Assembly: GCA_028736075.1 (NCBI GenBank)
Contig: CP117875.1
Coordinates: forward strand, 3,844,001-3,908,000
Source: Chryseobacterium sp. KACC 21268
GTDB lineage: Bacteria > Bacteroidota > Bacteroidia > Flavobacteriales > Weeksellaceae
Reading direction: 5' to 3'
Length of the DNA: 64,000 bases
Of the stretch, positions 1 to 64,000 are shown in pieces (the first letter of the stretch is position 1; each line of letters starts with the position of its first letter). Under the pieces are notes generated by a model. The model searched no databases. It saw only the letters and a list, made by a program, of their open reading frames with translations, and was not told the DNA's origin. The translations under genes were made by a program, and so were the position numbers.

Positions 1-1078
1 TAGACATCATACTGCCCTTTCGGTTGATTCTGTGTTTGATACCTTTCTCATTCAGGATTTTTCCAATCTCGAAATCCAAGGTTTCCGTGGTTTTCGCTAA
101 TTTGTTATAAAATTCTGGGTCTTGTTTTATCAATTGCAACGTTTTGAGTCCAGCCCGCATCGCCAAAGGATTTCCACTCAAAGTTCCGGCTTGGTACACG
201 TTTCCTCTTGGCGAAAGATAATTCATAATTTCGTTGCGTCCGGCAAATGCACCAACCGGCAATCCACCACCAATCACTTTTCCGTAAGTCACCAAATCGG
301 CTTTTACATTCAAAGCTTCCTGTGCGCCACCAAAGGCCAATCGGAAACCCGTCATCACCTCATCGAAAATCAAAAGTGCACCATTCTCGTCACAGATTTT
401 TCTAAGGTTTTGAAGGAAATTATTTTCCGGCAAAATACAACCCATATTTCCAGCAATCGGTTCTACGATGATGCAGGCAATCTGTTCTGGATTCGCTTTG
501 AAAAGGTCTTCAACTTGCTCAAAATTATTATATTCTGCCAACAAAGTATCTTTCGCAGTTCCTTGCGTTACGCCTGGCGAATTGGGACTTCCAAACGTTG
601 CCATTCCACTTCCCGCCTGAATCAAAAACGAATCCGAATGTCCGTGATAACAACCTTCGAACTTGATGATTTTCTCTCTTCCAGTAAATCCTCTTGCCAA
701 ACGAATTGCGCTCATACAAGCTTCAGTTCCGGAAGAAACCATTCTGATTTGGTCAACATTTGGGACATTTTCTACGATGTACTTTGCAATCTCAGTTTCC
801 AATTCTGTTGGCGCTCCGAAAGAAAATCCTTTCTCCGCCTGCAATTTCAAAGCTTCCAAAACTTCGGGATGCGTGTGCCCCAAAATCGCTGGTCCCCAAG
901 AATTGATGTAATCGATGTAGTTTCTGTTGTCCTCATCGGTCAAGTAAGCACCTTTGGCAGACTTCATAAAAAGTGGAACGCCACCCACAGATTTGAAAGC
1001 GCGAACTGGTGAATTCACACCGCCCGGAATATATTTGTACGCTTCTTCAAAAAGCGCTGAACTTCTTTGGTATAACAT
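1..1078 (-). CDS. hemL: glutamate-1-semialdehyde 2,1-aminomutase, 3' end cut by window
   Basis: PLP enzyme that converts glutamate-1-semialdehyde to 5-aminolevulinate, the precursor of tetrapyrroles, by the C5 pathway in the cytoplasm. The minus-strand frame opens at ATG 1078 with [20 protein letters not shown] and runs without a stop to base 1, giving 359 residues of a family usually about 425 long, so about 65 C-terminal residues lie outside. Recognisable blocks are [10 protein letters not shown] near the N-terminus, [15 protein letters not shown] (cofactor phosphate region), FDEVMTGFR (the Asp that holds the pyridine nitrogen) and [15 protein letters not shown] with the Schiff-base Lys near residue 265. 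A long open frame on the plus strand over this gene is its antisense shadow. The function is secure from these motifs. Confidence 0.95.
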
Positions 1079-1152
1079 TTTCTTAGGTATTTGGTATTTA
1101 GTGTTTGATGTTTAGATATGCTAAAAACAAAACACAATAAACTATAAACTAA

Positions 1153-2217
1153 TTAGCTTCTCGGTTTCTTATTCTGAAGATAAATCAATTGTCCGGATTT
1201 CGGCTGTTCACCTTGGTTCATCCTGTTTTTGCTATAAAGTTTTTTCTCCTTGATGGCAAATTTCTGAGCAATATCGTGCATCGTTTCGCCCGTTCCAGCT
1301 TTGTAAGTCGCCTTGTTTCCAGATGAATTTTTACCTTCCAGGAAAATGATGTCGTTCTTCGCGAGTTTAGAACTTTCCAATTCGTTATACTTCATCAGAC
1401 GTTTTTCACTGATTCCGAATTTCTTAGAAATCTCAGAAACATCCGCATCCACAGGCATTATGAAGAATTTAAGACCATCGTTTGGATGATTTTTCACGAG
1501 GATATTTTTCAAAAGTGCCGTTCTTGTTTTAGAATCTACGATTTCCGAAACTTTATTTTGTTGTTTGGCGTAGGAGCCTTGCGTGTAATCCACTTTGATG
1601 GTTGGCGGAGCAACTCTGTCATTTTGTTTTTCCTGACCCAATTGCGCCATAAAAACCGCATCGTTATTCAGCGCAGGATACAATTTCAAGATGGCATAGT
1701 AAACCTCATCTTTGCTCGTATTATCAAACTCGTATAATTTGTACCGCTCGATTTTATCAATCAAAATATGCGCATATCTAGGATTCGTCGCATAGCCCGC
1801 TTTTTTCAGTCCGTGCGCCCAAGCCTTGTAATCCTTCGCATCCAGCTTGAACAATCCGACATAGTATTTTCGCGTCGCTAAAAAAATCGAATGGTCTTCG
1901 TAAGACTGCTTCGGGTCATCATACACGCGGAAACACTCGTTGGGAGCGTCGTCCGTGTGGCTCATCGTTTTTCCCGTCCAATCCTCTTTGCATTTGATTC
2001 CGAAGTGGTTTTTCCCTTGTTGTGCCAGTCGGCTTTGTCCGCCACCGGTTTCCAAAAGTCCCTGAGCCAGAGTGATGCTCGCCGGAATCTTATATTTCTC
2101 CATTTCTTCCACCGCGTACGGCGCAAATTTTTGGATGTATTGGTCTTCCGTTTTCCAGGTTTGCGCTTTCACCAAGCCTAAAACACCCACAAAACCAATC
2201 ACTAATAACTTTCTCAT
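1153..2217 (-). CDS. secreted glucosaminidase (GH73-like) with LysM domain
   Basis: Probable peptidoglycan hydrolase cleaving the glycan next to N-acetylglucosamine. The 354-residue protein has a signal peptide (residues 1-18, ending VKAQ), a glucosaminidase domain from about 25 to 160 containing LAQGLLETGGGQS with the likely catalytic Glu56, then NHFGIKC and the GYATNPRYA segment typical of FlgJ/AcmA-like enzymes. The C-terminus (about 300-350, YKAGTGETMHDIAQKF) is a LysM peptidoglycan-binding repeat, and a weaker LysM-like stretch lies near 245-290. It sits 74 bases downstream of hemL's start on the same strand, with no obvious functional link. The start is ATG 2217, directly before the hydrophobic signal. 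Family is clear; the exact bond cleaved is inferred. Confidence 0.88.
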   Translation of the reverse strand: MRKLLVIGFVGVLGLVKAQTWKTEDQYIQKFAPYAVEEMEKYKIPASITLAQGLLETGGGQSRLAQQGKNHFGIKCKEDWTGKTMSHTDDAPNECFRVYDDPKQSYEDHSIFLATRKYYVGLFKLDAKDYKAWAHGLKKAGYATNPRYAHILIDKIERYKLYEFDNTSKDEVYYAILKLYPALNNDAVFMAQLGQEKQNDRVAPPTIKVDYTQGSYAKQQNKVSEIVDSKTRTALLKNILVKNHPNDGLKFFIMPVDADVSEISKKFGISEKRLMKYNELESSKLAKNDIIFLEGKNSSGNKATYKAGTGETMHDIAQKFAIKEKKLYSKNRMNQGEQPKSGQLIYLQNKKPRS

Positions 2218-2250
2218 ATTTATTTTTTACAAAATACTTTTAATTTTTCA

Positions 2251-2391
2251 GGAGCTTATTGACTAACGTTGAATAGCAACTTAACATTTCTTATTTGGAG
2301 CTATTTCCCGCTATCCACTATTACTCCTCGCTCCAAGGCTAAATCCATCGCCTGCTGTGGGGTAACCGTTACTATCGGGGCTATGGGTTTC
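2251..2391 (-). repeat. dispersed hairpin repeat R, copy 1 (inverted)
   Basis: The element reads on the minus strand as AGCCCCGATAGTAACGG ... GTGGATAGCGGGAAATAGCTCC followed by a tail resembling TTCGAC-x-AGTCAAATAGCTCC (tail at 2251-2275). It is a near copy, inverted, of 3608-3754. The 316-base gap 2218-2533 holds only this element and the CATTCC repeat; no gene is visible in it. Confidence 0.85.
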
Positions 2392-2429
2392 TAAATTCTT
2401 TTCAACATTTCCCTACCAAAAGAATCTTT

Positions 2430-2529
2430 GTCATTCCATAGAAAACCCAACGAAGTGGTATGACGGATTCACTCTATACACAGCCATTCAACAAATTCAA
2501 TTTCACAATATAGATTCCTACGGAATGAC
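2430..2529. repeat. CATTCC inverted-repeat element, copy 1
   Basis: The arms GTCATTCCATAG at 2430 and TTCCTACGGAATGAC ending at 2529 are inverted copies about 75 bases apart. A second element of the same design lies at 23326-23386. No coding capacity is visible. Confidence 0.7.
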
Positions 2530-2533
2530 AATA

Positions 2534-3448
2534 TTATGGAAATTCGTTTATCTGAATTCTTCCTTTGCTTTTCAAAAACAAATTCGCGCCTTTGATGCCT
2601 TGCAATCCGCCCGTATGAAATGTCAGAATCTTTGAACCTTTCGGGAAAAATCCCTTTTCTGCCAATTCAAAAATAGTCTGCATCAGCTTTCCTGTGTAAA
2701 TCGGGTCCAGCGGAATCTGATATTCCTCAAAGAACCAATTTATAAAACGGACATTCTCTTCTGATATTTTGCCATAACGGTTTTCATCAGCATTTACCAA
2801 TTCGAAATTTTCCTTTCCACTCCATTCCAGAATTGTCTTTTCCAGCGAATCATCTCTTACAACCTTGATGCCTAAAACCTTTTGACCAGCTTCCGCAAAT
2901 TTGGAAATTCCGGCAATTGTTCCGCCGGTTCCAACTGCGGTGCAAAGATAATCAAAATCTTTGGTGTCGTTTCCCAGCATATGTTGCACACCTTCCACAG
3001 CCGATTCATTGCTTCCACCTTCCGGAATAATCAATGAATTCGGATATTGAATTGAAAATTTTTCCGAGAGTTTTTCTTTATTTTGATAATCTTCTCTTGA
3101 CACAAAATGAAAATCCATTCCGTTTTTTGAAGCTTCGGAAAGTGTGGGATTTTCCTGCCAGTTGTTTTCCAATTCGTTTCCGCGGATGATTCCAATCGTC
3201 TTGATTCCAAACGCTTTACCGAAAGCTGAAACTGACGCAATATGATTGGAAAATGCGCCACCAAAAGTTATTAACAAGGGATTCTCAGGTTTGGATTCCA
3301 AATATTGATTGACATTGAGGAAGAGTTTCCAGAATTTGTTTCCGGAAATTGTTGGGTGAATAAGGTCTTCCCTTTTGATGAAAATCTGGACATCAAATTT
3401 GGTTTCGATTTCTGTGATGGGGATTTTATGTTCCGGAATTTGAAGCAT
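2534..3448 (-). CDS. PLP-dependent ACC deaminase / D-cysteine desulfhydrase family protein
   Basis: Fold-type II PLP enzyme of the family that deaminates 1-aminocyclopropane-1-carboxylate or desulfhydrates D-cysteine. The 304-residue protein begins MLQIPEHKIPITEI; residues 24-42 (IKREDLIHPTISGNKFWKL) carry the PLP Lys38, GGAFSNHI binds substrate carboxylate, and AVGTGGTIAG is the glycine-rich phosphate loop. The open frame extends upstream to 3706, but those 86 codons are made of dispersed repeats (3497-3563 and 3608-3716) and look nothing like the family N-terminus, so ATG 3448 is chosen. The gene lies between two inverted copies of repeat R. D-cysteine desulfhydrase is at least as likely as ACC deaminase, and the sequence alone does not decide. 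Confidence 0.85.
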   Translation of the reverse strand: MLQIPEHKIPITEIETKFDVQIFIKREDLIHPTISGNKFWKLFLNVNQYLESKPENPLLITFGGAFSNHIASVSAFGKAFGIKTIGIIRGNELENNWQENPTLSEASKNGMDFHFVSREDYQNKEKLSEKFSIQYPNSLIIPEGGSNESAVEGVQHMLGNDTKDFDYLCTAVGTGGTIAGISKFAEAGQKVLGIKVVRDDSLEKTILEWSGKENFELVNADENRYGKISEENVRFINWFFEEYQIPLDPIYTGKLMQTIFELAEKGFFPKGSKILTFHTGGLQGIKGANLFLKSKGRIQINEFP

Positions 3449-3496
3449 CTTCAAAATTACTGATTTTGATTTAGAATTGCGTTTTATTTGCCAGAT

Positions 3497-3563
3497 AAAC
3501 CACCCCGTCTTCCAAATTTTACAATTTGGAATCCACCCCTCCAAAGGAGGGGAATGGTGTACC
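3497..3563. repeat. CCACCCC hairpin repeat, copy 1
   Basis: Reads AAACCACCCCGTC, then CAAATTttacAATTTG, then CCCCTCCaaaGGAGGGG, so it holds two short hairpins. A second copy is at 47711-47772; both lie about 45 bases before a repeat R in the same orientation. Confidence 0.75.
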
Positions 3564-3607
3564 TTTTTTTTGGAATGTTCAATTAATCTTGAAACTTGGT
3601 TAGGATG

Positions 3608-3754
3608 ACAAAACCCATAGCCCCGATAGTAACGGTTACCCCACAGCAAGCCTTGGGTAAAGCTTCGGCGCGAGGAGTAATAGTGGATAGCGGGAAACAG
3701 CTCCAAATAAAAAACATTAAGTAACGGTTCGACTTAGTCAAATAGCTCCTAAAA
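3608..3754 (+). repeat. dispersed hairpin repeat R, copy 2, with tail
   Basis: Plus-strand reading AACCCATAGCCCCGATAG ... GTGGATAGCGGGAAACAGCTCC, then a tail GGTTCGACTTAGTCAAATAG at 3726-3745. Inverted near-duplicate of 2251-2391 across the deaminase gene. It supplies the spurious N-terminal extension of that gene's reading frame. Confidence 0.85.
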
Positions 3755-3765
3755 TTTTGCAAACA

Positions 3766-3793
3766 AAAAATCCACCTAAGTTGGTGGATTTTG
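3766..3793 (-). terminator. rho-independent terminator of the transketolase unit
   Basis: Stem AAATCCACC / GGTGGATTT with a 6-base loop; on the minus strand it is followed by a T-rich run (complement of 3761-3770). It lies 20 bases after the stop of the C-terminal transketolase gene. Confidence 0.75.
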
Positions 3794-3813
3794 TATGGTA
3801 TGATTTCTGAGAA

Positions 3814-4767
3814 TTATTTTGTTCTCTCGATGATTTTTTTGACTGCTTTTACGACCGCTTCTGCATCGATTTCGTATTTTTTCATCAACTGTGCCGGCGT
3901 TCCTGATTCTCCGAAAGTATCGTGAACGGCTACAAATTCTTGAGGTGTCGGTCTTCTTCTGGACAACATTCCAGCGATAGATTCGCCCAAACCGCCAAGG
4001 AAATTGTGCTCTTCTGCAGAAACTAATTTTCCAGTTTTCTCTACAGACTTAAGGATGATTTCTTCGTCCAACGGTTTGATTGTGTGGATATTGATGACCT
4101 CGCAAGAAATTCCTACTTTCTCCAACTCTTCCACTGCCAACAATGATTCCCAAACCAAATGTCCGGTTGCAACGATGGTAACGTCTGTTCCTTCTTGCAA
4201 AAGAATTCCTTTTCCAATCTCGAAAGGCATATCTTCTGGAATGAAAACGGGAACGACAGGACGACCGAATCTCAGATAAACTGGGCCTTCGTGCTCTGCT
4301 GCGGCTAAAGTTGCGGCTTTGGTCTGGTTGTAATCGCAAGGATTGATCACCGTCATCCCAGGAAGCATTTTCATCATTCCGATGTCTTCCAAAATCTGGT
4401 GTGTTGCGCCATCTTCGCCCAAGGTTACTCCGGCGTGGGAAGCTGCGATTTTTACATTTTTGTTTGAATAAGCAATCGACTGACGAATTTGGTCGTAAAC
4501 TCTGGATGTTGCAAAGTTGGCGAAAGTCCCTGCAAAAGGAATCTTCCCGTTGATTGTAAGACCAGCTGCCAAGCCCATCATATTGGCCTCAGCAATCCCG
4601 GTCTGGAAGAATCTTTCCGGTGCTTTTTCTATAAATTTTTCCATCTTCAGAGAGCCTATCAAATCTGCGCAAAGTGCGACAACATTTGGGTTGGTGTCAG
4701 CCAATTCTGCCAAACCAGCTCCGAAGCCTGAACGTGTATCTTTTTTTTCTGTGTATGTATATTTCAT
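3814..4767 (-). CDS. transketolase, C-terminal subunit (split form)
   Basis: Pyrimidine-binding and C-terminal half of transketolase, which moves two-carbon ketol units in the non-oxidative pentose phosphate pathway and needs thiamine diphosphate. The 317 residues include FFQTGIAEANMMGLAAGL (with the Glu that activates the thiamine ring), FATSRVYDQIRQS, SHAGVTLGEDGATHQ, and the C-terminal domain with VIVATGHLVWESLLA and SAEEHNFLGGLGESIA. It begins 108 bases after the partner N-terminal gene at 4876-5727 and is transcribed after it. Full-length transketolases are about 660 residues; the two genes add up to 600, the known split form of many bacteria and archaea, so this is not a broken gene. 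Confidence 0.93.
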   Translation of the reverse strand: MKYTYTEKKDTRSGFGAGLAELADTNPNVVALCADLIGSLKMEKFIEKAPERFFQTGIAEANMMGLAAGLTINGKIPFAGTFANFATSRVYDQIRQSIAYSNKNVKIAASHAGVTLGEDGATHQILEDIGMMKMLPGMTVINPCDYNQTKAATLAAAEHEGPVYLRFGRPVVPVFIPEDMPFEIGKGILLQEGTDVTIVATGHLVWESLLAVEELEKVGISCEVINIHTIKPLDEEIILKSVEKTGKLVSAEEHNFLGGLGESIAGMLSRRRPTPQEFVAVHDTFGESGTPAQLMKKYEIDAEAVVKAVKKIIERTK

Positions 4768-4875
4768 TTTTTCTTAATTGATGGTTGAATATTATAATTG
4801 ATAAATGATGGTTGATAAATGATTTTTACCGTGATTTAAAAAAATCATTCATCACTTATATTTTATCATTGATAA

Positions 4876-5727
4876 TTAATAATCAGTTGGAGCTTCTAGG
4901 TACAATTGTTTGAAAGCAGTGTCCAACTGCTCATCATTTGGTGCTTTTCCGTGCCAAGAGTGGCTTCCCATCATATAATCTACGCCGCTTCCCATCTCTG
5001 TATGAAGTATGATCGCTACTGGTTTTCCGTTTCCTGTTTCTGCTTTCGCTCGGTTCAAGATTCCAATCACAGCTTCCAAGTCGTTACCGTTTTTCTCTTC
5101 TAAAACCAACCATCCGAATGCTTCCAGCTTGGCGTGCAGATCTCCCAATGGCAGGACCGTATCCGTATCTCCATCAATTTGTCTTCCGTTGTAATCTATG
5201 GTAGAGATGATGTTGTCCACTTTTTTACCAGCGGCATACATAAAAGCTTCCCAATTCTGACCTTCCTGCAATTCGCCATCACCTTGAAGTGTGTAAACCA
5301 AAGAGTCATCACCAGCCAATTTTTTGCCTTGCGCAGCGCCTAAAGCCACGGAAAGACCTTGACCTAAAGATCCTGATGCTACTCTTACACCTGGCAAACC
5401 TTCGTGCGTGGTCGGGTGACCTTGCAATCTTGAATCCAGCTTTCTGAAAGTAGCCAATTCTGCAACCGGAAAGAATCCAGATCTTGCCAAAGTGCTGTAG
5501 AATACTGGTGAAATATGACCATTGGAGAGGAAAAACAGATCCTCGCCCTTACCTTCCATCGTGAAAGGTAATTTGTAGTTCATAATTTCCCCATAAAGTG
5601 CTACGAAATATTCTGTACAACCAAGAGAACCTCCTGGATGTCCGCTGTTAACATCGTGAACCATTCTAAGAATGTCCCTTCTGATCTGCGTTGAAAGGCT
5701 TTTCAACTCTTCAATAGATTTGCTCAT
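4876..5727 (-). CDS. transketolase, N-terminal subunit (split form)
   Basis: The thiamine-diphosphate half of transketolase, 283 residues. HDVNSGHPGGSLGCTEYFVALY (residues 24-45) contains the conserved substrate His, GHISPVFYSTLA follows, and the ThDP/metal motif GDGELQEGQNWEAFMYAA...IDYNGRQIDG is intact. It ends in ...HTEMGSGVDYMMGSHSWHGKAPND, where single-chain enzymes continue into the pyrimidine domain. The partner follows on the same strand. The 108-base gap is AT-rich with repeated ATAAATGATG-like words and no terminator. Just upstream (about 5749-5756, minus strand) a TAATTTCGC sequence is one base from the usual -7 box. Confidence 0.93.
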   Translation of the reverse strand: MSKSIEELKSLSTQIRRDILRMVHDVNSGHPGGSLGCTEYFVALYGEIMNYKLPFTMEGKGEDLFFLSNGHISPVFYSTLARSGFFPVAELATFRKLDSRLQGHPTTHEGLPGVRVASGSLGQGLSVALGAAQGKKLAGDDSLVYTLQGDGELQEGQNWEAFMYAAGKKVDNIISTIDYNGRQIDGDTDTVLPLGDLHAKLEAFGWLVLEEKNGNDLEAVIGILNRAKAETGNGKPVAIILHTEMGSGVDYMMGSHSWHGKAPNDEQLDTAFKQLYLEAPTDY

Positions 5728-5843
5728 TATTTAAGATTTACTTTAATGCGAAATTACTGATTTTTTATGTGTCCTTCCAAGCTGAACTCAACATAATAAA
5801 GATGACTTTTTAACAATTAACAATTTTTAATAATAAAAAATGT

Positions 5844-5876
5844 GAAAACAAAAAACTCCGATGAGAACATCGGAGT
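5844..5876 (-). terminator. rho-independent terminator
   Basis: Perfect stem ACTCCGATG-agaa-CATCGGAGT at 5855-5876, followed on the minus strand by a T-run (complement of 5844-5854). It ends the unit of the small beta-barrel-like protein and isolates it from transketolase. Confidence 0.9.
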
Positions 5877-5899
5877 TAATATATACTTTAATGGCAAAT

Positions 5900-6421
5900 T
5901 TATTTCAGATTGAAATTAAATCCGACGATAACCGCACCTACAGATTCTTTACCTGCAATAGGTCTGTCATCATAATATCTTCTGTTATCTCCTGAAATGC
6001 TTTGATATCCTACGTACAACTCACCAGCTGGAATGTTATACATAAATTTTGGAACTGCATAAAGACCGCCATCTACATTATCATTTGTAGAAATTCCATA
6101 TCCTAAGTCCAATCCTACTGCGATTGGAGCACCCGAGAATGAGTATTTACCTGATACTGCTACTGGAATAAATCCAAAATCATCCGCTTTGATTCTTCCT
6201 CCTGGGTAATCGTAACTTTTACCAATAAAATGGGAATATCCAGTTGCAACACCTAAGTCAAAACCTTTTGCAAGATTCCATCTGTACGCCGCATCTAACC
6301 CAAGAGTAAAGGGAGAATTACCAGTTGTTGGAGCACCAATATGAGCACCTAATTTAAAACCTTCCTGCGCTTGTGTAAAGCCAAATACTGCAATAGCTGC
6401 AGCTAAAAATATCTTTTTCAT
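5900..6421 (-). CDS. small secreted outer-membrane beta-barrel-like protein
   Basis: The 173-residue protein has a signal peptide (MKKIFLAAAIAVFGFTQAQ, cut likely after residue 19) and then alternating hydrophobic/polar strands rich in Gly and Tyr (FKLGAHIGAP, GVATGYSHFIG, VGLDLGYGIS, ELYVGYQSISG) ending in GAVIVGFNFNLK, a typical C-terminal strand of a small outer-membrane barrel. No catalytic motif is visible. It lies 59 bases after phoH on the same strand and has its own terminator. The specific function is unknown; an OmpW/OmpA-barrel-like or porin-family fold is my inference from the strand pattern. Confidence 0.75.
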   Translation of the reverse strand: MKKIFLAAAIAVFGFTQAQEGFKLGAHIGAPTTGNSPFTLGLDAAYRWNLAKGFDLGVATGYSHFIGKSYDYPGGRIKADDFGFIPVAVSGKYSFSGAPIAVGLDLGYGISTNDNVDGGLYAVPKFMYNIPAGELYVGYQSISGDNRRYYDDRPIAGKESVGAVIVGFNFNLK

Positions 6422-6480
6422 AGTTTATAAAATTAAATTTTCATAAAAAAGACACCAAGATTTATACCAAAGCAAAAATC

Positions 6481-7428
6481 CTATTTCCTCTCAATACTGT
6501 TGTAAGCCATTATGATTTTCTTCACAACCGGATGCCTCACGACATCTTCTTCCGTAAGATGCACAAAGCCAATTTCTTCTACATCTTTCAGAATGGTCAT
6601 AGATTCTTTGAGACCTGACTGCTGATTTTTCGGTAAATCAATTTGACTTGGATCGCCTGTGATGATAAATTTCGCATTCATACCCATTCTGGTCAGGAAC
6701 ATCTTCATTTGAGAATGTGTGGTGTTTTGCGCTTCATCTAGGATTACAAAAGCTTCATCCAGCGTTCTACCTCTCATAAATGCCAATGGTGCTACTTCGA
6801 TAATTCTTTTCTCCATGTAGCCTTCCAGCTTTTCGTGCGGAATCATATCTCTTAATGCATCGTACAGAGGCTGCATATATGGATCCAATTTCTCCTTGAG
6901 ATCACCAGGAAGGAAACCAAGACTTTCGCCAGCTTCTACTGCCGGTCTTGTAAGAATGATTCTTTTCACTTCTTTATCGCGAAGCGCTCTTACTGCCAAG
7001 GCAACACTGGTGTAAGTTTTTCCTGTTCCCGCCGGTCCAATGGCAAAAACCATGTCTTTCTTTTCAGAAACTTTTACCAGTTTTTTAAGATTGGTAGTTT
7101 TGGCTTTTATTACTTTTCCGTTGACACCTTTTACGATGATATCCTGATCGAAGACCAATTGCTTTTCGGAATCGTCCTTAAGTTTGAGTAGAGATTCCAA
7201 TTGTTTTACTTCTAAGGAATTGTGCTTGGAAATATAATCGGAGACATCATCCAATTTTTTCTTCAGCAAGTCCAAGGTTTCTCTGTTTCCCATTGCGAAG
7301 ACAAAGTTATCTCTACCAGTGATTTTGAGTGTGGGGAAGCTGGACTTTATCAAATTGAAATTTTGATTCTGAACACCATAAAAAGTTTTGGTGTTTATAC
7401 CCTCGAGTTCATAATTTATTTCGAACAT
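6481..7428 (-). CDS. phoH: PhoH-family ATPase
   Basis: Cytoplasmic P-loop ATPase of the PhoH family, linked in other bacteria to phosphate starvation and RNA metabolism. The 315-residue protein has an N-terminal region resembling a nucleic-acid-binding module (1-75), then the ATPase core: Walker A GPAGTGKT at 131-138, TRPAVEAGESLGFLPGD, and Walker B FVILDEAQNTTHSQMKMFLTRMG, with ITGDPSQIDLP as the sensor region and GFVHLTEEDVVRHPVV near the end, all hallmark PhoH blocks. Length is typical. A -7 box (7453-7460) lies just upstream. It is divergent from the SAM-hydrolase-family gene. The family is certain; the cellular role is not settled for this group. Confidence 0.92.
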   Translation of the reverse strand: MFEINYELEGINTKTFYGVQNQNFNLIKSSFPTLKITGRDNFVFAMGNRETLDLLKKKLDDVSDYISKHNSLEVKQLESLLKLKDDSEKQLVFDQDIIVKGVNGKVIKAKTTNLKKLVKVSEKKDMVFAIGPAGTGKTYTSVALAVRALRDKEVKRIILTRPAVEAGESLGFLPGDLKEKLDPYMQPLYDALRDMIPHEKLEGYMEKRIIEVAPLAFMRGRTLDEAFVILDEAQNTTHSQMKMFLTRMGMNAKFIITGDPSQIDLPKNQQSGLKESMTILKDVEEIGFVHLTEEDVVRHPVVKKIIMAYNSIERK

Positions 7429-7452
7429 ATATAATAATAGTGGTTAGTCTAA

Positions 7453-7460
7453 CAAATATA
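7453..7460 (-). promoter_or_regulatory. Bacteroidetes-type -7 box for phoH
   Basis: The minus strand reads TATATTTG, matching TAnnTTTG, 25 bases before the phoH start. No clear -33 TTG was found. Confidence 0.55.
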
Positions 7461-7505
7461 TGAATAGATTTGATACGATATTAGTCTTTAAAAATTGATT
7501 TATAT

Positions 7506-7514
7506 TAAATTTGC
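7506..7514 (+). promoter_or_regulatory. Bacteroidetes-type -7 box for the SAM-hydrolase gene
   Basis: TAAATTTGC matches TAnnTTTGC and lies 16 bases before ATG 7531. It overlaps the upstream in-frame candidate start region (7495), which argues for 7531 as the true start. Confidence 0.65.
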
Positions 7515-7530
7515 AACAAATACAAAAAAT

Positions 7531-8358
7531 ATGTCAGTCATTACACTCACTTCAGATTACGGCCTTGTGGACCATCGCGTTGCAAGCATGAAAGGTAAAA
7601 TCCTAAGCTGGAGCGAGGAAGTAAAAGTGGTTGACATTACACATAACATTACGGCTTACAATCTTTTACAAACAGCGTACATTGTCCGAAATGCTTATAA
7701 ATTCTTTCCGGAAGGCAGCATCCACATCGTTGCGGTGGACAGTTTTTATCATAAATCTAGAAAGAATATCATTGCTAAAATTGACGGTCACTATTTTATT
7801 TCTGCTGATAATGGAATTACAAATCTGATGTTTTTCGACATCAAGCCGGAAGCTATTTATGAAATTACGCTAAACAACCGTTTCGACGACAAGGTGATTT
7901 TCCCTGCAACTGAAATCTTTGTTCCTGCTGCAATGCATCTTTATAAAGGAGGTTTGCCGGAAGTGATTGGAAGAAAAATAAAATCTATAAAAGAAGTCTC
8001 TTTTCCAAGAGCAATCTATAATGAAGCTGAAAAAATGATCATCGGAGAAGTGATGTACATAGATAATTTTGGAAATGTAGTTTCTAATATTAGTCGAAAA
8101 TTTTTTGAGAAATACGCTTCAATTTCAGAGAAATTCACTGTGAAATTCAGGAATATTGTTTCGTCCAAAGTATCGGATCAATATACAGATGTTGTGACAG
8201 ACTGGGACAGAGAACAGGAATCTCATGGCAAATCATCTGTCATCTTCAATGATGCAGAACTCCTGGAAATCACCATCTACAAGGGCAATGTTTTGAACGG
8301 CGCTTCCTCCCTTTTCGGAATGACTACAGGCGAAAAAATTTATATCGAATTTGAATAA
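7531..8358 (+). CDS. SAM hydroxide adenosyltransferase family protein (DUF62)
   Basis: Member of the family that includes fluorinase, chlorinase and S-adenosylmethionine hydrolases, which splits SAM to adenosine and methionine using water. The 275-residue protein starts MSVITLTSDYGLVDHRVASMKGKI, containing the conserved Asp and the MKG segment; VVDITHNI, VVDSFYH and FISADNGITNLMF are further family blocks, and the C-terminal barrel begins near GEVMYIDNFGNVVSNI. A longer frame from 7495 would start inside the promoter, so ATG 7531 is used. It is divergent from phoH and has a strong terminator behind it. Halogenase activity is unlikely because the halide-loop insert is not apparent; water is the expected nucleophile. 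Confidence 0.88.
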   Translation: MSVITLTSDYGLVDHRVASMKGKILSWSEEVKVVDITHNITAYNLLQTAYIVRNAYKFFPEGSIHIVAVDSFYHKSRKNIIAKIDGHYFISADNGITNLMFFDIKPEAIYEITLNNRFDDKVIFPATEIFVPAAMHLYKGGLPEVIGRKIKSIKEVSFPRAIYNEAEKMIIGEVMYIDNFGNVVSNISRKFFEKYASISEKFTVKFRNIVSSKVSDQYTDVVTDWDREQESHGKSSVIFNDAELLEITIYKGNVLNGASSLFGMTTGEKIYIEFE

Positions 8359-8366
8359 AAAAATAA

Positions 8367-8396
8367 AAAAAACCGACATTGCTGTCGGTTTTTTTA
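8367..8396. terminator. bidirectional terminator
   Basis: ACCGACA-ttgc-TGTCGGT flanked by A-run and T-run, between the converging SAM-hydrolase gene and metalloprotease gene. It can serve both strands. Confidence 0.9.
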
Positions 8397-8416
8397 TTGT
8401 TAATTTTAAATAATCC

Positions 8417-10561
8417 TTATTGTTTTATCAGATTCTTACTGAAACTGTCATTCGCTGTTTTGATTTTCACCACATAGTTTCCGGTTTTAAGTCTAGAAAC
8501 ATCAAAAGTATTTTTAGACAAACTATCAGCATCAAATTGCTTCACCAATTTTCCAGAAATATCATAGACTTCAACTGAATTAATTTTTGCAATTCCTTTC
8601 AGCGTAAAATGATTTTTCACCGGATTTGGCGATAATGCGATATCTTTAGAATTAGCAACATCACTTACTGCTAGTGCTGTACAGCTAAAGTTTGCTTTGA
8701 AACCAGGTCTTGTCTGTCCAGTAGTAGATCTAAAAGTAATTGTAATTGCACCACTCTCGTGAGTAGATTCGTAGTCATTAGGAATATTGGATCCTGTCAA
8801 CCTTGCTGCACCAGTAAACACTGGAGAAGCTGCAGTTCCATTTCTAATCGTGATGTAATCATTCTCATTCAAATCAAAATCGGTAAAAGATATTTTCAGT
8901 TTTTGTGTAGGATCATTTGGATAAAAAGTTTTTGTCCAGTTTTCATTAATAGAATAATTGGCATCTGCCCCACCCGTATCTGTGATTGCTTTTCCACACC
9001 AGTTATCGCCTGTTAAAACAACAAGTGATCTTTGGTACAACGGTGAACAGTCTGTACCAACTTCAACTTTGTAAAAAATATTTGGCGACAAACCTGTGAT
9101 GCTAATTACTTTTGCCGAAGAGATTCCTGATTTCACAATTGTTCCATCTGTTGTTGAAACTCTGTACTTCCAGGAGGTAGATGTATTGTCTGTAAGTGTA
9201 ACCGTGATGGCGTTTTCTGTTGCATTAGTCAAAGTCATATTAGTCAAGGTGACATCACAAGATTTGGAACAATCACCACTCATACAAGCTTTGGAATCAA
9301 TGGTTTCTCTGATCAGATCACCAGGCTGCTCACCAAATCCATTAGCGAAACTAATTCCTACTGAATTGACCAAATGACAATAACTCATAATAGTTCCTTT
9401 GGTCGTTGTAGGAAGTGGTCCATCACAACCTTCATCTGCACCAGCTGCCGGTCCGCAACCATCGATGGCTGTATTGTTTCCATTCCAAGCACAAGCGTGG
9501 GTGTGAGGCGAACCTAAATTGTGGCCTAGCTCATGCGTCATAGCTTCGATATTCCAAGAATAAGTCGGCACGGCAATATTTTGAGAGTTGACACCACAAT
9601 AAGAATACTTATTTACGGTACAAAGCGCATTAACCCAAGCCACACTCGTAGTAGCAGGATTCCTCAAAAGCTGACCAAGATCTCCGTTGAAAGTAGGTCT
9701 TGCCGCTTTGAATTGATTAAGGATTCCGCTTGGTGTTCCAGAATATGGATCAGTAGTAGTCCAAACAAAAACTTCACTGATTGCCACATTTACATTTTCG
9801 TTATCATATAAAGTTTTCACATTATTGAATAAAGCTGTTACCCAAGCCGTTGTTGCAGAGACACTAGATCCATTTTGAGTATAAGGACCATAGCCCACTT
9901 CGAAGTAAATTCTCACGCAGTTGGCAGTTAGCTTAGGCGCTTGCTTTTTCGGATCAAAAGAGATTTTGTTTGATGTATTCTCAGGAAGTTCTTCAGCGCT
10001 GCAGGAGAACGGGTTTTTAGCTTTTAATTTATAATCACTGTACGATACAAAATCCTGCGAACTTTTGGTTTTTCCCAGAACGATGTTTCCAAAACGATCG
10101 CCAGAAGCCACTCCTACAACATCATTGTCGAAAAAGCTGAAAGCGACAACGGACTTGTTATCGCCCTTAATAATTCCTTGGTAATAAACACCAGGCATGT
10201 AGGCCTTATCACCTTTATCTGTGCTTACTTTGAAATCATTGGTGAAAATATTATTTTTAACCAATTCTACCGTAATATCAGTACCTTCGAATGGAAAGGT
10301 AAGTTCCAATGCTTCTGGTTTTTCATTCACAATGGTCTGTAATTCGGAAGGTTTGAGTTGCATTACTGTAACATCTGCTGCTTCATTTTTATAAATATTA
10401 GCATTCTTCGAAGTTACATCTCTTGTAAAGGGATTAAACTTTACAAAACTTTTGTTTTTGGATTTTTGGTCTGCTACTTTTTGCGCTATTGGTTTCAGGT
10501 TTTGTGAAAATCCTAAAATAACCATAGAAACAGAAAATAACAGTTGTAAAATTCTCTTCAT
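8417..10561 (-). CDS. secreted reprolysin-like zinc metalloprotease with T9SS sorting tail
   Basis: Extracellular protease. The 714-residue protein has a signal peptide (MKRILQLLFSVSMVILGFSQ), a propeptide-like region to about 190, a reprolysin/M12B-type catalytic domain with MTHELGHNLGSPHTHAC (zinc motif HExxHxxxxxH, first His near residue 342) and a downstream Met-turn-like GTIMSYCH, then a fibronectin type III-like repeat (VTLTNMTLTNATENAITVTL), a CUB-like domain, and a C-terminal type A sorting domain (SPNPVKNHFTLKG ... GNYVVKIKT). The frame is open further upstream to 10627, but ATG 10561 directly precedes the signal sequence. It is a paralogue of the next gene, with the same domain order. 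Confident in class; substrates unknown. Confidence 0.92.
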   Translation of the reverse strand: MKRILQLLFSVSMVILGFSQNLKPIAQKVADQKSKNKSFVKFNPFTRDVTSKNANIYKNEAADVTVMQLKPSELQTIVNEKPEALELTFPFEGTDITVELVKNNIFTNDFKVSTDKGDKAYMPGVYYQGIIKGDNKSVVAFSFFDNDVVGVASGDRFGNIVLGKTKSSQDFVSYSDYKLKAKNPFSCSAEELPENTSNKISFDPKKQAPKLTANCVRIYFEVGYGPYTQNGSSVSATTAWVTALFNNVKTLYDNENVNVAISEVFVWTTTDPYSGTPSGILNQFKAARPTFNGDLGQLLRNPATTSVAWVNALCTVNKYSYCGVNSQNIAVPTYSWNIEAMTHELGHNLGSPHTHACAWNGNNTAIDGCGPAAGADEGCDGPLPTTTKGTIMSYCHLVNSVGISFANGFGEQPGDLIRETIDSKACMSGDCSKSCDVTLTNMTLTNATENAITVTLTDNTSTSWKYRVSTTDGTIVKSGISSAKVISITGLSPNIFYKVEVGTDCSPLYQRSLVVLTGDNWCGKAITDTGGADANYSINENWTKTFYPNDPTQKLKISFTDFDLNENDYITIRNGTAASPVFTGAARLTGSNIPNDYESTHESGAITITFRSTTGQTRPGFKANFSCTALAVSDVANSKDIALSPNPVKNHFTLKGIAKINSVEVYDISGKLVKQFDADSLSKNTFDVSRLKTGNYVVKIKTANDSFSKNLIKQ

Positions 10562-10736
10562 AATTATATCATTAAATTTATGATACAAAAAAAGCGTTTT
10601 TTTATCAGAATTCATTTCATAATTCAAATTTTAACTATTTTACAATAATTAAAATATTACTACAAAATCGATTTTTATTCTACATTTTCAGAAAATTATT
10701 TTAATTATATTTGAATTTCACCACAATCATTCAAAA

Positions 10737-10768
10737 AAAATAGCCAAAAGTAAATTTTTGGCTATTTT
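10737..10768 (-). terminator. rho-independent terminator of the upstream metalloprotease
   Basis: AATAGCCAAAA / TTTTGGCTATT stem with A-run and T-run on either side, 18 bases after the stop of the 10786-12936 gene. It separates the two paralogous protease genes transcriptionally. Confidence 0.85.
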
Positions 10769-10785
10769 TTATTAGTAAAGAATTT

Positions 10786-12936
10786 TTATTCTTTAATAAT
10801 TTTCTTACTCACAGTTTCTTTATCTGTTTTAATCATAATGACATAATTGCCAGTTTTCAACTTAGAAACATTGTAATTATTCTCAGATATAGAGTTAGTT
10901 TCAAATGTTTTAATCAATTTCCCAGAATTATCAAAAACCTTCACAGATTCTATTTTACCATTTCCTTGGATCCTGAAGTTACTTTTAACAGGATTTGGAG
11001 AAACAGACATTTCTTTTGAATTCGACAAATCGTCAACAGCCAAAACAGCACAACTCAAATTAGCTTTGAATCCTTTTGCCGTAACACCTCCATCCGAGCG
11101 GAATGTGATTGTAATTGCTCCTGTCGCATGAGTCGATTGGTAAGAACCCGGTAATGTAGTACCCGACAAATTGGTAGCACCAGAAAAGGCTGGAGAATTT
11201 GCAATTCCATTTCTAATAGTTAAGAAATCATAACCTTCTTCCAGATCAAATTCCTCAAAAGTCATCTTCAGTTTTTGATTTTCGCTATTTGGGTAAAAAG
11301 TCTTGGTCCAGGTTTCATTATCTGTGTAGTTTGCAGTTTCCCCGCCAGAATCTGTCACAGTTTTCCCACACCAGTCATCTTCAGTTAAGAAAATCTGACT
11401 TTTTTGAAAAGCTCCGGAACAATCTGTCCCTACCTCAAATTTATAGAAAGTGTTTGGAGAAAGACCTGTTACAGTAACTACTTTTGTGTCTGCAGACCCT
11501 GATTTGATCACAGAACCATCCATTTTGATCACTCTATATTTCCATTGCGTAGATACTGCATCCGTAATTGTAGCTGTGACATTAGTTTTAGTAATGTTGC
11601 TGACCGCCAAGGTACTTACGGTAATAGCACAAGCCGTAGTACAATCCACACCTAAACAAGCCTTGGAGTCTACAGTCTGTCTGATCAGCTCACCTGGCTG
11701 TTCTCCAAAACCTGAAGATAAATTGATCCCAACAGAGGTCAGGTGACAGTAGCTCATTATTGTTCCGCCAGCACTTGGGATCGGACCTACAAGATCACAA
11801 CCTGTCTCAGGATATCCTGCTACCGCTCCACAACCGTCAATAGGTGTATTATCACCATTCCATGCGCAAGCGTGCGTGTGAGGAGAACCTAGGGAATGTC
11901 CCATCTCGTGAGTCATTGCCATAATGGTCCAGGAATATGTTGGAACATTATTATAAGTCATATTAATCCCGGAATATGCATATTTATAAGTACCACACAA
12001 AGAGTTTAGGTAGGCAACACTTGTCGTAGATGGATAGTTTACCAAATGGGCGAGATCACCATCAAACGTAGGCCTGTTGGTTCTGAATGCTGCAAGATTC
12101 TGACTGTACGTTCCGGTGTAAGGATCCGCAGTTTCCCATACAAAAATGGTTTTGAGAGACATTTTCACACCATCATTGACGTATAAAGTATTAATATTGT
12201 TGTGAACGGCAGAAATCCAGTTGATCGTCGCCGTAACATTAGAATTATTTTGCTGGAAAGGCTTGTAACAAACTTCATAATAAACCCTTACACAAGAATT
12301 TGTAGCCTGCGGCGCTTTGGAAGTAGGTTTATAGTTTATCTTTTGTTTTTCATTTTCCATCATCTCATCCGCAGCACAGATGAATGGATTTTTCCCTGTC
12401 AGTTTCTGGTCATTGTAAACGACAAAATCTTCGGAAGCTACAGCTTTACCCAAAGTCACATTTCCAATATTAGGAGCAGATGCCACACCTATGACGTCAT
12501 CCTCAAAGAAACTGAATGCTGCCACAGATCTAGTATCACCTTTGATAATCCCACGGTAGAAAACACCTTTTTTGTAATCTGTCACCACTTTTTTATTGGT
12601 TTCTGCTTTGAAATCGTTGGAATAGATATCAACCTTCAACAGTTCTACGGTAAGTTCTCTATCCTCGAAAGGAAATGTCATTTCTATTGCTTCGGGTCTT
12701 TCGGACAAGATCGCCGATAGCTTTTTGTTGTCAAGCTTCAAAACCTTGGCGTCTCTCGCAGCCTGCTGATAAATCGCTTGCTTCCCACTGTTATCCAAAC
12801 TGAAAGGCACTACAGATTTGAAAGCAACCCGCTGAGCGTGATAATCATTAACTTCTTTGGCAATAGGTCTTAGTGCTTGTGCAAATCCTAATACACCTAA
12901 AACCAAAAACACAAACAATTGTAATCTTCTATTCAT
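10786..12936 (-). CDS. secreted reprolysin-like zinc metalloprotease, tandem paralogue
   Basis: The 716-residue protein has the same architecture as its neighbour: signal peptide (MNRRLQLFVFLVLGVLGFAQ), pro-region, catalytic domain with MTHEMGHSLGSPHTHAC (HExxHxxxxxH) and GTIMSYCH, a fibronectin-like repeat (VSTLAVSNITKTNVTATI), a CUB-like domain (DDWCGKTVTDSGGETANY), and a type A T9SS tail (SPNPVKSNFRIQG ... GNYVIMIKT). Several blocks are nearly identical between the two proteins, for example the zinc site and the GFGEQPG(D/E)LIR segment, pointing to tandem duplication. Each copy has its own terminator, and the 150-base gap leaves room for separate promoters. It is exported to the medium or cell surface by Sec and then T9SS. 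Confidence 0.92.
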   Translation of the reverse strand: MNRRLQLFVFLVLGVLGFAQALRPIAKEVNDYHAQRVAFKSVVPFSLDNSGKQAIYQQAARDAKVLKLDNKKLSAILSERPEAIEMTFPFEDRELTVELLKVDIYSNDFKAETNKKVVTDYKKGVFYRGIIKGDTRSVAAFSFFEDDVIGVASAPNIGNVTLGKAVASEDFVVYNDQKLTGKNPFICAADEMMENEKQKINYKPTSKAPQATNSCVRVYYEVCYKPFQQNNSNVTATINWISAVHNNINTLYVNDGVKMSLKTIFVWETADPYTGTYSQNLAAFRTNRPTFDGDLAHLVNYPSTTSVAYLNSLCGTYKYAYSGINMTYNNVPTYSWTIMAMTHEMGHSLGSPHTHACAWNGDNTPIDGCGAVAGYPETGCDLVGPIPSAGGTIMSYCHLTSVGINLSSGFGEQPGELIRQTVDSKACLGVDCTTACAITVSTLAVSNITKTNVTATITDAVSTQWKYRVIKMDGSVIKSGSADTKVVTVTGLSPNTFYKFEVGTDCSGAFQKSQIFLTEDDWCGKTVTDSGGETANYTDNETWTKTFYPNSENQKLKMTFEEFDLEEGYDFLTIRNGIANSPAFSGATNLSGTTLPGSYQSTHATGAITITFRSDGGVTAKGFKANLSCAVLAVDDLSNSKEMSVSPNPVKSNFRIQGNGKIESVKVFDNSGKLIKTFETNSISENNYNVSKLKTGNYVIMIKTDKETVSKKIIKE

Positions 12937-13041
12937 ACTTCTATTTTTATTTATTTAACACAAAATAAACGATTATAATCTATATTCAGTAAATAAATTT
13001 TGATTTTAACATCAATAAATCAAAACCAACTCGATACTTTC

Positions 13042-13076
13042 TTGTTTTATCTTCTATCAATAAAAAGTATCTTTGC
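13042..13076 (+). promoter_or_regulatory. Bacteroidetes-type promoter (-33 and -7) for the hemJ-like gene
   Basis: TTG at 13042-13044 and TATCTTTGC at 13068-13076 are 23 bases apart, close to the TTG-N17-23-TAnnTTTGC pattern. The start codon lies 13 bases downstream. Confidence 0.7.
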
Positions 13077-13088
13077 AAAAATTTTCCG

Positions 13089-13646
13089 ATGCTTTATTCT
13101 GTTATCAAAGCGATTCACATTATTTTTATGGTAAGTTACTTTGCTGGGATCTTCTACTTGGTAAGACTTTTTGTTTACTATAAGGATACGGATGATTTTG
13201 ATGAGGTGAAACAGGAAATCCTTAGAAATCAATACATCTTTATGGCCGTCAGACTTTGGAATATCATCACCGTCCCTGCCGGAATATTGATGCTACTTTC
13301 TGGATTGACCATGATCTTCCTGAATTCTGGATTGATGAAAACGCCTTGGTTCCATTTGAAACTGACATTTTTGGTCGGATTGGGAATCTATCATTTCTGG
13401 TGCTGGAAAAAAGTCAAGGAACTCAAAAAACTGAATGGCAATATTTTACCGACAAGCAATATCAAACTTCGGCAGTTCAATGAGATTGCAACGTTTATTT
13501 TATTTGCCGTGGTTTTTACAGTAATCCTTAAATATTACGTTCTAGAATATTGGTGGCAATTGATCTTAGGATTCTTCGGTATTATATTGTTAATTACTTC
13601 CATTGTAAAACTGGTCAATCGAAATAAGACAAAAGGACCAAAATAA
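13089..13646 (+). CDS. hemJ: HemJ / CopD-like membrane protein (UPF0093)
   Basis: Integral membrane protein of the HemJ group, which oxidises protoporphyrinogen IX to protoporphyrin IX in heme synthesis. The 185 residues form about five hydrophobic segments. The N-terminal KAIHIIFMVSYFAGIFYLVRLFVYY matches the HemJ signature (Lys-x-x-His ... FAG-x-FYL-x-R), and MAVRLWNIITVPAGILMLLSG and PWFHLKLTFLVGLGIYHFW match its later helices, with conserved His, Arg and Lys present. The C-terminus continues with an extra hydrophobic segment ending in a basic tail. The gene precedes gldF on the same strand with a 53-base gap. A generic CopD label is the alternative, but the His/Arg/Lys pattern favours HemJ. 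Confidence 0.8.
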   Translation: MLYSVIKAIHIIFMVSYFAGIFYLVRLFVYYKDTDDFDEVKQEILRNQYIFMAVRLWNIITVPAGILMLLSGLTMIFLNSGLMKTPWFHLKLTFLVGLGIYHFWCWKKVKELKKLNGNILPTSNIKLRQFNEIATFILFAVVFTVILKYYVLEYWWQLILGFFGIILLITSIVKLVNRNKTKGPK

Positions 13647-13699
13647 AAGCATCAAGAATAAAACCCATCAACTATAAACCATCAACTGACAACTAAATT

Positions 13700-14428
13700 A
13701 TGATTGCAATATTCAAAAAAGAACTTTGGAATTTTTTCGGAAACTGGAGCGCGTGGATCATCATCGCTGCCTTCAGTGTCATCTCTGCACTTTTCCTTTT
13801 CTTCTTCGAGAATGATTTTAATATTTTCGATATTGGAAGTGCAACGCTGCAAAGTTTTTTCGTGCTTTCACCTTGGCTTTTTATGTTCATCATTCCCGCA
13901 ATCAGTATGAGAACTTTGGCTGAGGAGCAACAATCTGGAACCTTGTTTTGGCTTTTTTCTCAACCTGTGAAGATCACGGAGATCGTTGGTGGAAAATTCC
14001 TTTCTGTTTGGTTGGTTGGGGTTTTATGTCTATTGCCATCGTTGATTTATTATTACACCGTTTACATTTTGGGTGTTCCGGAAGGCAATATTGATGGAAG
14101 TATGACCTTCGGAAGTTATATTGGCTTGATCATTTTGATTGCTACTTTTTCCGCAGTCGGGATCTTGGCTTCATCGCTTTCACCTAATCAAATCACGGCT
14201 TATCTTTTGGGCGTTTTCATTTGTTTTATTTCATATTTCGGGATCGAGCAATTGGCCAGTTACAAATTATTGGGAAGCGCAGATTACATTTTGCAAAATA
14301 TTGGATTCTACCAACACTTTTTAGCGTTCACCAGAGGACAGATCGATACGAGAGATGTTTTTTACTTTCTCTTCGTGATATTCTTGGGATTGGGATTGGC
14401 GAGTTGGTTTGTCTGGAAAAAGAAGTAA
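13700..14428 (+). CDS. gldF: gliding motility ABC transporter permease GldF
   Basis: Six-helix permease of the GldAFG ABC transporter needed for gliding motility in Flavobacteriia. The 242-residue protein starts MIAIFKKELWNFFGNWSAW and contains PWLFMFIIPAISMRTLAEEQQSGTLFWLFSQPV, the ABC-2 coupling region, then helices around GGKFLSVWLVGVLCLLPSL, IGLIILIATFSAVGI and the C-terminal FLFVIFLGLGLASW. It is followed by gldG in the usual order. The gldA ATPase is not in this window. An ATCAACTGACAACTAA-like leader precedes the start, and a related leader precedes gldG. Confidence 0.92.
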   Translation: MIAIFKKELWNFFGNWSAWIIIAAFSVISALFLFFFENDFNIFDIGSATLQSFFVLSPWLFMFIIPAISMRTLAEEQQSGTLFWLFSQPVKITEIVGGKFLSVWLVGVLCLLPSLIYYYTVYILGVPEGNIDGSMTFGSYIGLIILIATFSAVGILASSLSPNQITAYLLGVFICFISYFGIEQLASYKLLGSADYILQNIGFYQHFLAFTRGQIDTRDVFYFLFVIFLGLGLASWFVWKKK

Positions 14429-14465
14429 GGAAAGAATCAAGAATAATGAGTTAAGACTTTATACA

Positions 14466-14556
14466 TAGAATCTGCAGCCCGGCTTGAGTGAACTCTTCGA
14501 GAGCCTCAGAGTAACAGTTTGGGAACGGAAGACGGATAAAGCTGCCCAAATAATAA
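14466..14556 (+). repeat. dispersed hairpin repeat R, copy 3, between gldF and gldG
   Basis: Begins GAATCTGCAGCCCGGCTTGAG and ends GGAAGACGGATAAAGCTGCCC. It has the same ends as the copies at 54221 and 47815, but the central stem differs. It lies inside an expected gldF-gldG operon. Confidence 0.8.
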
Positions 14557-14605
14557 AAAAAAGAAAATCCATCAACAGACAATTAACAACTGTCAACTAA
14601 TCAAG

Positions 14606-16264
14606 ATGAATAAAAAAAATAAAATCACCCTTATCATTATCACTGTTCTTCTCATCATCGGGATGAGCGGATTGGTTTACAAACGTTTCGATCTGACGGC
14701 GGAAAAACGATACACGCTTTCGGACTCCACCATCAAAGTTTTGGAAAGCGTGAACAAACCGATGACGATAGAAGTCTATCTGGATGGCGATTTCCCAGCT
14801 TCCTTCAAGCAGCTTCAGAATGAGACCAAGTTTATGTTGGACGAATTCCGAAAAATCAATCCGAAGATCGATTACAAATTCCGTGACCCGATTGCAGAGA
14901 AAATCCCGCAAGATACTTTGGCCGGAATGGGAATGCAACCTTCGATCCTTCCGGATATGAAAGATGGAAAGATCTCCGAGATCGTGATGTTTCCTTACGC
15001 CGCGATCAAATACAATGGCTACGGAACTTCGGTGCCACTCATCATTCAGCAATCTGGAATCGATGCATCGACTCAACTCAACAAATCGATTGAAAATCTG
15101 GAATACAATTTTGCCTCGACCATCAAAGGAATGACGGAAGAAACAGCTAAGAATATTGGATTTTTGGTGAATCAGCAGGAACTGAGTCCAGATGAATTCC
15201 GAGGATTTTTGGATGTTGCGATGGAAAATTACAATGTTGGCCCCGTGATTCCGGAAAACAAGACCGAATTGTCTTTGGCCGATGTTCCGAAACTGAAACA
15301 AATGGATGCGCTCGTCATCGCAAAGCCTAGAAAAGCTTTTACCGATGGCGAAAAAGTCATTCTTGACCAATACATTATGAATGGCGGAAAAACCCTTTGG
15401 ATGATTGATGCTGTGAATGCCGAAATGGACACACTTTTCCAGGCGAAGAAAATAATGGCTTATCCGCTAGACCTCAACCTGACGGATTTTATGTTCAACT
15501 ATGGATTGAGAATCAATCCTGCTTTGACGAAGGATATGAAAAAATCCGCTTTGATCAGGATTGTTTCGGGCGAAGTAGCTGGTAATCCGCAATACAGCAG
15601 TTTTCTATGGCCTTATTTTCCGTTGGGAATATCAGAAACAAAGAACCCGATTACGAAAAACATTAATCCTGTAAAATTTGAATTCCCGACTTCTATTGAT
15701 ACCTTGGGAAGACCAAATATCAAGACCAAAGTTCTGTTCGAATCGAGCGAAAGAACCATTAGCAAAACGGTTCCTAATTATGTGGCTTTGTCCGAAATCG
15801 TGCGCGCAGACAGCATCGGTGAGATGGAACGTCCTACGCCACCGAAAATCTTCGCCGTGGCTTTGGAAGGGAAATTCAGTTCAGCTTATGCGACGAGAAG
15901 TGAGAAAAATACTTATCCAGGCTTCAAAGCTCAAAGCGCAGAAAACAAAATGCTCGTAATTGCCGACGGTGACATTGCAAGAAACCAGATCTGGAAAGGA
16001 AAACCGCTCCCTCTGGGTGAAGATCTACTAACAAAAGAACATTACGGAAATGCGCAATTCCTAAGAAATGCCTTGGATTATCTTTTGGACGACAGCAATA
16101 TGATGGAACTCCGCAACAGATCCATCGAAATCCGTTTGCTGGACAGAGAACGTGTGGACGAAGAACGCTCGAAATGGCAATGGATCAATCTGCTTTTACC
16201 ATTGGGGATTTTGGGAGTTTTAGGTGCTGGATTTTATTTTATGAGGAAGAAGAGATTTTCGTAA
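14606..16264 (+). CDS. gldG: gliding motility-associated ABC transporter substrate-binding protein GldG
   Basis: Membrane-anchored partner of GldF. The 552-residue protein has an N-terminal transmembrane segment (ITLIIITVLLIIGMSGLVY, about 7-25), a long soluble domain of the ABC-type uncharacterised transport/GldG family (RFDLTAEKRYTLSDSTIKVLESVNKPMTIEVYLDGDFPASF; a dehydratase-like GATase fold with GGKTLWMIDAVN), and a C-terminal transmembrane segment (WINLLLPLGILGVLGAGFYF) followed by MRKKRFS. NIGFLVNQQELSPDEFRGF and DALVIAKPRKAFTDGEK are family blocks. Its order after gldF supports the name. The 177-base spacer from gldF holds repeat R copy 3, so co-transcription would place that hairpin in the message. 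Confidence 0.9.
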   Translation: MNKKNKITLIIITVLLIIGMSGLVYKRFDLTAEKRYTLSDSTIKVLESVNKPMTIEVYLDGDFPASFKQLQNETKFMLDEFRKINPKIDYKFRDPIAEKIPQDTLAGMGMQPSILPDMKDGKISEIVMFPYAAIKYNGYGTSVPLIIQQSGIDASTQLNKSIENLEYNFASTIKGMTEETAKNIGFLVNQQELSPDEFRGFLDVAMENYNVGPVIPENKTELSLADVPKLKQMDALVIAKPRKAFTDGEKVILDQYIMNGGKTLWMIDAVNAEMDTLFQAKKIMAYPLDLNLTDFMFNYGLRINPALTKDMKKSALIRIVSGEVAGNPQYSSFLWPYFPLGISETKNPITKNINPVKFEFPTSIDTLGRPNIKTKVLFESSERTISKTVPNYVALSEIVRADSIGEMERPTPPKIFAVALEGKFSSAYATRSEKNTYPGFKAQSAENKMLVIADGDIARNQIWKGKPLPLGEDLLTKEHYGNAQFLRNALDYLLDDSNMMELRNRSIEIRLLDRERVDEERSKWQWINLLLPLGILGVLGAGFYFMRKKRFS

Positions 16265-16317
16265 GAATTAATTTCATTTCCTAATGTTACTCACAACATT
16301 GTAAATACCTTCATAAA

Positions 16318-17040
16318 ATGAAAATCCCAACAATTCACGGATACATTGACAGAAGAATTTTAATCAACTTCACAGCTGACCCAAAAGTAGTTGAGAAAAT
16401 CATCCCATTTCCATTCAGACCAAAACTTTATAAGGAAAAAGCAATCGTTGGAATTTGTTTAATAAGATTAAAACACATTAAACCAAAAGGACTTCCTGAC
16501 TTTCTTGGAGTGAACTCAGAAAATGGCGCTCACAGAATTGCCGTAGAATGGGACGAAAATGGAGAGACCAAATCTGGAGTTTACATTCCACGGCGAGACA
16601 CTTCACTTAAACTAAATACTCTTGTTGGCGGACGAATATTCCCTGGGAAACATTACCAAGCAAAATTCAATGTCAATGAAAACAACGGAAATTATCATAT
16701 TGACTTTAAAAGTTCTGATGAGACCGAAATTTTACTTGATGCTTCTGAGACAAATGTGTTTAATGACAATTCAATTTTTGAAACATTAAATAATGTTTCC
16801 GATTTTTTTGAAAAGGGAGATCTTGGTTATTCTCCAAACCACAACAAATTCGAAGGACTGAGATTGAAAGCTTATCACTGGGAAGTTCGACCACTTGATA
16901 TAAAAAATGTAAGATCATCTTTTTTTGAGAATGAAGAACTTTTCCCAGAAGGTTCAGTGACTTTTGACAACGCTTTGCTGATGACAAATATTGAGCACGA
17001 ATGGAAAAGCGAAACAGACAAATATAAAGAACCAATGTAA
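16318..17040 (+). CDS. DUF2071 family protein
   Basis: A 240-residue soluble protein resembling the DUF2071/acetoacetate-decarboxylase-like fold: IHGYIDRRILINFTADPKVVEKIIPFPFRP at the N-terminus, then VGICLIRLKHIKPKGLP, VYIPRRDTSL (conserved in the family) and GGRIFPGKHY. No enzyme activity is established for this group as far as I know. It starts 53 bases after gldG on the same strand without a visible terminator, and lnt follows after 68 bases. No functional link to gliding is apparent. Family assignment is good; function unknown. Confidence 0.75.
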   Translation: MKIPTIHGYIDRRILINFTADPKVVEKIIPFPFRPKLYKEKAIVGICLIRLKHIKPKGLPDFLGVNSENGAHRIAVEWDENGETKSGVYIPRRDTSLKLNTLVGGRIFPGKHYQAKFNVNENNGNYHIDFKSSDETEILLDASETNVFNDNSIFETLNNVSDFFEKGDLGYSPNHNKFEGLRLKAYHWEVRPLDIKNVRSSFFENEELFPEGSVTFDNALLMTNIEHEWKSETDKYKEPM

Positions 17041-17079
17041 AATGTCTGTCCTGCGCACATTTATTAACTTCAATATGAG

Positions 17080-17087
17080 TATTTTTG
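17080..17087 (+). promoter_or_regulatory. possible -7 box for lnt
   Basis: TATTTTTG lies 21 bases before ATG 17109 and overlaps the alternative start at 17085. No strong -33 was seen. Confidence 0.4.
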
Positions 17088-17108
17088 TTAAATCATATTT
17101 TGATAATA

Positions 17109-18782
17109 ATGAAAAACCTTCTATTAGCTTTAATATCCGGAGTTTTGCTCGCCATTTCCTGGCCGACTTACGGGATTCCGTTTTTTATATTTTTCGCATT
17201 CGTTCCACTTTTGATGATGGAACACAACATTGCGAAATTCAGTGATATCAAACGGAAAAGTTTGGCGATATTTGGTTTGTCCTATCTTACGTTTGTCATT
17301 TGGAATGCGGTTACGACCGGTTGGCTCTACAATTCCAAACTTCCGGACGGGAGCAATTCTCTTCTGGCCGTTTTGTTTCCAGTTTTGACGAACGCCTTTT
17401 TTATGTCAATCATCTTCCACTTCTATCGACTTTACAAAAGAAGTCAGGGAACCTATTTCGGGTTGGTGTTTTTCGTGGTGATTTGGATGGCATTTGAGAA
17501 GTTGCACTTGGTTTGGGAATTCACCTGGCCTTGGCTGAATCTCGGAAATGTCTTCGCAGATTATCACCAATTCATCCAATGGTACGACACTTTGGGCGCA
17601 ACTGGCGGCAGTTTTTGGATTTTGATATGCAATGTCTTGGCATTTTACACTTTTAGAATTTGGGAAGCTGGACGCAAGAAAAAACCACTTATTAAAAATG
17701 TATCGATGGTGGCCGGTTTTATTATTTTACCAATGTTGATTTCTTTGGTCAAATATTATAATTACACACCGAAAACGGTCGGCACTTTGAATGTGACAAT
17801 GCTTCAACCTGCTTTGGACCCTTACAATGAAAAATATCAAAAAGACAGTTTGACCATTGAAAGCGACCTTTTAAAAATAGCTACCGAAAATTCAAAATTT
17901 GTGGACCCAAATCCACCAGAAGATGCGAAAATAGCACCGCAAGACATCGACCTTTACCTTGCTCCGGAAACTTCTTTGCCTGGACCAGGTTCTATCAGTG
18001 AGCGCGGATTTAACAATAGTTTGCTCATTAATAATATAAAAACATTTTTAACTCAACATCCGAAATCAGTTTTTGCAGGCGGAATTTCCAGCTATTACGT
18101 TTATAAGGATGATGAGGAAAAACCTGTCACGGCAAGTTATCTTGAAAGACAAGGAATCTGGGTGGATGAATATAATTCGGCGATACAAATCATCCCAAAT
18201 CAGCAACCAGAAGTTTATCACAAAGCGATGTTGGTTCCAGGCGTTGAGATTTTCCCTTATATCAATTTCTTCAAACCAATCTTGGGTGATGTGATGCTTG
18301 ATTTAGGCGGAACAACCCGTTCTCTTGGCATTTCCAAAGAAAGAAAAGTGTTTGCAAATCCTTTTAACAAATCCGTCATCGCACCCATCATTTGCTACGA
18401 AAGTGTCTATGGCGAATACGTGACTGATTATGTGAAAAAAGGAGCCAATCTCCTAACCATAGTTACCAACGATTCCTGGTGGGGTTATTCCCAAGGACAC
18501 AAACAATTATTGGATTACGCAAAATTAAGAGCAATAGAAACCCGACGAGAAATTGCCAGAGCAGCGAACAGTGGAACCAGCGCGCACATCAATTCCCGAG
18601 GCGATATTGTGGATGATTTACCTTATGGTGCAAAAGGCGCTTTGGTGGCAAAAGTGAATCTGATTGACCACGAAACTTTCTACACAAAAAGCGGTGATTT
18701 TCTTGCCAGATTATCGATGTTTGTGATTGGGGCTTTGCTGTTGTTTATTCCGGGAAGGAAGTATTTGACTAGGAAGAAATAG
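17109..18782 (+). CDS. lnt: apolipoprotein N-acyltransferase
   Basis: Inner-membrane enzyme that adds the third acyl chain to bacterial lipoproteins. The 557-residue protein has an N-terminal multi-helix region (MKNLLLALISGVLLAISWPTYG onward, about six helices to residue 200; WEFTWPWLNLGN is the typical family block) and a periplasmic nitrilase-like domain with the Glu-Lys-Cys triad: LAPETSLPGPG (Glu), the Lys of VYHKAMLVPGVE, and PIICYESVYGE (Cys). TNDSWWGYSQGHKQ and RAANSGTSAHIN are further conserved blocks. One C-terminal helix closes the protein. ATG 17109 is preferred to 17085, which would fall inside a -7-like box and adds only eight residues. The window contains several lipoprotein substrates. 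Confidence 0.93.
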   Translation: MKNLLLALISGVLLAISWPTYGIPFFIFFAFVPLLMMEHNIAKFSDIKRKSLAIFGLSYLTFVIWNAVTTGWLYNSKLPDGSNSLLAVLFPVLTNAFFMSIIFHFYRLYKRSQGTYFGLVFFVVIWMAFEKLHLVWEFTWPWLNLGNVFADYHQFIQWYDTLGATGGSFWILICNVLAFYTFRIWEAGRKKKPLIKNVSMVAGFIILPMLISLVKYYNYTPKTVGTLNVTMLQPALDPYNEKYQKDSLTIESDLLKIATENSKFVDPNPPEDAKIAPQDIDLYLAPETSLPGPGSISERGFNNSLLINNIKTFLTQHPKSVFAGGISSYYVYKDDEEKPVTASYLERQGIWVDEYNSAIQIIPNQQPEVYHKAMLVPGVEIFPYINFFKPILGDVMLDLGGTTRSLGISKERKVFANPFNKSVIAPIICYESVYGEYVTDYVKKGANLLTIVTNDSWWGYSQGHKQLLDYAKLRAIETRREIARAANSGTSAHINSRGDIVDDLPYGAKGALVAKVNLIDHETFYTKSGDFLARLSMFVIGALLLFIPGRKYLTRKK

Positions 18783-18794
18783 AAACATTTAAAG

Positions 18795-19124
18795 TTATTT
18801 CATTGCATAATAACAACTTTGGCTGTATAAACGGCTCAAGTTACTTTCCGATATCCAATTATATTTTAATAAGATAATATCTTTAAATATATTGAAATCT
18901 ACAAAACTGATTTCTTGATTAATAACTGAACCACTTTCGTAAACATAGTCATTTGCAAATTTGTTTACTTCTTTACAGATTGAATTAATTTTTTCTAAAT
19001 CGTCAGAAGAGATTTCCGGATACTTTTTATGAAGTCTTTCGTTAATTGGTTTCAACCACTTTTCACCGAATTCCATTGACATATCTAATGCAACATTGAG
19101 TATTTCTTTAGATAAGTCCATCAT
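18795..19124 (-). CDS. hypothetical protein, translationally coupled to the DinB-fold gene
   Basis: A 109-residue soluble protein that I do not recognise. It is helical and charged (MMDLSKEILNVALDMSMEFGEKWLKPINERLHKKYPEIS), with Cys at two positions and no signal or membrane segment. Its ATG overlaps the stop of the preceding gene by four bases (19121-19124), so it is probably co-translated with that DinB-fold protein. No role can be assigned. Confidence 0.65.
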   Translation of the reverse strand: MMDLSKEILNVALDMSMEFGEKWLKPINERLHKKYPEISSDDLEKINSICKEVNKFANDYVYESGSVINQEISFVDFNIFKDIILLKYNWISESNLSRLYSQSCYYAMK

Positions 19125-19624
19125 AAATTCGGCAAATATCTTTCCTTAATAATATTCAAATGATGAAGGTTATGACCAACGGTTAATTTTCCAATCGTTT
19201 CAACTTTTATCTCATTCCCATTCACAATTCCAATCAATTGTAAAGCTTCTGTGGGAAGTGTTTTGAAGAAAATAGACGATTGCTTTCTCGTCACTTTGAA
19301 TTCCTTAATCAGACTTTTCAAAGTTCGGGTTTCTGCGTATGAATTGTCTGCCCAGCTTTCTTCATCAAAACCGGAAACCAAAGACTGGTCTTTTCTGGAA
19401 AATCTCAAAGCGCGATAAGCAAAGACTTTTTCCGTATCAATCAGATGTTGTAAAAGCATTTTCGAACTCCATTTTCCTTCAGCATAGGCAAAGTTGCCTT
19501 GTTCTTCGGAAAGTTTTTCATAAATCTCCAAAGTTTGTTTCCCTGATATTTTCAATTCCTCAATCCAATTTTCTGATGGAACAAGGTCGAGATAACGCTG
19601 GATATATTTCTCGAAATCGGTCAT
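19121..19624 (-). CDS. DinB-fold protein (putative metal-dependent, bacillithiol-transferase-like)
   Basis: A 167-residue four-helix protein of the DinB superfamily, unrelated to DNA polymerase IV despite the name. Visible hallmarks are the helix GKWSSKMLLQHLIDTEKVFAYRALRFSR, with the first metal-ligand His, and the C-terminal TVGHNLHHLNIIKERYL, with the HxxxHxxxI pattern of the third ligand. The central segment (SYAETRTLKSLIKEFKVTRKQSSIFF) is typical. It is encoded after the GNAT gene and overlaps the next small gene by four bases. A second, distant DinB-fold gene is at 22377. Substrate unknown; detoxification is a family-level inference. Confidence 0.8.
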   Translation of the reverse strand: MTDFEKYIQRYLDLVPSENWIEELKISGKQTLEIYEKLSEEQGNFAYAEGKWSSKMLLQHLIDTEKVFAYRALRFSRKDQSLVSGFDEESWADNSYAETRTLKSLIKEFKVTRKQSSIFFKTLPTEALQLIGIVNGNEIKVETIGKLTVGHNLHHLNIIKERYLPNL

Positions 19625-19704
19625 TTTTTAATTTAAGATTTAAAATTCAAGATTTAAAATTTTTTGGCATCGAAATGAAAATCATTTATCAATTATCATT
19701 TATC

Positions 19705-20157
19705 TTATGATTCCACTTCCCACTCATAGAAATTGACCTCATCATATTTTTTGAAACCAGCACTTGGATATAACTGATTTCCTATCATATTTTCCTTTCC
19801 GGTTTCGAGGTACATTCCGCACGAATTGGATGTTCTGCAAAGCTCTTTCGCTTCTTCAATCAAAGCTTTGGAATAAGCTTTTCCCCTAAATTCAGGATTA
19901 ACATAAAGGTCATTCAACAACCAATAACGTTTCATTCTCGTAGAAGAAAACAATGGATAAAGCTGTACAAAACCGCCTAACTTTCCTTCTTCCTCCACCA
20001 CAAAAATCTCAGAATCTTCGCTTTCCAATCTTTCGGAAATGAACTGTTCTGCACCGGAAATATCAGAGGTTTTGTGATAGAACATTCTGTATTCGTCAAA
20101 CAACTGAGCCAATTGCGAAAGGTCGTCGATGGTTGCTTTTCTTGTATTATTCTTCAT
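19705..20157 (-). CDS. GNAT family N-acetyltransferase
   Basis: A 150-residue acetyl-CoA-dependent acyltransferase. MKNNTRKATIDDLSQLAQLFDEYRMFY is the usual N-terminal strand and helix; WLLNDLYVNPEFRGKAYSKALIEEAKEL holds the acetyl-CoA pyrophosphate-binding motif (here R-G-K-A instead of the usual RGxG), and GMYLETGKENMIGNQLYPSAGFKKYDEV is the C-terminal motif. The frame is open to 20241, but ATG 20157 begins at the family N-terminus and overlaps the barstar-like gene's stop by 11 bases, which suggests coupling. Substrate is not predictable. Confidence 0.82.
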   Translation of the reverse strand: MKNNTRKATIDDLSQLAQLFDEYRMFYHKTSDISGAEQFISERLESEDSEIFVVEEEGKLGGFVQLYPLFSSTRMKRYWLLNDLYVNPEFRGKAYSKALIEEAKELCRTSNSCGMYLETGKENMIGNQLYPSAGFKKYDEVNFYEWEVES

Positions 20158-20461
20158 CGCTTTCTTCTGAATTTTCATCGCCATCTTCGTACTGCTCAAG
20201 GTAATAGCTGAAAGTGAAATCTTCCACTTCCTCCTCCACATCTCCCAAGGTCGTCAAAAGGTCTTCGAAAGTTTCCAATTGGTCCACGCTCATATTCACA
20301 AATTCGATGTGGATTGGAAGTTCCAGACCGCCAGAAATCACATCCGAAAGCGCATCCAAATTGTCTCCGAAATGTTCCGGCAATTCTACTTTTGATTTCA
20401 ATTGTTCATAGAAATCTTCGTAGTCGCCGATGTTTGAAAAATCGATTAGTATTTCTTTCAT
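20147..20461 (-). CDS. barstar-like ribonuclease inhibitor
   Basis: A 104-residue protein matching the barstar fold: MKEILIDFSNIGDYEDFYEQ, then LPEHFGDNLDALSDVISGGLELP, which aligns with barstar's LPEYYGENLDALWD block. Asp36 and Asp40 sit where barstar Asp35 and Asp39 contact the ribonuclease active site. The C-terminus is an acidic tail (DGDENSEESDEE) beyond the usual about 90 residues. It lies 65 bases downstream of the barnase-like gene on the same strand, so the pair is a plausible cognate ribonuclease and cytoplasmic inhibitor. Confidence 0.88.
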   Translation of the reverse strand: MKEILIDFSNIGDYEDFYEQLKSKVELPEHFGDNLDALSDVISGGLELPIHIEFVNMSVDQLETFEDLLTTLGDVEEEVEDFTFSYYLEQYEDGDENSEESDEE

Positions 20462-20526
20462 TTTTAATTAAATTATTAATTGTTGGAAGTTTTCTTCGCA
20501 CTTCAAACTTCCATCTTCCAGCTATT

Positions 20527-21039
20527 TTATTTCTTCTCAAAACTTTTATAATGATTCTTTGTTAGCCAAACATCACCATCTTCGGTAAAGACAATTCGGT
20601 CTGCGCCGCGGTTTCCGCAGTTATAATTCACATCTGCTTCATAATATTGTTCGCCTTTTGGAAGTTGTTTTTCACGATTGCTGAATTTGTCGCCACCAAT
20701 TGCTTTTCCGGGCAAAACATCACAAAGATTTCCTTTTGATGCACTCCAACCTTTACTTTTCGCTTCGGATTTTGTAAGATAGTAATCAGGAAGTTCGTGA
20801 TTGGCTTTAACGTAGGAAATGACCTTATTATCATTCGTCAATTCTTCGATGGAATTTTCTGAATTTGATTCTCTGTGAGTTTGGTTTTCAGATTTGGCAA
20901 CTTCTGACTTCCGATTTCCAGCTTCCGCCAGATATTTATTTCGCTTCTCGATTTTGTAATTTGTGATGAGAAACATTACCGAGATTCCGGCAAAAGCACC
21001 GACGAGAAAGAATAAAAGGGTTTTTAATTTCGGATTCAT
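20527..21039 (-). CDS. barnase-like ribonuclease with N-terminal membrane anchor
   Basis: A 170-residue microbial guanyl-specific ribonuclease. Residues 1-27 (MNPKLKTLLFFLVGAFAGIS...) are a signal or membrane anchor, 28-70 a polar linker, and 72-170 the barnase domain: KGNLCDVLPGKAIGGDKFSNRE, YYEADVNYNCGNRGADRIVFT and NHYKSF align with barnase. The catalytic Glu134, Arg144/Arg148 and His163 equivalents are all present, so activity is expected. The barstar-like gene follows 65 bases downstream, giving a toxin-before-inhibitor order. The linker-coding DNA (20900-20929) resembles the GACTTCC/GATTTCC spacer words seen between genes here. Extracytoplasmic RNase is the likely state; release from the membrane is unknown. 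Confidence 0.9.
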   Translation of the reverse strand: MNPKLKTLLFFLVGAFAGISVMFLITNYKIEKRNKYLAEAGNRKSEVAKSENQTHRESNSENSIEELTNDNKVISYVKANHELPDYYLTKSEAKSKGWSASKGNLCDVLPGKAIGGDKFSNREKQLPKGEQYYEADVNYNCGNRGADRIVFTEDGDVWLTKNHYKSFEKK

Positions 21040-21133
21040 TGCGAAAAAATTCTAGGCTAAAATAATGAAAACCTCGATTCTTAAAGCATAAAAAACAAAT
21101 TTTAAAAATAATTTATCCTTATCCTAATTTTTC

Positions 21134-21141
21134 TATATTTG
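21134..21141 (+). promoter_or_regulatory. Bacteroidetes-type -7 box for acyl-CoA dehydrogenase
   Basis: TATATTTG matches TAnnTTTG and lies 17 bases before ATG 21159. Confidence 0.6.
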
Positions 21142-21158
21142 GCGACAAAGATAAAAGT

Positions 21159-22298
21159 ATGGATACTGCCACTATGGACAACCTAAAAATGATAGCTGAA
21201 ACGGCAAAAGATTTTGCTGAAAAAAATATTCGCCCCAACATTATGGATTGGGACGAGAGCCAAACTTTCCCTGTAGAATTGTTTCACCAGTTGGGTGAAT
21301 TGGGATTTATGGGAATCGTAATCCCTGAAGAATACGGCGGCTCTGGTCTTGGTTATCAGGAATATGTGACGATTTTGGATGAAATCTCACAAGTTGACCC
21401 ATCGATTGGATTATCCGTTGCGGCGCACAATTCACTTTGTACCAACCACATCTACGAATTCGGAAATGAGGAACAAAGAAGAAAGTGGTTGCCAGATTTG
21501 GCTTCCGGAAAAGTCATCGGTGCTTGGGGATTGACGGAACACAACACTGGTTCAGATTCTGGCGGAATGTCCACAACAGCTGTGAAAGATGGCGACGAAT
21601 GGGTTATCAATGGTGCAAAAAACTTCATCACGCACGCTATTTCCGGCGATATTGCAGTGGTAATGACAAGAACTGGAGAAAAAGGAGCAAAGAATAATTC
21701 CACAGCTTTTGTTTTGGAAAAAGGAATGGCAGGTTTCACATCCGGTAAAAAAGAAAATAAATTGGGAATGCGCGCCTCGGAAACAGCAGAATTGATTTTC
21801 GACAATGTTCGCGTTCCGGATTCTCACCGATTGGGCGAAGTTGGAAGCGGTTTCAAACAAGCAATGAAAATCCTGGACGGCGGTCGTATTTCTATCGCAG
21901 CCTTGAGTTTGGGAATTGCGAGAGGCGCTTACAAAGCGGCACTTAAATATGCTCAGGAAAGACACCAGTTCGGAAAATCGATTTCAAGTTTTCAGGCGGT
22001 AAATTTTATGTTGGCTGATATGGCGACAGAAATTGACGCTTCAGAATTGCTAATCAGAAGAGCTTCTGACCTTAAAAATGCAAAAGCAAAAATGACACGA
22101 GAAGGAGCAATGGCAAAATTATACGCTTCTGAAGCTTGTGTTAGAATTTCCAATAATGCGGTTCAAATCTTTGGAGGTTACGGTTACACAAAAGATTTCC
22201 CAGTTGAAAAATTCTACAGAGATTCTAAACTTTGTACAATCGGCGAAGGAACTTCTGAAATCCAGAGATTGGTGATTGGAAGAGACATTACGTCTTAA
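21159..22298 (+). CDS. acyl-CoA dehydrogenase
   Basis: FAD enzyme for alpha,beta-dehydrogenation of acyl-CoA in fatty-acid or branched-chain catabolism. Its 379 residues are the usual length. GFMGIVIPEEYGGSGLGYQEY, GAWGLTEHNTGSDSGGM, VINGAKNFITHA and KLGMRASETAELIFDNVRVP are the N-terminal and middle domains; the C-terminal helical domain has YAQERHQFGKSISSFQAVNFMLADMA and QIFGGYGYTKDFPVEKFYRDSKLCTIGEGTSEIQRLVIGRDI, with the catalytic Glu in GEGTSE. It stands alone with its own -7 box and terminator. Chain-length specificity (short-chain or butyryl-like is common for this type) cannot be fixed here. Confidence 0.93.
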   Translation: MDTATMDNLKMIAETAKDFAEKNIRPNIMDWDESQTFPVELFHQLGELGFMGIVIPEEYGGSGLGYQEYVTILDEISQVDPSIGLSVAAHNSLCTNHIYEFGNEEQRRKWLPDLASGKVIGAWGLTEHNTGSDSGGMSTTAVKDGDEWVINGAKNFITHAISGDIAVVMTRTGEKGAKNNSTAFVLEKGMAGFTSGKKENKLGMRASETAELIFDNVRVPDSHRLGEVGSGFKQAMKILDGGRISIAALSLGIARGAYKAALKYAQERHQFGKSISSFQAVNFMLADMATEIDASELLIRRASDLKNAKAKMTREGAMAKLYASEACVRISNNAVQIFGGYGYTKDFPVEKFYRDSKLCTIGEGTSEIQRLVIGRDITS

Positions 22299-22326
22299 GA
22301 ATCAAAATTTTACATTTTAAAATATC

Positions 22327-22364
22327 AAACCCTTTCAAATTTTTTTAACTTTGAAAGGGTTTTT
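22327..22364 (+). terminator. rho-independent terminator of the acyl-CoA dehydrogenase gene
   Basis: ACCCTTTCAAA / TTTGAAAGGGT stem with a 10-base T-rich loop and a following T-run, 29 bases after the stop. Confidence 0.85.
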
Positions 22365-22376
22365 AAATTTAATACT

Positions 22377-22874
22377 ATGATTAAAGAATTGTTAATCTCA
22401 GAGTTTCTGCAGGAAGCCGGAAACACACGCAAAGTCTTGGAAGCGATTCCAGATTCTGCGCTTGGCTGGAAATCTTCAGAAAAAACTTGGTCCACTGCAG
22501 AGCTGGCTTCGCACGTTGCAACGATTTATGCTTGGTATCCCGAAGTCCTTTTGTCTGATGCGTTTGAGTTGTCAGATTTCAAATACGAAAGAGAAAATCA
22601 CTCGGCTTCGGAAAATATTCTGAAAAAATTTGAAGAGAATTTTTCTCTGGCCAAAGAAGCTTTCGAAAAGCTCGACGAAAATAACCTGAACACACCCTGG
22701 ACAATGACGATGAAGGAAAAAGTCCTGATTCCACCAACGCCAAAGTACAACATTATCAGAACAACGCTCTTCAATCATCTATATCACCATCGTGGCGAAT
22801 TGATTGTTTATCTCCGGGCAACAGGCAACAAAGTTCCAGGTTTTTACGGTCCGACTGCGGATGATAAGTTTTAA
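22377..22874 (+). CDS. DinB-fold protein
   Basis: A 165-residue DinB-superfamily helical protein. TWSTAELASHVATIYAWYP carries the first His, and TTLFNHLYHHRGELIVYLRATGNKVPGFYGPTADD carries the HxxxHR motif that completes the metal site; the YGPTADD tail is common in this family. It is followed after 12 bases by a DUF1801-like gene. It is unrelated in close sequence to the DinB-fold protein at 19121, so this is not a recent duplication. Substrate unknown. Confidence 0.85.
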   Translation: MIKELLISEFLQEAGNTRKVLEAIPDSALGWKSSEKTWSTAELASHVATIYAWYPEVLLSDAFELSDFKYERENHSASENILKKFEENFSLAKEAFEKLDENNLNTPWTMTMKEKVLIPPTPKYNIIRTTLFNHLYHHRGELIVYLRATGNKVPGFYGPTADDKF

Positions 22875-22886
22875 ATATAATAATTA

Positions 22887-23279
22887 ATGAATCCCGACAT
22901 CACTTCCTACAATCAGAAATTAGAATCTGAAGACGAGAAAATCGCAACTCTTCTTTCCGAAGAAATTGCCAAACATCTTCCCGAAGCCGAGAACAAAATC
23001 TGGCACGCGCATCCAGTTTGGTTTCTAGCTGGAAATCCAATTGTCGGTTACAGCAAACAGAAACGAGGAATTCGATTGATGTTCTGGAGCGGAAAATCTT
23101 TCGCTGAAGAAAAACTGAATGTGGAAGGCGAAAAATTCCAAGACGCGTCTATTTTTTATAATGATGTGAATGAAATTGATAAAGACGATTTGAAACGTTG
23201 GCTGGAAAAATCCAGAGAAATCCAATGGGATTATAAAAATATTGTGAAGCGGAAAGGTGTTTTGGAACGGTTGAAGTAA
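22887..23279 (+). CDS. DUF1801-like protein
   Basis: A 130-residue small soluble protein resembling the DUF1801/YdhG group: IAKHLPEAENKIWHAHPVWFLAGNPIVGYSKQKRGIRLMFWSGKSFAE, with the typical aromatic strand pattern, and a C-terminal helix DDLKRWLEKSREIQWDYKNIVKRKG. It starts 12 bases after the DinB-fold gene and is probably cotranscribed. Proteins of this group often sit beside DinB-fold or glyoxalase-like genes, but no activity is known to me. Confidence 0.75.
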   Translation: MNPDITSYNQKLESEDEKIATLLSEEIAKHLPEAENKIWHAHPVWFLAGNPIVGYSKQKRGIRLMFWSGKSFAEEKLNVEGEKFQDASIFYNDVNEIDKDDLKRWLEKSREIQWDYKNIVKRKGVLERLK

Positions 23280-23325
23280 TATTTAAAAACATAAAAGAAA
23301 TACTTTTAAAACTAATATTAAGTTT

Positions 23326-23386
23326 GTCATTCCGTAGGAATCTAACCATACTTTTATCAATTATAGTGGAAATTCCTATGGAATGA
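23326..23386. repeat. CATTCC inverted-repeat element, copy 2
   Basis: GTCATTCCGTAGGAAT and ATTCCTATGGAATGA are inverted arms separated by about 30 bases. Same design as 2430-2529. A TTTTGACTTCGTCGAATC sequence follows at 23418-23435, resembling the tail of repeat R. Confidence 0.75.
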
Positions 23387-23491
23387 AAAAATTCTGTTAT
23401 CACATAAAATTCTTTCGTGACTTTTGACTTCGTCGAATCTTCGATTTGTGGTTAATAAAAAATAAATGCTGTCTTTAAGGATGGCATTTTT

Positions 23492-23499
23492 TATATTTG
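23492..23499 (+). promoter_or_regulatory. Bacteroidetes-type -7 box for the MazG-like gene
   Basis: TATATTTG, 19 bases before ATG 23519. A short hairpin with T-run (about 23464-23490) precedes it and may terminate the upstream unit. Confidence 0.55.
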
Positions 23500-23518
23500 T
23501 TTAAATTTTAGAAAATAT

Positions 23519-23986
23519 ATGGAAAAGATAGACAGCCTGAACCAAGTTGCTGAATTTCACAAAACCTTCAACGCCCCAATTCTTGACACACCTCAGATTC
23601 CTTCAAAAGAACGTGCTGAGCTGAGAGTGAGCCTTTTACAGGAAGAATTGGACGAGCTGAAAAAAGCGATTGAAGACAACGATTTGGTGGAAGTTGCTGA
23701 TGCACTTTGCGACCTTCAATACGTTTTGAGCGGCGCTGTTTTGGAATTTGGACTGGGCGATAAATTCGTGGAATTGTTCAATGAAGTTCAGCGTTCCAAT
23801 ATGTCCAAAGCTTGTGATAACGAAATTCAGGCGCAGGAAACAGTAGAATTCTACAAAGCCAAAGGAACAGATGCTTACTACGAAAAATCTGGCGATAAAT
23901 ACAATGTTCACCGCGTTGCAGACAACAAGGTTTTGAAGAACAAGTATTACTCCGCTGCTGATTTATCAGATATAATCAATAAATAA
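23519..23986 (+). CDS. MazG-superfamily nucleoside triphosphate pyrophosphohydrolase
   Basis: A 155-residue all-alpha NTP pyrophosphatase of the MazG/HisE superfamily. LLQEELDELKKAIEDNDLVEVADALCDLQYVLSGAVLEFGL contains the EExxE-x-ExxD metal signature, with the paired acidic residues on two helices. The C-terminal part (DAYYEKSGDKYNVHRVADNKVLKNKYYSAADLSDIINK) is beta-rich and typical of the non-His-operon variant. It probably sanitises non-canonical nucleotides; a role in histidine synthesis is unlikely because no his genes are near. It stands alone between repeats. Confidence 0.85.
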   Translation: MEKIDSLNQVAEFHKTFNAPILDTPQIPSKERAELRVSLLQEELDELKKAIEDNDLVEVADALCDLQYVLSGAVLEFGLGDKFVELFNEVQRSNMSKACDNEIQAQETVEFYKAKGTDAYYEKSGDKYNVHRVADNKVLKNKYYSAADLSDIINK

Positions 23987-23989
23987 TAT

Positions 23990-24070
23990 TTACCACAACG
24001 GACACTAAGATTTTCACAATGACCACAATTTGTGAACTTCGTGAAAACCTTTGTTAACCTTGTGGTTAAA
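23990..24070. repeat. ACCACAA / TTGTGGT inverted-repeat element
   Basis: Arms TACCACAAcGG at the left and CCTTGTGGTTA at the right enclose a short spacer with an internal GACCACAAtttgtg. It resembles the element at 40080-40217 and lies just upstream of a lipoprotein gene. Confidence 0.6.
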
Positions 24071-24081
24071 AATAAAACATA

Positions 24082-24627
24082 ATGAAAAAAATTTCAATAT
24101 TACTTGGGTTGCTAGCTTTGATGTTCGTCAGTTCTTGCGCAGAACGCGTCATCGTCAATCGTGAAGTAGAATCCAAGAACGATGGCAAAATGCTTTTGGG
24201 AACGCAGTCGCTTGACCAATTCCGAAAAGAACCTTACAAAACCTGGTTTGACGAGGAATACAACCGCTACCAAATCGACCAGACAAGTTTGGCAGAATTG
24301 AAGAAAGAAAAACTGAACAGTTATTCTTTGGTAGTTTTCGTCGGAAGTTGGTGCGAGGACAGCCACAGAGAATTTCCGAGATTGATAAAAATCCTGGAAA
24401 CTTTGAAATACAATACGGACAAAATGCAAATCATCGCCGTGAACCGCAAAAAGGAATCTCCAGCTGGCGAAGAAGGTCTTTACAACATCACGAGAGTGCC
24501 GACAATCATCGTCAAAAAATACGGAAAAGAAATCGGAAGAATCACAGAAATGCCCGAAACTGGATTTTTGGAGAAAGATTTGCTTAATATTTTGAAAAAA
24601 GATAATAATTCAGGCTTATTTAAGTAG
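24082..24627 (+). CDS. thioredoxin-fold lipoprotein
   Basis: A 181-residue lipoprotein. The signal MKKISILLGLLALMFVSSC has a lipobox ending at Cys19. The body is thioredoxin-like: SYSLVVFVGSWCEDSHREFPRLIKILETL, then RVPTIIVKKYGKEIGRITEMPETGF with the cis-Pro. The active-site position reads WCEDS, so the second Cys of CxxC is missing, and a disulfide-exchange role by the usual mechanism is unlikely; a monothiol or chaperone-like role is possible. It precedes a DUF4230 gene by 49 bases. Confidence 0.8.
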   Translation: MKKISILLGLLALMFVSSCAERVIVNREVESKNDGKMLLGTQSLDQFRKEPYKTWFDEEYNRYQIDQTSLAELKKEKLNSYSLVVFVGSWCEDSHREFPRLIKILETLKYNTDKMQIIAVNRKKESPAGEEGLYNITRVPTIIVKKYGKEIGRITEMPETGFLEKDLLNILKKDNNSGLFK

Positions 24628-24676
24628 AAGAAATTGATTTCAAAACTTAATTGGCTGACAAATCGCAATCATTCAA

Positions 24677-25288
24677 ATGACAAAGTACACAGGCATCCTT
24701 TCTTTTATTTTCGGAATCATTCTTACGGTTTTTTTATTTCTATCGTGGAGAAGCTGCAACAAGAAAGAAGATGCGGCGCTCATCAATCAAGATTATTACC
24801 TCATCACGAATCAAATCCAGAAGATGAACAAAATGGTGGTTTTGGAACAGGATTTTTCCAGCTTCCAAACGCACAAAAGTTCGGCGGCAAATATCGCAGG
24901 ATTTGATATTCTACCAAGAGAAATGGTGCTTTACACGACTGCAAAGGCACAGGTTTCCTACGATTTGAAACAAATGAAAATCGATGTGGACACGGTGAAT
25001 AAAAAATTGATTCTGCAAGAAATTCCCCAGCCCGAAATCAAGATTTTCCCGGATGTGAAAATTCATTTTATGGATGATTACGCGATTAACAGATTCACGC
25101 AGAAAGACATCAACGGTGTGATGGAATCTGCCAAGAAAAATATGGCAAAAAGCGTGAACCAGAACAGCCTGAAAGAGCAAAGCAAAAAACAATTGAAAGA
25201 TAATCTGAACGATATATTCGTTTTGGCAAAGGCATTGCATTATTCCATCGAGGATAAGACCAATACTTTTCCCGCCACCGAATTATAA
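24677..25288 (+). CDS. DUF4230 domain protein, membrane-anchored
   Basis: A 203-residue protein with one N-terminal membrane segment (GILSFIFGIILTVFLFLSW, 4-22) and an extracytoplasmic DUF4230-type region: KMNKMVVLEQDFSSFQTHKSSA, TTAKAQVSYDLKQMKIDVDTVNKKLILQEIPQPEIKIFPDVKIHFMDD, followed by helical QKDINGVMESAKKNMAKSVNQ. This is the family's characteristic strand order. No function is known. It begins 49 bases after the thioredoxin-fold lipoprotein and is followed 11 bases later by a small charged open frame. Confidence 0.8.
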   Translation: MTKYTGILSFIFGIILTVFLFLSWRSCNKKEDAALINQDYYLITNQIQKMNKMVVLEQDFSSFQTHKSSAANIAGFDILPREMVLYTTAKAQVSYDLKQMKIDVDTVNKKLILQEIPQPEIKIFPDVKIHFMDDYAINRFTQKDINGVMESAKKNMAKSVNQNSLKEQSKKQLKDNLNDIFVLAKALHYSIEDKTNTFPATEL

Positions 25289-25299
25289 AATCAATCGTT

Positions 25300-25479
25300 A
25301 TGGAACCAGATAAAAAACAAGAAAGCAACAACTCGTCCGAACAGAAAAAACAGACCGAGGATTTCCGAGATATTCCAGCATCATCTGACAAGCAAAACCC
25401 GCCTGACATTGATAAAGAAGATGTCGAAAAAGGTTCCAAGGTCAACAAGGACGGAAAAACAGACAACACAGAAAAATAG
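25300..25479 (+). CDS. small charged hypothetical protein (59 residues)
   Basis: An open frame of 59 codons from ATG 25300 to TAG 25477-25479, starting MEPDKKQESNNSSEQKKQTE. It is almost entirely polar and low in complexity (Lys, Glu, Asp, Asn, Ser), so likely disordered. It begins 11 bases after the DUF4230 gene, and a strong terminator follows 22 bases after its stop, both of which support real expression at the end of an operon. No family was recognised. Confidence 0.55.
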   Translation: MEPDKKQESNNSSEQKKQTEDFRDIPASSDKQNPPDIDKEDVEKGSKVNKDGKTDNTEK

Positions 25480-25501
25480 TTTTCTTTGCGAAAAATTCAA
25501 C

Positions 25502-25535
25502 AAGCCTTTCAAATTTATTTTGAAAGGCTTGTTTA
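25502..25535 (+). terminator. rho-independent terminator
   Basis: AAGCCTTTCAAA / TTTTGAAAGGCTT with a 4-base loop and downstream T-rich DNA. It closes the thioredoxin-lipoprotein, DUF4230 and small-protein unit. Confidence 0.85.
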
Positions 25536-25634
25536 TTTGATAAAATTAACATATATTTAATATTAGAAATCAGATGACATAAAATCTGGTTCAGAAGTGT
25601 TCTTTTTATTTCGTCTCATCAAAACATTACAGCT

Positions 25635-26132
25635 ATGTCTTATATTGTTGTAGGGCTTTTTCCCACTCAGCTAGAGGCTGACAAGGTCCTTTTAAAATTG
25701 GAAAACGCTGGTTACAATGACTACAATCTTTCTCATTCTCATCACGAGACTGTGCAAAATGTGGACATTGAGAAGAAAAATGGTTTTTGGAATTGGTTAT
25801 TTGATGACAATCACATCGACAAAGCCCGTTTCGAATACGCAAGTATCGACCACAACACGATTACCGTCCATCTGCAGACCGAGCAGGACGCGCACATCGT
25901 GAAGGACATCCTGGACAACAATGGCGCCGTGAATGTAGAGGAGAAAGCTCAGGACCATATGACTGAAAATTTCCCGAATCACGAATATGTGATTTCCGAA
26001 AGCCGAAATGCGAAAATCATCGCAAAAGCCCGAAACAATCTATTCTTTACCAATGACCGAAAACCACACCACCACCACGAGAAAAGAATTGCGGATGAGA
26101 TTGATGGTCTGGGAATCACTAAATTCAAATAG
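25635..26132 (+). CDS. YflT-like general stress protein, paralogue 1
   Basis: A 165-residue soluble protein with a ferredoxin-like half reminiscent of the general-stress YflT/DUF1269 group: MSYIVVGLFPTQLEADKVLLKLENAGYNDYN, then ARFEYASIDHNTITVHLQTEQDAHIVKDILDNNGAVNVEEK. The Gly-rich middle of classical YflT proteins is replaced by GFWNWLFDDNHIDK. The C-terminus has a His cluster (KPHHHHEKR). A paralogue follows at 26580. No promoter of the usual kind was clear. Family assignment is by pattern only; a stress role is inferred. Confidence 0.65.
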   Translation: MSYIVVGLFPTQLEADKVLLKLENAGYNDYNLSHSHHETVQNVDIEKKNGFWNWLFDDNHIDKARFEYASIDHNTITVHLQTEQDAHIVKDILDNNGAVNVEEKAQDHMTENFPNHEYVISESRNAKIIAKARNNLFFTNDRKPHHHHEKRIADEIDGLGITKFK

Positions 26133-26137
26133 TTAGC

Positions 26138-26175
<38 letters not shown>

Positions 26176-26184
26176 CAATTTTTT

Positions 26185-26290
26185 GGGCAGCTATTCCGTC
26201 CTCCACTCCCACTCTTTTTTGCACGACGATTGGTCTACGATATTAACATTTCGGCAAGCAAAAAAGGAGTTCCGTTCAGGCCGGGCTGCG
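26185..26290 (-). repeat. dispersed hairpin repeat R, copy 4 (inverted)
   Basis: GGGCAGCTATTCCGTCCTCC ... ACTCTTTTTTGC ... GCAAAAAAGGAGT ... CAGGCCGGGCTGCG. The inner and outer arms pair. It is inverted relative to copy 5, only 105 bases away. The 447-base gap 26133-26579 holds the GTTA tract, copies 4 and 5, and one terminator. Confidence 0.8.
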
Positions 26291-26336
26291 TAACCTCGGT
26301 GTTATAGCAACTTTTTTAAAATAAATCAAACTATGG

Positions 26337-26368
26337 AAACCTTTCGGATGAACTGGAAGGTTTTTTTT
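26337..26368 (+). terminator. probable terminator between repeats R4 and R5
   Basis: AAACCTTTC / GGAAGGTTT (one wobble) with a 9-base loop followed by eight Ts. Confidence 0.6.
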
Positions 26369-26395
26369 ATGCAGAAATGTTCAACTTGGCGAAGC

Positions 26396-26483
26396 GCGCC
26401 CCGACTTGAGCGGAAATCCTTTTTTGTGGCTGGAAAAGCCAAGGCAAAAAGATTGGGAGCGGAAGGCGGATAAAGGCGCCCAA
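26396..26483 (+). repeat. dispersed hairpin repeat R, copy 5
   Basis: GCGCCCCGACTTGAGCGGA ... AATCCTTTTTTG ... GGCAAAAAGATTGGG ... GGAAGGCGGATAAAGGCGCC. In the outer stem GGCGCC-type arms replace GCAGC/GCTGC, a paired change that keeps base pairing. It creates a false N-terminal extension of the next gene's frame. Confidence 0.8.
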
Positions 26484-26579
26484 ATCTTAAATACTGTTAA
26501 AATTTTGTCCGACAGTAGATTGTGTCATCATTTTTGTTTGGGTAAGGGAAATAAGTTTAACCACCAAAAAAATATTATT

Positions 26580-27086
26580 ATGTCTTACACGATTATCGGG
26601 ATTTTCCCAAACGAAGCAGAAAGCAGAGATGTTATCACCAAACTGGAAGAAGCAGGCTTGTACGAATATTCCCTGGCGAACGCAGAAATTGAAGCCCTGG
26701 ACAAAGTTGAAACAGTAGATACGGACAGAAAAGCAAGTTTTTTTGACTGGCTGTTTGACAGAGATGTTGTAGAGACGGACCGCTACGAATATGCAAGTAT
26801 CGACAGCAACAGAATCACGGTTTACGCTGAAACAGAGGACGATGCAAACGCTGCTAAGAAAATCCTGGACGAAAACGGCGCGATAGATGTGGAAGAAAAA
26901 ACGAGAGGATATCTTGCAGAAAAATATCCGGACAGACACAACGAATATCCAATCCCGGAATCTACAAGAGCAAGAATCATCGCAAAAGCGAAAAACGATT
27001 TGTACTTCACAGATGACCGTGGAACGGCTTACAGACCGGAAAAAGGAATGTCAGACGAGATGGATTCTCAAGGCAGAAAAGACTAA
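26580..27086 (+). CDS. YflT-like general stress protein, paralogue 2
   Basis: A 168-residue paralogue of the 25635 gene: MSYTIIGIFPNEAESRDVITKLEEAGLYEYS, SFFDWLFDRDVVETDRYEYASIDSNRITVYAETEDDANAAKKILDENGAIDVEEK, and IPESTRARIIAKAKNDLYFTDDRG match their counterparts block by block. The C-terminal His cluster of paralogue 1 is absent. The frame is open upstream to 26406, but those 58 codons come from repeat R5, and MSYTIIG aligns with the paralogue's start, so ATG 26580 is used. It has a strong terminator behind it. Acidic and soluble; a stress role is inferred. Confidence 0.68.
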   Translation: MSYTIIGIFPNEAESRDVITKLEEAGLYEYSLANAEIEALDKVETVDTDRKASFFDWLFDRDVVETDRYEYASIDSNRITVYAETEDDANAAKKILDENGAIDVEEKTRGYLAEKYPDRHNEYPIPESTRARIIAKAKNDLYFTDDRGTAYRPEKGMSDEMDSQGRKD

Positions 27087-27117
27087 CTGAATGAATTTTA
27101 ATTTTATATTTTACTGA

Positions 27118-27154
27118 ATGAGAGCCGAATTAATTTCGGCTCTCATTTTTTTTT
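27118..27154. terminator. bidirectional terminator between stress gene and leuB
   Basis: ATGAGAGCCGAA-ttaa-TTTCGGCTCTCAT followed by nine Ts. It lies between converging genes and abuts the leuB stop codon. Confidence 0.9.
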
Positions 27155-28274
27155 AAACAATTGTGGATTTTCCTAATTGAACATTTTCGTGATTATAATA
27201 AGACCTTTCCGAAAAACGAATGTAATCTGCGATGAAATCTCCTACTTCACTGGTCGAGTAATTGATATCTGGATTCAGGTCAATCGTCACATATCTGCTT
27301 TCGATGGCATTTTCCACGCTTTCTCTTAATTTATTCGCTGCTTGTGTCAGTTCCAAATGGTCGAGCATCATTGCGGCACTTAGGATGGAAGCGATTGGAT
27401 TGGCAATTCCTTTTCCTTTCGCTTGAGGATAAGAACCGTGGATAGGTTCGAAAAGAGCGTTGTCCTTCCCAATTGATGCGGAAGGCAATAAACCGATGGA
27501 ACCGCCAATCACGCTGGCTTCGTCGGAAATGATATCGCCAAACATATTTTCTGTCAGAATAACATCGAACTGTTTTGGATTCAGAATCATCTGCATTGCA
27601 GCGTTATCTACGAACATAAAATCCACTTTGACATCTGGATATTCCAAAGTAATTTCTTTCACGATTTTTCTCCAAAGTCTGGATGTGTCTAGAACGTTGG
27701 CTTTGTCAATCAAGGTTAGTTTTTTCTTTCTTTTCTGAGCGTCTTGAAAAGCTAAATGTGCAATTCCTATAATTTCTTCTTTGGAATATTTGCAAACATC
27801 GTAAGCGTAATCACCGTTTTCCTCAGTAAATTTTTCTCCAAAGTAAATCCCGCTAATCAACTCCCGATAGATTTGAATATCCGTTCCTTCGACGATTTCT
27901 CTTTTCAAAGGACTTTTTTTGATTAATGAAGCGTAAGTTTTGATTGGCCTAATGTTGGCGAATAATCCCAATTCTTTTCTTAATTTCAACAAACCTTGTT
28001 CTGGACGAACTTTCGCGTCAGGATTGTTATCAAAAGCCGGGTCGCCGATTGCGCCAAATAGAACAGCATCGGAGTTTTTGCATAATTCCAAAGTTTCGTC
28101 TGGCAAAGGATTTCCTGTTTGATAAATCGCTTCAGCGCCCATCACGCCATAATCGAATTGGAAATTGTATTGATAGGCTTCACCAATTACTTTCAAGACT
28201 TTCACACTTTCGTTGGTCACTTCCGGACCGATGCCATCGCCTGGCAAAACTGCTATTTTATAATTCTTGCTCAT
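27153..28274 (-). CDS. leuB: 3-isopropylmalate dehydrogenase
   Basis: Third enzyme of leucine synthesis, oxidising 3-isopropylmalate with NAD+. The 373-residue protein starts [37 protein letters not shown], the Tyr in [60 protein letters not shown] and [19 protein letters not shown] are the metal, substrate and cofactor blocks. The frame opens eight codons earlier at 28298, but ATG 28274 begins at the family N-terminus and overlaps leuD by 17 bases, which implies translational coupling. It is the last gene of the leuACDB operon and ends in a bidirectional terminator. Confidence 0.96.
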
Positions 28275-28863
28275 ATACTTTCTGTGTTTTTTGTTCAAAT
28301 TTCTGAATCGCTTCTTTTTTACTCGTTAAAAAATCAATATCGTCGTAGCCGTTTATCAGGCATATTTTTTTGTAAGAATCCAACTCGAAACTTTCTGTTT
28401 TGTAATTGAATGAAATTGTCTGTTTTTCGACATCAACCGTAATTTGAGTTGAAGGATTTTGCGTAATAGTTTCCATTAAATTTTTAAGATAATCCTCAGA
28501 AACTTTCACTGGAAGAAGTCCATTATTAAGTGCATTACCTTTAAAAATATCAGCAAAATAACTTGACACCACCACTTTGAATCCATAATCTGTCAACGAC
28601 CAAGCCGCGTGCTCTCTACTGCTTCCGCATCCGAAGTTATTTCCTGCAACCAGAATTTCGCCGGAATATTTAGGATTATTTAAAACAAAATCTGGATTGG
28701 GTTCATTCGTGTGAACATTATACCGCCAATCTCTGAAAAGATTTTCACCGAAACCTTCTTTGCTGATACTTTTGAGGAAACGCGCCGGAATAATCTGGTC
28801 GGTATCTATATTTTCGCTCGGCAACGGAACGGCCTGAGATTTTATTAAAACTAATTTTTGCAT
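28258..28863 (-). CDS. leuD: 3-isopropylmalate dehydratase small subunit
   Basis: Swivelling-domain subunit that pairs with LeuC to isomerise 2- to 3-isopropylmalate. The 201 residues include [34 protein letters not shown] (here [16 protein letters not shown]), the family signature, and [20 protein letters not shown]. Length is typical. It overlaps leuB by 17 bases and follows leuC after 49 bases of AT-rich DNA containing the TTCAAGATTTAAAATTC word. Confidence 0.96.
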
Positions 28864-28912
28864 ACGTTTAATTCAAGATTTAAAATTCAATGTTTTAAAT
28901 TCTAGTGTTTAA

Positions 28913-30298
28913 TTAATTCAGATTTTCAAAAGCAGGGATTCTACCTTCCACAGCAACTTTAGCCGCGGTTAACGGACTTGCCAAAAGTGTTCTTGCGCCT
29001 TGACCTTGTCGGCCTTCGAAGTTTCTGTTGGACGTGGAAACGCAATATTCGCCTTCGGGGATTTTATCATCATTCATTGCGAGACAAGCGGAGCATCCAG
29101 GCTGGCGGATTTGAAAACCTGCATCGTTAAAGACTTTATCCAAACCTTCCTCATAGATTTGTTTCGCGACTTTTTGTGAACCCGGAACCAGCCAAGCCAC
29201 AATATTTTCAGCTTTTTGCTTTCCTTTGACATAAGTTGCAGCAGAACGGAAATCCTCAATCCTTGCGTTGGTGCAACTTCCGATGAACACATAATTTACT
29301 TTGATGTCTGACGTTGATTGTCCTGCATCAAGTCCCATATATTTCAAAGCTTTTTCCTCGGATTCGTTTTGAGCTGTCGGAATTTTAGAATCGATGGAAA
29401 TTCCCATTCCAGGGTTTGTTCCGTAAGTTATCATTGGACGAATATCTTCCGCTAAGAATTCAAATTCCTTATCGAAAACAGCGTCGGAATCGGATTTTAA
29501 GGTTTTCCAATATTCGACTTTTTCAGTCCATTCTTCTCCTTTTGGTGCGAAAGTTTTATCTTTTAAATAATTGAAAGTAGTTTCGTCTGGCGCAATCATT
29601 CCGCCTCGTGCTCCCATTTCGATGCTCATATTACAAACTGTCATTCTACCTTCCATCGACATTTCTTCGAAGACATTTCCTGCATATTCACAGAAATATC
29701 CCGTTCCGGAATCTGTGCCGACTTTCGAAATAATATAGAGAATCACATCTTTGGGCTGAACATCTTTATTCAGTTTTCCATTTACAGAAACCCGCATCGA
29801 CTTTGGTTTGTTCATCAATAAACACTGACTTGCAAAAACCTGTGCGACTTGACTTGTTCCGATTCCAAAAGCAATGGCACCAAAAGCGCCGTGTGTTGAA
29901 GTATGACTGTCGCCACAAACAATGCTCATTCCAGGTTGTGTGATTCCCAATTCCGGTGCGATGATGTGAACGATTCCCTGATATTGATGACCAAGTCCGT
30001 ACAACTCGATGTTATTTTTTTCGCAATTTTCTGTCAATTGCTGAACCTGCGTTCTCGATAATTCGTCTCTGATGGGTAATTCCTGTCCCAAAGTCGGAAC
30101 GTTGTGGTCGGCAGTCGCCACAATCTGATTCGGACGAAAAACTTCCAAACCTCTTGCTTCCAATTCCGCAAAAGCCTGTGGACTCGTCACTTCGTGAATC
30201 AAATGTTTGTCGATATAAATCACCTGAGGTCCATCTGGAACGGTTTCTACAACGTGTGCATCCCAAACTTTATCAAATAGTGTTTTTCTTTGGCTCAT
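28913..30298 (-). CDS. leuC: 3-isopropylmalate dehydratase large subunit
   Basis: Aconitase-type subunit carrying a [4Fe-4S] cluster. The 461 residues include [33 protein letters not shown] (first cluster Cys region), and [17 protein letters not shown] and [12 protein letters not shown], with the other cluster cysteines. [19 protein letters not shown] is the substrate domain. It starts four bases after the leuA stop on the same strand, so the two are tightly coupled. Length and motifs are complete. Confidence 0.97.
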
Positions 30299-30301
30299 TT
30301 T

Positions 30302-31465
30302 CTATCCAATTTTTTGATTAAATGATTTCATCATAAAGCTTAAATCATCATTATTAACTTCTTTTTTGGTATCAGCGATTTTCAAAAACTCTTGATACAA
30401 AAAGTCCAATTCCACTTTTGTCACATCAAAGCCGATATTTTTGAATCGATAGGCCAAAGCAGAACGTCCACTTCTTGCGGTCAAAACAATGGAAGACTCA
30501 TTGATTCCGACTTCTCTAGGGTCGATGATTTCGTAGGTTTCTCTATTTTTGATAACGCCATCCTGATGAATTCCGGAACTGTGTGCAAATGCATTCGCAC
30601 CAACGATTGCCTTGTTTGGTTGAACCGGCATTCCCATCATTTCTGAAACCAAACAACTCATCTCGTTCAGCATTTTGGAGTTGATATCGGTGAAGAAATT
30701 AAGGTCAGGATGTTGTTTTATAATCATCACGACTTCTTCCAAAGCCGTATTTCCGGCACGTTCGCCAAGTCCGTTAATCGTACATTCGATTTGTCTGGCA
30801 CCGTTGATGATTCCTGAAATTGAATTTGCTGTTGCCATTCCAAGGTCATTGTGACAGTGGCAAGACAAGATTGCTTTGTCAATATCTTTTACATTTTCTC
30901 TCAGATATTTTATTTTTCGGCCGTATTCTTCGGGCAGACAATAACCAGTTGTGTCAGGAATATTAAGAACCGTTGCGCCGGCTTTAATTACTTCTTCACA
31001 GACTTTAGCAAGGAAATCATTATCAGTTCTTCCTGCATCTTCAGCATAGAACTCAACATCATCTACAAAATTCTTTGCATATTTCACCGCTTCGATTGCA
31101 CGTTCCAAAACCTGCTCTCTCGTAGAATTGAATTTGAATCTAATATGAGAATCAGATGTCCCAATTCCGGTGTGGATTCTTGGTCTTTTCGCATGTTTTA
31201 GAGCTTCTGCAGCGACTTCAATATCTTTTTTGTTGGCTCTCGTCAATCCGCAAACTTTCGCATATTTTACGATTTTTGAAATCTCCTGTACAGACTGGAA
31301 ATCACCTGGACTTGAAATTGGAAAACCAGCTTCGATAATATCAACACCAAGAAAATCGAGTTTCTCGGCGATGATTATTTTTTGTTCTGTATTGAGTTTA
31401 CATCCGGGAACCTGCTCACCATCTCTCAACGTCGTATCAAAAATTTCAATTTTTTCCGGATTCAT
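30302..31465 (-). CDS. leuA: 2-isopropylmalate synthase, short form without regulatory domain
   Basis: First committed enzyme of leucine synthesis, condensing acetyl-CoA with 2-oxoisovalerate. [19 protein letters not shown] (HMGL-like TIM barrel start), [47 protein letters not shown] (metal His pair) and [18 protein letters not shown] are present, and [16 protein letters not shown] continues into the linker subdomain. At 387 residues it lacks the C-terminal about 120-residue leucine-binding domain of classical LeuA (about 510), so leucine feedback through that domain is not expected. Homocitrate or citramalate synthase is possible by family, but the operon with leuCDB settles the role. A -7 box lies at 31495-31502. 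Confidence 0.95.
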
Positions 31466-31494
31466 AATAAAGTTTTTTACCTAATTTTGATATT

Positions 31495-31502
31495 CAAAAG
31501 TA
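31495..31502 (-). promoter_or_regulatory. Bacteroidetes-type -7 box for the leu operon
   Basis: The minus strand reads TACTTTTG, 29 bases before the leuA start. The implied leader is about 25 bases, too short for an attenuator or T-box. Confidence 0.6.
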
Positions 31503-31614
31503 GAATTTGATTTATGATATCTGATTGAGACTTTCCAAAAAATACAATATTCAATTCCTTTAAAATAATCTACAAAAGGTTAATTATCAATTATTTATAT
31601 ATTTTAAATTTACA

Positions 31615-33150
31615 ATGTCAGAATTACAGAAAGATTTTTTATTTGTTCTAATAAAGTCACTTTCGACGTCGGAAAAGCGACAATTTAAGTTGTACGTGAA
31701 CCGACTTGGAATTAACGTCGATGCAAAATTTCTGTTACTTTTTTCTGAATTGGACAAAATGAAAGAATATAGTGAGGAAGTTATTATTGATAAAAAAATA
31801 TCATCGAAGCAACAACTTTCCAATCTGAAAGCGCATCTGTATAAACAAATCCTGGTAAGTCTGAGACTGAATCCCAGTCTTCAAAACAGCAGAATCCAAT
31901 TGCGGGAACAGCTTGATTTTGCGACTATTCTTTATCAAAAAGGTCTTTACAAACAAGCTTTGAAAATCCTTGACAAAGCCAAACAATCTGCATTGGATTT
32001 AGATGAAAAAAGTATCGCCTCCGAAATCATTGAACTTGAAAAAGTGATTGAATCTCAATTCATTACAAGAAGTATCGATGGACGAGCAGACGAATTGATT
32101 TTGCAATCGACCGAAATCAATAAACAAAACAGTTACGCCACTCAACTTTCCAATCTTTCTTTGAAATTGTATAGCGAAATGTTGACACACGGTTACATCA
32201 AAAATGACGAAGACCGTGAGAAAATCTTGGATTTATTCGATAAAAAAGTCAAAAAAATTGACCTTAACAAACTTAATTTTACGGAGAAACTTTGGTATTT
32301 CAAAGCGCACGTTTGGAAAAATCAGCTTTTGCAGGATTACAAATACACTTTGAAATACGCCTATCAATGGGTAGAATTGTTTCACGACAATCCTGAAATG
32401 ATAAAAAATCATCCGGTTTGGTACATCAAAGGAAATACTTATTTGTTCAAAATTTTGTTTCTGTATGGCAATATTAAAAGGATTGAAGAAAGTTTTGACA
32501 AGTTCAGTCGCGTTGTAAAATCGGACACTTTCATTCATAATGAGAATTCGCAGTCGTTGATTTTCCTTAATTATTATAACACCAAAATGAATCTTTATTT
32601 TATCAAAGGAGATTTTTTTGGTGGCACAAAGATGATTCCCGAATTGGAATTAAAAATGGAAAAACATCGGGACAAAATAGATGAACATCATTTTCTCATT
32701 CTTTTTTTGAAAATCGCATCGATGTATTTTGGTAGTAAACAATATCAAAACACCATCAAATACGGTTTAAAAATCATTAATTCAAAAGGAAATATTCAGG
32801 AGGATTTGCTTTTCCACACGAGGATTTTGATTCTGATGGCGAAGTTCGAAGCTGGTTTTGATGACGATTATGATGACTTCGTAAAGAGCACAATCAAGTT
32901 TGTGAAAAAGATGAAAAATCCAGGCGATTTGCATTTCAAAATCGTCGATTTCTTTAAGAAAATAAATGACCAAAATTCCAATGCGCAACTTTCAACTTTC
33001 AAGGAATTCGAAAAACATCTTCAGGAATCAGAAAAAAACCGATACGACAAAAGAACGCTCGTCTATATCGACATCCACGGCTGGGTAAAATCTAAAGTCA
33101 GAAATGTGGACGTCATCGAGATTATAAAAGAGAAAGTTAAGCTAAAATAA
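31615..33150 (+). CDS. helical-repeat (TPR-like) hypothetical protein
   Basis: A 511-residue soluble, mainly alpha-helical protein that I can only describe: it opens [32 protein letters not shown] and continues with TPR-like helix pairs, such as [43 protein letters not shown] and [41 protein letters not shown]. It has no signal peptide, no transmembrane segment and no enzyme motif. It is divergent from leuA and stands before thrS with its own reading start at ATG 31615. Proteins of this size and shape recur in Flavobacteriia, but no role is known to me. Confidence 0.7.
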
Positions 33151-33176
33151 ATCCGGTTTTTTCTCTAAAAAATCAC

Positions 33177-33185
33177 TATTTTTGC
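33177..33185 (+). promoter_or_regulatory. Bacteroidetes-type -7 box for thrS-infC
   Basis: TATTTTTGC is a perfect match to TAnnTTTGC, 21 bases before ATG 33207. Confidence 0.7.
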
Positions 33186-33206
33186 ATCCTAAAAATTTCA
33201 GTCATA

Positions 33207-35150
33207 ATGCTAAAAATTACTCTTCCTGATGGCAGCATCAGAGAATATGAAGGAGCAGTTACTCCACTACAAGTTGCACAAAGTATCAGTGACGGTTTGG
33301 CAAGAAACACCATTTCTGCCGTCGTAAACGGAAAACAGACAGAAGTAGACACCACGATAACGGAGGATTCTACAGTGCAGCTACTGACGTGGAATGACGA
33401 TATGGGAAAAAAAGCATTCTGGCATTCGTCCGCTCACCTGCTGGCTCAGGCTATTATGGAATTTTATCCAGAAGCTAAGCTGACAATCGGGCCTGCAATT
33501 GCTAATGGATTCTATTATGATGTAGATTTCGGTGGAGAACCTTTGTCTGAAAAAGATTTCGAAAAGTTGGAAAAGAAAATCTTAGAAAATGCTAAGAAAA
33601 ATTCGACTTTCAACCTTCGTGAAGTTTCCAAAGCTGACGCATTGAAGGAATATGCAGACAATCCTTTCAAAACTGAATTGATTGAAAATCTGCCTGATGG
33701 CGAAATCACTTTCGTGACACACGATAACTTTACAGACCTTTGTAGAGGTGGACACATCCCATCAACAGGAATCGTAAAAGCTGTAAAAATATTGAACGCA
33801 GCTGGCGCTTACTGGAGAGGTGACGAGAAAAATCCACAGCTGACAAGAGTTTACGGCGTTTCTTTCCCTAAACAAAAAGAGCTGACAGAATATCTTGAAA
33901 GACTTGAAGAAGCAAAAAGAAGAGACCACAGAAAACTAGGTAAAGAATTGGGGATTTTTGCATTCTCAGAAAAAGTTGGTGCCGGACTTCCACTTTGGTT
34001 GCCAAAAGGTGCTGCGCTTAGAAAAAAATTAGAAGAATTCCTTTCCAAAGCTCAGAAAAAACAAGGTTACGAATTCGTAATTTCTCCGCACATTGGAGCT
34101 AAAGAATTATATATCACTTCAGGACATTGGGAAAAATATGGCGAGGACAGTTTCCAGCCAATCAAAACACCGAATGAAGGGGAAGAATTTTTATTAAAAC
34201 CAATGAACTGCCCGCACCACTGCGAGATTTACAAAGCGCAACAATGGTCTTACAAAGATTTGCCGAAGCGTTATGCAGAATTCGGGACAGTTTACAGATA
34301 TGAGCAATCTGGAGAATTACACGGTTTGACGAGAGTTCGTGGATTTACTCAAGATGATGCGCACCTTTTCTGTACACCAGACCAATTGTTACAGGAATTC
34401 GAAAAAGTGATTGACCTTGTCCTTTATGTTTTCGGTTCGCTTGGATTTGCTGATTTTACAGCTCAAATTTCATTAAGAGACAAAGAAAACAGAGAAAAAT
34501 ACATCGGTTCCGATGAGAACTGGGAGAAGGCAGAAAACGCCATCGTAACCGCTGCAAAAGCAAAAGGCTTGAAAACTGTAACCGAATATGGCGAAGCGGC
34601 TTTCTATGGTCCGAAGCTTGACTTTATGGTAAAAGATGCGTTGGGAAGAAGCTGGCAGTTGGGAACAATCCAGGTAGATTACAATTTACCGGAGAGATTT
34701 GACCTTTGGTACAACGGAAGCGACAACGAGAAGCACAGACCTGTGATGATTCACAGAGCGCCGTTTGGTTCTATGGAGCGATTCATTGCGATATTGATTG
34801 AAAATACAGCGGGCGATTTCCCACTTTGGTTGAGTCCGGAACAGTTTACTATTTTGCCAATCAGTGAAAAATATTCAGATTATGCAAAAAAAGTTTCAGA
34901 ATCATTGGAAATTCACGATATTTGCGGATTGATAGACGACAGAAACGAAAAAACGGGTAAGAAAATCCGTGATGCCGAATTGAAAAAGTTACCATTTATG
35001 CTTATTGTAGGTGAGAACGAAGAAAACAACGGCACAATTTCTGTAAGAAGAAGAGGCGAAGGCGATTTGGGAGAAATGAAAGTAGAAGACTTCATCTCTT
35101 ATTTCAAAGAGCAGGCAAAACCGGCATTTGAATTGGGAGCAAACCAATAA
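33207..35150 (+). CDS. thrS: threonine--tRNA ligase
   Basis: Class II aminoacyl-tRNA synthetase charging tRNA-Thr. The 647-residue protein has an N-terminal TGS domain ([28 protein letters not shown]), the editing domain with [24 protein letters not shown] (HxxxH) and [12 protein letters not shown], the catalytic core with [11 protein letters not shown] (zinc Cys/His), [27 protein letters not shown] (motif 2) and [17 protein letters not shown] (motif 3), and the anticodon-binding domain ([21 protein letters not shown]). All key residues are present. It is followed by infC, rpmI and rplT, the widely conserved translation cluster. Confidence 0.97.
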
Positions 35151-35186
35151 GCTGACAACAAATTATTAATTTTAAAATTTAAAACC

Positions 35187-35750
35187 ATAGCACTAAAAAG
35201 AAACAACAGCAGAGGCCCGATGAGACGTCCAGTCCAAGAAGACCTCCATCAAATCAACGGAAAAATTCGTGCAAACGAAGTACGTCTTGTTGGTGACAAC
35301 GTAGAACCAGGCGTTTATCCGTTATCAAAAGCTTTAGAAATTGCAAGAGAGCAAGAGCTTGACCTTGTGGTAATTTCTGACAAAGCTGAGCCTTACATTT
35401 CTCGTATCCTTGATTATAAAAAATTCTTGTACGAGCAAAAGAAAAAAACCAAGGAGCTAAAAGCGAAGCAGATAAAAGTAGTTGTAAAAGAAATCAGATT
35501 TGGTCCTCAGACCGATGACCACGATTATGACTTCAAGAAAAAGCACGCTGAGAAATTCTTGGAAGAAGGTTCAAAACTGAAAACCTATGTTTTCTTCAAA
35601 GGTCGTTCTATCATCTTCAAAGACCAAGGAGAGATCCTTCTTTTGAAACTTGCCCAGGATTTGGAGCACGTGGGGAAAGTAGACCAGCTTCCTAAGCTTG
35701 AAGGAAAAAGAATGATCATGATGATGAGCCCTAAAAAGCCTGCTAAATAA
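35187..35750 (+). CDS. infC: translation initiation factor IF-3, probable non-AUG start
   Basis: IF-3 prevents premature subunit joining and rejects wrong start codons. [24 protein letters not shown] is the N-domain start, [25 protein letters not shown] the linker, and [39 protein letters not shown] the C-domain; [13 protein letters not shown] is the end. The first in-frame ATG is 35220 (176 residues), but the frame continues upstream with basic, family-like codons ([11 protein letters not shown]) to an ATA at 35187, and an ATT lies at 35169. infC normally begins at AUU, AUC or AUA, which lets IF-3 repress its own synthesis, so 35187 is proposed. thrS precedes it by 36 bases. Confidence 0.9.
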
Positions 35751-35776
35751 TATTGATACCATTCAATTGATATATA

Positions 35777-35805
35777 AAACCTCAAATTAGTTTTTGAGGT
35801 TTTTT
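35777..35805 (+). terminator. rho-independent terminator after infC
   Basis: AACCTCAAA-ttag-TTTTTGAGGTT with a T-run. It separates infC from rpmI, which has its own -7 box. Confidence 0.8.
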
Positions 35806-35865
35806 GCATTTTGAATTAATAAAATCAAACACAGATTTTACCGCCACAGTTTCAGAATTTTTTTG

Positions 35866-35874
35866 TAATTTTGC
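35866..35874 (+). promoter_or_regulatory. Bacteroidetes-type -7 box for rpmI-rplT
   Basis: TAATTTTGC matches TAnnTTTGC, 73 bases before ATG 35947. The long implied leader could hold regulation. Confidence 0.6.
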
Positions 35875-35946
35875 AAACTATTATTAGTGGAGATATTCAT
35901 TAATAATAAAAATAGATATTGATAACAAAACATAAAAAGCAAAACA

Positions 35947-36144
35947 ATGCCAAAATTAAAAACGAAATCAGGTGCTAAAAAGCGTTTTGCTCTTACCGGA
36001 ACCGGAAAGATCAAAAGAAAAGGTGCTTTCAAAAGCCACATCTTGACAAAGAAAGAAACTAAGCAAAAGAGAAATCTAACGCAAACTTCTTACGTTGCAG
36101 AAGTGGACAAGAAAAGTGTACTACGTCAATTAGCGTTAAAGTAG
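35947..36144 (+). CDS. rpmI: 50S ribosomal protein L35
   Basis: A 65-residue, strongly basic ribosomal protein. [44 protein letters not shown] is the L35 signature almost throughout, ending ...SVLRQLALK. Length is standard. It is followed by rplT after 118 bases. Confidence 0.97.
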
Positions 36145-36262
36145 TTTTTATAAATCATTTCGGTTTATAAGAATTAAAACAATTCAAAAATTAACCCTGA
36201 AACGGTGCCCCTAAGAGTTCTATTCAATTAGTTCCGCCCTTTTCAAAAAAACAATTTAAATT
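36145..36262 (+). other. rpmI-rplT spacer, possible L20 autoregulatory site
   Basis: The 118-base spacer contains a GC-richer stretch near 36196-36245 (ACCCTGAAACGGTGCCCC ... GTTCCGCCC) that stands out in otherwise AT-rich DNA. L20 is known to repress its operon in other phyla by binding mRNA that mimics 23S rRNA. No specific structure can be proven by eye. Confidence 0.3.
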
Positions 36263-36607
36263 ATGCCAAGATCAGTAAATTCTGTAGCGTCTAGAGCGCG
36301 TAGAAAAAAAGTTTTAAAAAAGGCTAAAGGTTTTTTCGGTAGAAGAAAGAACGTTTGGACTGTAGCAAAAAATGCGGTAGAGAAAGCAATGTCTTACGCT
36401 TACCGTGGTAGAAAAGAGAAAAAAAGAAGTTTCAGAAGCCTTTGGGTAATGCGTATCAACGCAGGAGCTAGAGAGCACGGATTGACTTACTCTCAGTTTA
36501 TGGGAGCTCTTAAGAAAAACAACATCGAGCTAAACAGAAAAGTGCTTGCAGACCTTGCAATGAACTATCCAGAAGCTTTCAAAGCTGTTGTAGATCAAGT
36601 AAAATAA
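36263..36607 (+). CDS. rplT: 50S ribosomal protein L20
   Basis: A 114-residue basic protein that binds 23S rRNA early in 50S assembly. [100 protein letters not shown] covers nearly the whole L20 family pattern. Standard length. It ends the thrS-infC-rpmI-rplT cluster and has a strong terminator 25 bases after the stop. Confidence 0.97.
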
Positions 36608-36631
36608 TTACAAATCTTTGTTATCAATATA

Positions 36632-36659
36632 AAATCCTGAGAATTATCTCAGGATTTTT
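36632..36659 (+). terminator. rho-independent terminator after rplT
   Basis: AATCCTGAG-aattat-CTCAGGATT with T-run. Almost the same sequence occurs again at 37894-37922. Confidence 0.9.
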
Positions 36660-36660
36660 C

Positions 36661-36669
36661 TATTTTTGC
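36661..36669 (+). promoter_or_regulatory. Bacteroidetes-type -7 box for the M28 peptidase
   Basis: TATTTTTGC directly follows the rplT terminator and lies 17 bases before ATG 36687. A TTG codon inside it (36666) is not a credible start. Confidence 0.65.
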
Positions 36670-36686
36670 TGAAAATTATCTTAATA

Positions 36687-37871
36687 ATGTTCAGAAAATA
36701 TATTAGTTCATTAGTTTTATTAGCAACTATACATTTCGCAGAAGCGCAAACTTTCATTCAAGCTTATCAGAATAGAGCAAATCAGGTTTCTCAAAGCAAC
36801 GTAAACACCTATCTGCAGGAGTTTGAAGCTTTAGGCGTGAAGAAAACTGGAACGACACAGAACACCAATGCCTTCAATTGGATCAAAAACAAATACACTT
36901 CTTTCGGTTACAACACTACGAATTTCCAAGAGCATTCTTGGACAGCCAACGGATTGTCGTCCAAAAACTTTATTGTAACCAAAACTGGAACGCTGTATCC
37001 AAATAAGTTTGTGATCGTTTGTGGACATTTCGATTCCATTAATGGACCTGGAACAAATGACAACGGAAGCGGAACATCCATCATTTTGGAAATCGCCAGG
37101 ATTTTGAAAGATGTTCCCACAGAATATTCTATCAAGTTCATTCATTTTTCTGGTGAGGAGCAAGGACTTTTGGGAAGCTCCAGATATGTTTCCGAAATCG
37201 TGAACGGAACCAGTCCTAAAATGGACATCAAAGTGGTGGTGAACCTAGATCAGGTTGGCGGATTGGCAACAAAAGCGAACACAAAACTTTATCACGACAA
37301 AGACCAAAGTGCGCCAAACAGCAACAATACTGCAGCTGCAATAGCGGTTCAGGAGCTGGCAAACTGCACCACATTATATTCCCCGCTAGGTGTAGATTTT
37401 GATCCGGCAGAAAGCACAGACTACGTTCCCTTTCAACAAAATGGTGAGATCATCACAGGTTATTGGGAATACGAAGGCGGCTACAGCAATCCCTATGTCC
37501 ACACAGCAAATGACCTTTATGTCAATATGGATCCTGTTTATGTTTTCAATGTTGGCAAAGCTGCGGTTGGTGCAATCCAGCATTTCGCTGTAGCTTCTAC
37601 CTCCATTTTGGCTGTGGAAGATATTTCGCTTTCCAAAATATTGAAGTCTGTGGAATTCTATCCAAATCCTGCTAAGAATACTTTGAATCTTAAAATGGAG
37701 AATCCTTCAAAAGCTTTTACATTTGAACTGACCGATATGAGTGGAAGTCAAATTTTGATTAATAAAAACAATGCGCATCAAATTGATATTTCGCATTTGA
37801 AACCTGGCGTTTATCTTGGAACAATCACTATTGACAATGAAAAAGTGACCAAGAAGATTATTATAGATTAA
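36687..37871 (+). CDS. secreted M28 family zinc peptidase with T9SS sorting tail
   Basis: Extracellular aminopeptidase-type M28 protein of 394 residues. The signal peptide (MFRKYISSLVLLATIHFAEAQ) is followed by the catalytic domain with FVIVCGHFDSINGPGTNDNGSGTSIILEIARIL (first metal His and Asp), IKFIHFSGEEQGLLGSSRYV (catalytic Glu pair) and VNLDQVGG; a later ESTDYVPFQQNGE and YVHTANDLY complete the metal site. The C-terminus (VEFYPNPAKNTLNLKMENPSKAF ... GVYLGTITIDNEKVTKKIIID) is a type A sorting domain. ATG 36687 precedes the signal; an upstream TTG falls in the -7 box. A near-identical terminator stands on each side. Confidence 0.92.
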   Translation: MFRKYISSLVLLATIHFAEAQTFIQAYQNRANQVSQSNVNTYLQEFEALGVKKTGTTQNTNAFNWIKNKYTSFGYNTTNFQEHSWTANGLSSKNFIVTKTGTLYPNKFVIVCGHFDSINGPGTNDNGSGTSIILEIARILKDVPTEYSIKFIHFSGEEQGLLGSSRYVSEIVNGTSPKMDIKVVVNLDQVGGLATKANTKLYHDKDQSAPNSNNTAAAIAVQELANCTTLYSPLGVDFDPAESTDYVPFQQNGEIITGYWEYEGGYSNPYVHTANDLYVNMDPVYVFNVGKAAVGAIQHFAVASTSILAVEDISLSKILKSVEFYPNPAKNTLNLKMENPSKAFTFELTDMSGSQILINKNNAHQIDISHLKPGVYLGTITIDNEKVTKKIIID

Positions 37872-37893
37872 ATCATAATTGACACAACATCAC

Positions 37894-37922
37894 AAATCCT
37901 GAGAATTATCTTAGGATTTTTT
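37894..37922 (+). terminator. rho-independent terminator after M28 peptidase
   Basis: AATCCTGAG-aattat-CTTAGGATT plus T-run. Differs from the rplT terminator by one stem base. Confidence 0.85.
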
Positions 37923-37985
37923 AGTTTTTATGAAATAATTAGTTGAATATCCACGTTAAATTATTAAATTCTAAATAACTTAACT

Positions 37986-38660
37986 ATGAAAACAAATGTA
38001 TTTGCCTTTTTGGCTGTATTAATTCTTCTGAGTTCTTGTACACGAACAGAAAGCATTGAAGATGAAACTACCGAAACACCATTTTTTAATTTGAAAGTAG
38101 GTAATGAGTGGGTTTACAAAACGTATGACAGACAAGACTTCACTTCCGAACTCAAACCAAACGGCGAAGTTGATTCGGTTAAAATAGTTTCAACAGCAAC
38201 ACTTAATGGTAAAAACTATTTCAAAGTTGAAAACATCAATAGAAGACCACCTAACTACTCTCCCAATAGAACAGTTAGTTATAGTTATTGGAGGGTGAAT
38301 GACAAAGGGCATCTGGTAAGTCTTAGTTCTTATCATTTTGACCAGGGAAATTCCTCAGACGCTGTAGAATATGTGAAACACTCTGGTAATGACAACGATT
38401 ATTCCTATACAGATAATAGTTATTATGGCGACATTGTTTATAAACTATATCCAAAAACAAATGTTATAATTAATGACCAAACATACGAAGTAATCCCATA
38501 CAACGGACAATTCACGCCAAAATCCCAATTCCCCAATATGATTCCTAAAATGCAGGAAAATAATTACAAAGCGGGCGTTGGTCTGGTTAAATCCATTTGC
38601 CACACATTTGATGGAACTTATAACTTTGAGCAACATCTTGAAAGTTATTCGATGAAATAA
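37986..38660 (+). CDS. hypothetical lipoprotein
   Basis: A 224-residue lipoprotein with signal MKTNVFAFLAVLILLSSC (lipobox Cys18) and an acidic spacer. The body is Tyr-, Asn- and Asp-rich and looks beta-stranded (NLKVGNEWVYKTYDRQDF; SYSYWRVNDKGHLVSLSSYHFDQG; GVGLVKSICHTFDGTYNFEQHLESYS). This resembles surface lipoproteins with no catalytic motif that are common in Flavobacteriia. I recognise no family. It has its own terminator. Confidence 0.7.
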   Translation: MKTNVFAFLAVLILLSSCTRTESIEDETTETPFFNLKVGNEWVYKTYDRQDFTSELKPNGEVDSVKIVSTATLNGKNYFKVENINRRPPNYSPNRTVSYSYWRVNDKGHLVSLSSYHFDQGNSSDAVEYVKHSGNDNDYSYTDNSYYGDIVYKLYPKTNVIINDQTYEVIPYNGQFTPKSQFPNMIPKMQENNYKAGVGLVKSICHTFDGTYNFEQHLESYSMK

Positions 38661-38687
38661 TTTCGAAAAATTCCCATAACAAAAATC

Positions 38688-38718
38688 ATAAGCCTTATTA
38701 TTTAAGGCTTATTTTTTA
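38688..38718 (+). terminator. rho-independent terminator after the lipoprotein gene
   Basis: ATAAGCCTTA / TAAGGCTTAT stem with a small loop and T-run. Confidence 0.8.
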
Positions 38719-38752
38719 TGCTTAGATTTGTTCTTAATAAAAATTAGAACAA

Positions 38753-40005
38753 ATGTTTTTATCAAAAACTTATTTCAAAAAACTAACTACACTTTCCCTG
38801 CTCGGAATTTCTGTTTTATATTTTGCTCAAGAAAAAGCACAAGTTGAACACGCCAACGAAAGTAACCTAGAAAAACATATTATTTACCTAGCTTCTGATG
38901 AATTGCAAGGCCGATTAACTGGTTCTGAAGGCGAAACAAAAGCAGCCAACTATCTTTCCGCCGAGCTTAAAAAATTAGGATTGAAGCCTTATGAAGGAAA
39001 AGATTTCATCCAAAATTTTGAATACAGCGTCAAACTAAATCCACACGACGACCAAACTTCGACACCTGTAAAAGGTAAAAACGTGATTGCAGTTCTGGAC
39101 AACAAGGCTGATAAAACCATTGTCATCGGTGCACATTACGACCATTTGGGTCTTAATGAACATCACAATTCTACTTTACCGGACAAATCCACAACGGTGC
39201 GGATGATAACGCTTCTGGAACAGCCGCTGTTTTGGAATTAGCAAGAATGTTTTCTCAAAATAAAACGAAGGAAAATGCAAATTACGTTTTCGCATTATTC
39301 TCGGGCGAAGAAGATGGATTGATGGGTTCTAAGAAACTTGCAGAAACAATTAAAACCACTTATCCAAATACCATTTTTATGATTAATATGGATATGGTTG
39401 GGCGACTTAATAACAACAAAGACCTAACTGTCGGTGGCGTTGGAACCTCTCCTATCCTACCCGGATTGGTGAAAAAATATAAGCCTGAAGGTTTCAATCT
39501 AGCGTTGGACGAATCCGGCGTTGGTCCAAGTGACCATACTTCTTTTTATTTGAAAGACATTCCGGTTCTTTTCCTTTTCACAGGCACGCACAACGACTAT
39601 CATAAACCGACAGATGATTCAGATAAAATCAATTATCCAGGCGGAACGGTGATTGCAAATTATGTTTTTGATTTGGCGAATGCTTTGGGAAATGAAAAAG
39701 AAATTCCGTTTGTGAAAACCAAAGTTGCAGCGAGCAAATCGGTTCCGAAATACAAAGTGAGTTTGGGAATTATGCCAAATTACGCCGACAGCAAAGACGG
39801 AATGGGCATCGATGGCGTCATCGACAACAGACCGGCTGCCAATGCTGGAATCCTGCAAGGTGATGTTCTGACAAAAATTGGAAAATGTGAGGTGAAAGAA
39901 GTCTATTCTTATATGGATTGTCTCTCAAAAGTGAATGCCGGCGAGGAACATTCTGTGACAGTCAAACGAAATGGCGAAGAAAAAATCTTCAATGTGAAAT
40001 TCTAA
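38753..40005 (+). pseudogene. M28 peptidase with PDZ-like domain, frameshifted
   Basis: Two overlapping frames make one protein. The first (38753-39241) has a signal peptide and KHIIYLASDELQGRLTGSEGETKAANYLSAELKKLG, then IGAHYDHLGLNEHHNST. The second (from about 39176) continues GQIHNGADDNASGTAAVLELARMFSQ, then FALFSGEEDGLMGSKKL, MINMDMVGRL, GPSDHTSFYL and a C-terminal PDZ-like domain (GIMPNYADSKDGMGIDGVIDNRPAANAGILQGDVL). The shift needs one base to be restored near 39170-39180, for example ACTTTTACC instead of ACTTTACC, giving HNSTFTGQIHNG. All metal-site residues exist once the frame is joined. It may be a true pseudogene or a homopolymer sequencing error. A strong terminator follows. Confidence 0.85.
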
Positions 40006-40011
40006 ATAAAA

Positions 40012-40041
40012 AAACCGATTGTGATTTCAATCGGTTTTTTG
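40012..40041 (+). terminator. rho-independent terminator
   Basis: AACCGATTG-tgattt-CAATCGGTT with T-run, seven bases after the peptidase stop. Confidence 0.88.
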
Positions 40042-40079
40042 TTTGGAATTCCTTTAGGAACCTTTTTTTATTTTTATAT

Positions 40080-40217
40080 AAAACCACAAAAGTCACAAAA
40101 GTTATTGCATTTTTTAAGTCTTGAAAAGTTCAAAAAAGTGTAACTATTCTAAGTTATCTTTTTGCTCTTTTCTAAAAATATTTTTTAAAGTTTATCTTTT
40201 GTGACTTTTGTGGTTTA
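40080..40217. repeat. inverted repeat with AACCACAAAAGTCACAAAAG arms
   Basis: The left arm (40080-40100) and right arm (40197-40217) are perfect 21-base inverted copies about 96 bases apart. The AT-rich interior has no open frame. It is similar in wording to the element at 23990-24070. Confidence 0.8.
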
Positions 40218-40221
40218 AACT

Positions 40222-40845
40222 TTACAATTCCCGAATATTACGAAAGGTCAGATTAATCCGAGGTTTCATTGGTCTGGCGGATTTGGGAATCCGATGCTCC
40301 CAATTGGTTTGCAAATCACCTTTCATAATGAGCAATGAGCCGTGCTGAAGTGGCAACGTATATTTGTTCTGATGATTGTCCTTCTTTCGAAAATCAAAAT
40401 TCCTCACTTGCCCGAAACTGACCGATGCAATCACAGGGCGATTTCCCAATTCACTTTCCTTGTCGCGATGCCAAGCTACAGAATCGTTTCCGTCTCTGTA
40501 GAAATTAAGCAAGACAGAATTGAATTGATGACCAGTCAATTTCTGAATTTTATATTTCAAACCTAAAAGTTCCGGCGTCCACGCATTCACACTGAATTCA
40601 TTGCCTCCCAAATGATAAGATTTTTCATCGTCGCCGTACCAAGCAGTCAGTCGTGGCGTCAAAACTTCTCTGTCAAACATTTTTTGCGTTCTCTGTTTCC
40701 ACGGAACCGTTTCTATGAGTATCTTTTCAATTTCCGTTGCTCTTTCCTCAGACAAAAAATGTTCGGTATAATCCAATAACTCGGTCGGAAATTGGTAATA
40801 TTCGCCTGCATCAAACAAACTGAGTTGCATATCTGTACTGTACAT
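40222..40845 (-). CDS. alkB: AlkB-like alpha-ketoglutarate-dependent DNA repair dioxygenase with N-terminal clamp-like motif
   Basis: Fe(II)/2-oxoglutarate oxygenase that reverses alkylation damage such as 1-methyladenine. In 207 residues, WHRDKE supplies His126 and Asp128, HRIPKS supplies His184, and RINLTFR supplies the 2-oxoglutarate arginines (Arg196, Arg202); LLNFYRDGNDSVAWHRDKE is the usual lead-in. Residues 7-11 read QLSLF, which matches the sliding-clamp-binding pentapeptide consensus QL(S/D)LF, at the extreme N-terminus before the dioxygenase fold. It starts nine bases after the repressor gene on the same strand, so the two form one arm of the divergent cassette. The ATG at 40830 (MQLSLF) is an alternative start and keeps the motif. 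Confidence 0.9.
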   Translation of the reverse strand: MYSTDMQLSLFDAGEYYQFPTELLDYTEHFLSEERATEIEKILIETVPWKQRTQKMFDREVLTPRLTAWYGDDEKSYHLGGNEFSVNAWTPELLGLKYKIQKLTGHQFNSVLLNFYRDGNDSVAWHRDKESELGNRPVIASVSFGQVRNFDFRKKDNHQNKYTLPLQHGSLLIMKGDLQTNWEHRIPKSARPMKPRINLTFRNIREL

Positions 40846-40854
40846 TTTTAAAAT

Positions 40855-41631
40855 TTATTTGGAATTCGAAACCTTGTTGTCCAACGCTTTGATATCTTTT
40901 CGGATTTCCAAAAACATATCTTTCAAATTATAATTATCAAAATTATCGGGTTCAAAATCCTCAGGAAAAATCCCCGACGCATATTGCCAGATTTCCACAA
41001 TCTCACTCAACGGAATCTCATAAGGTTTGTAAAAAGAATTGTCCGCCGAAACCTCGATGGCTTTTTTCTTTTGACCTTTGAATCGTTTATAGGAAATCCC
41101 GTCATTTAAAGTCACGAAAATGTAACTTTTATTGATTTTCAAATCCTCAATATCTTCCACATATTTCCCGATGATGAACGAACCATCTTTGAAAGGAGGC
41201 ATAGAATCACCTTGCGTAGGGAAAGCCCTATATTTTCCATTCGTCAAAAATGGCAATGAAATCCTTTGAAGACTTTCGATATATTCCGGGTCGCTGTAAC
41301 CTGACAAATAGCCCATCGATGCTTTTTGAGGAATGATTTCGATGCTGTTATTTCCTGATTCATCAACGATAATTGGAAGGACAATTCTGTTATCGGGAAG
41401 ATTCATCATTTCTTCCAAAGGATATTTCCGGATGTCCACGGTCAAAAGCAAATCGATGCTGATGTGGAAGAATTTTGACATCGTGATAAGCACGTCATAC
41501 GGCGGTTCCGAACGGCCATCTTCATAAGAAACGTACCGTGACCTTGTGATAATTAAGGTATCTGCCAACTCCTGTTGAGTCGTCATTTTCTTAGCTCTTA
41601 AAAACCTGATGTTATCTGAAAAAATTGACAT
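40855..41631 (-). CDS. HTH repressor with S24 (LexA-like) peptidase-type domain
   Basis: A 258-residue regulator. The N-terminal HTH_XRE domain is residues 1-65 (FSDNIRFLRAKKMTTQQELADTLIITRSRYVSYEDGRSEPPYDVL). The C-terminal S24/LexA fold has Ser143 in TQGDSMPPF and Lys182 in ISYKRF, the Ser-Lys dyad of LexA and phage repressors. The usual Ala-Gly or Cys-Gly cleavage site is not evident; ASMGYLSGY near 104-112 has Met-Gly at the likely place, so RecA-stimulated self-cleavage is uncertain. The frame opens seven codons earlier, but ATG 41631 begins at MSIFSDNIRFLR. It is divergent from the Y-family polymerase gene and probably controls both arms through 41632-41692. Confidence 0.88.
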   Translation of the reverse strand: MSIFSDNIRFLRAKKMTTQQELADTLIITRSRYVSYEDGRSEPPYDVLITMSKFFHISIDLLLTVDIRKYPLEEMMNLPDNRIVLPIIVDESGNNSIEIIPQKASMGYLSGYSDPEYIESLQRISLPFLTNGKYRAFPTQGDSMPPFKDGSFIIGKYVEDIEDLKINKSYIFVTLNDGISYKRFKGQKKKAIEVSADNSFYKPYEIPLSEIVEIWQYASGIFPEDFEPDNFDNYNLKDMFLEIRKDIKALDNKVSNSK

Positions 41632-41692
41632 TGTTATAATTTGTAACAACAAATATAATCATTTTGTTTTAAAATGTAACTAATTTTGTCAC
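41632..41692. promoter_or_regulatory. divergent promoter region with two inverted operator-like sites
   Basis: Site 1 (minus strand) reads TGTTACAAATTATAACA and ends exactly at the repressor ATG. Site 2 (plus strand, from 41675) reads TGTAACTAATTTTGTCAC and ends exactly at the polymerase GTG. They share TGTwACwAATTwT-like spacing. A minus-strand -7 box TATATTTG lies at 41650-41657 next to site 1, and a plus-strand TAATTTTG lies at 41681-41688 inside site 2. Binding of the HTH-S24 repressor here would block both promoters. Confidence 0.6.
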
Positions 41693-42841
41693 GTGAATCG
41701 AGCAATTGTACATATGGATTTAGATACATTTTTTGTGTCCTGCGAAAGACTGAACCACTCAGAACTCAACGGAATCCCTCTGATAATCGGTGGTGGCGAC
41801 CGTGGCGTGGTGGCTTCTTGCTCGTATGAAGCGCGAAAATTTGGGGTGCGTTCTGCAATGCCGATTAGAATGGCACTCAGACTTTGCCCAGATGCAAAAG
41901 TAGTCAAAGGCGATTATGAGAATTTTTCTAAAATGTCTCATTTGGTAACCGAAGTGATTCAGGATAAAGTACCGTTGATGGAAAAAGCGAGCATCGATGA
42001 ATTTTATCTCGACCTGACCGGAATGGACAAATTTTTTGGCTGTTATCAATGGACTCAAGAAATTGCATCAGCTGTAAAAAAGGAAACCGGGCTTCCGATA
42101 AGTTTTGCTTTATCCAATAACAAAACCGTTTCAAAAATCGGAACCGGAGAATCTAAACCCGAAGGAAAATTTCAAATCAGGGAAACAGAAGTACAGCCTT
42201 TTTTAAATCCTTTATCTGTTAAAAAAATCCCGATGGTTGGTGATAAAACATTTCAGCTTCTTTCGAGAATTGGCGTACGAACCATTCACACCCTTTCCGA
42301 AATGCCCGTTTTAGTCCTTCAACAAATGATTGGCGCGAACGGAAAAGAACTTTGGAAAAAAGCAAATGGCATTGATGAAAATCCCGTCGTTCCCTACTCC
42401 GAAAAAAAATCAATTTCTTCAGAACGGACTTTTGTAACCGATTCCATTGACGTTTTGGAAATAAAAAGGTTGATTTCTGGAATGGCGGAAAAATTAGCCT
42501 ACCAATTGAGACAAGAAAAATGGCTGACTTCCACGGTCGTTATCAAAATCCGATATTCCAATTTTGATACGGAAACGAAGCAACATAAAATCGCTTACAC
42601 GTCTGCCGACCACACGTTGTCCAGAGTGGCGCTTGAACTTTTCAACAAAGTTTATACGAGGAGAATGCGAATCAGACTCGTTGGTTTGCGCTTCACAGAT
42701 TTGGTTCACGGCAATCATCAGATGAATCTTTTCGAAGATACTGAGGAACAAATGAGCCTTTACCAGACGATGGATTATCTAAAAAACCGATTCGGAAAAG
42801 ACGCGCTTGGACGAGCGTCCGGTTATGATTTTGGTAAATAA
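41693..42841 (+). CDS. dinB: Y-family DNA polymerase (DinB/Pol IV-like)
   Basis: Low-fidelity translesion polymerase of 382 residues. RAIVHMDLDTFFVSCERL holds the catalytic Asp9; SIDEFYLDLTGM holds Asp102 and Glu103, so the active site is complete, unlike ImuB proteins. SKIGTGESKPEGKFQI replaces the usual LAKIASDLNKPxG, and VGDKTFQLLSRIGVRTIHTLSEMP is the thumb HhH segment. Near the C-terminus, residues 343-347 read QMNLF, a likely clamp-binding motif. The start is GTG 41693; the in-frame ATG at 41714 would delete the first strand of the palm. The dnaE2-like gene follows after 20 bases. Confidence 0.92.
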   Translation: MNRAIVHMDLDTFFVSCERLNHSELNGIPLIIGGGDRGVVASCSYEARKFGVRSAMPIRMALRLCPDAKVVKGDYENFSKMSHLVTEVIQDKVPLMEKASIDEFYLDLTGMDKFFGCYQWTQEIASAVKKETGLPISFALSNNKTVSKIGTGESKPEGKFQIRETEVQPFLNPLSVKKIPMVGDKTFQLLSRIGVRTIHTLSEMPVLVLQQMIGANGKELWKKANGIDENPVVPYSEKKSISSERTFVTDSIDVLEIKRLISGMAEKLAYQLRQEKWLTSTVVIKIRYSNFDTETKQHKIAYTSADHTLSRVALELFNKVYTRRMRIRLVGLRFTDLVHGNHQMNLFEDTEEQMSLYQTMDYLKNRFGKDALGRASGYDFGK

Positions 42842-42861
42842 TTTTTTAAAACTTCAATTAA

Positions 42862-45800
42862 ATGTATCTCAACTGTCATTCTTATCATAGTCTTCGCTAC
42901 GGCACTTTATCGGTTCAAAATCTGGTAGAGCAAGCTTCCGAACTTGGAATCAAAACATTGGTTTTGAGCGATATTAATACGGTGACCGCCATTTATGATT
43001 TCAAAAAAGAATGTAAAAATGTTGGAATAAAACCAATTGCAGGCATTGAAGTGAGAAAAGAAAATCGACTACTTTACATTGCAATTGCAAAGGAATTCAG
43101 CGGAATTGGAGAAGTGAATAAGATTTTAACTGAACATAATTGCGACGGCGTTGAACTTTCTGAAACGGCACCGAATTACAATCAAGTATTTGTCATTTAT
43201 CCAATTCAAAATATTCCTGAAACTCTAAAAGAAAATGAATTCATCGGAATCCGAGAAGAGGAATTGAATCTGTTGATTCGACCGGAATTTAAAGATAAAA
43301 TCAACAAAATGGTTGTTCTTCAGCCTGTCACTTTCAGCACGAAAAAGGAATATAATCTTCACCGAATCCTAAGAGCGATTGACGGAAATACTTTGATTTC
43401 AAAACTTTCTAATGATGAGATTTGCAGAAAATCGGAACATTTCAAACCGGAAATCGATTTGATAAAATCATTCGAACAATATCCTGAAATCATTAACAAC
43501 ACAAAAAAAATTCTCGCTGAATGTAGTTTTGAATTTACATATAAAGAACCGCGAAGCACTGAAAATAAGAATAAAAAATATTTTAAAGAATCTCTGGAAG
43601 AGGATATGAAATTGTTGAGCGAGCTTGCTTATTCGGGATTGGAAAAACGATATGGCGCAAATGATGAAGTTGCCAGAACCAGAGTTGAAAAAGAACTCAA
43701 GGTGATTGGTGAACTCAAATTTTCGGCGTATTTTCTGATTACCTGGGACATCATTCAATACAGCAACCGAATGGGTTTTATGCACGTCGGGCGAGGAAGT
43801 GGCGCCAATTCCATCGTCAGTTATTGCCTTGAAATTACAGATATTTGTCCGATAGAACTGGACCTGTATTTTGAAAGATTTCTAAATCTGAACCGAACTT
43901 CTCCACCAGATTTCGATATCGACTGGAGTTGGCAAAACCGAGATGCAATCATCCAATATATTTTTGACACCTACGGAAAAGATAAAGTTGCTTTTTGCGG
44001 AACCGATGTTAAATTTAAATATAAATCGATTTTTCGGGAAGTGGGGAAAGCGTTTGGTTTGCCCAAAGAAGAGCTTGACAATCTGGCTGGTAAATCGATG
44101 GAATATCACGACCGAAACTCGATTGTAAAGTTGGTGCAAGAATATGGACAATTAATGGAAAAATTCCCGAACCAACGAAGTATGCACGCTTGCGGAATTT
44201 TGATTTCTGAAGAACCCATCACAACTTACACAGCTTTGGAAATGCCTCCAAAAGGATTTCCAATTGCTCAGTTTGATATGAATGTTGCAGAAGATATTGG
44301 TCTGGAAAAGTTTGACATCCTTTCTCAACGCGGTTTGGGAACCATCAATGACACCGTAGAATTAATCAAAAAAAACAGAGGCATTGAGATTGACATTCGG
44401 GACACTTCTATTTCTAAGGACGAATCTGTTTGCAATGAATATTTAGCGATTGGCAAAACAATCGGCTGTTTTTATATCGAAAGTCCGGCAATGCGTGGAC
44501 TGCTGAGAAGATTGAAATGTGACAATTACAGAACTTTGGTGGCCGCTTCCTCCATCATTCGACCCGGCGTGGCGCAAAGTGGAATGATGCGGGAATATAT
44601 TTTCCGGCACAACCATCCGAATCAGTTCGAATATTTTCATCCAGTCTTTGAGGAAAACCTTAAAGAAACTTATGGCATTATGGTCTATCAGGAGGATGTG
44701 ATTAAGATTGCCCAATATTTTGGGGGACTTTCTCACGCGGATGGTGACATTTTGAGACGGGCGATGAGTGGAAAGGAACGTTCAATTCAGAAATTAAATG
44801 AAGTTAAAGTCAACTTTTTTGAATCCTGTAAAAGAGAAGGACATTCCGAGCAAATGACGACGGAAGCTTTCCGGCAAATTCAATCTTTTGCAGGCTATTC
44901 TTTTTGTAAGGCGCACTCGGCTTCTTATGCAGTGGAAAGTTACCAGAGTTTGTATTTGAAGGTCTATTATCCGTTGGAATTTATGGTTTCGGTCATCAAT
45001 AATCAAGGTGGTTTTTATCGGACGGAAGTTTACATACACGAAGCGAGAATGTCTGGTGCTGATGTCCAAAATCCTTGCGTGAACAACAGCGAATATCAGA
45101 CGATTTTGAAAGGAAAAGAAATCTATCTGGGTTTTATGGTTTTGCAATCGCTGGAAACTAAAATCGCTCAAATCATTTCTGAAGAACGGGAGAAAAACGG
45201 CGATTACAAATCTCTGGAAAACTTCATCAAGCGCATTCCGATTGGGATTGAAACCATTCAAATCTTGATTTTCATTGGTGCTTTCAGATTTACGGGAAAG
45301 CCTAAAAACGAACTTTTGGTGGAAGCGAGATTGTTGTTAATCAATTATAAAGTAGAAAATAGAAATATTGCTCTTTTCGATGAACCGGCCAATGACTTTA
45401 AACTTCCTGAACTGAAACGAGAACAGTTTGAAGATGCTTTTGATGAAGTTGAAATCATCGGATTTCCTGTTTCGTGCAGTCCATTTGACTTGTTACAAAC
45501 CAAATTTAGAGGCAATGTTTTTGTAAAAGATTTGCTGAAGTTTCATAAAAGCCAAGTGAAAATGTTAGCATATTTGATTTCCAGAAAACACGTTCCCACG
45601 AAAAAAGGCGCAATGTTTTTCGGAACTTGGGTTGATGTGAATGGTGATTATTTTGATACCGCTCATTTTCCGGACAGTTTGGAAAAATATCAATTTCAAG
45701 GTGGCGGCTGTTATCTTTTGCTGGGAACCGTGGAAGTGGATTATCATTTTCCGACCATCACGATTCATAAAATGGCAAAGATGCCGATGATTCCTGACCC

Positions 45801-45930
45801 ACGCTACGCTTATGACAAGGAAAAGCAGTACGATGTCCACAAGCAAATCAGAGAAGATGTCAGTATGACGTCCCGAAAACCTTATCCACAGGCACACGAG
45901 ATTAATTTGCCAAGGCAGAAGTTTAATTAA
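42862..45930 (+). CDS. dnaE2: error-prone DnaE2-like DNA polymerase III alpha subunit
   Basis: C-family polymerase of 1022 residues, at the short end for alpha subunits (about 1050-1170) and typical of DnaE2-like proteins. The N-terminal PHP domain (1-70) is degenerate: MYLNCHSYHSLRYGTL and VLSDINTVTAIYDF lack the TDH-type metal motif, so proofreading by PHP is unlikely. The palm has MHVGRGSGANSIVSYCL and PPDFDIDWSWQNRD, with catalytic Asp near 349-351; SMHACGILISEEP, FDILSQRGLGTINDT and KAHSASYAVESYQSLYLKVYYPLEF are conserved blocks. NIALF at 835-839 sits where the clamp motif usually lies. A C-terminal OB-like region (GTWVDVNGDYFDTAHFP) follows. It lies in one operon with the Y-family polymerase, 20 bases apart. 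Confidence 0.9.
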   Translation: MYLNCHSYHSLRYGTLSVQNLVEQASELGIKTLVLSDINTVTAIYDFKKECKNVGIKPIAGIEVRKENRLLYIAIAKEFSGIGEVNKILTEHNCDGVELSETAPNYNQVFVIYPIQNIPETLKENEFIGIREEELNLLIRPEFKDKINKMVVLQPVTFSTKKEYNLHRILRAIDGNTLISKLSNDEICRKSEHFKPEIDLIKSFEQYPEIINNTKKILAECSFEFTYKEPRSTENKNKKYFKESLEEDMKLLSELAYSGLEKRYGANDEVARTRVEKELKVIGELKFSAYFLITWDIIQYSNRMGFMHVGRGSGANSIVSYCLEITDICPIELDLYFERFLNLNRTSPPDFDIDWSWQNRDAIIQYIFDTYGKDKVAFCGTDVKFKYKSIFREVGKAFGLPKEELDNLAGKSMEYHDRNSIVKLVQEYGQLMEKFPNQRSMHACGILISEEPITTYTALEMPPKGFPIAQFDMNVAEDIGLEKFDILSQRGLGTINDTVELIKKNRGIEIDIRDTSISKDESVCNEYLAIGKTIGCFYIESPAMRGLLRRLKCDNYRTLVAASSIIRPGVAQSGMMREYIFRHNHPNQFEYFHPVFEENLKETYGIMVYQEDVIKIAQYFGGLSHADGDILRRAMSGKERSIQKLNEVKVNFFESCKREGHSEQMTTEAFRQIQSFAGYSFCKAHSASYAVESYQSLYLKVYYPLEFMVSVINNQGGFYRTEVYIHEARMSGADVQNPCVNNSEYQTILKGKEIYLGFMVLQSLETKIAQIISEEREKNGDYKSLENFIKRIPIGIETIQILIFIGAFRFTGKPKNELLVEARLLLINYKVENRNIALFDEPANDFKLPELKREQFEDAFDEVEIIGFPVSCSPFDLLQTKFRGNVFVKDLLKFHKSQVKMLAYLISRKHVPTKKGAMFFGTWVDVNGDYFDTAHFPDSLEKYQFQGGGCYLLLGTVEVDYHFPTITIHKMAKMPMIPDPRYAYDKEKQYDVHKQIREDVSMTSRKPYPQAHEINLPRQKFN

Positions 45931-45965
45931 AACAAAAAAACGACCGCCAAAGCAATCGTTTTAAT

Positions 45966-46268
45966 TTATACTATTTCGGAACTAAGACCTTTATCTAATA
46001 ATGCCTGATGCATTGGTTTTAATTTTTCCAAAGCGCCTGTTTTTACGGTGCATTTTCCTTTGTAATGAACGAGCATTGTACATTGTTCTGCCTGTTCCAA
46101 AGTGTGTTCACAGATCTCGATCAAACATTCGATCACGAAATCAAAGGTGTTGACGTCGTCGTTGTGGAGGACAATTTTATAGACTTCGTCTTCCATCTCC
46201 AAAACCGCTACTTCTTCTTCGTACTGGCGTTTTGGTTCGTCATAAGATCTGTTATTATAGATTTTCAT
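45966..46268 (-). CDS. clpS: ATP-dependent Clp protease adaptor ClpS
   Basis: A 100-residue adaptor that delivers N-degron substrates to ClpAP. VYKIVLHNDDVNTFDFVIECLIEIC contains the HNDD motif that opens the N-end recognition pocket, followed by EQAEQCTMLVHYKGKCTVKTGALEKLKPMHQALLDKGL with the conserved MxxxHxxG pattern (here MLVHYKG). Length is usual. It lies 13 bases downstream of the CNNM/CBS transporter gene and is probably cotranscribed with it. Confidence 0.93.
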   Translation of the reverse strand: MKIYNNRSYDEPKRQYEEEVAVLEMEDEVYKIVLHNDDVNTFDFVIECLIEICEHTLEQAEQCTMLVHYKGKCTVKTGALEKLKPMHQALLDKGLSSEIV

Positions 46269-46281
46269 AACGTTGATTTTT

Positions 46282-47637
46282 TTATTCAGTGATCTCGTCT
46301 GTTATATCTTCCAAAAATGGTTTGTCGTATAAAAGCTCTACCAATTCAACACTTTTGTTTTGCATTTTCAAGATCTTGAAATGGTAATTACCATAATCGA
46401 ATTCTTGATTTTCTTCTGGTATATCCTGCAATTCGTTCAAGATAAAGCCTGCAAGCGTATTATATTCTCCTTCTTCAGATGGCGGAATATTCTTCGGAAG
46501 CTGCTCATTGATCTCGTCCAATGGTTGCGTTGCTTTTACCCAATAGATATTTTCGCCCACCTTGTCTACGATCTTTTCTTCCTCGTCTTCCTCATCTTGG
46601 ATCTCTCCAACCAATTCTTCCAGAATATCTTCAAGTGTAATGATTCCTTCGGTTCCTCCGAATTCATCGATCACGATTGCCAAATGTTGTTTCTTCAATT
46701 GGAAAACTTTCAGAAGGTCTGATATTTTCTTGCTGCCGACCACAAAGAATGCTTCTCTCATAAAGCCTCTCAGACTTTCGTGAGAAACTTGTCCTTTGCT
46801 TTTGATATATTCTCTAATGATCTCCTTCGTGTAGAAAATCCCGATAATATTATCAATCGAACCTTCGTAAACAGGAATTCGCGAATAACCGCTTTCCATA
46901 ATTTGGTTGATGATATCTTCCGGATCATCATTGATATCGATGGACGAGATATTCTGTCTGGTGATCATGATCTGCTTTGCATTGTGATCTGTAAAATCGA
47001 ATGCATTTTTGATGATCTCGTAGTTTTCTTCTTCAATTTCGCCGCTGTCAGCCGATTGTTTTACCAACAATTGCAATTCCTCTGTCGAGTGAATATCGTG
47101 TTCCGAAGCTGGAAATATTTTGATTAATTTCAGGAACGCGTTGGATAATGAGTTCATCAACCAGATAAATGGTCGGAAGACATTATAAAAAACGTGCAAT
47201 GGATAAGCGATGAATAGCGTCGTCGCTTCTGACTTTCTGATGGCAATTGATTTAGGTACCAATTCTCCGAAGACGATGTGCATGATCGTGATCAGCAAGA
47301 AACTACAAACGACAGAAATGGTGGTTACAGTTGCTGCTGCCAATTCTATGTTCAAAGAATGGAAAGTTGCTTCGATGATGTGATGCAAGGCACTCTCTCC
47401 TACCCAACCTAAGGCAAGGGAAGCGAGTGTGATCCCCAACTGTGTTGCTGAGAGATAGGCATCAAGATTCTTGATGATGTTTTCGGCTTGTTTGGCCACT
47501 GCATTCCCTTCAGCCGCTTTGATCTGGATTTGGGAATAACGTACTTTTACTATCGAAAATTCGGCGGCTACAAAGAAGCCATTCAGAAGAACTAGAAATA
47601 ATGCTATAAGAAGTTTGACTAAACTATCAGAATCCAT
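46282..47637 (-). CDS. CNNM/CorC-type membrane protein with CBS pair
   Basis: Hemolysin-C/CNNM family transporter, linked to magnesium or cobalt efflux, 451 residues. The DUF21 membrane domain spans about 1-190 in four helices (LLIALFLVLLNGFFVAAEFSIVKVRYSQI, LGWVGESALHHIIEA, VVCSFLLITIMHIVFGELVPKSIAIRKSE with the conserved GELVPK). A CBS pair runs from about 205 to 340 (ILEELVGEIQDEED near the end), and the CorC_HlyC domain follows (YWVKATQPLDEINEQL ... GEYNTLAGFIL). A -7 box is at 47661-47669 and a palindrome TTGTATATACAA lies at 47644-47655. Transport specificity is not shown. Confidence 0.9.
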   Translation of the reverse strand: MDSDSLVKLLIALFLVLLNGFFVAAEFSIVKVRYSQIQIKAAEGNAVAKQAENIIKNLDAYLSATQLGITLASLALGWVGESALHHIIEATFHSLNIELAAATVTTISVVCSFLLITIMHIVFGELVPKSIAIRKSEATTLFIAYPLHVFYNVFRPFIWLMNSLSNAFLKLIKIFPASEHDIHSTEELQLLVKQSADSGEIEEENYEIIKNAFDFTDHNAKQIMITRQNISSIDINDDPEDIINQIMESGYSRIPVYEGSIDNIIGIFYTKEIIREYIKSKGQVSHESLRGFMREAFFVVGSKKISDLLKVFQLKKQHLAIVIDEFGGTEGIITLEDILEELVGEIQDEEDEEEKIVDKVGENIYWVKATQPLDEINEQLPKNIPPSEEGEYNTLAGFILNELQDIPEENQEFDYGNYHFKILKMQNKSVELVELLYDKPFLEDITDEITE

Positions 47638-47660
47638 TTAATGTTGTATATACAATCTGT

Positions 47661-47669
47661 GCAAAGATA
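47661..47669 (-). promoter_or_regulatory. Bacteroidetes-type -7 box for the CNNM gene
   Basis: The minus strand reads TATCTTTGC, 23 bases before the start. The perfect 12-base palindrome TTGTATATACAA (47644-47655) covers the expected start of transcription. Confidence 0.65.
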
Positions 47670-47710
47670 GATATTTTTTTTAACTTGGTAATTAGATGTT
47701 AGTAGTGAGA

Positions 47711-47772
47711 TAAACCACCCCGTCAAAAATTCTTCGAATTTTTGAATCCCCTCCAGAGGATGGGAATTTTTA
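47711..47772 (+). repeat. CCACCCC hairpin repeat, copy 2
   Basis: TAAACCACCCCGTC, AAAAATTCttcgAATTTTT, CCCCTCCAGAGGATGGG. It is followed about 43 bases later by repeat R copy 6, the same arrangement as at 3497-3754. The 418-base gap 47638-48055 contains only this, repeat R and a terminator. Confidence 0.8.
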
Positions 47773-47814
47773 CAAGCAAAATGTCTTTTTTTGATTGAAA
47801 GCTCGTTTTATCTG

Positions 47815-47955
47815 GAAGCTGCAGCCCGACTTGAGTGGAGCTCTTTTTTGGAGTTGGAAAAGCGTGGGCAAAAAAAGCGGGAACGGAAGGCGGAAAAGCT
47901 GCCATAAAAAACAATAAATAGGTTTCGACGAATGTCTAAATAGCTTCCCAAATAA
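47815..47955 (+). repeat. dispersed hairpin repeat R, copy 6, with tail
   Basis: GAAGCTGCAGCCCGACTTGAG ... CTCTTTTTTGG ... CAAAAAAAGCGGG ... GGAAGGCGGAAAAGCTGCC, then the tail TTTCGACGAATGTCTAAATAG at 47922-47942. Confidence 0.85.
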
Positions 47956-47987
47956 AATAATTGAATTGGTACAAACTGTCCTAAATA

Positions 47988-48023
47988 ATAAAAAGCACTG
48001 AAGTTTGACCCTCAATGCTTTTT
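47988..48023 (-). terminator. probable terminator of the ATP synthase operon
   Basis: AAAAAGCA / TGCTTTTT arms with inner TGA/TCA pairing; on the minus strand a T-run follows. It lies 33 bases after the atpG stop. Confidence 0.6.
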
Positions 48024-48055
48024 ATAACTAACTACTAACTTTAACTTTATCTTTA

Positions 48056-48928
48056 TTAACTGTTCTTGAGCGCTTCTGCTCCGGAAACAATTTCTAATAT
48101 TTCGTTGGTGATGGCTGCCTGTCTTGCTTTGTTGTAGAAGATCTTCAGGTCACTTCTAAGTGCGTCTGCATTGTCGGTCGCCTTGTGCATTGCTGTCATC
48201 CTTGCACCGTGTTCTGATGCTACGGAATCCAGAATGGCTTTGAAGATCTGAGTCTTGATTGATTTTGGGATCAAAACATCCAGAATCTCTTTTCTGCCCG
48301 GCTCGAAGATATAATCTACATTGATATCTGCTGAACCAGCTTTCTCTTCTGTTGCTGATGAAATTGGCAAAACCTGCTCTGTCACTACCTCCTGCGTTGC
48401 CGCATTGATAAACTTGTTGTAAACAACATAGACTTTATCAAATTTGCCCGCTTTGAAGTCTGACATTACTTTCTCCGTCATATTTGAAACGTGATCGAAA
48501 GAAAGATTGTCGAAAAGTGAACTGTGGTTTTCGTAAACTGTTTTGTTTCTTCTCACCGCATCGAAGGCTTTTTTACCTACTGTCAAAACTTCGATCTCCG
48601 TGTTTTCGTTTGCAGAAAACTGGATGTTAAGTTCTTTGATCACAGATGAGTTGAAAGCTCCAGCCAAACCTCTGTTGGAAGTCACGGTGATGAAAAGTAC
48701 TTTTTTCACTTCTCTTTCCAATGCAAATTCCGAGATGTTCTCTGCATCAGACGCCGCACTTACATTCTGTATGATCTCCTGAAGTTTTTCAGAATAAGGT
48801 CTTAGCATTACGATCGCATCTTGCGCTTTCTTTAGTTTCGCAGCGGAAACCATCTTCATAGCGCTTGTGATCTGCATCGTAGAAGATATAGATGTAATCC
48901 TGCCTCGTATTTCTTTTAAGTTTGCCAT
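48056..48928 (-). CDS. atpG: ATP synthase F1 gamma subunit
   Basis: Central rotor stalk of the F1 motor, 290 residues. MANLKEIRGRITSISSTMQITSAMKMVSAAKLKKAQDAI is the long N-terminal helix that enters the alpha/beta ring; VTSNRGLAGAFNSSVIKEL begins the Rossmann-like middle; and EHGARMTAMHKATDNADALRSDLKIFYNKARQAAITNEILEIVSGAEAL is the C-terminal helix. It is the last gene of the cluster, after a 70-base spacer filled with GAATTCAAAATC-like words. Confidence 0.96.
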   Translation of the reverse strand: MANLKEIRGRITSISSTMQITSAMKMVSAAKLKKAQDAIVMLRPYSEKLQEIIQNVSAASDAENISEFALEREVKKVLFITVTSNRGLAGAFNSSVIKELNIQFSANENTEIEVLTVGKKAFDAVRRNKTVYENHSSLFDNLSFDHVSNMTEKVMSDFKAGKFDKVYVVYNKFINAATQEVVTEQVLPISSATEEKAGSADINVDYIFEPGRKEILDVLIPKSIKTQIFKAILDSVASEHGARMTAMHKATDNADALRSDLKIFYNKARQAAITNEILEIVSGAEALKNS

Positions 48929-48998
48929 TCTAAGGATTCAAAATTTAATATTCCGAATTCAAAATCTTGAACTTTGAATTCCGAATTTTGAATTAATT

Positions 48999-50576
48999 TT
49001 AGTTGTATTTCGCAGAAAGTTCTGTCGCTACTTGCTTCAAAACGCCAGTCAATTGATCATCAATTTTTCCGGATTTAAGAGCTGCCATTACTTCTGGATG
49101 TTTGTTTTTCAAGAAATCCACATATTCTACCTGGAATTCTTTCACCTTCTTGATAGGGATATTTCTCAATAGATTCTCAGTTCCTGCGTAGATCATCGCT
49201 ACTTGGTTTTCTACCGGAAGTGGAGAGTTCACCGGTTGCTTCAAAAGCTCCACGTTTCTTTCTCCTTTTGAGATCACTGCCATTGTAGCAGCATCCAAAT
49301 CAGAACCGAATTTAGCAAACGCTTCCAATTCTTTATATTGAGCCTGGTCAAGTTTTAATGTACCAGAAACTTTTTTCATTGATTTGATCTGTGCATTACC
49401 ACCAACTCTGGATACAGAGATACCAACGTTGATCGCCGGACGAACTCCTGAGTTGAAAAGATCTGTCTCCAAGAAAATCTGACCATCTGTAATAGAGATT
49501 ACGTTTGTTGGGATATAAGCAGAAACGTCACCAGCCTGAGTTTCGATAATTGGAAGTGCTGTCAAAGATCCGCCACCTTTTACGATCGGTCTTAGAGATT
49601 CTGGCAAATCGTTCATTTGAGAAGCGATCGTGTCATCAGCAATTACTTTTGCTGCTCTTTCCAATAGTCTGGAGTGAAGGTAGAAAACGTCACCTGGATA
49701 AGCCTCACGTCCCGGTGGTCTTCTCAATAGTAGAGAAAGCTCACGGTAAGCAACCGCTTGTTTTGAAAGATCATCATAAACGATCAAAGCGGCACGACCA
49801 GTATCTCTGAAATACTCACCGATAGATGCACCAGCCATTGCAGAATAAACCTGCATTGGAACCGGGTCAGAAGCGTTAGCCGCAACGATCACCGTGTAAG
49901 CCAAAGCACCTTTGTCCTCTAACGTCTTAACGATTTGTGCTACAGTTGAAGCTTTTTGCCCAATTGCAACATATATACAATATACTGGTTGCCCAGCATC
50001 ATAAAATTCTTTTTGATTGATAATGGTATCGATAGCCACAACTGTCTTACCTGTTTGTCTATCACCAATGATCAACTCTCTTTGTCCTCTTCCTACAGGG
50101 ATCATAGAGTCGATAGCAACGATACCAGTTTGAAGTGGCTCTGTTACCGGCTGACGGAAGATAACTCCCGGCGCTTTTCTTTCCAATGGCATTTCGTAAA
50201 GTTCTCCTTGGATAGGTCCTTTTCCATCGATAGGATTACCTAGAGTGTCTACAACTCTACCAAGCATTCCTTCACCAACTTTGATGGAAGAGATTCTGTT
50301 TGTTCTTTTTACAGTATCACCTTCTTTTACCAATTTGGATTCACCAAGAAGTGCAACCCCAACGTTATCTTCTTCAAGGTTAAGTACGATACCTTCTACA
50401 CCAGCTTGGAATCTTACCAATTCTCCGTACTGCACATTTTCCAAACCGTAAACACGGGCAATACCATCACCGATGGTTAATACAGTTCCAACTTCTTCTA
50501 CGTTAGATTGAGTATCGAAATTTGCTAATTGCTGCTTCAGTATCGCTGATACTTCTGCCGGATTTATTTCTGCCAT
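48999..50576 (-). CDS. atpA: ATP synthase F1 alpha subunit
   Basis: Non-catalytic nucleotide-binding subunit, 525 residues. The Walker A is [14 protein letters not shown], with [12 protein letters not shown] before it; [44 protein letters not shown] is the core with the arginine-finger region further on ([22 protein letters not shown]). Complete and typical. It lies between atpH and atpG. Confidence 0.97.
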
Positions 50577-50593
50577 TATATGGTTGTTTTTTC

Positions 50594-51130
50594 TTAATTA
50601 AGTTGAAATTCTTTTTTAATATTGCCCAGTTTTGTTCTTACTGATGCATCGATCTGCTGATCTCCCACTCTTAGGATATAACCTCCCAAGATCTCTGGTT
50701 TTACAATCGTCTCCAAGTCATAGTTGGAAATATTTACCATTTTGGAATCCGTAATGATCTTCTGAATATTTTCTTGCGACAAAGGAGAAGCTGTTACCAA
50801 AGAGATACGCTGCGTACCTTTGATGTCTTCTACTTTATTGATGAATTCCTGAGCGATATTTCTAAGCTGAGATTCTCTGCCTTGTTTGATGACCAATCTG
50901 ATGATGTTCTTCGAAACCGGAGAGAAATCTTTGAAGATCTCCAAAGCGATCGCTTCTTTCTTTTTTGCATCAATGATCGGCGTATTCACAAACTGATTCA
51001 GTTCTTTGGAAGAAGACATGATTTTCACAATATCCTTCATCTCACCGAAAACAGCATCTGTGTTACCAGACTCCTGCGTGAAATCCAATAGACCTTGAGC
51101 GTATCTTTTAGCTACTTTAGATGTTAACAT
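50594..51130 (-). CDS. atpH: ATP synthase F1 delta subunit
   Basis: Peripheral-stalk cap of F1, 178 residues. [59 protein letters not shown] is the N-terminal six-helix domain; the C-terminal strand region ends [36 protein letters not shown], with the family's GGxxLRVGDxxxDxS motif. It starts five bases after atpF. Confidence 0.95.
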
Positions 51131-51135
51131 CCTGA

Positions 51136-51633
51136 TTAGTTAAGGTTAGATTTGTTAAGAATATTTTCTACCAAAGCGTTCTGCGCGCCATCGTTGTCCA
51201 ATTTCTCTTTAAGGATATTTTCAGCGATGCTTACAGACAAAGTTCCGATCTGAGTTTTGATGTCTGCCATAGCAGCATTTTTCTCAGTCTGGATAGATTG
51301 TCTAGCTGCTTCGATCATTTTTTCGCCTTCAACTTTAGCGCTGTCCTTAGCTTGATTTACGATCTTATCTTTCATATCTCTAGCTTCTTTCAAGATACCA
51401 TCTCTTTCAGCTCTAGCCTCACGAAGGATTCTTTCGTTATCTTCTTTCAACTGTGCCATTTCTTGTTTAGCCAATTTAGCTTGATTAAGAGCATCGATAA
51501 TAGATGTTTCTCTCTCGTCTATTGATTTAAGAATTGGTTTCCAGGCAAACTTTCCTAATACAAAAAGTAAGATCAAGAAAATGATCGTCTGAATGATAAA
51601 TAATCCTGATGAAAACTGATGAAGTAATTCCAT
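51136..51633 (-). CDS. atpF: ATP synthase F0 b subunit
   Basis: Peripheral stalk, 165 residues. One N-terminal membrane helix (LFIIQTIIFLILLFVLGKFAW, about 11-31), then a long charged coiled coil (ERETSIIDALNQAKLAKQEMAQLKEDNERILREARAERDGIL) and the dimerisation/delta-binding region ending ILNKSNLN. Typical for Bacteroidetes b subunits. It is between atpE and atpH. Confidence 0.94.
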   Translation of the reverse strand: MELLHQFSSGLFIIQTIIFLILLFVLGKFAWKPILKSIDERETSIIDALNQAKLAKQEMAQLKEDNERILREARAERDGILKEARDMKDKIVNQAKDSAKVEGEKMIEAARQSIQTEKNAAMADIKTQIGTLSVSIAENILKEKLDNDGAQNALVENILNKSNLN

Positions 51634-51720
51634 TATATAGTTAGATTAAGTTTTTTAAATTTTTAAATTAAACATTGTTGCAACCAACCGTTGCAACAAT
51701 GTTTTAGTTTTGTTTGGGGC

Positions 51721-51912
51721 TTATGATGCGAACAACGCAGCAAAAGCAACACCTTCTACCAATGCAGCAGCAATAAGCATCGCAGTTTGGATCTTTCCAG
51801 ATTGCTCTGGTTGTCTAGCGATTGCTTCAAGAGCAGCCGCACCGATTTTTCCAAGACCGATACCTACACCAATAACGATAAGTCCGCTACCAATAATTTT
51901 AGGAATTTCCAT
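51721..51912 (-). CDS. atpE: ATP synthase F0 c subunit
   Basis: Proteolipid rotor ring subunit, 63 residues in two hydrophobic helices joined by the polar loop ARQPEQ. Helix 1 is GSGLIVIGVGIGLGKIGAAALEA and helix 2 is TAMLIAAALVEGVAFAALFAS, with the ion-binding Glu in LVEGVAFA. The neighbouring residues do not show the Na+-type Ser/Gln pattern, so proton coupling is inferred. Confidence 0.95.
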   Translation of the reverse strand: MEIPKIIGSGLIVIGVGIGLGKIGAAALEAIARQPEQSGKIQTAMLIAAALVEGVAFAALFAS

Positions 51913-51948
51913 AATATATAATTTAAAAAATTGTTTTTATAATTTTAA

Positions 51949-53064
51949 TTAATGAGCGTGATCATGCTCATGTTCTTCTACTGCCATTCCGATAAACAAA
52001 GCCGAAAGCATTGTAAATACATAAGCCTGTAAGAATGCAACCAACACCTCTAGCAAATAAATTACGAAAGTCAAGAAAGGAAACGCTACTCCTGCAATCC
52101 AGTTTTCGAAGATATAGATTGACCCGATCAACGTCATTACAACGATGTGACCTGCTGTCATATTAGCAAAAAGACGAATCATCAATGCAAACGGCTTGGT
52201 CAAAGTTCCCAATATCTCAATCGGCATCATAATAAACTTCATCGGTACAGGAACACCTGGCATCCAGAAGATATGCTTCCAGTAATCTTTAGACCCTGAG
52301 AAAGTGGTGATCAAATAAGTAATGATAGCCAAAGAAAAAGTAATTGCAATGTTACCAGTCACGTTGATTCCGAAAGGCATTAAACCTAAAACATTTAACA
52401 ACAAGATAAAGAAAAATACAGTTAACAGGTAACCCATAAATCTCTTGTACTTATGACCAATGTTTGGAATCGCAATATCATCTCTAATGAAAATAATCAG
52501 TGGCTCAAGAAATTTTGCAGCACCAGAAGGCACCAAAGATTTCTTGTACGATCTAGCCATTCCGCCAAAAACCACAATTAATAAAACTGCAACAAAAATA
52601 AGAGTTAAAACACTCTTTGTAATTGACAAATCCAAAACTCTCTTTTCAGTTGGATGATGATCTTTATCTAAAGTCAAAGTTCCTTTGGAGTCTGTTCTGT
52701 AAATTTTTTCGTGGTTGAGCGTGTAGAATTTACCATCACTTTCTACTGGAGAACCGTGGATAAACTCGTGGCCATCTACGCCTTTCGTATTACTCATAAA
52801 AGTATGGAAACCTTCATCGTAAATGATAATTGGCAAAGGAAAACCAATGTGATGACCGTCTTTAACCATTAAGGCAACATCGTGAGCATCCAAAATATGA
52901 TGGTCTACGAATTCTTTAACCTCTCGAGTTCTCTCTTCTTTTCCAGAAAGTTCAGAAGTTTCAGCTACAGGTTTACCATGTTGATTTTCAGCGGTTTCGT
53001 GCTGTGCGAAAGCTGTTGTAAACGTGAATAAACTGTAAAATAAAATTGCCGTTTTCTTTAACAT
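51949..53064 (-). CDS. atpB: ATP synthase F0 a subunit, with N-terminal extension
   Basis: Proton-channel stator subunit, 371 residues, about 100 longer than the enterobacterial form. It opens with a signal-like segment (MLKKTAILFYSLFTFTTAFAQ) and a periplasmic region of about 120 residues (HHILDAHDVALMVKDGHHIGFPLPIIIYDEG), then about five membrane helices. FALMIRLFANMTAGHIVVMTLIG contains the essential channel Arg, and the C-terminus is AYVFTMLSALFIGMAVEEHEHDHAH, ending in a His/Glu tail. The -7 box TATTTTTGC lies 23 bases upstream. The extension is usual in Bacteroidetes as far as I know. Confidence 0.95.
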   Translation of the reverse strand: MLKKTAILFYSLFTFTTAFAQHETAENQHGKPVAETSELSGKEERTREVKEFVDHHILDAHDVALMVKDGHHIGFPLPIIIYDEGFHTFMSNTKGVDGHEFIHGSPVESDGKFYTLNHEKIYRTDSKGTLTLDKDHHPTEKRVLDLSITKSVLTLIFVAVLLIVVFGGMARSYKKSLVPSGAAKFLEPLIIFIRDDIAIPNIGHKYKRFMGYLLTVFFFILLLNVLGLMPFGINVTGNIAITFSLAIITYLITTFSGSKDYWKHIFWMPGVPVPMKFIMMPIEILGTLTKPFALMIRLFANMTAGHIVVMTLIGSIYIFENWIAGVAFPFLTFVIYLLEVLVAFLQAYVFTMLSALFIGMAVEEHEHDHAH

Positions 53065-53086
53065 CGGTACATTTTTTTTTCGTTTT

Positions 53087-53095
53087 GCAAAAATA
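53087..53095 (-). promoter_or_regulatory. Bacteroidetes-type -7 box for atpBEFHAG
   Basis: The minus strand reads TATTTTTGC, a perfect match, 22 bases before the atpB start, in the 60-base gap after the small membrane gene. Confidence 0.75.
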
Positions 53096-53124
53096 GACTA
53101 TTTTTTTGCTTTTGAAGAATTAAT

Positions 53125-53496
53125 TTACTGTTTTTTATCATAATTAATTAACTGTATAGCATAATAGGTAAGCAACGCAGTTAGAATAAAATAAGGAATA
53201 ATAAAGTGGAATTTGTAATGCGGAACCTCCTCTAAATGCAGTTTATTCTTGATCAGATACATCAGTCCGAACTTCATCAAAATAAGACCTATCATTGCCA
53301 TTCCTAAGAACTCTGGCACAAGTTTGTTGATAATTAAAATCATTGTAATCATCATCATAAAAATGATGGTCAAAAACAGATAAAACTTGATGATTGTGAC
53401 TTCATCCAAATGGAAAACGAACTTCCAAATCGCGAAGTGAATGATAAATGTCAAGAAAAATAAGACACTGATGACGATGTTACTTTTGTTTTGCAT
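53125..53496 (-). CDS. small four-helix membrane protein, AtpI-position
   Basis: A 123-residue protein with about four hydrophobic segments (IVISVLFFLTFIIHFAIWKFV, IIKFYLFLTIIFMMMITMILII, FLGMAMIGLILMKFGLMYLI, FHFIIPYFILTALLTYYAIQLI). No motif stands out. It overlaps the preceding atpZ-like gene by 17 bases and precedes atpB, where atpI lies in other ATP synthase operons. An AtpI-like assembly role is inferred from position and topology. Confidence 0.75.
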   Translation of the reverse strand: MQNKSNIVISVLFFLTFIIHFAIWKFVFHLDEVTIIKFYLFLTIIFMMMITMILIINKLVPEFLGMAMIGLILMKFGLMYLIKNKLHLEEVPHYKFHFIIPYFILTALLTYYAIQLINYDKKQ

Positions 53497-53731
53497 TTTC
53501 TTCTTCTTTATTTAAAATTTCGAGACGTTTAAGCGTTGTGTATAGTGAAAGACAAAGTCCGCTGAGTCCAATCACCAAAACCAAGACATTGGAGCCGGTT
53601 TCGAAGTAAAGATCCAACTGATGTCCGCCCCAAAATGAGATCCCGATGATGAACAGCATCTGGAAAACCACGGAAGAATATTTCCCATATTTCCGCAATG
53701 CACCTGAAGGATTGTTTTGTTTGTCTTCCAA
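53480..53731 (-). CDS. AtpZ/AtpI-family protein, TTG start
   Basis: An 83-residue protein with two membrane helices: SSVVFQMLFIIGISFWGGHQLD, then NVLVLVIGLSGLCLSLYTTLKRLEILNKEEE. The FQM...FGGxxLD (here WGGHQLD) and GLxxSLY pattern is that of the AtpZ/AtpI putative F0F1 subunit family, thought to help assembly or magnesium uptake. The start codon is TTG at 53731 with a -7 box only 13 bases upstream, so the leader is very short. It overlaps the next gene by 17 bases. It heads the ATP synthase cluster. Confidence 0.82.
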   Translation of the reverse strand: MEDKQNNPSGALRKYGKYSSVVFQMLFIIGISFWGGHQLDLYFETGSNVLVLVIGLSGLCLSLYTTLKRLEILNKEEENAKQK

Positions 53732-53743
53732 AATTTGATTTTT

Positions 53744-53752
53744 GCAAAAGTA
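53744..53752 (-). promoter_or_regulatory. Bacteroidetes-type -7 box for the atpZ-like gene
   Basis: The minus strand reads TACTTTTGC, 12 bases before the TTG start. Confidence 0.6.
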
Positions 53753-53863
53753 AGTATTAAAGTTTGAAGTCGGAGGTTGGAAGATGGAAGTTTATGAATC
53801 AATGTTTGAAATGGAGATCCATTTGATGTGAATCTGGTTAAGAATATTATTATAAAAATTTAA

Positions 53864-54134
53864 AAGTCGCAGAGCGATGACCTGTTAATAGAAACCAATG
53901 ACCACGACAAGCAAAGCTCCAGAGGAGCGACCTGTTAAAAGCATTGGTAAATCGAAAATATATTTCAATGAATATATCTGTGTAAAATTGATATCGTAAA
54001 ATAATTAGCCAACTCGAAGAAGCATTATTGTTTTTTAATTTAATTAAATATGAATCTGTTTAAAGGTCGCTCCTCTGGAGCTTAAACAAATTGACCCATC
54101 GATTTCTACCAACAGGTCGCCGTTCTACGGCTTT
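53864..54134. repeat. cluster of four REP-like hairpins (CGACCTGTTAA family)
   Basis: Units at 53864-53895 (GTCGCAGAGCGATGACCTGTTA), 53911-53945 (GCTCCAGAGGAGCGACCTGTTA), 54062-54083 (inverted, GGTCGCTCCTCTGGAGC) and 54106-54134 (inverted, AACAGGTCGCCGTTCTACGGC). The stems are short palindromes followed by GACCTGTT. The 705-base gap 53732-54436 contains these, repeat R copy 7, two -7 boxes and AT-rich DNA, with no gene. Confidence 0.75.
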
Positions 54135-54220
54135 GTATATATTGTTAAATTCTTAGCCCGGCTTGAACTTAAATGTTATTTTAAATTTTACTATATATTA
54201 AGCAAGAGCTGCTTATCTTG

Positions 54221-54345
54221 AATCTGCAGCCCGGCTTGAGCGGAAATCCTTTTTTGCGGCTGGAAGAGCGTAGGCAAAAAGATTGGGAGCGGAAGACGGA
54301 TATAGCTGCCCAAACCTTCAGGTTCGACGGAGTCAAATAAAATAA
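54221..54345 (+). repeat. dispersed hairpin repeat R, copy 7, with tail
   Basis: AATCTGCAGCCCGGCTTGAG ... AATCCTTTTTTGC ... GGCAAAAAGATTGGG ... GGAAGACGGATATAGCTGCCC, then the tail GGTTCGACGGAGTCAAATA at 54323-54341. A fragment of the left end (TTAGCCCGGCTTGAAC) is at 54153-54168. Confidence 0.85.
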
Positions 54346-54403
54346 ATGATAAATGATGATCGATAAGTGATGAATGAATCTATTTCCTTTGTTTAAATTT
54401 TCT

Positions 54404-54412
54404 TATTTTTGC
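54404..54412 (+). promoter_or_regulatory. Bacteroidetes-type -7 box for ffh
   Basis: TATTTTTGC, a perfect match, 24 bases before ATG 54437. An upstream in-frame ATG at 54374 lies before the promoter and is rejected. Confidence 0.7.
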
Positions 54413-54436
54413 AACCTTAATATATTACACAAAGTT

Positions 54437-55801
54437 ATGTTCAACAGTTTACAAGATAAGCTAGATAAGGCGCTTCATAATATTTCCGGCCGCGGAAAGA
54501 TCTCTGAGATCAACGTTGCAGAAACTGTAAAAGAAATCCGACGTGCACTCGTAGATGCCGATGTGAACTACAAAGTTGCAAAGGACCTGACGAAACGCGT
54601 GCAAGATAAAGCGCTGGGACAAAACGTCCTGACGTCTCTTACGCCGGGACAATTGATGACGAAGATCGTTCACGACGAGTTGGTGGATCTGATGGGTGGA
54701 AGTCAAGAAGGAATCAACCTTTCTGGGAAACCAAGCGTTATTTTGATTGCTGGACTTCAAGGTTCTGGAAAAACGACGTTCTCTGGAAAATTGGCGAATT
54801 ATTTGAAACAAAAACGAAGCAAAAAACCACTTTTGGTAGCTTGTGATGTTTACAGACCTGCCGCAATCGACCAGTTGAAAGTTCTTGGTGGACAGATCAA
54901 TGTTGAAGTTTACACAGAACTTGAAAATAAAAATCCAACTTCTATCGCATCCAACGCCATCAACTATGCAAAATCGAATGGTTTTGATACGGTGATCGTG
55001 GATACCGCGGGACGTTTGGCAATTGACGAGCAGATGATGATCGAGATCAAGTCTGTTCACAGCACAATTCAGCCGAATGAGACTTTATTTGTTGTAGATT
55101 CTATGACAGGTCAGGATGCGGTGAATACGGCGAAAGCATTTAACGATACACTAAACTTTGACGGTGTTGTCCTTACGAAATTGGATGGTGATACGCGAGG
55201 TGGAGCCGCTTTGACAATCCGCTCTGTTGTAGAGAAGCCAATCAAATTCATCTCAACAGGAGAAAAAATGGAAGCCTTGGATCTTTTTTACCCGGAAAGA
55301 ATGGCGGACAGAATTCTTGGAATGGGAGATGTTGTTTCCTTGGTGGAAAGAGCTCAAGAGCAATTTGATGAAGAGGAAGCGAAAAAACTTCATAAGAAGA
55401 TTGCCAAGAATGAATTTGGTTTTGATGATTTCTTGAAGCAGATCAATCAGATCAAGAAGATGGGTAATATGAAGGACCTAATGGGAATGATCCCAGGTGT
55501 TGGAAAAGCCATCAAAGATGTGGACATCAATGACGATGCTTTCAAACACATCGAAGCGATCATCCACTCTATGACGCCAGATGAGAGAAGAAGACCTTCT
55601 ATCATTAATGTTTCAAGAAAACAGAGAATTGCTAAAGGTGCTGGAAGAAAATTGGAAGATGTGAACGCCTTGATGAAGCAGTTTGACCAAATGGGAAAAA
55701 TGATGAAGATGATGCAAGGTCCACAAGGTAAGCAAATGATGCAGATGATGAGCAAAATGCCGAATATGCCAGGAATGGGCGGTGGATTGTTTGGGAAATA
55801 G
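54437..55801 (+). CDS. ffh: signal recognition particle protein Ffh
   Basis: GTPase that binds SRP RNA and signal peptides of membrane proteins, 454 residues. MFNSLQDKLDKALHNISGRGKI begins the N domain; the G domain has GLQGSGKTTFSGKLA (Walker A), DVYRPAAIDQLKVLG, VDTAGRLAIDEQMM and TKLDGDTRGGAALTIRSV; the M domain (about 300-454) is Met-rich with the signal-peptide groove and RRRPSIINVSRKQRIAKGAGR, the RNA-binding segment. The Met/Gly tail (QMMQMMSKMPNMPGMGGGLFGK) is typical. The 21-codon upstream extension of the frame precedes the -7 box and is excluded. Confidence 0.96.
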   Translation: MFNSLQDKLDKALHNISGRGKISEINVAETVKEIRRALVDADVNYKVAKDLTKRVQDKALGQNVLTSLTPGQLMTKIVHDELVDLMGGSQEGINLSGKPSVILIAGLQGSGKTTFSGKLANYLKQKRSKKPLLVACDVYRPAAIDQLKVLGGQINVEVYTELENKNPTSIASNAINYAKSNGFDTVIVDTAGRLAIDEQMMIEIKSVHSTIQPNETLFVVDSMTGQDAVNTAKAFNDTLNFDGVVLTKLDGDTRGGAALTIRSVVEKPIKFISTGEKMEALDLFYPERMADRILGMGDVVSLVERAQEQFDEEEAKKLHKKIAKNEFGFDDFLKQINQIKKMGNMKDLMGMIPGVGKAIKDVDINDDAFKHIEAIIHSMTPDERRRPSIINVSRKQRIAKGAGRKLEDVNALMKQFDQMGKMMKMMQGPQGKQMMQMMSKMPNMPGMGGGLFGK

Positions 55802-55820
55802 GAATCTCACTTAAATATAA

Positions 55821-55850
55821 AAAAACCTCAGAATATTTTTCTGAGGTTTT
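55821..55850. terminator. bidirectional terminator between ffh and the T9SS type B protein
   Basis: AACCTCAGAA / TTCTGAGGTT stem flanked by A-run and T-run, between converging genes. Confidence 0.88.
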
Positions 55851-55854
55851 TATT

Positions 55855-58350
55855 TTATCTACTTTTAAGAAGTAGCCACATTGTTTTATTGGAAACCCTT
55901 GTCCCTTTGCTTGTGTAGGAATAGACGACCCAATACGAGTCTGAAGGCATCAATATATTATTGACTTTTCCATTCCAAAAATAATCTTTTGTGTGAGTGA
56001 AAAGCAATTTGCCATATCTGTCATATATCTTGAGATCGATATCCTGAAATACATTGAGCAAGGAATAATCCCAAACATCATTGAAACCATCGTTATTTGG
56101 TGAAAAGGCATTTGGCAATGTCACTGACTCCGGCACGACAGTAGGCCTTACAAGAACAACTTTTTTGATGATGTAACAACCTTGCTGATTTGTAACTCTT
56201 ACATAAATCTCATTAAGTGGTTCTGAGAAATTGGACAAAGGATCTTTCAGTTGATTCTGTTCTTTTTCCGCATCGGCTAATGTTGGATAAAAATCGAATG
56301 TTTCATTATTTTCATTATTGATTGCTGTGTACAAATCAAAATAATAAGTGTCATCTAAATAAGATTTTGGCTGAAGTTCGGATTTAACATCTGCGATTGG
56401 ATTCGGAAGCACATTGAAATTGGCTTTATAAACCTCATAATATCCATCAGTCGCTGTTAACTTGTAGATTAATCTATCTGCACCTGCAAAAGTATCATTC
56501 ATTTTTACAATTACTTTTCTGTCCTTGATTTCTGCACTACCGTTGTTTGGTTGTGTCAGAATTTCTAATTTAGAAAAAACGTAGCCAGGCATTGTAAATT
56601 TGGGTTCAATCTCGAAAGTATGACAAACACTTCCAATGTTAACTTCATAAACATTATATGGACAATTCGGAATAAAAACCGGTGTTGTGGTAAAGCTGAA
56701 TCCAAGATATGTGACCACACATTGATAATTCCCTTCTAAAGTTGGTTGATATTCAAAACTTGTAGCACCAAAAATATCAACGCCATTAAGTTGCCATTGA
56801 AAACTTAGAAAAGAGGTATTGCTCAATTTCAGAAAAACACCTTCTTGGATGCAGTTTCCATTAACTAAAATATATGGGTCATTAGAAAAACCTGTATAGC
56901 TGCTAGCGTAGCCAGTGTATTGGAATCCGCCTACAAGATCAACATTTAAACTCTGATCTGATTGTATTTGTAAATCACCAGAAATCGGTACCAATGTATA
57001 ATATCCCCAGCCAGATTTACCAACCATTGGAGATGGGTTTGACATTGTCACTCCATTCACTTTTACATTTGCAGAAACAGGTGTTTTAATTGACAATTTT
57101 GATTGACCAGTAAAGTTTCCAATCTTGTTGGATGAGGGAATCGTAATAATATTCTCAAGACCCTGCTGTGGTTTTGGGTAGTATTCTTTATCCAAAGGAT
57201 ATGAAAACGTCATTGCACTGCTGTCAAATGTCAAATCCCTACCAGGACCTCTAAGGAAAAAATCGTAACCTCCAATCATCTGATAAAGATAGATGGGTTC
57301 AGACGATCTGATGAACATTCCCTTCGTAGGGATTACTCTAGGCTCTGGATTTGTAAAAGTCGGCTGGTTACCTGCTAAAAAACGGTATTTATTATAGGGT
57401 CCTATGTAATGTTCGCCTTCATTCAAGGTAATTGCCGGCATAGTCTCATCATTGAAGTAGATCTTTGTATTATTTTTAGTTGCGACAATTAGAGATTTTT
57501 CCATTCCTTTTTCTGAAATGGTCATTCCATTTACAAGGAAATATTCTCTCCCGATTTTATCAGTCGGAACATTCTGATCCATATTAATATTTCCGCTGAC
57601 TTCACCAATATTCTGACTAATAAAATTACCATTATTGATTACAACTGGTTTATCTGAAGTGATCTTTGCTCCAATAAAATTAGGATCCCAATCATCTAAT
57701 ATCACAGGAGGGTTTGGATTATCCTCTTTCTGCGCAACTATGATGTAGGATTGATCTTTATTGAGTGTAATATTTAATTCATCACTTTTATCACCATTGA
57801 TGAAAACTAGATTGGAGTTATAGCCCAATAATTTTATATGTGTATTATCTTCTGTTGCCATTACGGAGGTTTGATAGTTCATTCCCTTCGGATTATTTCC
57901 ATAAAGAATAATTTGGTCCATCACAACGAAGAATTCCTTACCTAAAGCACTTTTACCTTTAGAAGCCATGATCTCACTTTTACAGCCTGATCTACACCCC
58001 GCAATCCGGAGGCTGGCATAAAAACTTTTTTCACCAGAGAGATGTATCCCCATAGATGATGGTGACATTACTCTCAATACTGTCGATGCTTCCAACATAG
58101 AAGACGAAGATAAAGTATAAACTACAGGTTTGCTTTTGGATATGTTTACAACATCTATTTCTATATTGTTGTTGAAGATTTTCACAGGAAACTCATTTTC
58201 TTTATCAGTTGACAAATAAATATCAACCACAGAAATATCATTAGGAGAAGTTCTAAAGTATGGCGGAAACCAATGTTCTAAATCTAACTGCCCAAATAAC
58301 TGCAATGTTCCTAAAACTAAAAAAAATATTGAAAAAAGCTTTCTAAACAT
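55855..58350 (-). CDS. large secreted protein with IgGFc-binding-like region and T9SS type B tail
   Basis: An 831-residue secreted protein. The signal peptide is MFRKLFSIFFLVLGTLQLFG. Residues about 20-480 resemble the IgGFc-binding-like domain found in gliding-associated proteins (GIHLSGEKSFYASLRIAG, ILYGNNPKGMNYQTSVMATEDNTHIKL), then an Ig-like segment (FLSFQWQLNGVDIFGATSFEYQPTLEGNYQCVVTY), and further beta domains. The C-terminus is the type B sorting/gliding C-terminal domain: LPNAFSPNNDGFNDVWDYSLLNVFQDIDLKIYDRYGKLLF. ATG 58350 precedes the signal; the frame opens 14 codons earlier. An adhesin or matrix role is inferred. Confidence 0.85.
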   Translation of the reverse strand: MFRKLFSIFFLVLGTLQLFGQLDLEHWFPPYFRTSPNDISVVDIYLSTDKENEFPVKIFNNNIEIDVVNISKSKPVVYTLSSSSMLEASTVLRVMSPSSMGIHLSGEKSFYASLRIAGCRSGCKSEIMASKGKSALGKEFFVVMDQIILYGNNPKGMNYQTSVMATEDNTHIKLLGYNSNLVFINGDKSDELNITLNKDQSYIIVAQKEDNPNPPVILDDWDPNFIGAKITSDKPVVINNGNFISQNIGEVSGNINMDQNVPTDKIGREYFLVNGMTISEKGMEKSLIVATKNNTKIYFNDETMPAITLNEGEHYIGPYNKYRFLAGNQPTFTNPEPRVIPTKGMFIRSSEPIYLYQMIGGYDFFLRGPGRDLTFDSSAMTFSYPLDKEYYPKPQQGLENIITIPSSNKIGNFTGQSKLSIKTPVSANVKVNGVTMSNPSPMVGKSGWGYYTLVPISGDLQIQSDQSLNVDLVGGFQYTGYASSYTGFSNDPYILVNGNCIQEGVFLKLSNTSFLSFQWQLNGVDIFGATSFEYQPTLEGNYQCVVTYLGFSFTTTPVFIPNCPYNVYEVNIGSVCHTFEIEPKFTMPGYVFSKLEILTQPNNGSAEIKDRKVIVKMNDTFAGADRLIYKLTATDGYYEVYKANFNVLPNPIADVKSELQPKSYLDDTYYFDLYTAINNENNETFDFYPTLADAEKEQNQLKDPLSNFSEPLNEIYVRVTNQQGCYIIKKVVLVRPTVVPESVTLPNAFSPNNDGFNDVWDYSLLNVFQDIDLKIYDRYGKLLFTHTKDYFWNGKVNNILMPSDSYWVVYSYTSKGTRVSNKTMWLLLKSR

Positions 58351-58423
58351 AATAATCCAAAAATACATAAAAAAAAGAGACTGCATAAGCAATCTCTTTT
58401 TTTATAAATAAAATTTCTGAATA

Positions 58424-59851
58424 TTAGTTTACGTCCCAGAAAATTTTAGTAGTCGCTTTATCTCCTCCAATTTTGGAAGCAGCAGCCTCTACATTAGTTC
58501 TGTTCAGTACATACTCTTGGTCAGAATAAGGCATTCTCACAGGAAGTCCTTCTAACTGGTTGTTAGGTGGCAATACAAATCCTGAGATATCTAATCTTCT
58601 TGTAAAGTTCCAAGCTGCAAAACCTCTGTTGAAAAGAGCAATCCAAGCCTCTTCGCCAATTGATTGTTTCCAGTTTGCAGCGTTGTAAGGATTAGCAGCA
58701 ATATATGTAGCTGTATCAGCAGCAGACACTCCGTTCTCAGCCATAGAAGCAGCAATTGCTTCAGCAAAGAAAGTTGCAGCAGTACCACCAACAGAATATC
58801 CTCTTTGTGCAGCCTCAGCTTTTAAGAAAAGAACTTCTGTATAACTAAGTAAGTTAGCATCAGCATCTCTTCCAAGGAAGAAATCACTCATATGAGAGAA
58901 GTTAGCGTAAGTATTCAATGTTCCGAATACTCCACCTACATAGTTACCACCAACGGTAGTAAACCAAGTAGCTCTTCTTGGATCATTTTTAGTATTCATT
59001 TTATTAACTACTAAGTTTGTAGGAATAAAATCATTTCTACCAGAAGCTACAAGATCATCAAACACAGGGTTGGTATAAGTTCCACCGTCAAAAGTAAGTG
59101 AAAAAGATTCTGCTTCAGAAGAGATAACTCCACTTGCGATAGCAGATTCAGCAGCTGCTTTAGCAGTTGCAGCATCAGTATCGGCAAGATTAAGTGCCAA
59201 TCTAAGCTTCACAGAGTTTGCAAGATGTTTCCATTTTGTCATATCACCACCGTAAACAAGATCACCAACAGCATAGCCTTCTTGGTTTTCATCAATAGTA
59301 GCAACAACAGCAGTAATTCTAGCTAATAAATCTGTATAAATTGCCTTAGCATCATCATACTTTGGAGCGAAATTACTTTCTGATGCTTTTAAAGCTTCAG
59401 AGTAAGGGACATCACCGTACGTATCAACAAGAGTTTCCCATACTGCAATTTGAGAAATTTCCAAAGTAGCTAATTTATTTCTTTTAACTACCGCAGTACC
59501 TCCTTCTTCAACAAGGTTTTTCTTTGCTGTTTCGAAGTTGTTCAAAGAGTAAACATACATTCTGTTCCAGTTGTTACGAGGTTGAGTTCTCGTTACAAGG
59601 TTGTAATTGGTTTCGTCTGTATAGGTAGTCTCAGTCCACTGTTGTGTGAAAAATCTAAAATTATTAAAGTTTACACTAGGTGTAAAAGTATAATAAAAGA
59701 ACTGCTGCTGACCCATAGCCAATAAGTTTTGCGAAGGTAAAACTTCCGGCTGCTTCGGGTTTTCGTTAAGAGAGGTAAGATCTCTCTCACAAGATGTTAA
59801 GCTAATTGCTGCTAAAACACCTATTGTAAGTATATTAAATATCTTTTTCAT
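58424..59851 (-). CDS. SusD/RagB-family nutrient-binding lipoprotein
   Basis: Outer-membrane lipoprotein that covers and feeds its SusC-type transporter, 475 residues. The signal MKKIFNILTIGVLAAISLTSC has lipobox Cys21. The SusD-like all-helical fold shows as AVWETLVDTYGDVPYSEALKAS, KWKHLANSVKLRLALNLADTDA, YTEVLFLKAEAAQRGYSVGGTAATFFAEAI and SIGEEAWIALFNRGFAAWNFTRRLDI, the pattern of the SusD-like_2 subgroup. It lies 10 bases after the SusC gene on the same strand, so the two form one transport unit. Substrate cannot be told; no glycoside hydrolase is nearby. Confidence 0.92.
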   Translation of the reverse strand: MKKIFNILTIGVLAAISLTSCERDLTSLNENPKQPEVLPSQNLLAMGQQQFFYYTFTPSVNFNNFRFFTQQWTETTYTDETNYNLVTRTQPRNNWNRMYVYSLNNFETAKKNLVEEGGTAVVKRNKLATLEISQIAVWETLVDTYGDVPYSEALKASESNFAPKYDDAKAIYTDLLARITAVVATIDENQEGYAVGDLVYGGDMTKWKHLANSVKLRLALNLADTDAATAKAAAESAIASGVISSEAESFSLTFDGGTYTNPVFDDLVASGRNDFIPTNLVVNKMNTKNDPRRATWFTTVGGNYVGGVFGTLNTYANFSHMSDFFLGRDADANLLSYTEVLFLKAEAAQRGYSVGGTAATFFAEAIAASMAENGVSAADTATYIAANPYNAANWKQSIGEEAWIALFNRGFAAWNFTRRLDISGFVLPPNNQLEGLPVRMPYSDQEYVLNRTNVEAAASKIGGDKATTKIFWDVN

Positions 59852-59861
59852 TTTTTTTAAT

Positions 59862-62861
59862 TTAGAATTTTAACGTTACGTTTACTCCGATATCTCTTGT
59901 AGTTGGAAGAGATCCGATAGATGATCCGTAAGAACGGTTTCCACCTCCAAGCATTGCTTCAGGATCTGCATAAGGTAGATTCTTATGGATGATCCACAAG
60001 TTTCTTCCTACGATTGATATTTTAGCATCATTAACAAAAGTTCCGAACAATAGAGATTTTGGTAAAGAATAACCAATACTAGCCTCTCTCAGTTTTACAT
60101 AAGATCCATCATATACGAATCTGCTAGTTGGCATACTAACATAACCATCCATAGCTCCAAAAGTACCTGGTGTAGCAGTTACAGTTGTGTTAACCTGTCC
60201 GTTAGGATTTACACCCTGCCAAACTGTTCCACTTTCTCTGTAATCTCCTGTTTCTTTGTAAAGACCTGTTGCCAAACCGTAATACATATCAGTAGAATAT
60301 ACATCACCACCTTTCTTAACATCGATCAAGAAGCTTAGCGTAAATCCTTTATAAGAGAAACTGTTTCTTACACCTCCAATCCAATCTGGTGTAGTATTAC
60401 CAATGATTTGATTGTTTTGTCTCAAATATCTACCTGTAGTAGCGTTGATCACTTTTTCTCCGTTTAGGTAAACGTAATCAGATCCAACTAATGCACCCCA
60501 AGCTTCACCTACTCTTGCGTTCATAGAAACACCTCCTGTGAAACTAGAAATCAACAAGTTTTCAACTCCAGGAATCAAAGAAACAACTTTGTTTCTGTTT
60601 TGAGACCAGTTAACATCCAAATTCCAGTTGAAGTTTGTTGTTTTAATTGGAACCAAACCTAAGCTTGCTTCCCAACCCCAGTTGTCAATCTGTCCAGCAT
60701 TTTGCGCAGCAGTAATTACACCTGATGCAGTAGAAACTGGAAGAGTTCCCAAGATCTGATCAAAAGTTTTAGTTTTGTAGTAAGCTACATCAGCGGTAAC
60801 TCTACCATTGAAGAATTGTGCTTCAGTACCAAATTCAAATTCTTTAGACCTTTGTGGTTTCAAGAAAGCATTTGGCTGGTTAGTTTGAGATACATACATT
60901 CCAACATCACCAAAGAAACCGTTAGAAACATAAGAGTTAGCAAGCAAATAAGGATCTGCAGTACCTCCTACTTCTGCGTAGTTTCCTCTCAATTTCCAGA
61001 AGCTCAACCAACTTGGTTTGAACAATTCTGTCAAGATTAATGATCCAGTTACAGAACCATATTTATAAACGTTGTTTTCTTTTGGAAGTGTAGAACTCTG
61101 ATCGATTCTATAAGTACCATCTACATAGAAAATTTTATAGAAATCCAATGATGCAGTAGCATAACCACTATTAGTCTGCTGAGTTGACTCATTTTCAGTT
61201 GGAGCCAAAGTTGGAAGTGCAGAATTACCTAGAGAGTAGATTCCAGGAACTACTAGTCCACCTTCTGTTGATGCAGATATTGAGTTATAATAATTTCTTC
61301 TGATGTTCCCTCCTACTACACCACTTGCGTTGATGTTGTCAGTAATATCAAACTTATAGTTTGCCATTACATCGTAGTTAGTTTCAGTTCTAACAAAATC
61401 TTGTCTAGCATATCCTGAATAAACAGCTTTTCCTGATTGTCCGAAGTTAGAAGATGCAGATCCTACTGCCAATCTATTCTGGATAGAAAGGTTTGTTCTG
61501 TCATATGAAACTTTACCTGTTAGTGTTAAGTTCTTTGAAACATCATAGGTTAAACTACCAATACTGAAAGTTCTTGCTCTTTTATCGCTAATAACATTTT
61601 CGTAAGCTTGGAAATATGGATTATTCCAATATCCCGCGTGTCCGTCTGTTGAGCTGTATCTGTTCCAACTTACGTTTCCGTAATTATTAGCTTCTGATGG
61701 ATTAGCTACATTACTGAAATAAGCTCTTTCTTGATCCTTCAAATCAACATTGGTTTGCCACCATTGTCTGAAACCAGACATTAGGTTATCACTATAACCA
61801 GTAATACTTCTACCTCTGGTATCTTGAAGTGTCAAAGTAGAATAAAAAGATGCGTGTAATTTTTCAGTTAAATCGTAATTAACTTTCAATGACATTGAAT
61901 TCTTAGCAAGGTGAGAGTTTGGAACCAAACCGTCAGATGTCATATTATCATACGTAAACAATATGTTTTTTCCTTTTTCACCCTTTTCCAATGATACAGT
62001 ATTAGTGTAAGTGATTGGAGTATTAAAGAATTTAATTGGTCCATTTTTCGCAGCTACCCAAGGTGTTGCTTTTCCGAAATTTGGAGAGGTTGGATCAAAA
62101 GCATTCCATTGGTACACCATTTGATTAGGATTAAATGCTGGTCCCCAAGATGCATCCTCATAGAAGTTAGCATATGGATTGCCATCTGGTGCGTTTGCTT
62201 CCATATAGAAGTCAGCATCGTATCCACCACCATATTTGTTCTGGTATTCTGGAAAAGTACTTTTATCAATAAATCCAGCTTGAACAGTTGAAGAGAATGT
62301 TACACCCCAAGATCCATCATCTTTACCTTTACCGTTTTTGGTAACGATAACGATAACGATAACACCATTAAGACCTCTCTCACCATAAAGAGCAGATGCT
62401 GCTGCACCTTTCAATACGTTGATAGATGCGATATCCTCTTGGTTGATATCAGATAAAGCATTACCATAATCTACAGCAGAAGTATACGTTGATGTATTGT
62501 TGATTGGAGAACCATCAATTACAATTAATGGGTTACCTCCCTGTACACTTTTCACACCTCTAATCAATAGATTAGAAGATCCACCAAAGTTACTTGTGGT
62601 TGTTACATTAAGACCTGCAATTTTCCCGGACAACTGAGAAGCGATGTTCCCTGTATTAGTTGTTCCGTCTGACAAAGCACTTGCTTTAATCTCTTGAGAA
62701 GCATATCCTAAAGATTTTTTTTCTCTCTTGATACCTAAAGCCGTCACTACAACGCCTTCGATATCTTGAGTCTTAGCCGTATCCTGTACCGTTTGCGCCG
62801 AAACCATTGCAAAAGACGAAGAAAGAACCACTGCTAAAACGCTTGTTGTTAATTTTTTCAT
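59862..62861 (-). CDS. SusC/RagA TonB-linked outer-membrane transporter
   Basis: TonB-dependent 22-strand barrel that imports a nutrient with its SusD partner, 999 residues. The signal (MKKLTTSVLAVVLSSSFAMVSAQ) leads directly into a short linker and plug domain (IEGVVVTALGIKREKKSLGYASQEIKA; LSGKIAGLNVTTTSNFGGSSNLLIRGV; NPLIVIDGSPINN), without the usual carboxypeptidase-D-like N-terminal domain. The plug ends INVLKGAAASALYGERGLNGVIVIVIVTKNGKG, where two extra Val-Ile pairs come from a GTTATC triplication. The barrel ends DIGVNVTLKF with a C-terminal Phe. Length is common for Chryseobacterium-type SusC proteins. Confidence 0.93.
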   Translation of the reverse strand: MKKLTTSVLAVVLSSSFAMVSAQTVQDTAKTQDIEGVVVTALGIKREKKSLGYASQEIKASALSDGTTNTGNIASQLSGKIAGLNVTTTSNFGGSSNLLIRGVKSVQGGNPLIVIDGSPINNTSTYTSAVDYGNALSDINQEDIASINVLKGAAASALYGERGLNGVIVIVIVTKNGKGKDDGSWGVTFSSTVQAGFIDKSTFPEYQNKYGGGYDADFYMEANAPDGNPYANFYEDASWGPAFNPNQMVYQWNAFDPTSPNFGKATPWVAAKNGPIKFFNTPITYTNTVSLEKGEKGKNILFTYDNMTSDGLVPNSHLAKNSMSLKVNYDLTEKLHASFYSTLTLQDTRGRSITGYSDNLMSGFRQWWQTNVDLKDQERAYFSNVANPSEANNYGNVSWNRYSSTDGHAGYWNNPYFQAYENVISDKRARTFSIGSLTYDVSKNLTLTGKVSYDRTNLSIQNRLAVGSASSNFGQSGKAVYSGYARQDFVRTETNYDVMANYKFDITDNINASGVVGGNIRRNYYNSISASTEGGLVVPGIYSLGNSALPTLAPTENESTQQTNSGYATASLDFYKIFYVDGTYRIDQSSTLPKENNVYKYGSVTGSLILTELFKPSWLSFWKLRGNYAEVGGTADPYLLANSYVSNGFFGDVGMYVSQTNQPNAFLKPQRSKEFEFGTEAQFFNGRVTADVAYYKTKTFDQILGTLPVSTASGVITAAQNAGQIDNWGWEASLGLVPIKTTNFNWNLDVNWSQNRNKVVSLIPGVENLLISSFTGGVSMNARVGEAWGALVGSDYVYLNGEKVINATTGRYLRQNNQIIGNTTPDWIGGVRNSFSYKGFTLSFLIDVKKGGDVYSTDMYYGLATGLYKETGDYRESGTVWQGVNPNGQVNTTVTATPGTFGAMDGYVSMPTSRFVYDGSYVKLREASIGYSLPKSLLFGTFVNDAKISIVGRNLWIIHKNLPYADPEAMLGGGNRSYGSSIGSLPTTRDIGVNVTLKF

Positions 62862-62967
62862 ATCAAATCAAATTTTTCAATAAACAAAAATGCAAAACTT
62901 TATTAATATATACAACACAAATTGTTAAAAATTTGTTAATTGTATTATGTAAAGTTTACTATTTCTA

Positions 62968-62975
62968 TAACTTTG
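62968..62975 (+). promoter_or_regulatory. Bacteroidetes-type -7 box for rnhB
   Basis: TAACTTTG matches TAnnTTTG, 16 bases before ATG 62992. A TTG at 62940-62942 is a possible -33 (25-base spacing). Confidence 0.55.
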
Positions 62976-62991
62976 ACAAGTAATATTTATT

Positions 62992-63588
62992 ATGCCTCTA
63001 CTAAAAAACTTTTCAGAATCACTTTTAGAAGCTGGCTGCGACGAGGTCGGAAGAGGTTGTCTCTCAGGTCCCGTTGTAGCTGCTGCTGTGATTGTTAACA
63101 AAAATTTTAAGCAAAATTTAGTTAATGATTCTAAAACGTTAAATTTTAAAACAAGACAGAATCTCGATCTATATATAAGAGAAAATGCAGTAGATTTTGC
63201 AATCGCTGAACTTTCTCCGGAATTTATTGACCGACATAATATTCTCAATGCAAGTATCCACGCGATGCATTTGGCACTTGACCAACTGAAAAGCAGACCG
63301 GAATTGATTTTGGTGGATGGCAATCGTTTCCATCCTTATAATTACACACCGCACCATTGCATCATCAAAGGTGATAGCAAATTTCTGTCAATCGCCGCCG
63401 CTTCCATCATCGCAAAAAATTACCGTGACAATCTGATGATAAAACTTCACGATGAGTTCCCACATTACGGCTGGGATACCAATTTTGGCTATTGTACAAA
63501 AACGCATCAGAAAGGACTTAAAAAATTTGGACCTACAATTCACCACAGAAAATCTTTTCGATTGGACTACGATGTCGAGATTGATTAA
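62992..63588 (+). CDS. rnhB: ribonuclease HII
   Basis: Endoribonuclease that removes ribonucleotides from DNA-RNA hybrids, 198 residues. EAGCDEVGRGCLSGPVVAAAVIV holds the DEVGRG metal motif (Asp17, Glu18); LILVDGNRF supplies the next Asp, and IIKGDSKFLSIAAASIIAKNYRD and GYCTKTHQKGLKKFGPTIHHRKSF are the later family blocks. All catalytic residues are present. It is divergent from the SusC gene and followed after 50 bases by a helicase gene. Confidence 0.95.
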   Translation: MPLLKNFSESLLEAGCDEVGRGCLSGPVVAAAVIVNKNFKQNLVNDSKTLNFKTRQNLDLYIRENAVDFAIAELSPEFIDRHNILNASIHAMHLALDQLKSRPELILVDGNRFHPYNYTPHHCIIKGDSKFLSIAAASIIAKNYRDNLMIKLHDEFPHYGWDTNFGYCTKTHQKGLKKFGPTIHHRKSFRLDYDVEID

Positions 63589-63638
63589 ATTTTTTTAAAA
63601 CTATTTTGTAAATTGCTTCCTTAACCTATTATATAAGG

Positions 63639-64000
63639 ATGCAAAACTCATACACCGTCATCAATGCTTCCGCCGGCTCTGGCAAAACTTACCGTCTGGT
63701 TCAGAGTTTATTGATGATTTGCCTTCGATTTCCCAATCAATCCGATGCTATCCGAACGATTTTGGCATTGACTTTCACCAATAAGGCGGCCAAAGAAATG
63801 AAGGAAAGAATCCTCTTCTATCTCGGCGAATTTGTAAAAGAAAATTACACTGAGAATCAGGATTTAAAGAATGTTCAGGAAGCATTGGCAAGTCAAGGTT
63901 ACAGGATTACGTTGGACGATTTGCATCATCGTTCGCAGAAAGTGCTTGATTATATTTTGCACCACTACTCGACTTTGAACATTGGGACGATTGACAAGTT
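63639..64000 (+). CDS. UvrD/AddA-type helicase-nuclease, 5' part only
   Basis: The first 120 codons of an ATP-dependent DNA helicase; the gene runs off the right edge. MQNSYTVINASAGSGKTYRLVQSLL gives the Walker A (ASAGSGKT, residues 10-17), and ILALTFTNKAAKEMKERILFYLGEF is the UvrD motif Ia. DLHHRSQKVLDYILHHYSTLNIGTID is the following helical region, as in AddA/RecB-like double-strand-break repair enzymes of Bacteroidetes. The start is ATG 63639. AddA-like versus plain UvrD cannot be decided from this fragment. Confidence 0.85.
   Translation, partial: MQNSYTVINASAGSGKTYRLVQSLLMICLRFPNQSDAIRTILALTFTNKAAKEMKERILFYLGEFVKENYTENQDLKNVQEALASQGYRITLDDLHHRSQKVLDYILHHYSTLNIGTIDK

Follow-up and report, generated by a model that had tools for sequence, protein, structure and literature searches.

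We analysed a stretch of 64,000 nucleotides from Chryseobacterium sp. KACC 21268 (hereafter the window), in which four genes face outwards from a region of exactly 61 bases between the start codons of a repressor and a Y-family polymerase, PolY (Table 1). An earlier note on this DNA had described this divergent arrangement, with AlkB behind the one divergent repressor and a catalytically complete Y-family polymerase with a DnaE2 partner on the other side. We found all four genes where it had placed them, and these descriptions hold at the locus. Profile matches reached 147 bits for PolY (IMS) and 220 bits for DnaE2 (Pol III alpha).

Table 1. Genes and predicted regulatory and protein features of the cassette, in window coordinates.
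Feature	Coordinates	Strand	Remarks
AlkB-type 2OG-Fe(II) dioxygenase	40222..40842	-	206 aa; alternative ATG at 40845; PF13532, 117 bits; gene 2 of the repressor arm, 12 bases past the repressor
HTH + S24 repressor	40855..41631	-	258 aa; probable relative of non-canonical LexA proteins
Putative operator O1, TTGTTATAATTTGTAACAA	41631..41649		Overlaps repressor start codon; 4-N5-4 palindrome
Predicted -7 promoter box of repressor-AlkB operon (TATATTTG)	41650..41657	-	
Putative operator O2 (degenerate), TTTTAAAATGTAA	41667..41679		Over PolY promoter; 33 bases from O1
Predicted -7 promoter box of polymerase operon (TAATTTTG)	41681..41688	+	4 bases upstream of GTG start
Y-family polymerase (PolY), apparently active, Bacteroidetes PolY2-like	41693..42841	+	382 aa; GTG start; PF00817/PF11799
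Presumed sliding-clamp-type motif of PolY, QMNLF	42719..42733	+	Q343, F347 in 110/110
RecA-NT-like motif of PolY (LKNRFGKDALGRAS)	42779..42820	+	Residues 363-376; R366, G368 in 110/110
DnaE2-type Pol III alpha	42862..45930	+	1022 aa; PF07733, PF17657, PF14579, PF02811

The residues that we take to be catalytic are kept in the aligned relatives of both polymerases: D9 and D102 of PolY in 110/110 and E103 in 109/110, and three aspartates of DnaE2 in 106/106. PolY ends after a tail that, compared by eye, resembles the N-terminus of the source genome's RecA, LDKTYGKGTVMTLG, and ImuB-C is not present. No ImuA was found beside the cassette, where the adjacent frames encode peptidase-like and ClpS-like proteins (by eye), and a genome search with PF00154, a model that ImuA may escape, returned only RecA, at 3.48 Mb. 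AlkB has the HxD...H iron site and two arginines of a demethylase, with H125, D127, H183, R195 and R201 kept in all 45 aligned rows that have letters there (6 of 51 are gapped). Because it misses the NCBIfam AlkB equivalog cut-offs (28.6 of 267 bits), we regard it as a divergent member. Profile searches found no methyl-accepting (Ada) domain in any of the four proteins.

The repressor matched HTH_19 (PF12844) at 39 bits, with HTH_19 and HTH_3 (PF01381) above cut-off, and Peptidase_S24 (PF00717) at 22.5 bits, slightly under the cut-off of 23.3. By sequence model it combines the CI-type HTH and S24 domain of the 'non-canonical LexA' repressors (PMC8565304), among which a regulator of E. anophelis binds TTAC-AAATT-GTAA (TTAC-N5-GTAA) in vitro and is mitomycin C-induced together with the polymerase opposite; a clade with CTAA-N5-TTAG has also been published (PMC8565304). 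It shares with them a 4-N5-4 palindrome in its own promoter (O1), an error-prone polymerase opposite and Weeksellaceae paralogues with diverged palindromes. The Ser143-Lys182 dyad is kept in 75/75 aligned repressors with letters there (2/77 gapped). Unlike the Ala-Gly scissile bond reported as conserved in that group (PMC8565304), the cleavage position here is Met106-Gly107; the aligned rows have Met-Gly in 60/75 and Ala in 15/75. Because of this Met-Gly, we class the repressor as a probable relative of non-canonical LexA that would work like one. The winged-HTH LexA model (PF01726) had no match in the source genome, and 10 of 14 control genomes were positive. A genome-wide PF00717 search may undercount S24 proteins, as it did not detect the repressor of the window itself.

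Conservation was counted in a collection of species genomes, using the best 80 PolY loci among a larger number of matches. A divergent repressor match was present at 77 of these 80 loci (at L018 the match is partial) and DnaE2 followed PolY at 78, so the repressor-PolY-DnaE2 layout is not chance. Gene order in relatives, which the earlier note had proposed as a check on its four-gene unit, therefore keeps these three as neighbours and leaves out AlkB, which most relatives lack at the locus. Elsewhere in the source genome there is another complete cassette, and a third copy has decayed.

Two promoters are predicted in the spacer, along with a strong operator on the repressor side and a degenerate one that lies over the polymerase promoter; the polymerase mRNA is predicted to be leaderless. 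The motif TAnnTTTG is the Bacteroidetes -7 consensus. It was found on the polymerase side in 66 of 74 measured spacers, compared to 5% of shuffled spacers, and the repressor-side box was found in all 74, compared to 7%. We placed operators in three ways, by best-palindrome search, by a mixed rule and by a fixed offset from the promoter boxes; the best-palindrome search picked artefacts in some spacers, and all operator counts and tests rest on the fixed offset. Among 93 distinct spacers, 75 had at least three of four palindromic pairs at O1, compared to 11% of the remaining spacer positions; the weaker O2 reached this in 25 of 86 (background 11%). The constant 33-base distance between O1 and O2 reflects promoter spacing, since O2 was placed by its promoter box among distances of 32-35.

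Residues in or near the recognition helix track the operator letters across 96 distinct repressors (96 of 102 entries, with L113 and L114 excluded and identical proteins collapsed). With the rest of the protein controlled for, residues 31, 34, 35 and 38 correlated with the O1 letters (partial Mantel r=0.62), and partial Mantel correlations also linked O1 to O2 (r=0.41) and the helix to O2 (r=0.49). Each P was about 0.001, the lowest value that 1000 permutations allow, and is optimistic because the four residues were chosen after inspection of the alignment; the partial test reduces the effect of shared ancestry and does not eliminate it. In every divergence bin, repressors with the same four residues differed on average by 0.02-0.67 of 6 operator letters, compared to 2.2-3.3 for those with different residues. 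Written as rules, the code predicted at least one O1 half for 70 of 75 first-set repressors and both halves for 50, with one half only matching in 20. Among 21 distinct repressors fetched after the code was noted, at least one half was predicted in 18 and both in 12, with one half only in 6; none was contradicted and three had no rule. As an example, Asp31-Arg32 pairs with GGGA in a Chryseobacterium (L020), a genome of the same family (L123), one of the window's genus (L126) and a Flavobacterium (L083). The one-half matches count against the model, and so do repressors without Arg32 (L053, L062, L128), which have a different operator, TGTGA. We rejected the idea that insulation of paralogues has been selected for: operators differ in 17 of 18 same-genome pairs, yet this is not significant, as equally few identical pairs arose in 26% of shuffles of the genome labels.

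A global SOS regulon was likewise rejected. Allowing up to two mismatches, a pattern covering TNA-type half sites only found 31 sites in the genome, compared to 18 for the reversed control pattern, and the only two perfect sites were both cassette operators. No operator of this kind lies in the 250 bases upstream of recA. Eight near-matches were inspected, four of them inside genes. The other four lie 8 bases upstream of a 328-aa gene (L145), about 55 bases upstream of a 516-aa gene (L156), upstream of a small frame (L155) and in a place with no frame of at least 60 aa nearby (L157); none is at an evident SOS gene, though some may be targets. The regulon found here is cassette-local, a point of difference from the proteins described in PMC8565304. 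Separately, seven upstream regions of solo cassette-type AlkBs were inspected by eye, and a matching palindrome was seen at L103 only, as GATATAATTTGTATC after TATATTTG. It is of the type of the L111 repressor of the same genome and may be a lead to regulation in trans.

The arms of the cassette vary around this switch. In two relatives (L099 and L100), UmuC exactly replaces PolY and DnaE2, with homology to the window stopping at 41688/41689 and restarting at 45954; the repressor, the AlkB and the spacer with O2 and its promoter box are retained. At L104 the polymerase arm has decayed and repressor-AlkB remains. In Flavobacterium, a DnaQ/GIY-YIG nuclease and exonuclease III may be further add-ons. 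Genes of 166, 209 and 345-361 aa that recur beside the repressor arm in relatives were candidates, by length, for further alkylation-repair genes and were rejected: by eye they are peptidase-like, unrelated secreted-type and patatin-like, that is, ordinary neighbours.

Together, we read the cassette, at a probability of roughly 0.78, as a local, self-contained and modular SOS unit that answers to DNA damage in general and has AlkB as an accessory. An alkylation-repair gene and two bypass polymerases appear to be under a single repressor. In undamaged cells, the S24 repressor would bind O1, and O2 more weakly, and so repress the repressor-AlkB and PolY-DnaE2 operons. Upon damage, RecA-ssDNA filaments would presumably drive its self-cleavage, and both arms, AlkB included, would rise together. 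PolY would be held by the clamp, and probably also by RecA through its RecA-NT-like tail, and would copy past lesions with DnaE2, possibly as a complex; AlkB would directly reverse base alkylation and leave fewer lesions for bypass. The switch would be the conserved part and the arms exchangeable cargo, PolY-DnaE2 or UmuC, with or without AlkB in either arm. The comparison of sequences shows gene layout, promoter boxes and operators (as sequence features), helix/operator covariation, arm exchange and AlkB linkage.

It is unlikely, though the best of the alternatives, that AlkB is a passenger, inherited alongside the repressor and functionally unconnected to the polymerases. AlkB was present at 27 of the 80 nearest PolY loci and not found near 51, as this reading would have it, and 13 fetched regions (L101-103, L105-108, L173-178) hold a cassette-type AlkB without a repressor match. 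Against it, 17 of 92 PolY places in two genome samples have an AlkB no more than 8 kb away, where about 0.6 would be expected under uniform placement and round genome sizes, and all 17 have the orientation of a member of the repressor or the polymerase arm. The AlkB of L171 was found by search and missed by the frame listing. From the second count, 25 Weeksellaceae PolY places that came from the order-level search were omitted, since the family sample already contains most of them; the new genomes among them (G175, G178, G185, G198) have AlkB away from PolY. Cassette AlkBs also form two separate clades (Weeksellaceae 100/100, Flavobacterium 100/100) and sit behind the repressor or behind DnaE2, so that both arms can carry one and AlkB was probably recruited twice. 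Moreover, repressor-AlkB outlasts both the decay and the exchange of the polymerase arm. AlkB is an optional accessory, yet linked above chance.

The cassette could instead be what is left of the immunity switch of a prophage or plasmid, with translesion cargo, kept by transfer and not by benefit to the host, a reading to which we give little credence. Several copies in one genome, one of them decayed, would fit it, as would the finding of relatives on plasmids of Chryseobacterium (mobilizable) and Emticicia (conjugative) and the phage origin proposed for non-canonical LexA regulators (PMC8565304). However, only 1 of 50,697 phage records matches the repressor (32% identity over 57% of its length), only 5 of 72,556 plasmid records carry PolY, and the window copy has chromosomal neighbours that are kept in relatives.

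Because O2 is poorly palindromic, covariation is what supports direct repression of the polymerase arm, and the repressor might govern its own operon only, through O1, with the polymerase arm regulated otherwise. We consider this improbable: covariation ties O2 to both O1 and the helix, its spacer and promoter box persist through exchange of the arm, and regulator and polymerase are both induced in E. anophelis (PMC8565304). Of the shared switch that the earlier note had proposed, the evidence for one repressor addressing both promoters therefore stands, its O2 part by covariation.

The same note's further idea, a Bacteroidetes mutasome tied to alkylation damage, did not hold up, and a switch tuned to alkylation, with AlkB marking the inducing lesion, is very unlikely: the double recruitment of AlkB and, as far as the consulted part of PMC5261740 goes, the role of the polymerases ImuC and DinB in Pseudomonas alkylation tolerance speak for it, and against it stand the lack of an Ada-like sensor in the four proteins, the absence of AlkB from most loci with the same switch (75 of the 92 PolY places) and mitomycin C as the published inducer in a relative (PMC8565304). 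An alkylation-specific signal is not supported.

Active PolY/DnaE2 pairs have already been described (PMC6511836, PMC12926913), and AlkB is absent from the main texts of both papers. The cassette resembles the Bacteroidetes PolY2 + DnaE2 or DnaE2B-PolY-RecA module in its two apparently active operon-mate polymerases, its RecA-NT-like motif (by eye) and its lack of ImuB-C; the PolY-DnaE2/UmuC exchange is an addition of the present analysis. In the portion consulted, PMC6511836 (2019) reports lexA as frequent in PolY operons generally, without specifying a regulator for the Bacteroidetes pair. The main text of PMC8565304 mentions neither AlkB, COG3145, alkylation or dioxygenase nor 'recognition helix' or 'two binding sites'. 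Like the cassette as we read it, the ImuA-ImuB-DnaE2 mutasome pairs DnaE2 with a Y-family polymerase, is inducible by damage and answers to an S24 repressor, but its partner is dead and bears ImuB-C and ImuA lies beside it, whereas here the partner is active, ImuA is not adjacent, AlkB is present and the repressor is non-canonical. HdiR of Lactococcus/Streptococcus and UmuDAb of Acinetobacter are, from the part of PMC8565304 consulted, also non-LexA S24 repressors controlling themselves and an error-prone polymerase. They are of another lineage than the window repressor. We know of no DnaE2 or AlkB arm for either. In Streptomyces venezuelae, LexA co-regulates damage-induced alkB and dnaE2-dinP, which by their locus numbers lie apart, unlike the window cassette (PMC9380542, as far as the consulted part goes). 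The core of the unit is thus already published; the swappable arms and the readable repressor-operator code look new.

A wider proposal, which we hold tentatively and at somewhat under even odds, is a plug-in SOS module, multi-copy and partly plasmid-borne, in which about four residues in or near the helix reset specificity with both operators following, and the arms are interchangeable cargo (PolY-DnaE2 or UmuC, with AlkB, DnaQ/GIY-YIG and exonuclease III as add-ons). It would bring direct reversal of base damage together with a pair of bypass polymerases, and differently addressed copies would coexist without canonical LexA. If true, bacteria may carry several damage-inducible mutagenesis units at once, all with separate operator addresses, and could exchange polymerases or repair enzymes while the switch stays the same. 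The helix/operator table offers a cheap and direct test of how an SOS repressor changes its address, and the syntenic exchange of PolY-DnaE2 and UmuC is a natural experiment on the interchangeable functions of two bypass systems. AlkB and bypass polymerases in one circuit would link error-free repair to error-prone tolerance.

We confirmed the positions of the four genes proposed in an earlier note, including the 61-base gap between the repressor and PolY start codons, in a 4.07-Mb, single-contig genome, of which the window spans positions 3,844,001-3,908,000. PolY, which the note had called catalytically complete, has its catalytic acids, together with a clamp-type motif and a RecA-NT-like tail, and the three aspartates are present in DnaE2. 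The closest named PolY matches among those listed, from Epilithonimonas and Chryseobacterium, are 98-99% identical, so the genome presumably belongs to the Weeksellaceae. Beside the cassette, a split peptidase-like protein looks like a frameshift or pseudogene.

Coordinates of the cassette and of features in the window and related loci (strand in parentheses)
Feature	Sequence	Coordinates	Detail
AlkB	window	40222-40842 (-)	
Repressor (HTH + S24)	window	40855-41631 (-)	start codon ATG, 41631
PolY	window	41693-42841 (+)	start codon GTG, 41693
DnaE2	window	42862-45930 (+)	
PolY promoter box and start codon	window	41681-41695	box stops 4 bases before start codon
Peptidase-like protein (by eye)	window	38753-40005	two overlapping frames, 38753-39241 and 39232-40005
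Repressor-AlkB fusion	L010, Chryseobacterium sp. FP211-J200	8211-8969	internal deletion fuses repressor HTH start into AlkB frame
Cassette with decayed polymerase arm	L104 (G095)	2681-5962	PolY and DnaE2 only in pieces; repressor and AlkB matches whole
S24-type regulator	L097	7290-8096	stand-alone; N-terminus different
Lengthened polymerase arm	L170	3333-10465	adds DEDD exonuclease/GIY-YIG protein, exonuclease III, AlkB
Solo AlkB	L103 (G060)	5788	palindrome upstream
Operator-like site	L145	1501-1519	genome position 692,894; two mismatches; 8 bases before 328-aa gene

We compared gene order across the best 80 PolY-encoding loci, taking one genome per species. A divergent repressor match was present in 77 (partial at locus L018) and DnaE2 lay behind PolY in 78, as proposed. 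The proposed place of AlkB in the unit held only in part: it was on the repressor side at 24 loci, after DnaE2 at 3 and elsewhere at 2, and was not found at 51, some contigs stopping near the locus. Locus L084 has an AlkB 44% identical and no divergent repressor match. We kept L010 in the counts despite its internally deleted repressor gene, which leaves that cassette without a full repressor of its own. The 15-kb region around the L097 regulator gave no match elsewhere to any of the four cassette proteins. Spacers were exactly 61 bases long in 46/74 and 60-62 in 53/74; those of Flavobacterium were longer than the others measured.

A TAnnTTTG box, which we take to be the Bacteroidetes -7 consensus, points toward the repressor in 74/74 spacers, versus 7% of shuffled spacers, and toward PolY in 66/74, versus 5%. 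O1 is a 4-N5-4 site between the repressor box and start codon; O2, a degenerate site, lies over the PolY box, 33 bases from O1. Of the 69 spacers having a TAnnTTTG/A box, 53 place it 4 or 5 bases from the PolY start. At so short a distance the polymerase mRNA of Weeksellaceae is predicted to lack a leader; the longer Flavobacterium spacers have room for one.

Half-site letters vary by cassette (GTTAY, GTCAT, GATAC, GCTAT, GGGAC, GGTAT), and the O2 letters change along with them. Repressor residues in or beside the recognition helix also track the operator: Val34 goes with GTTA or GTCA, Gly31 plus Ala/Gly/Ser34 with GCTA, Val31 with GATA, Asp31 with GGGA and, in one repressor, Glu31 with GGTA. 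GGGA-type operators are mostly asymmetric, with GGGAC opposite GATAC or a similar half. Where a repressor lacks Arg32, its operator is TGTGA. Expressed as rules, this code gave at least one O1 half for 70 of the 75 repressors in the first set, and both halves for 50; L080 contradicted it and four repressors had no rule. For a later set of 21 distinct repressors, retrieved once the code had been recognised but before the rules were formalised, it gave both halves for 12, one for 6 and none for 0, with no rule for 3. Partial Mantel correlations controlling for the rest of the protein were 0.62 (helix-O1), 0.41 (O1-O2) and 0.49 (helix-O2), with P about 0.001 each, values that are optimistic because the residues were chosen after looking. 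The case for a single repressor addressing both arms, through the putative operators O1 and O2, rests mainly on this covariation. The weakness of O2 is one main weakness of this reading, and the cleavage position is another: non-canonical relatives are described with an Ala-Gly bond, whereas the window repressor has Met-Gly at the predicted position, residues 106-107. Met-Gly occurs in 60/75 cassette repressors and Ala before Gly in 15/75.

At loci L099 and L100, from the same genus and the same chromosomal site, the repressor is 93% and 90% identical and AlkB 94% and 87%. Their Y-family protein is only 25-26% identical to PolY (best NCBIfam match at L099 UmuC, 326 bits, under the 431 cut-off), and neither locus gave a DnaE2 match. 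DNA homology to the window covers 40221 to 41688/41689, stopping immediately short of the PolY start, and restarts at 45954, just past the DnaE2 stop; O1, O2 and the promoter boxes are retained. The polymerase arm is thus exchanged exactly, with switch and AlkB kept.

In the family sample (100 genomes; 45 PolY places in 39), AlkB lay within 8 kb of PolY at 8/45 places, seven on the repressor side and one behind DnaE2. The order-level sample (118 genomes) held 47 PolY places in other families; 9 had AlkB, in every case behind DnaE2, and these nine belong to a single genus (9/15 of its places). Uniform placement predicts about 0.4 and 0.2, respectively. AlkB likewise lies behind DnaE2 at the named Flavobacterium loci L074 and L084, and the AlkB stretch of L169 is identical to that of L074. 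Each of the two groups of linked AlkBs forms a clade of its own (100/100 each), which makes two recruitments the simplest reading; the tree included only four unlinked AlkBs, of other types, and its long branches call for caution. The two samples contain 26 places with a cassette-type AlkB (at least 59% identical): 12 are linked to repressor or DnaE2, one is a fragment, and 13 regions gave no repressor or polymerase match, which counts against a strict link. Upstream of the solo AlkB of L103 we noted by eye a palindrome, GATATAATTTGTATC, directly after a TATATTTG box; its type is that of a repressor elsewhere in the same genome. L170, from the genus of the nine, carries PolY-DnaE2-exonuclease/GIY-YIG-exonuclease III-AlkB, a larger damage-processing operon. 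The operator-like site of L145 may be chance.

The Y-family search of the host genome found four places: the window cassette; a DinB standing alone; L005, another full cassette, with DnaE2 and PolY on the minus strand and repressor and AlkB on the plus strand; and L006, a third cassette that has decayed. L006 has an intact repressor, AlkB matches in two frames, a PolY match to residues 3-81 only and no DnaE2 match in 19 kb. Elsewhere the genome has another AlkB, 40% identical, and, at 2.26 Mb, the decayed remnant of an AlkB. PolY relatives occur in 5/72,556 plasmid records. One is a Chryseobacterium plasmid, mobilizable by PLSDB prediction, on which the divergent gene is of the 'LexA family'; another, from Emticicia and predicted to be conjugative, has an HTH gene in the divergent position. 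Among phages, 1/50,697 records weakly matches the repressor.

PMC8565304 defines Bacteroidetes S24 SOS regulators, with up to five paralogues and diverged palindromes in Weeksellaceae, and mentions DinB-DnaE operons. It reports, for E. anophelis, EMSA of the regulator on TTAC-AAATT-GTAA and mitomycin induction of the regulator and the opposite polymerase; its Figures 8A and 8C may show some of the present results. Active PolY-DnaE2 pairs are described in PMC6511836 and PMC12926913. A literature search, without subscription papers, figures and supplements, found no paper joining AlkB to the repressor/PolY-DnaE2 unit. The four-gene cassette is real and its core already known; what is new is the recognition code, the second operator with its degenerate sequence, and the exact exchange of arms. 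An alkylation-specific switch is not supported. In conclusion, the comparisons support a general damage switch, to which AlkB would be a frequent accessory.
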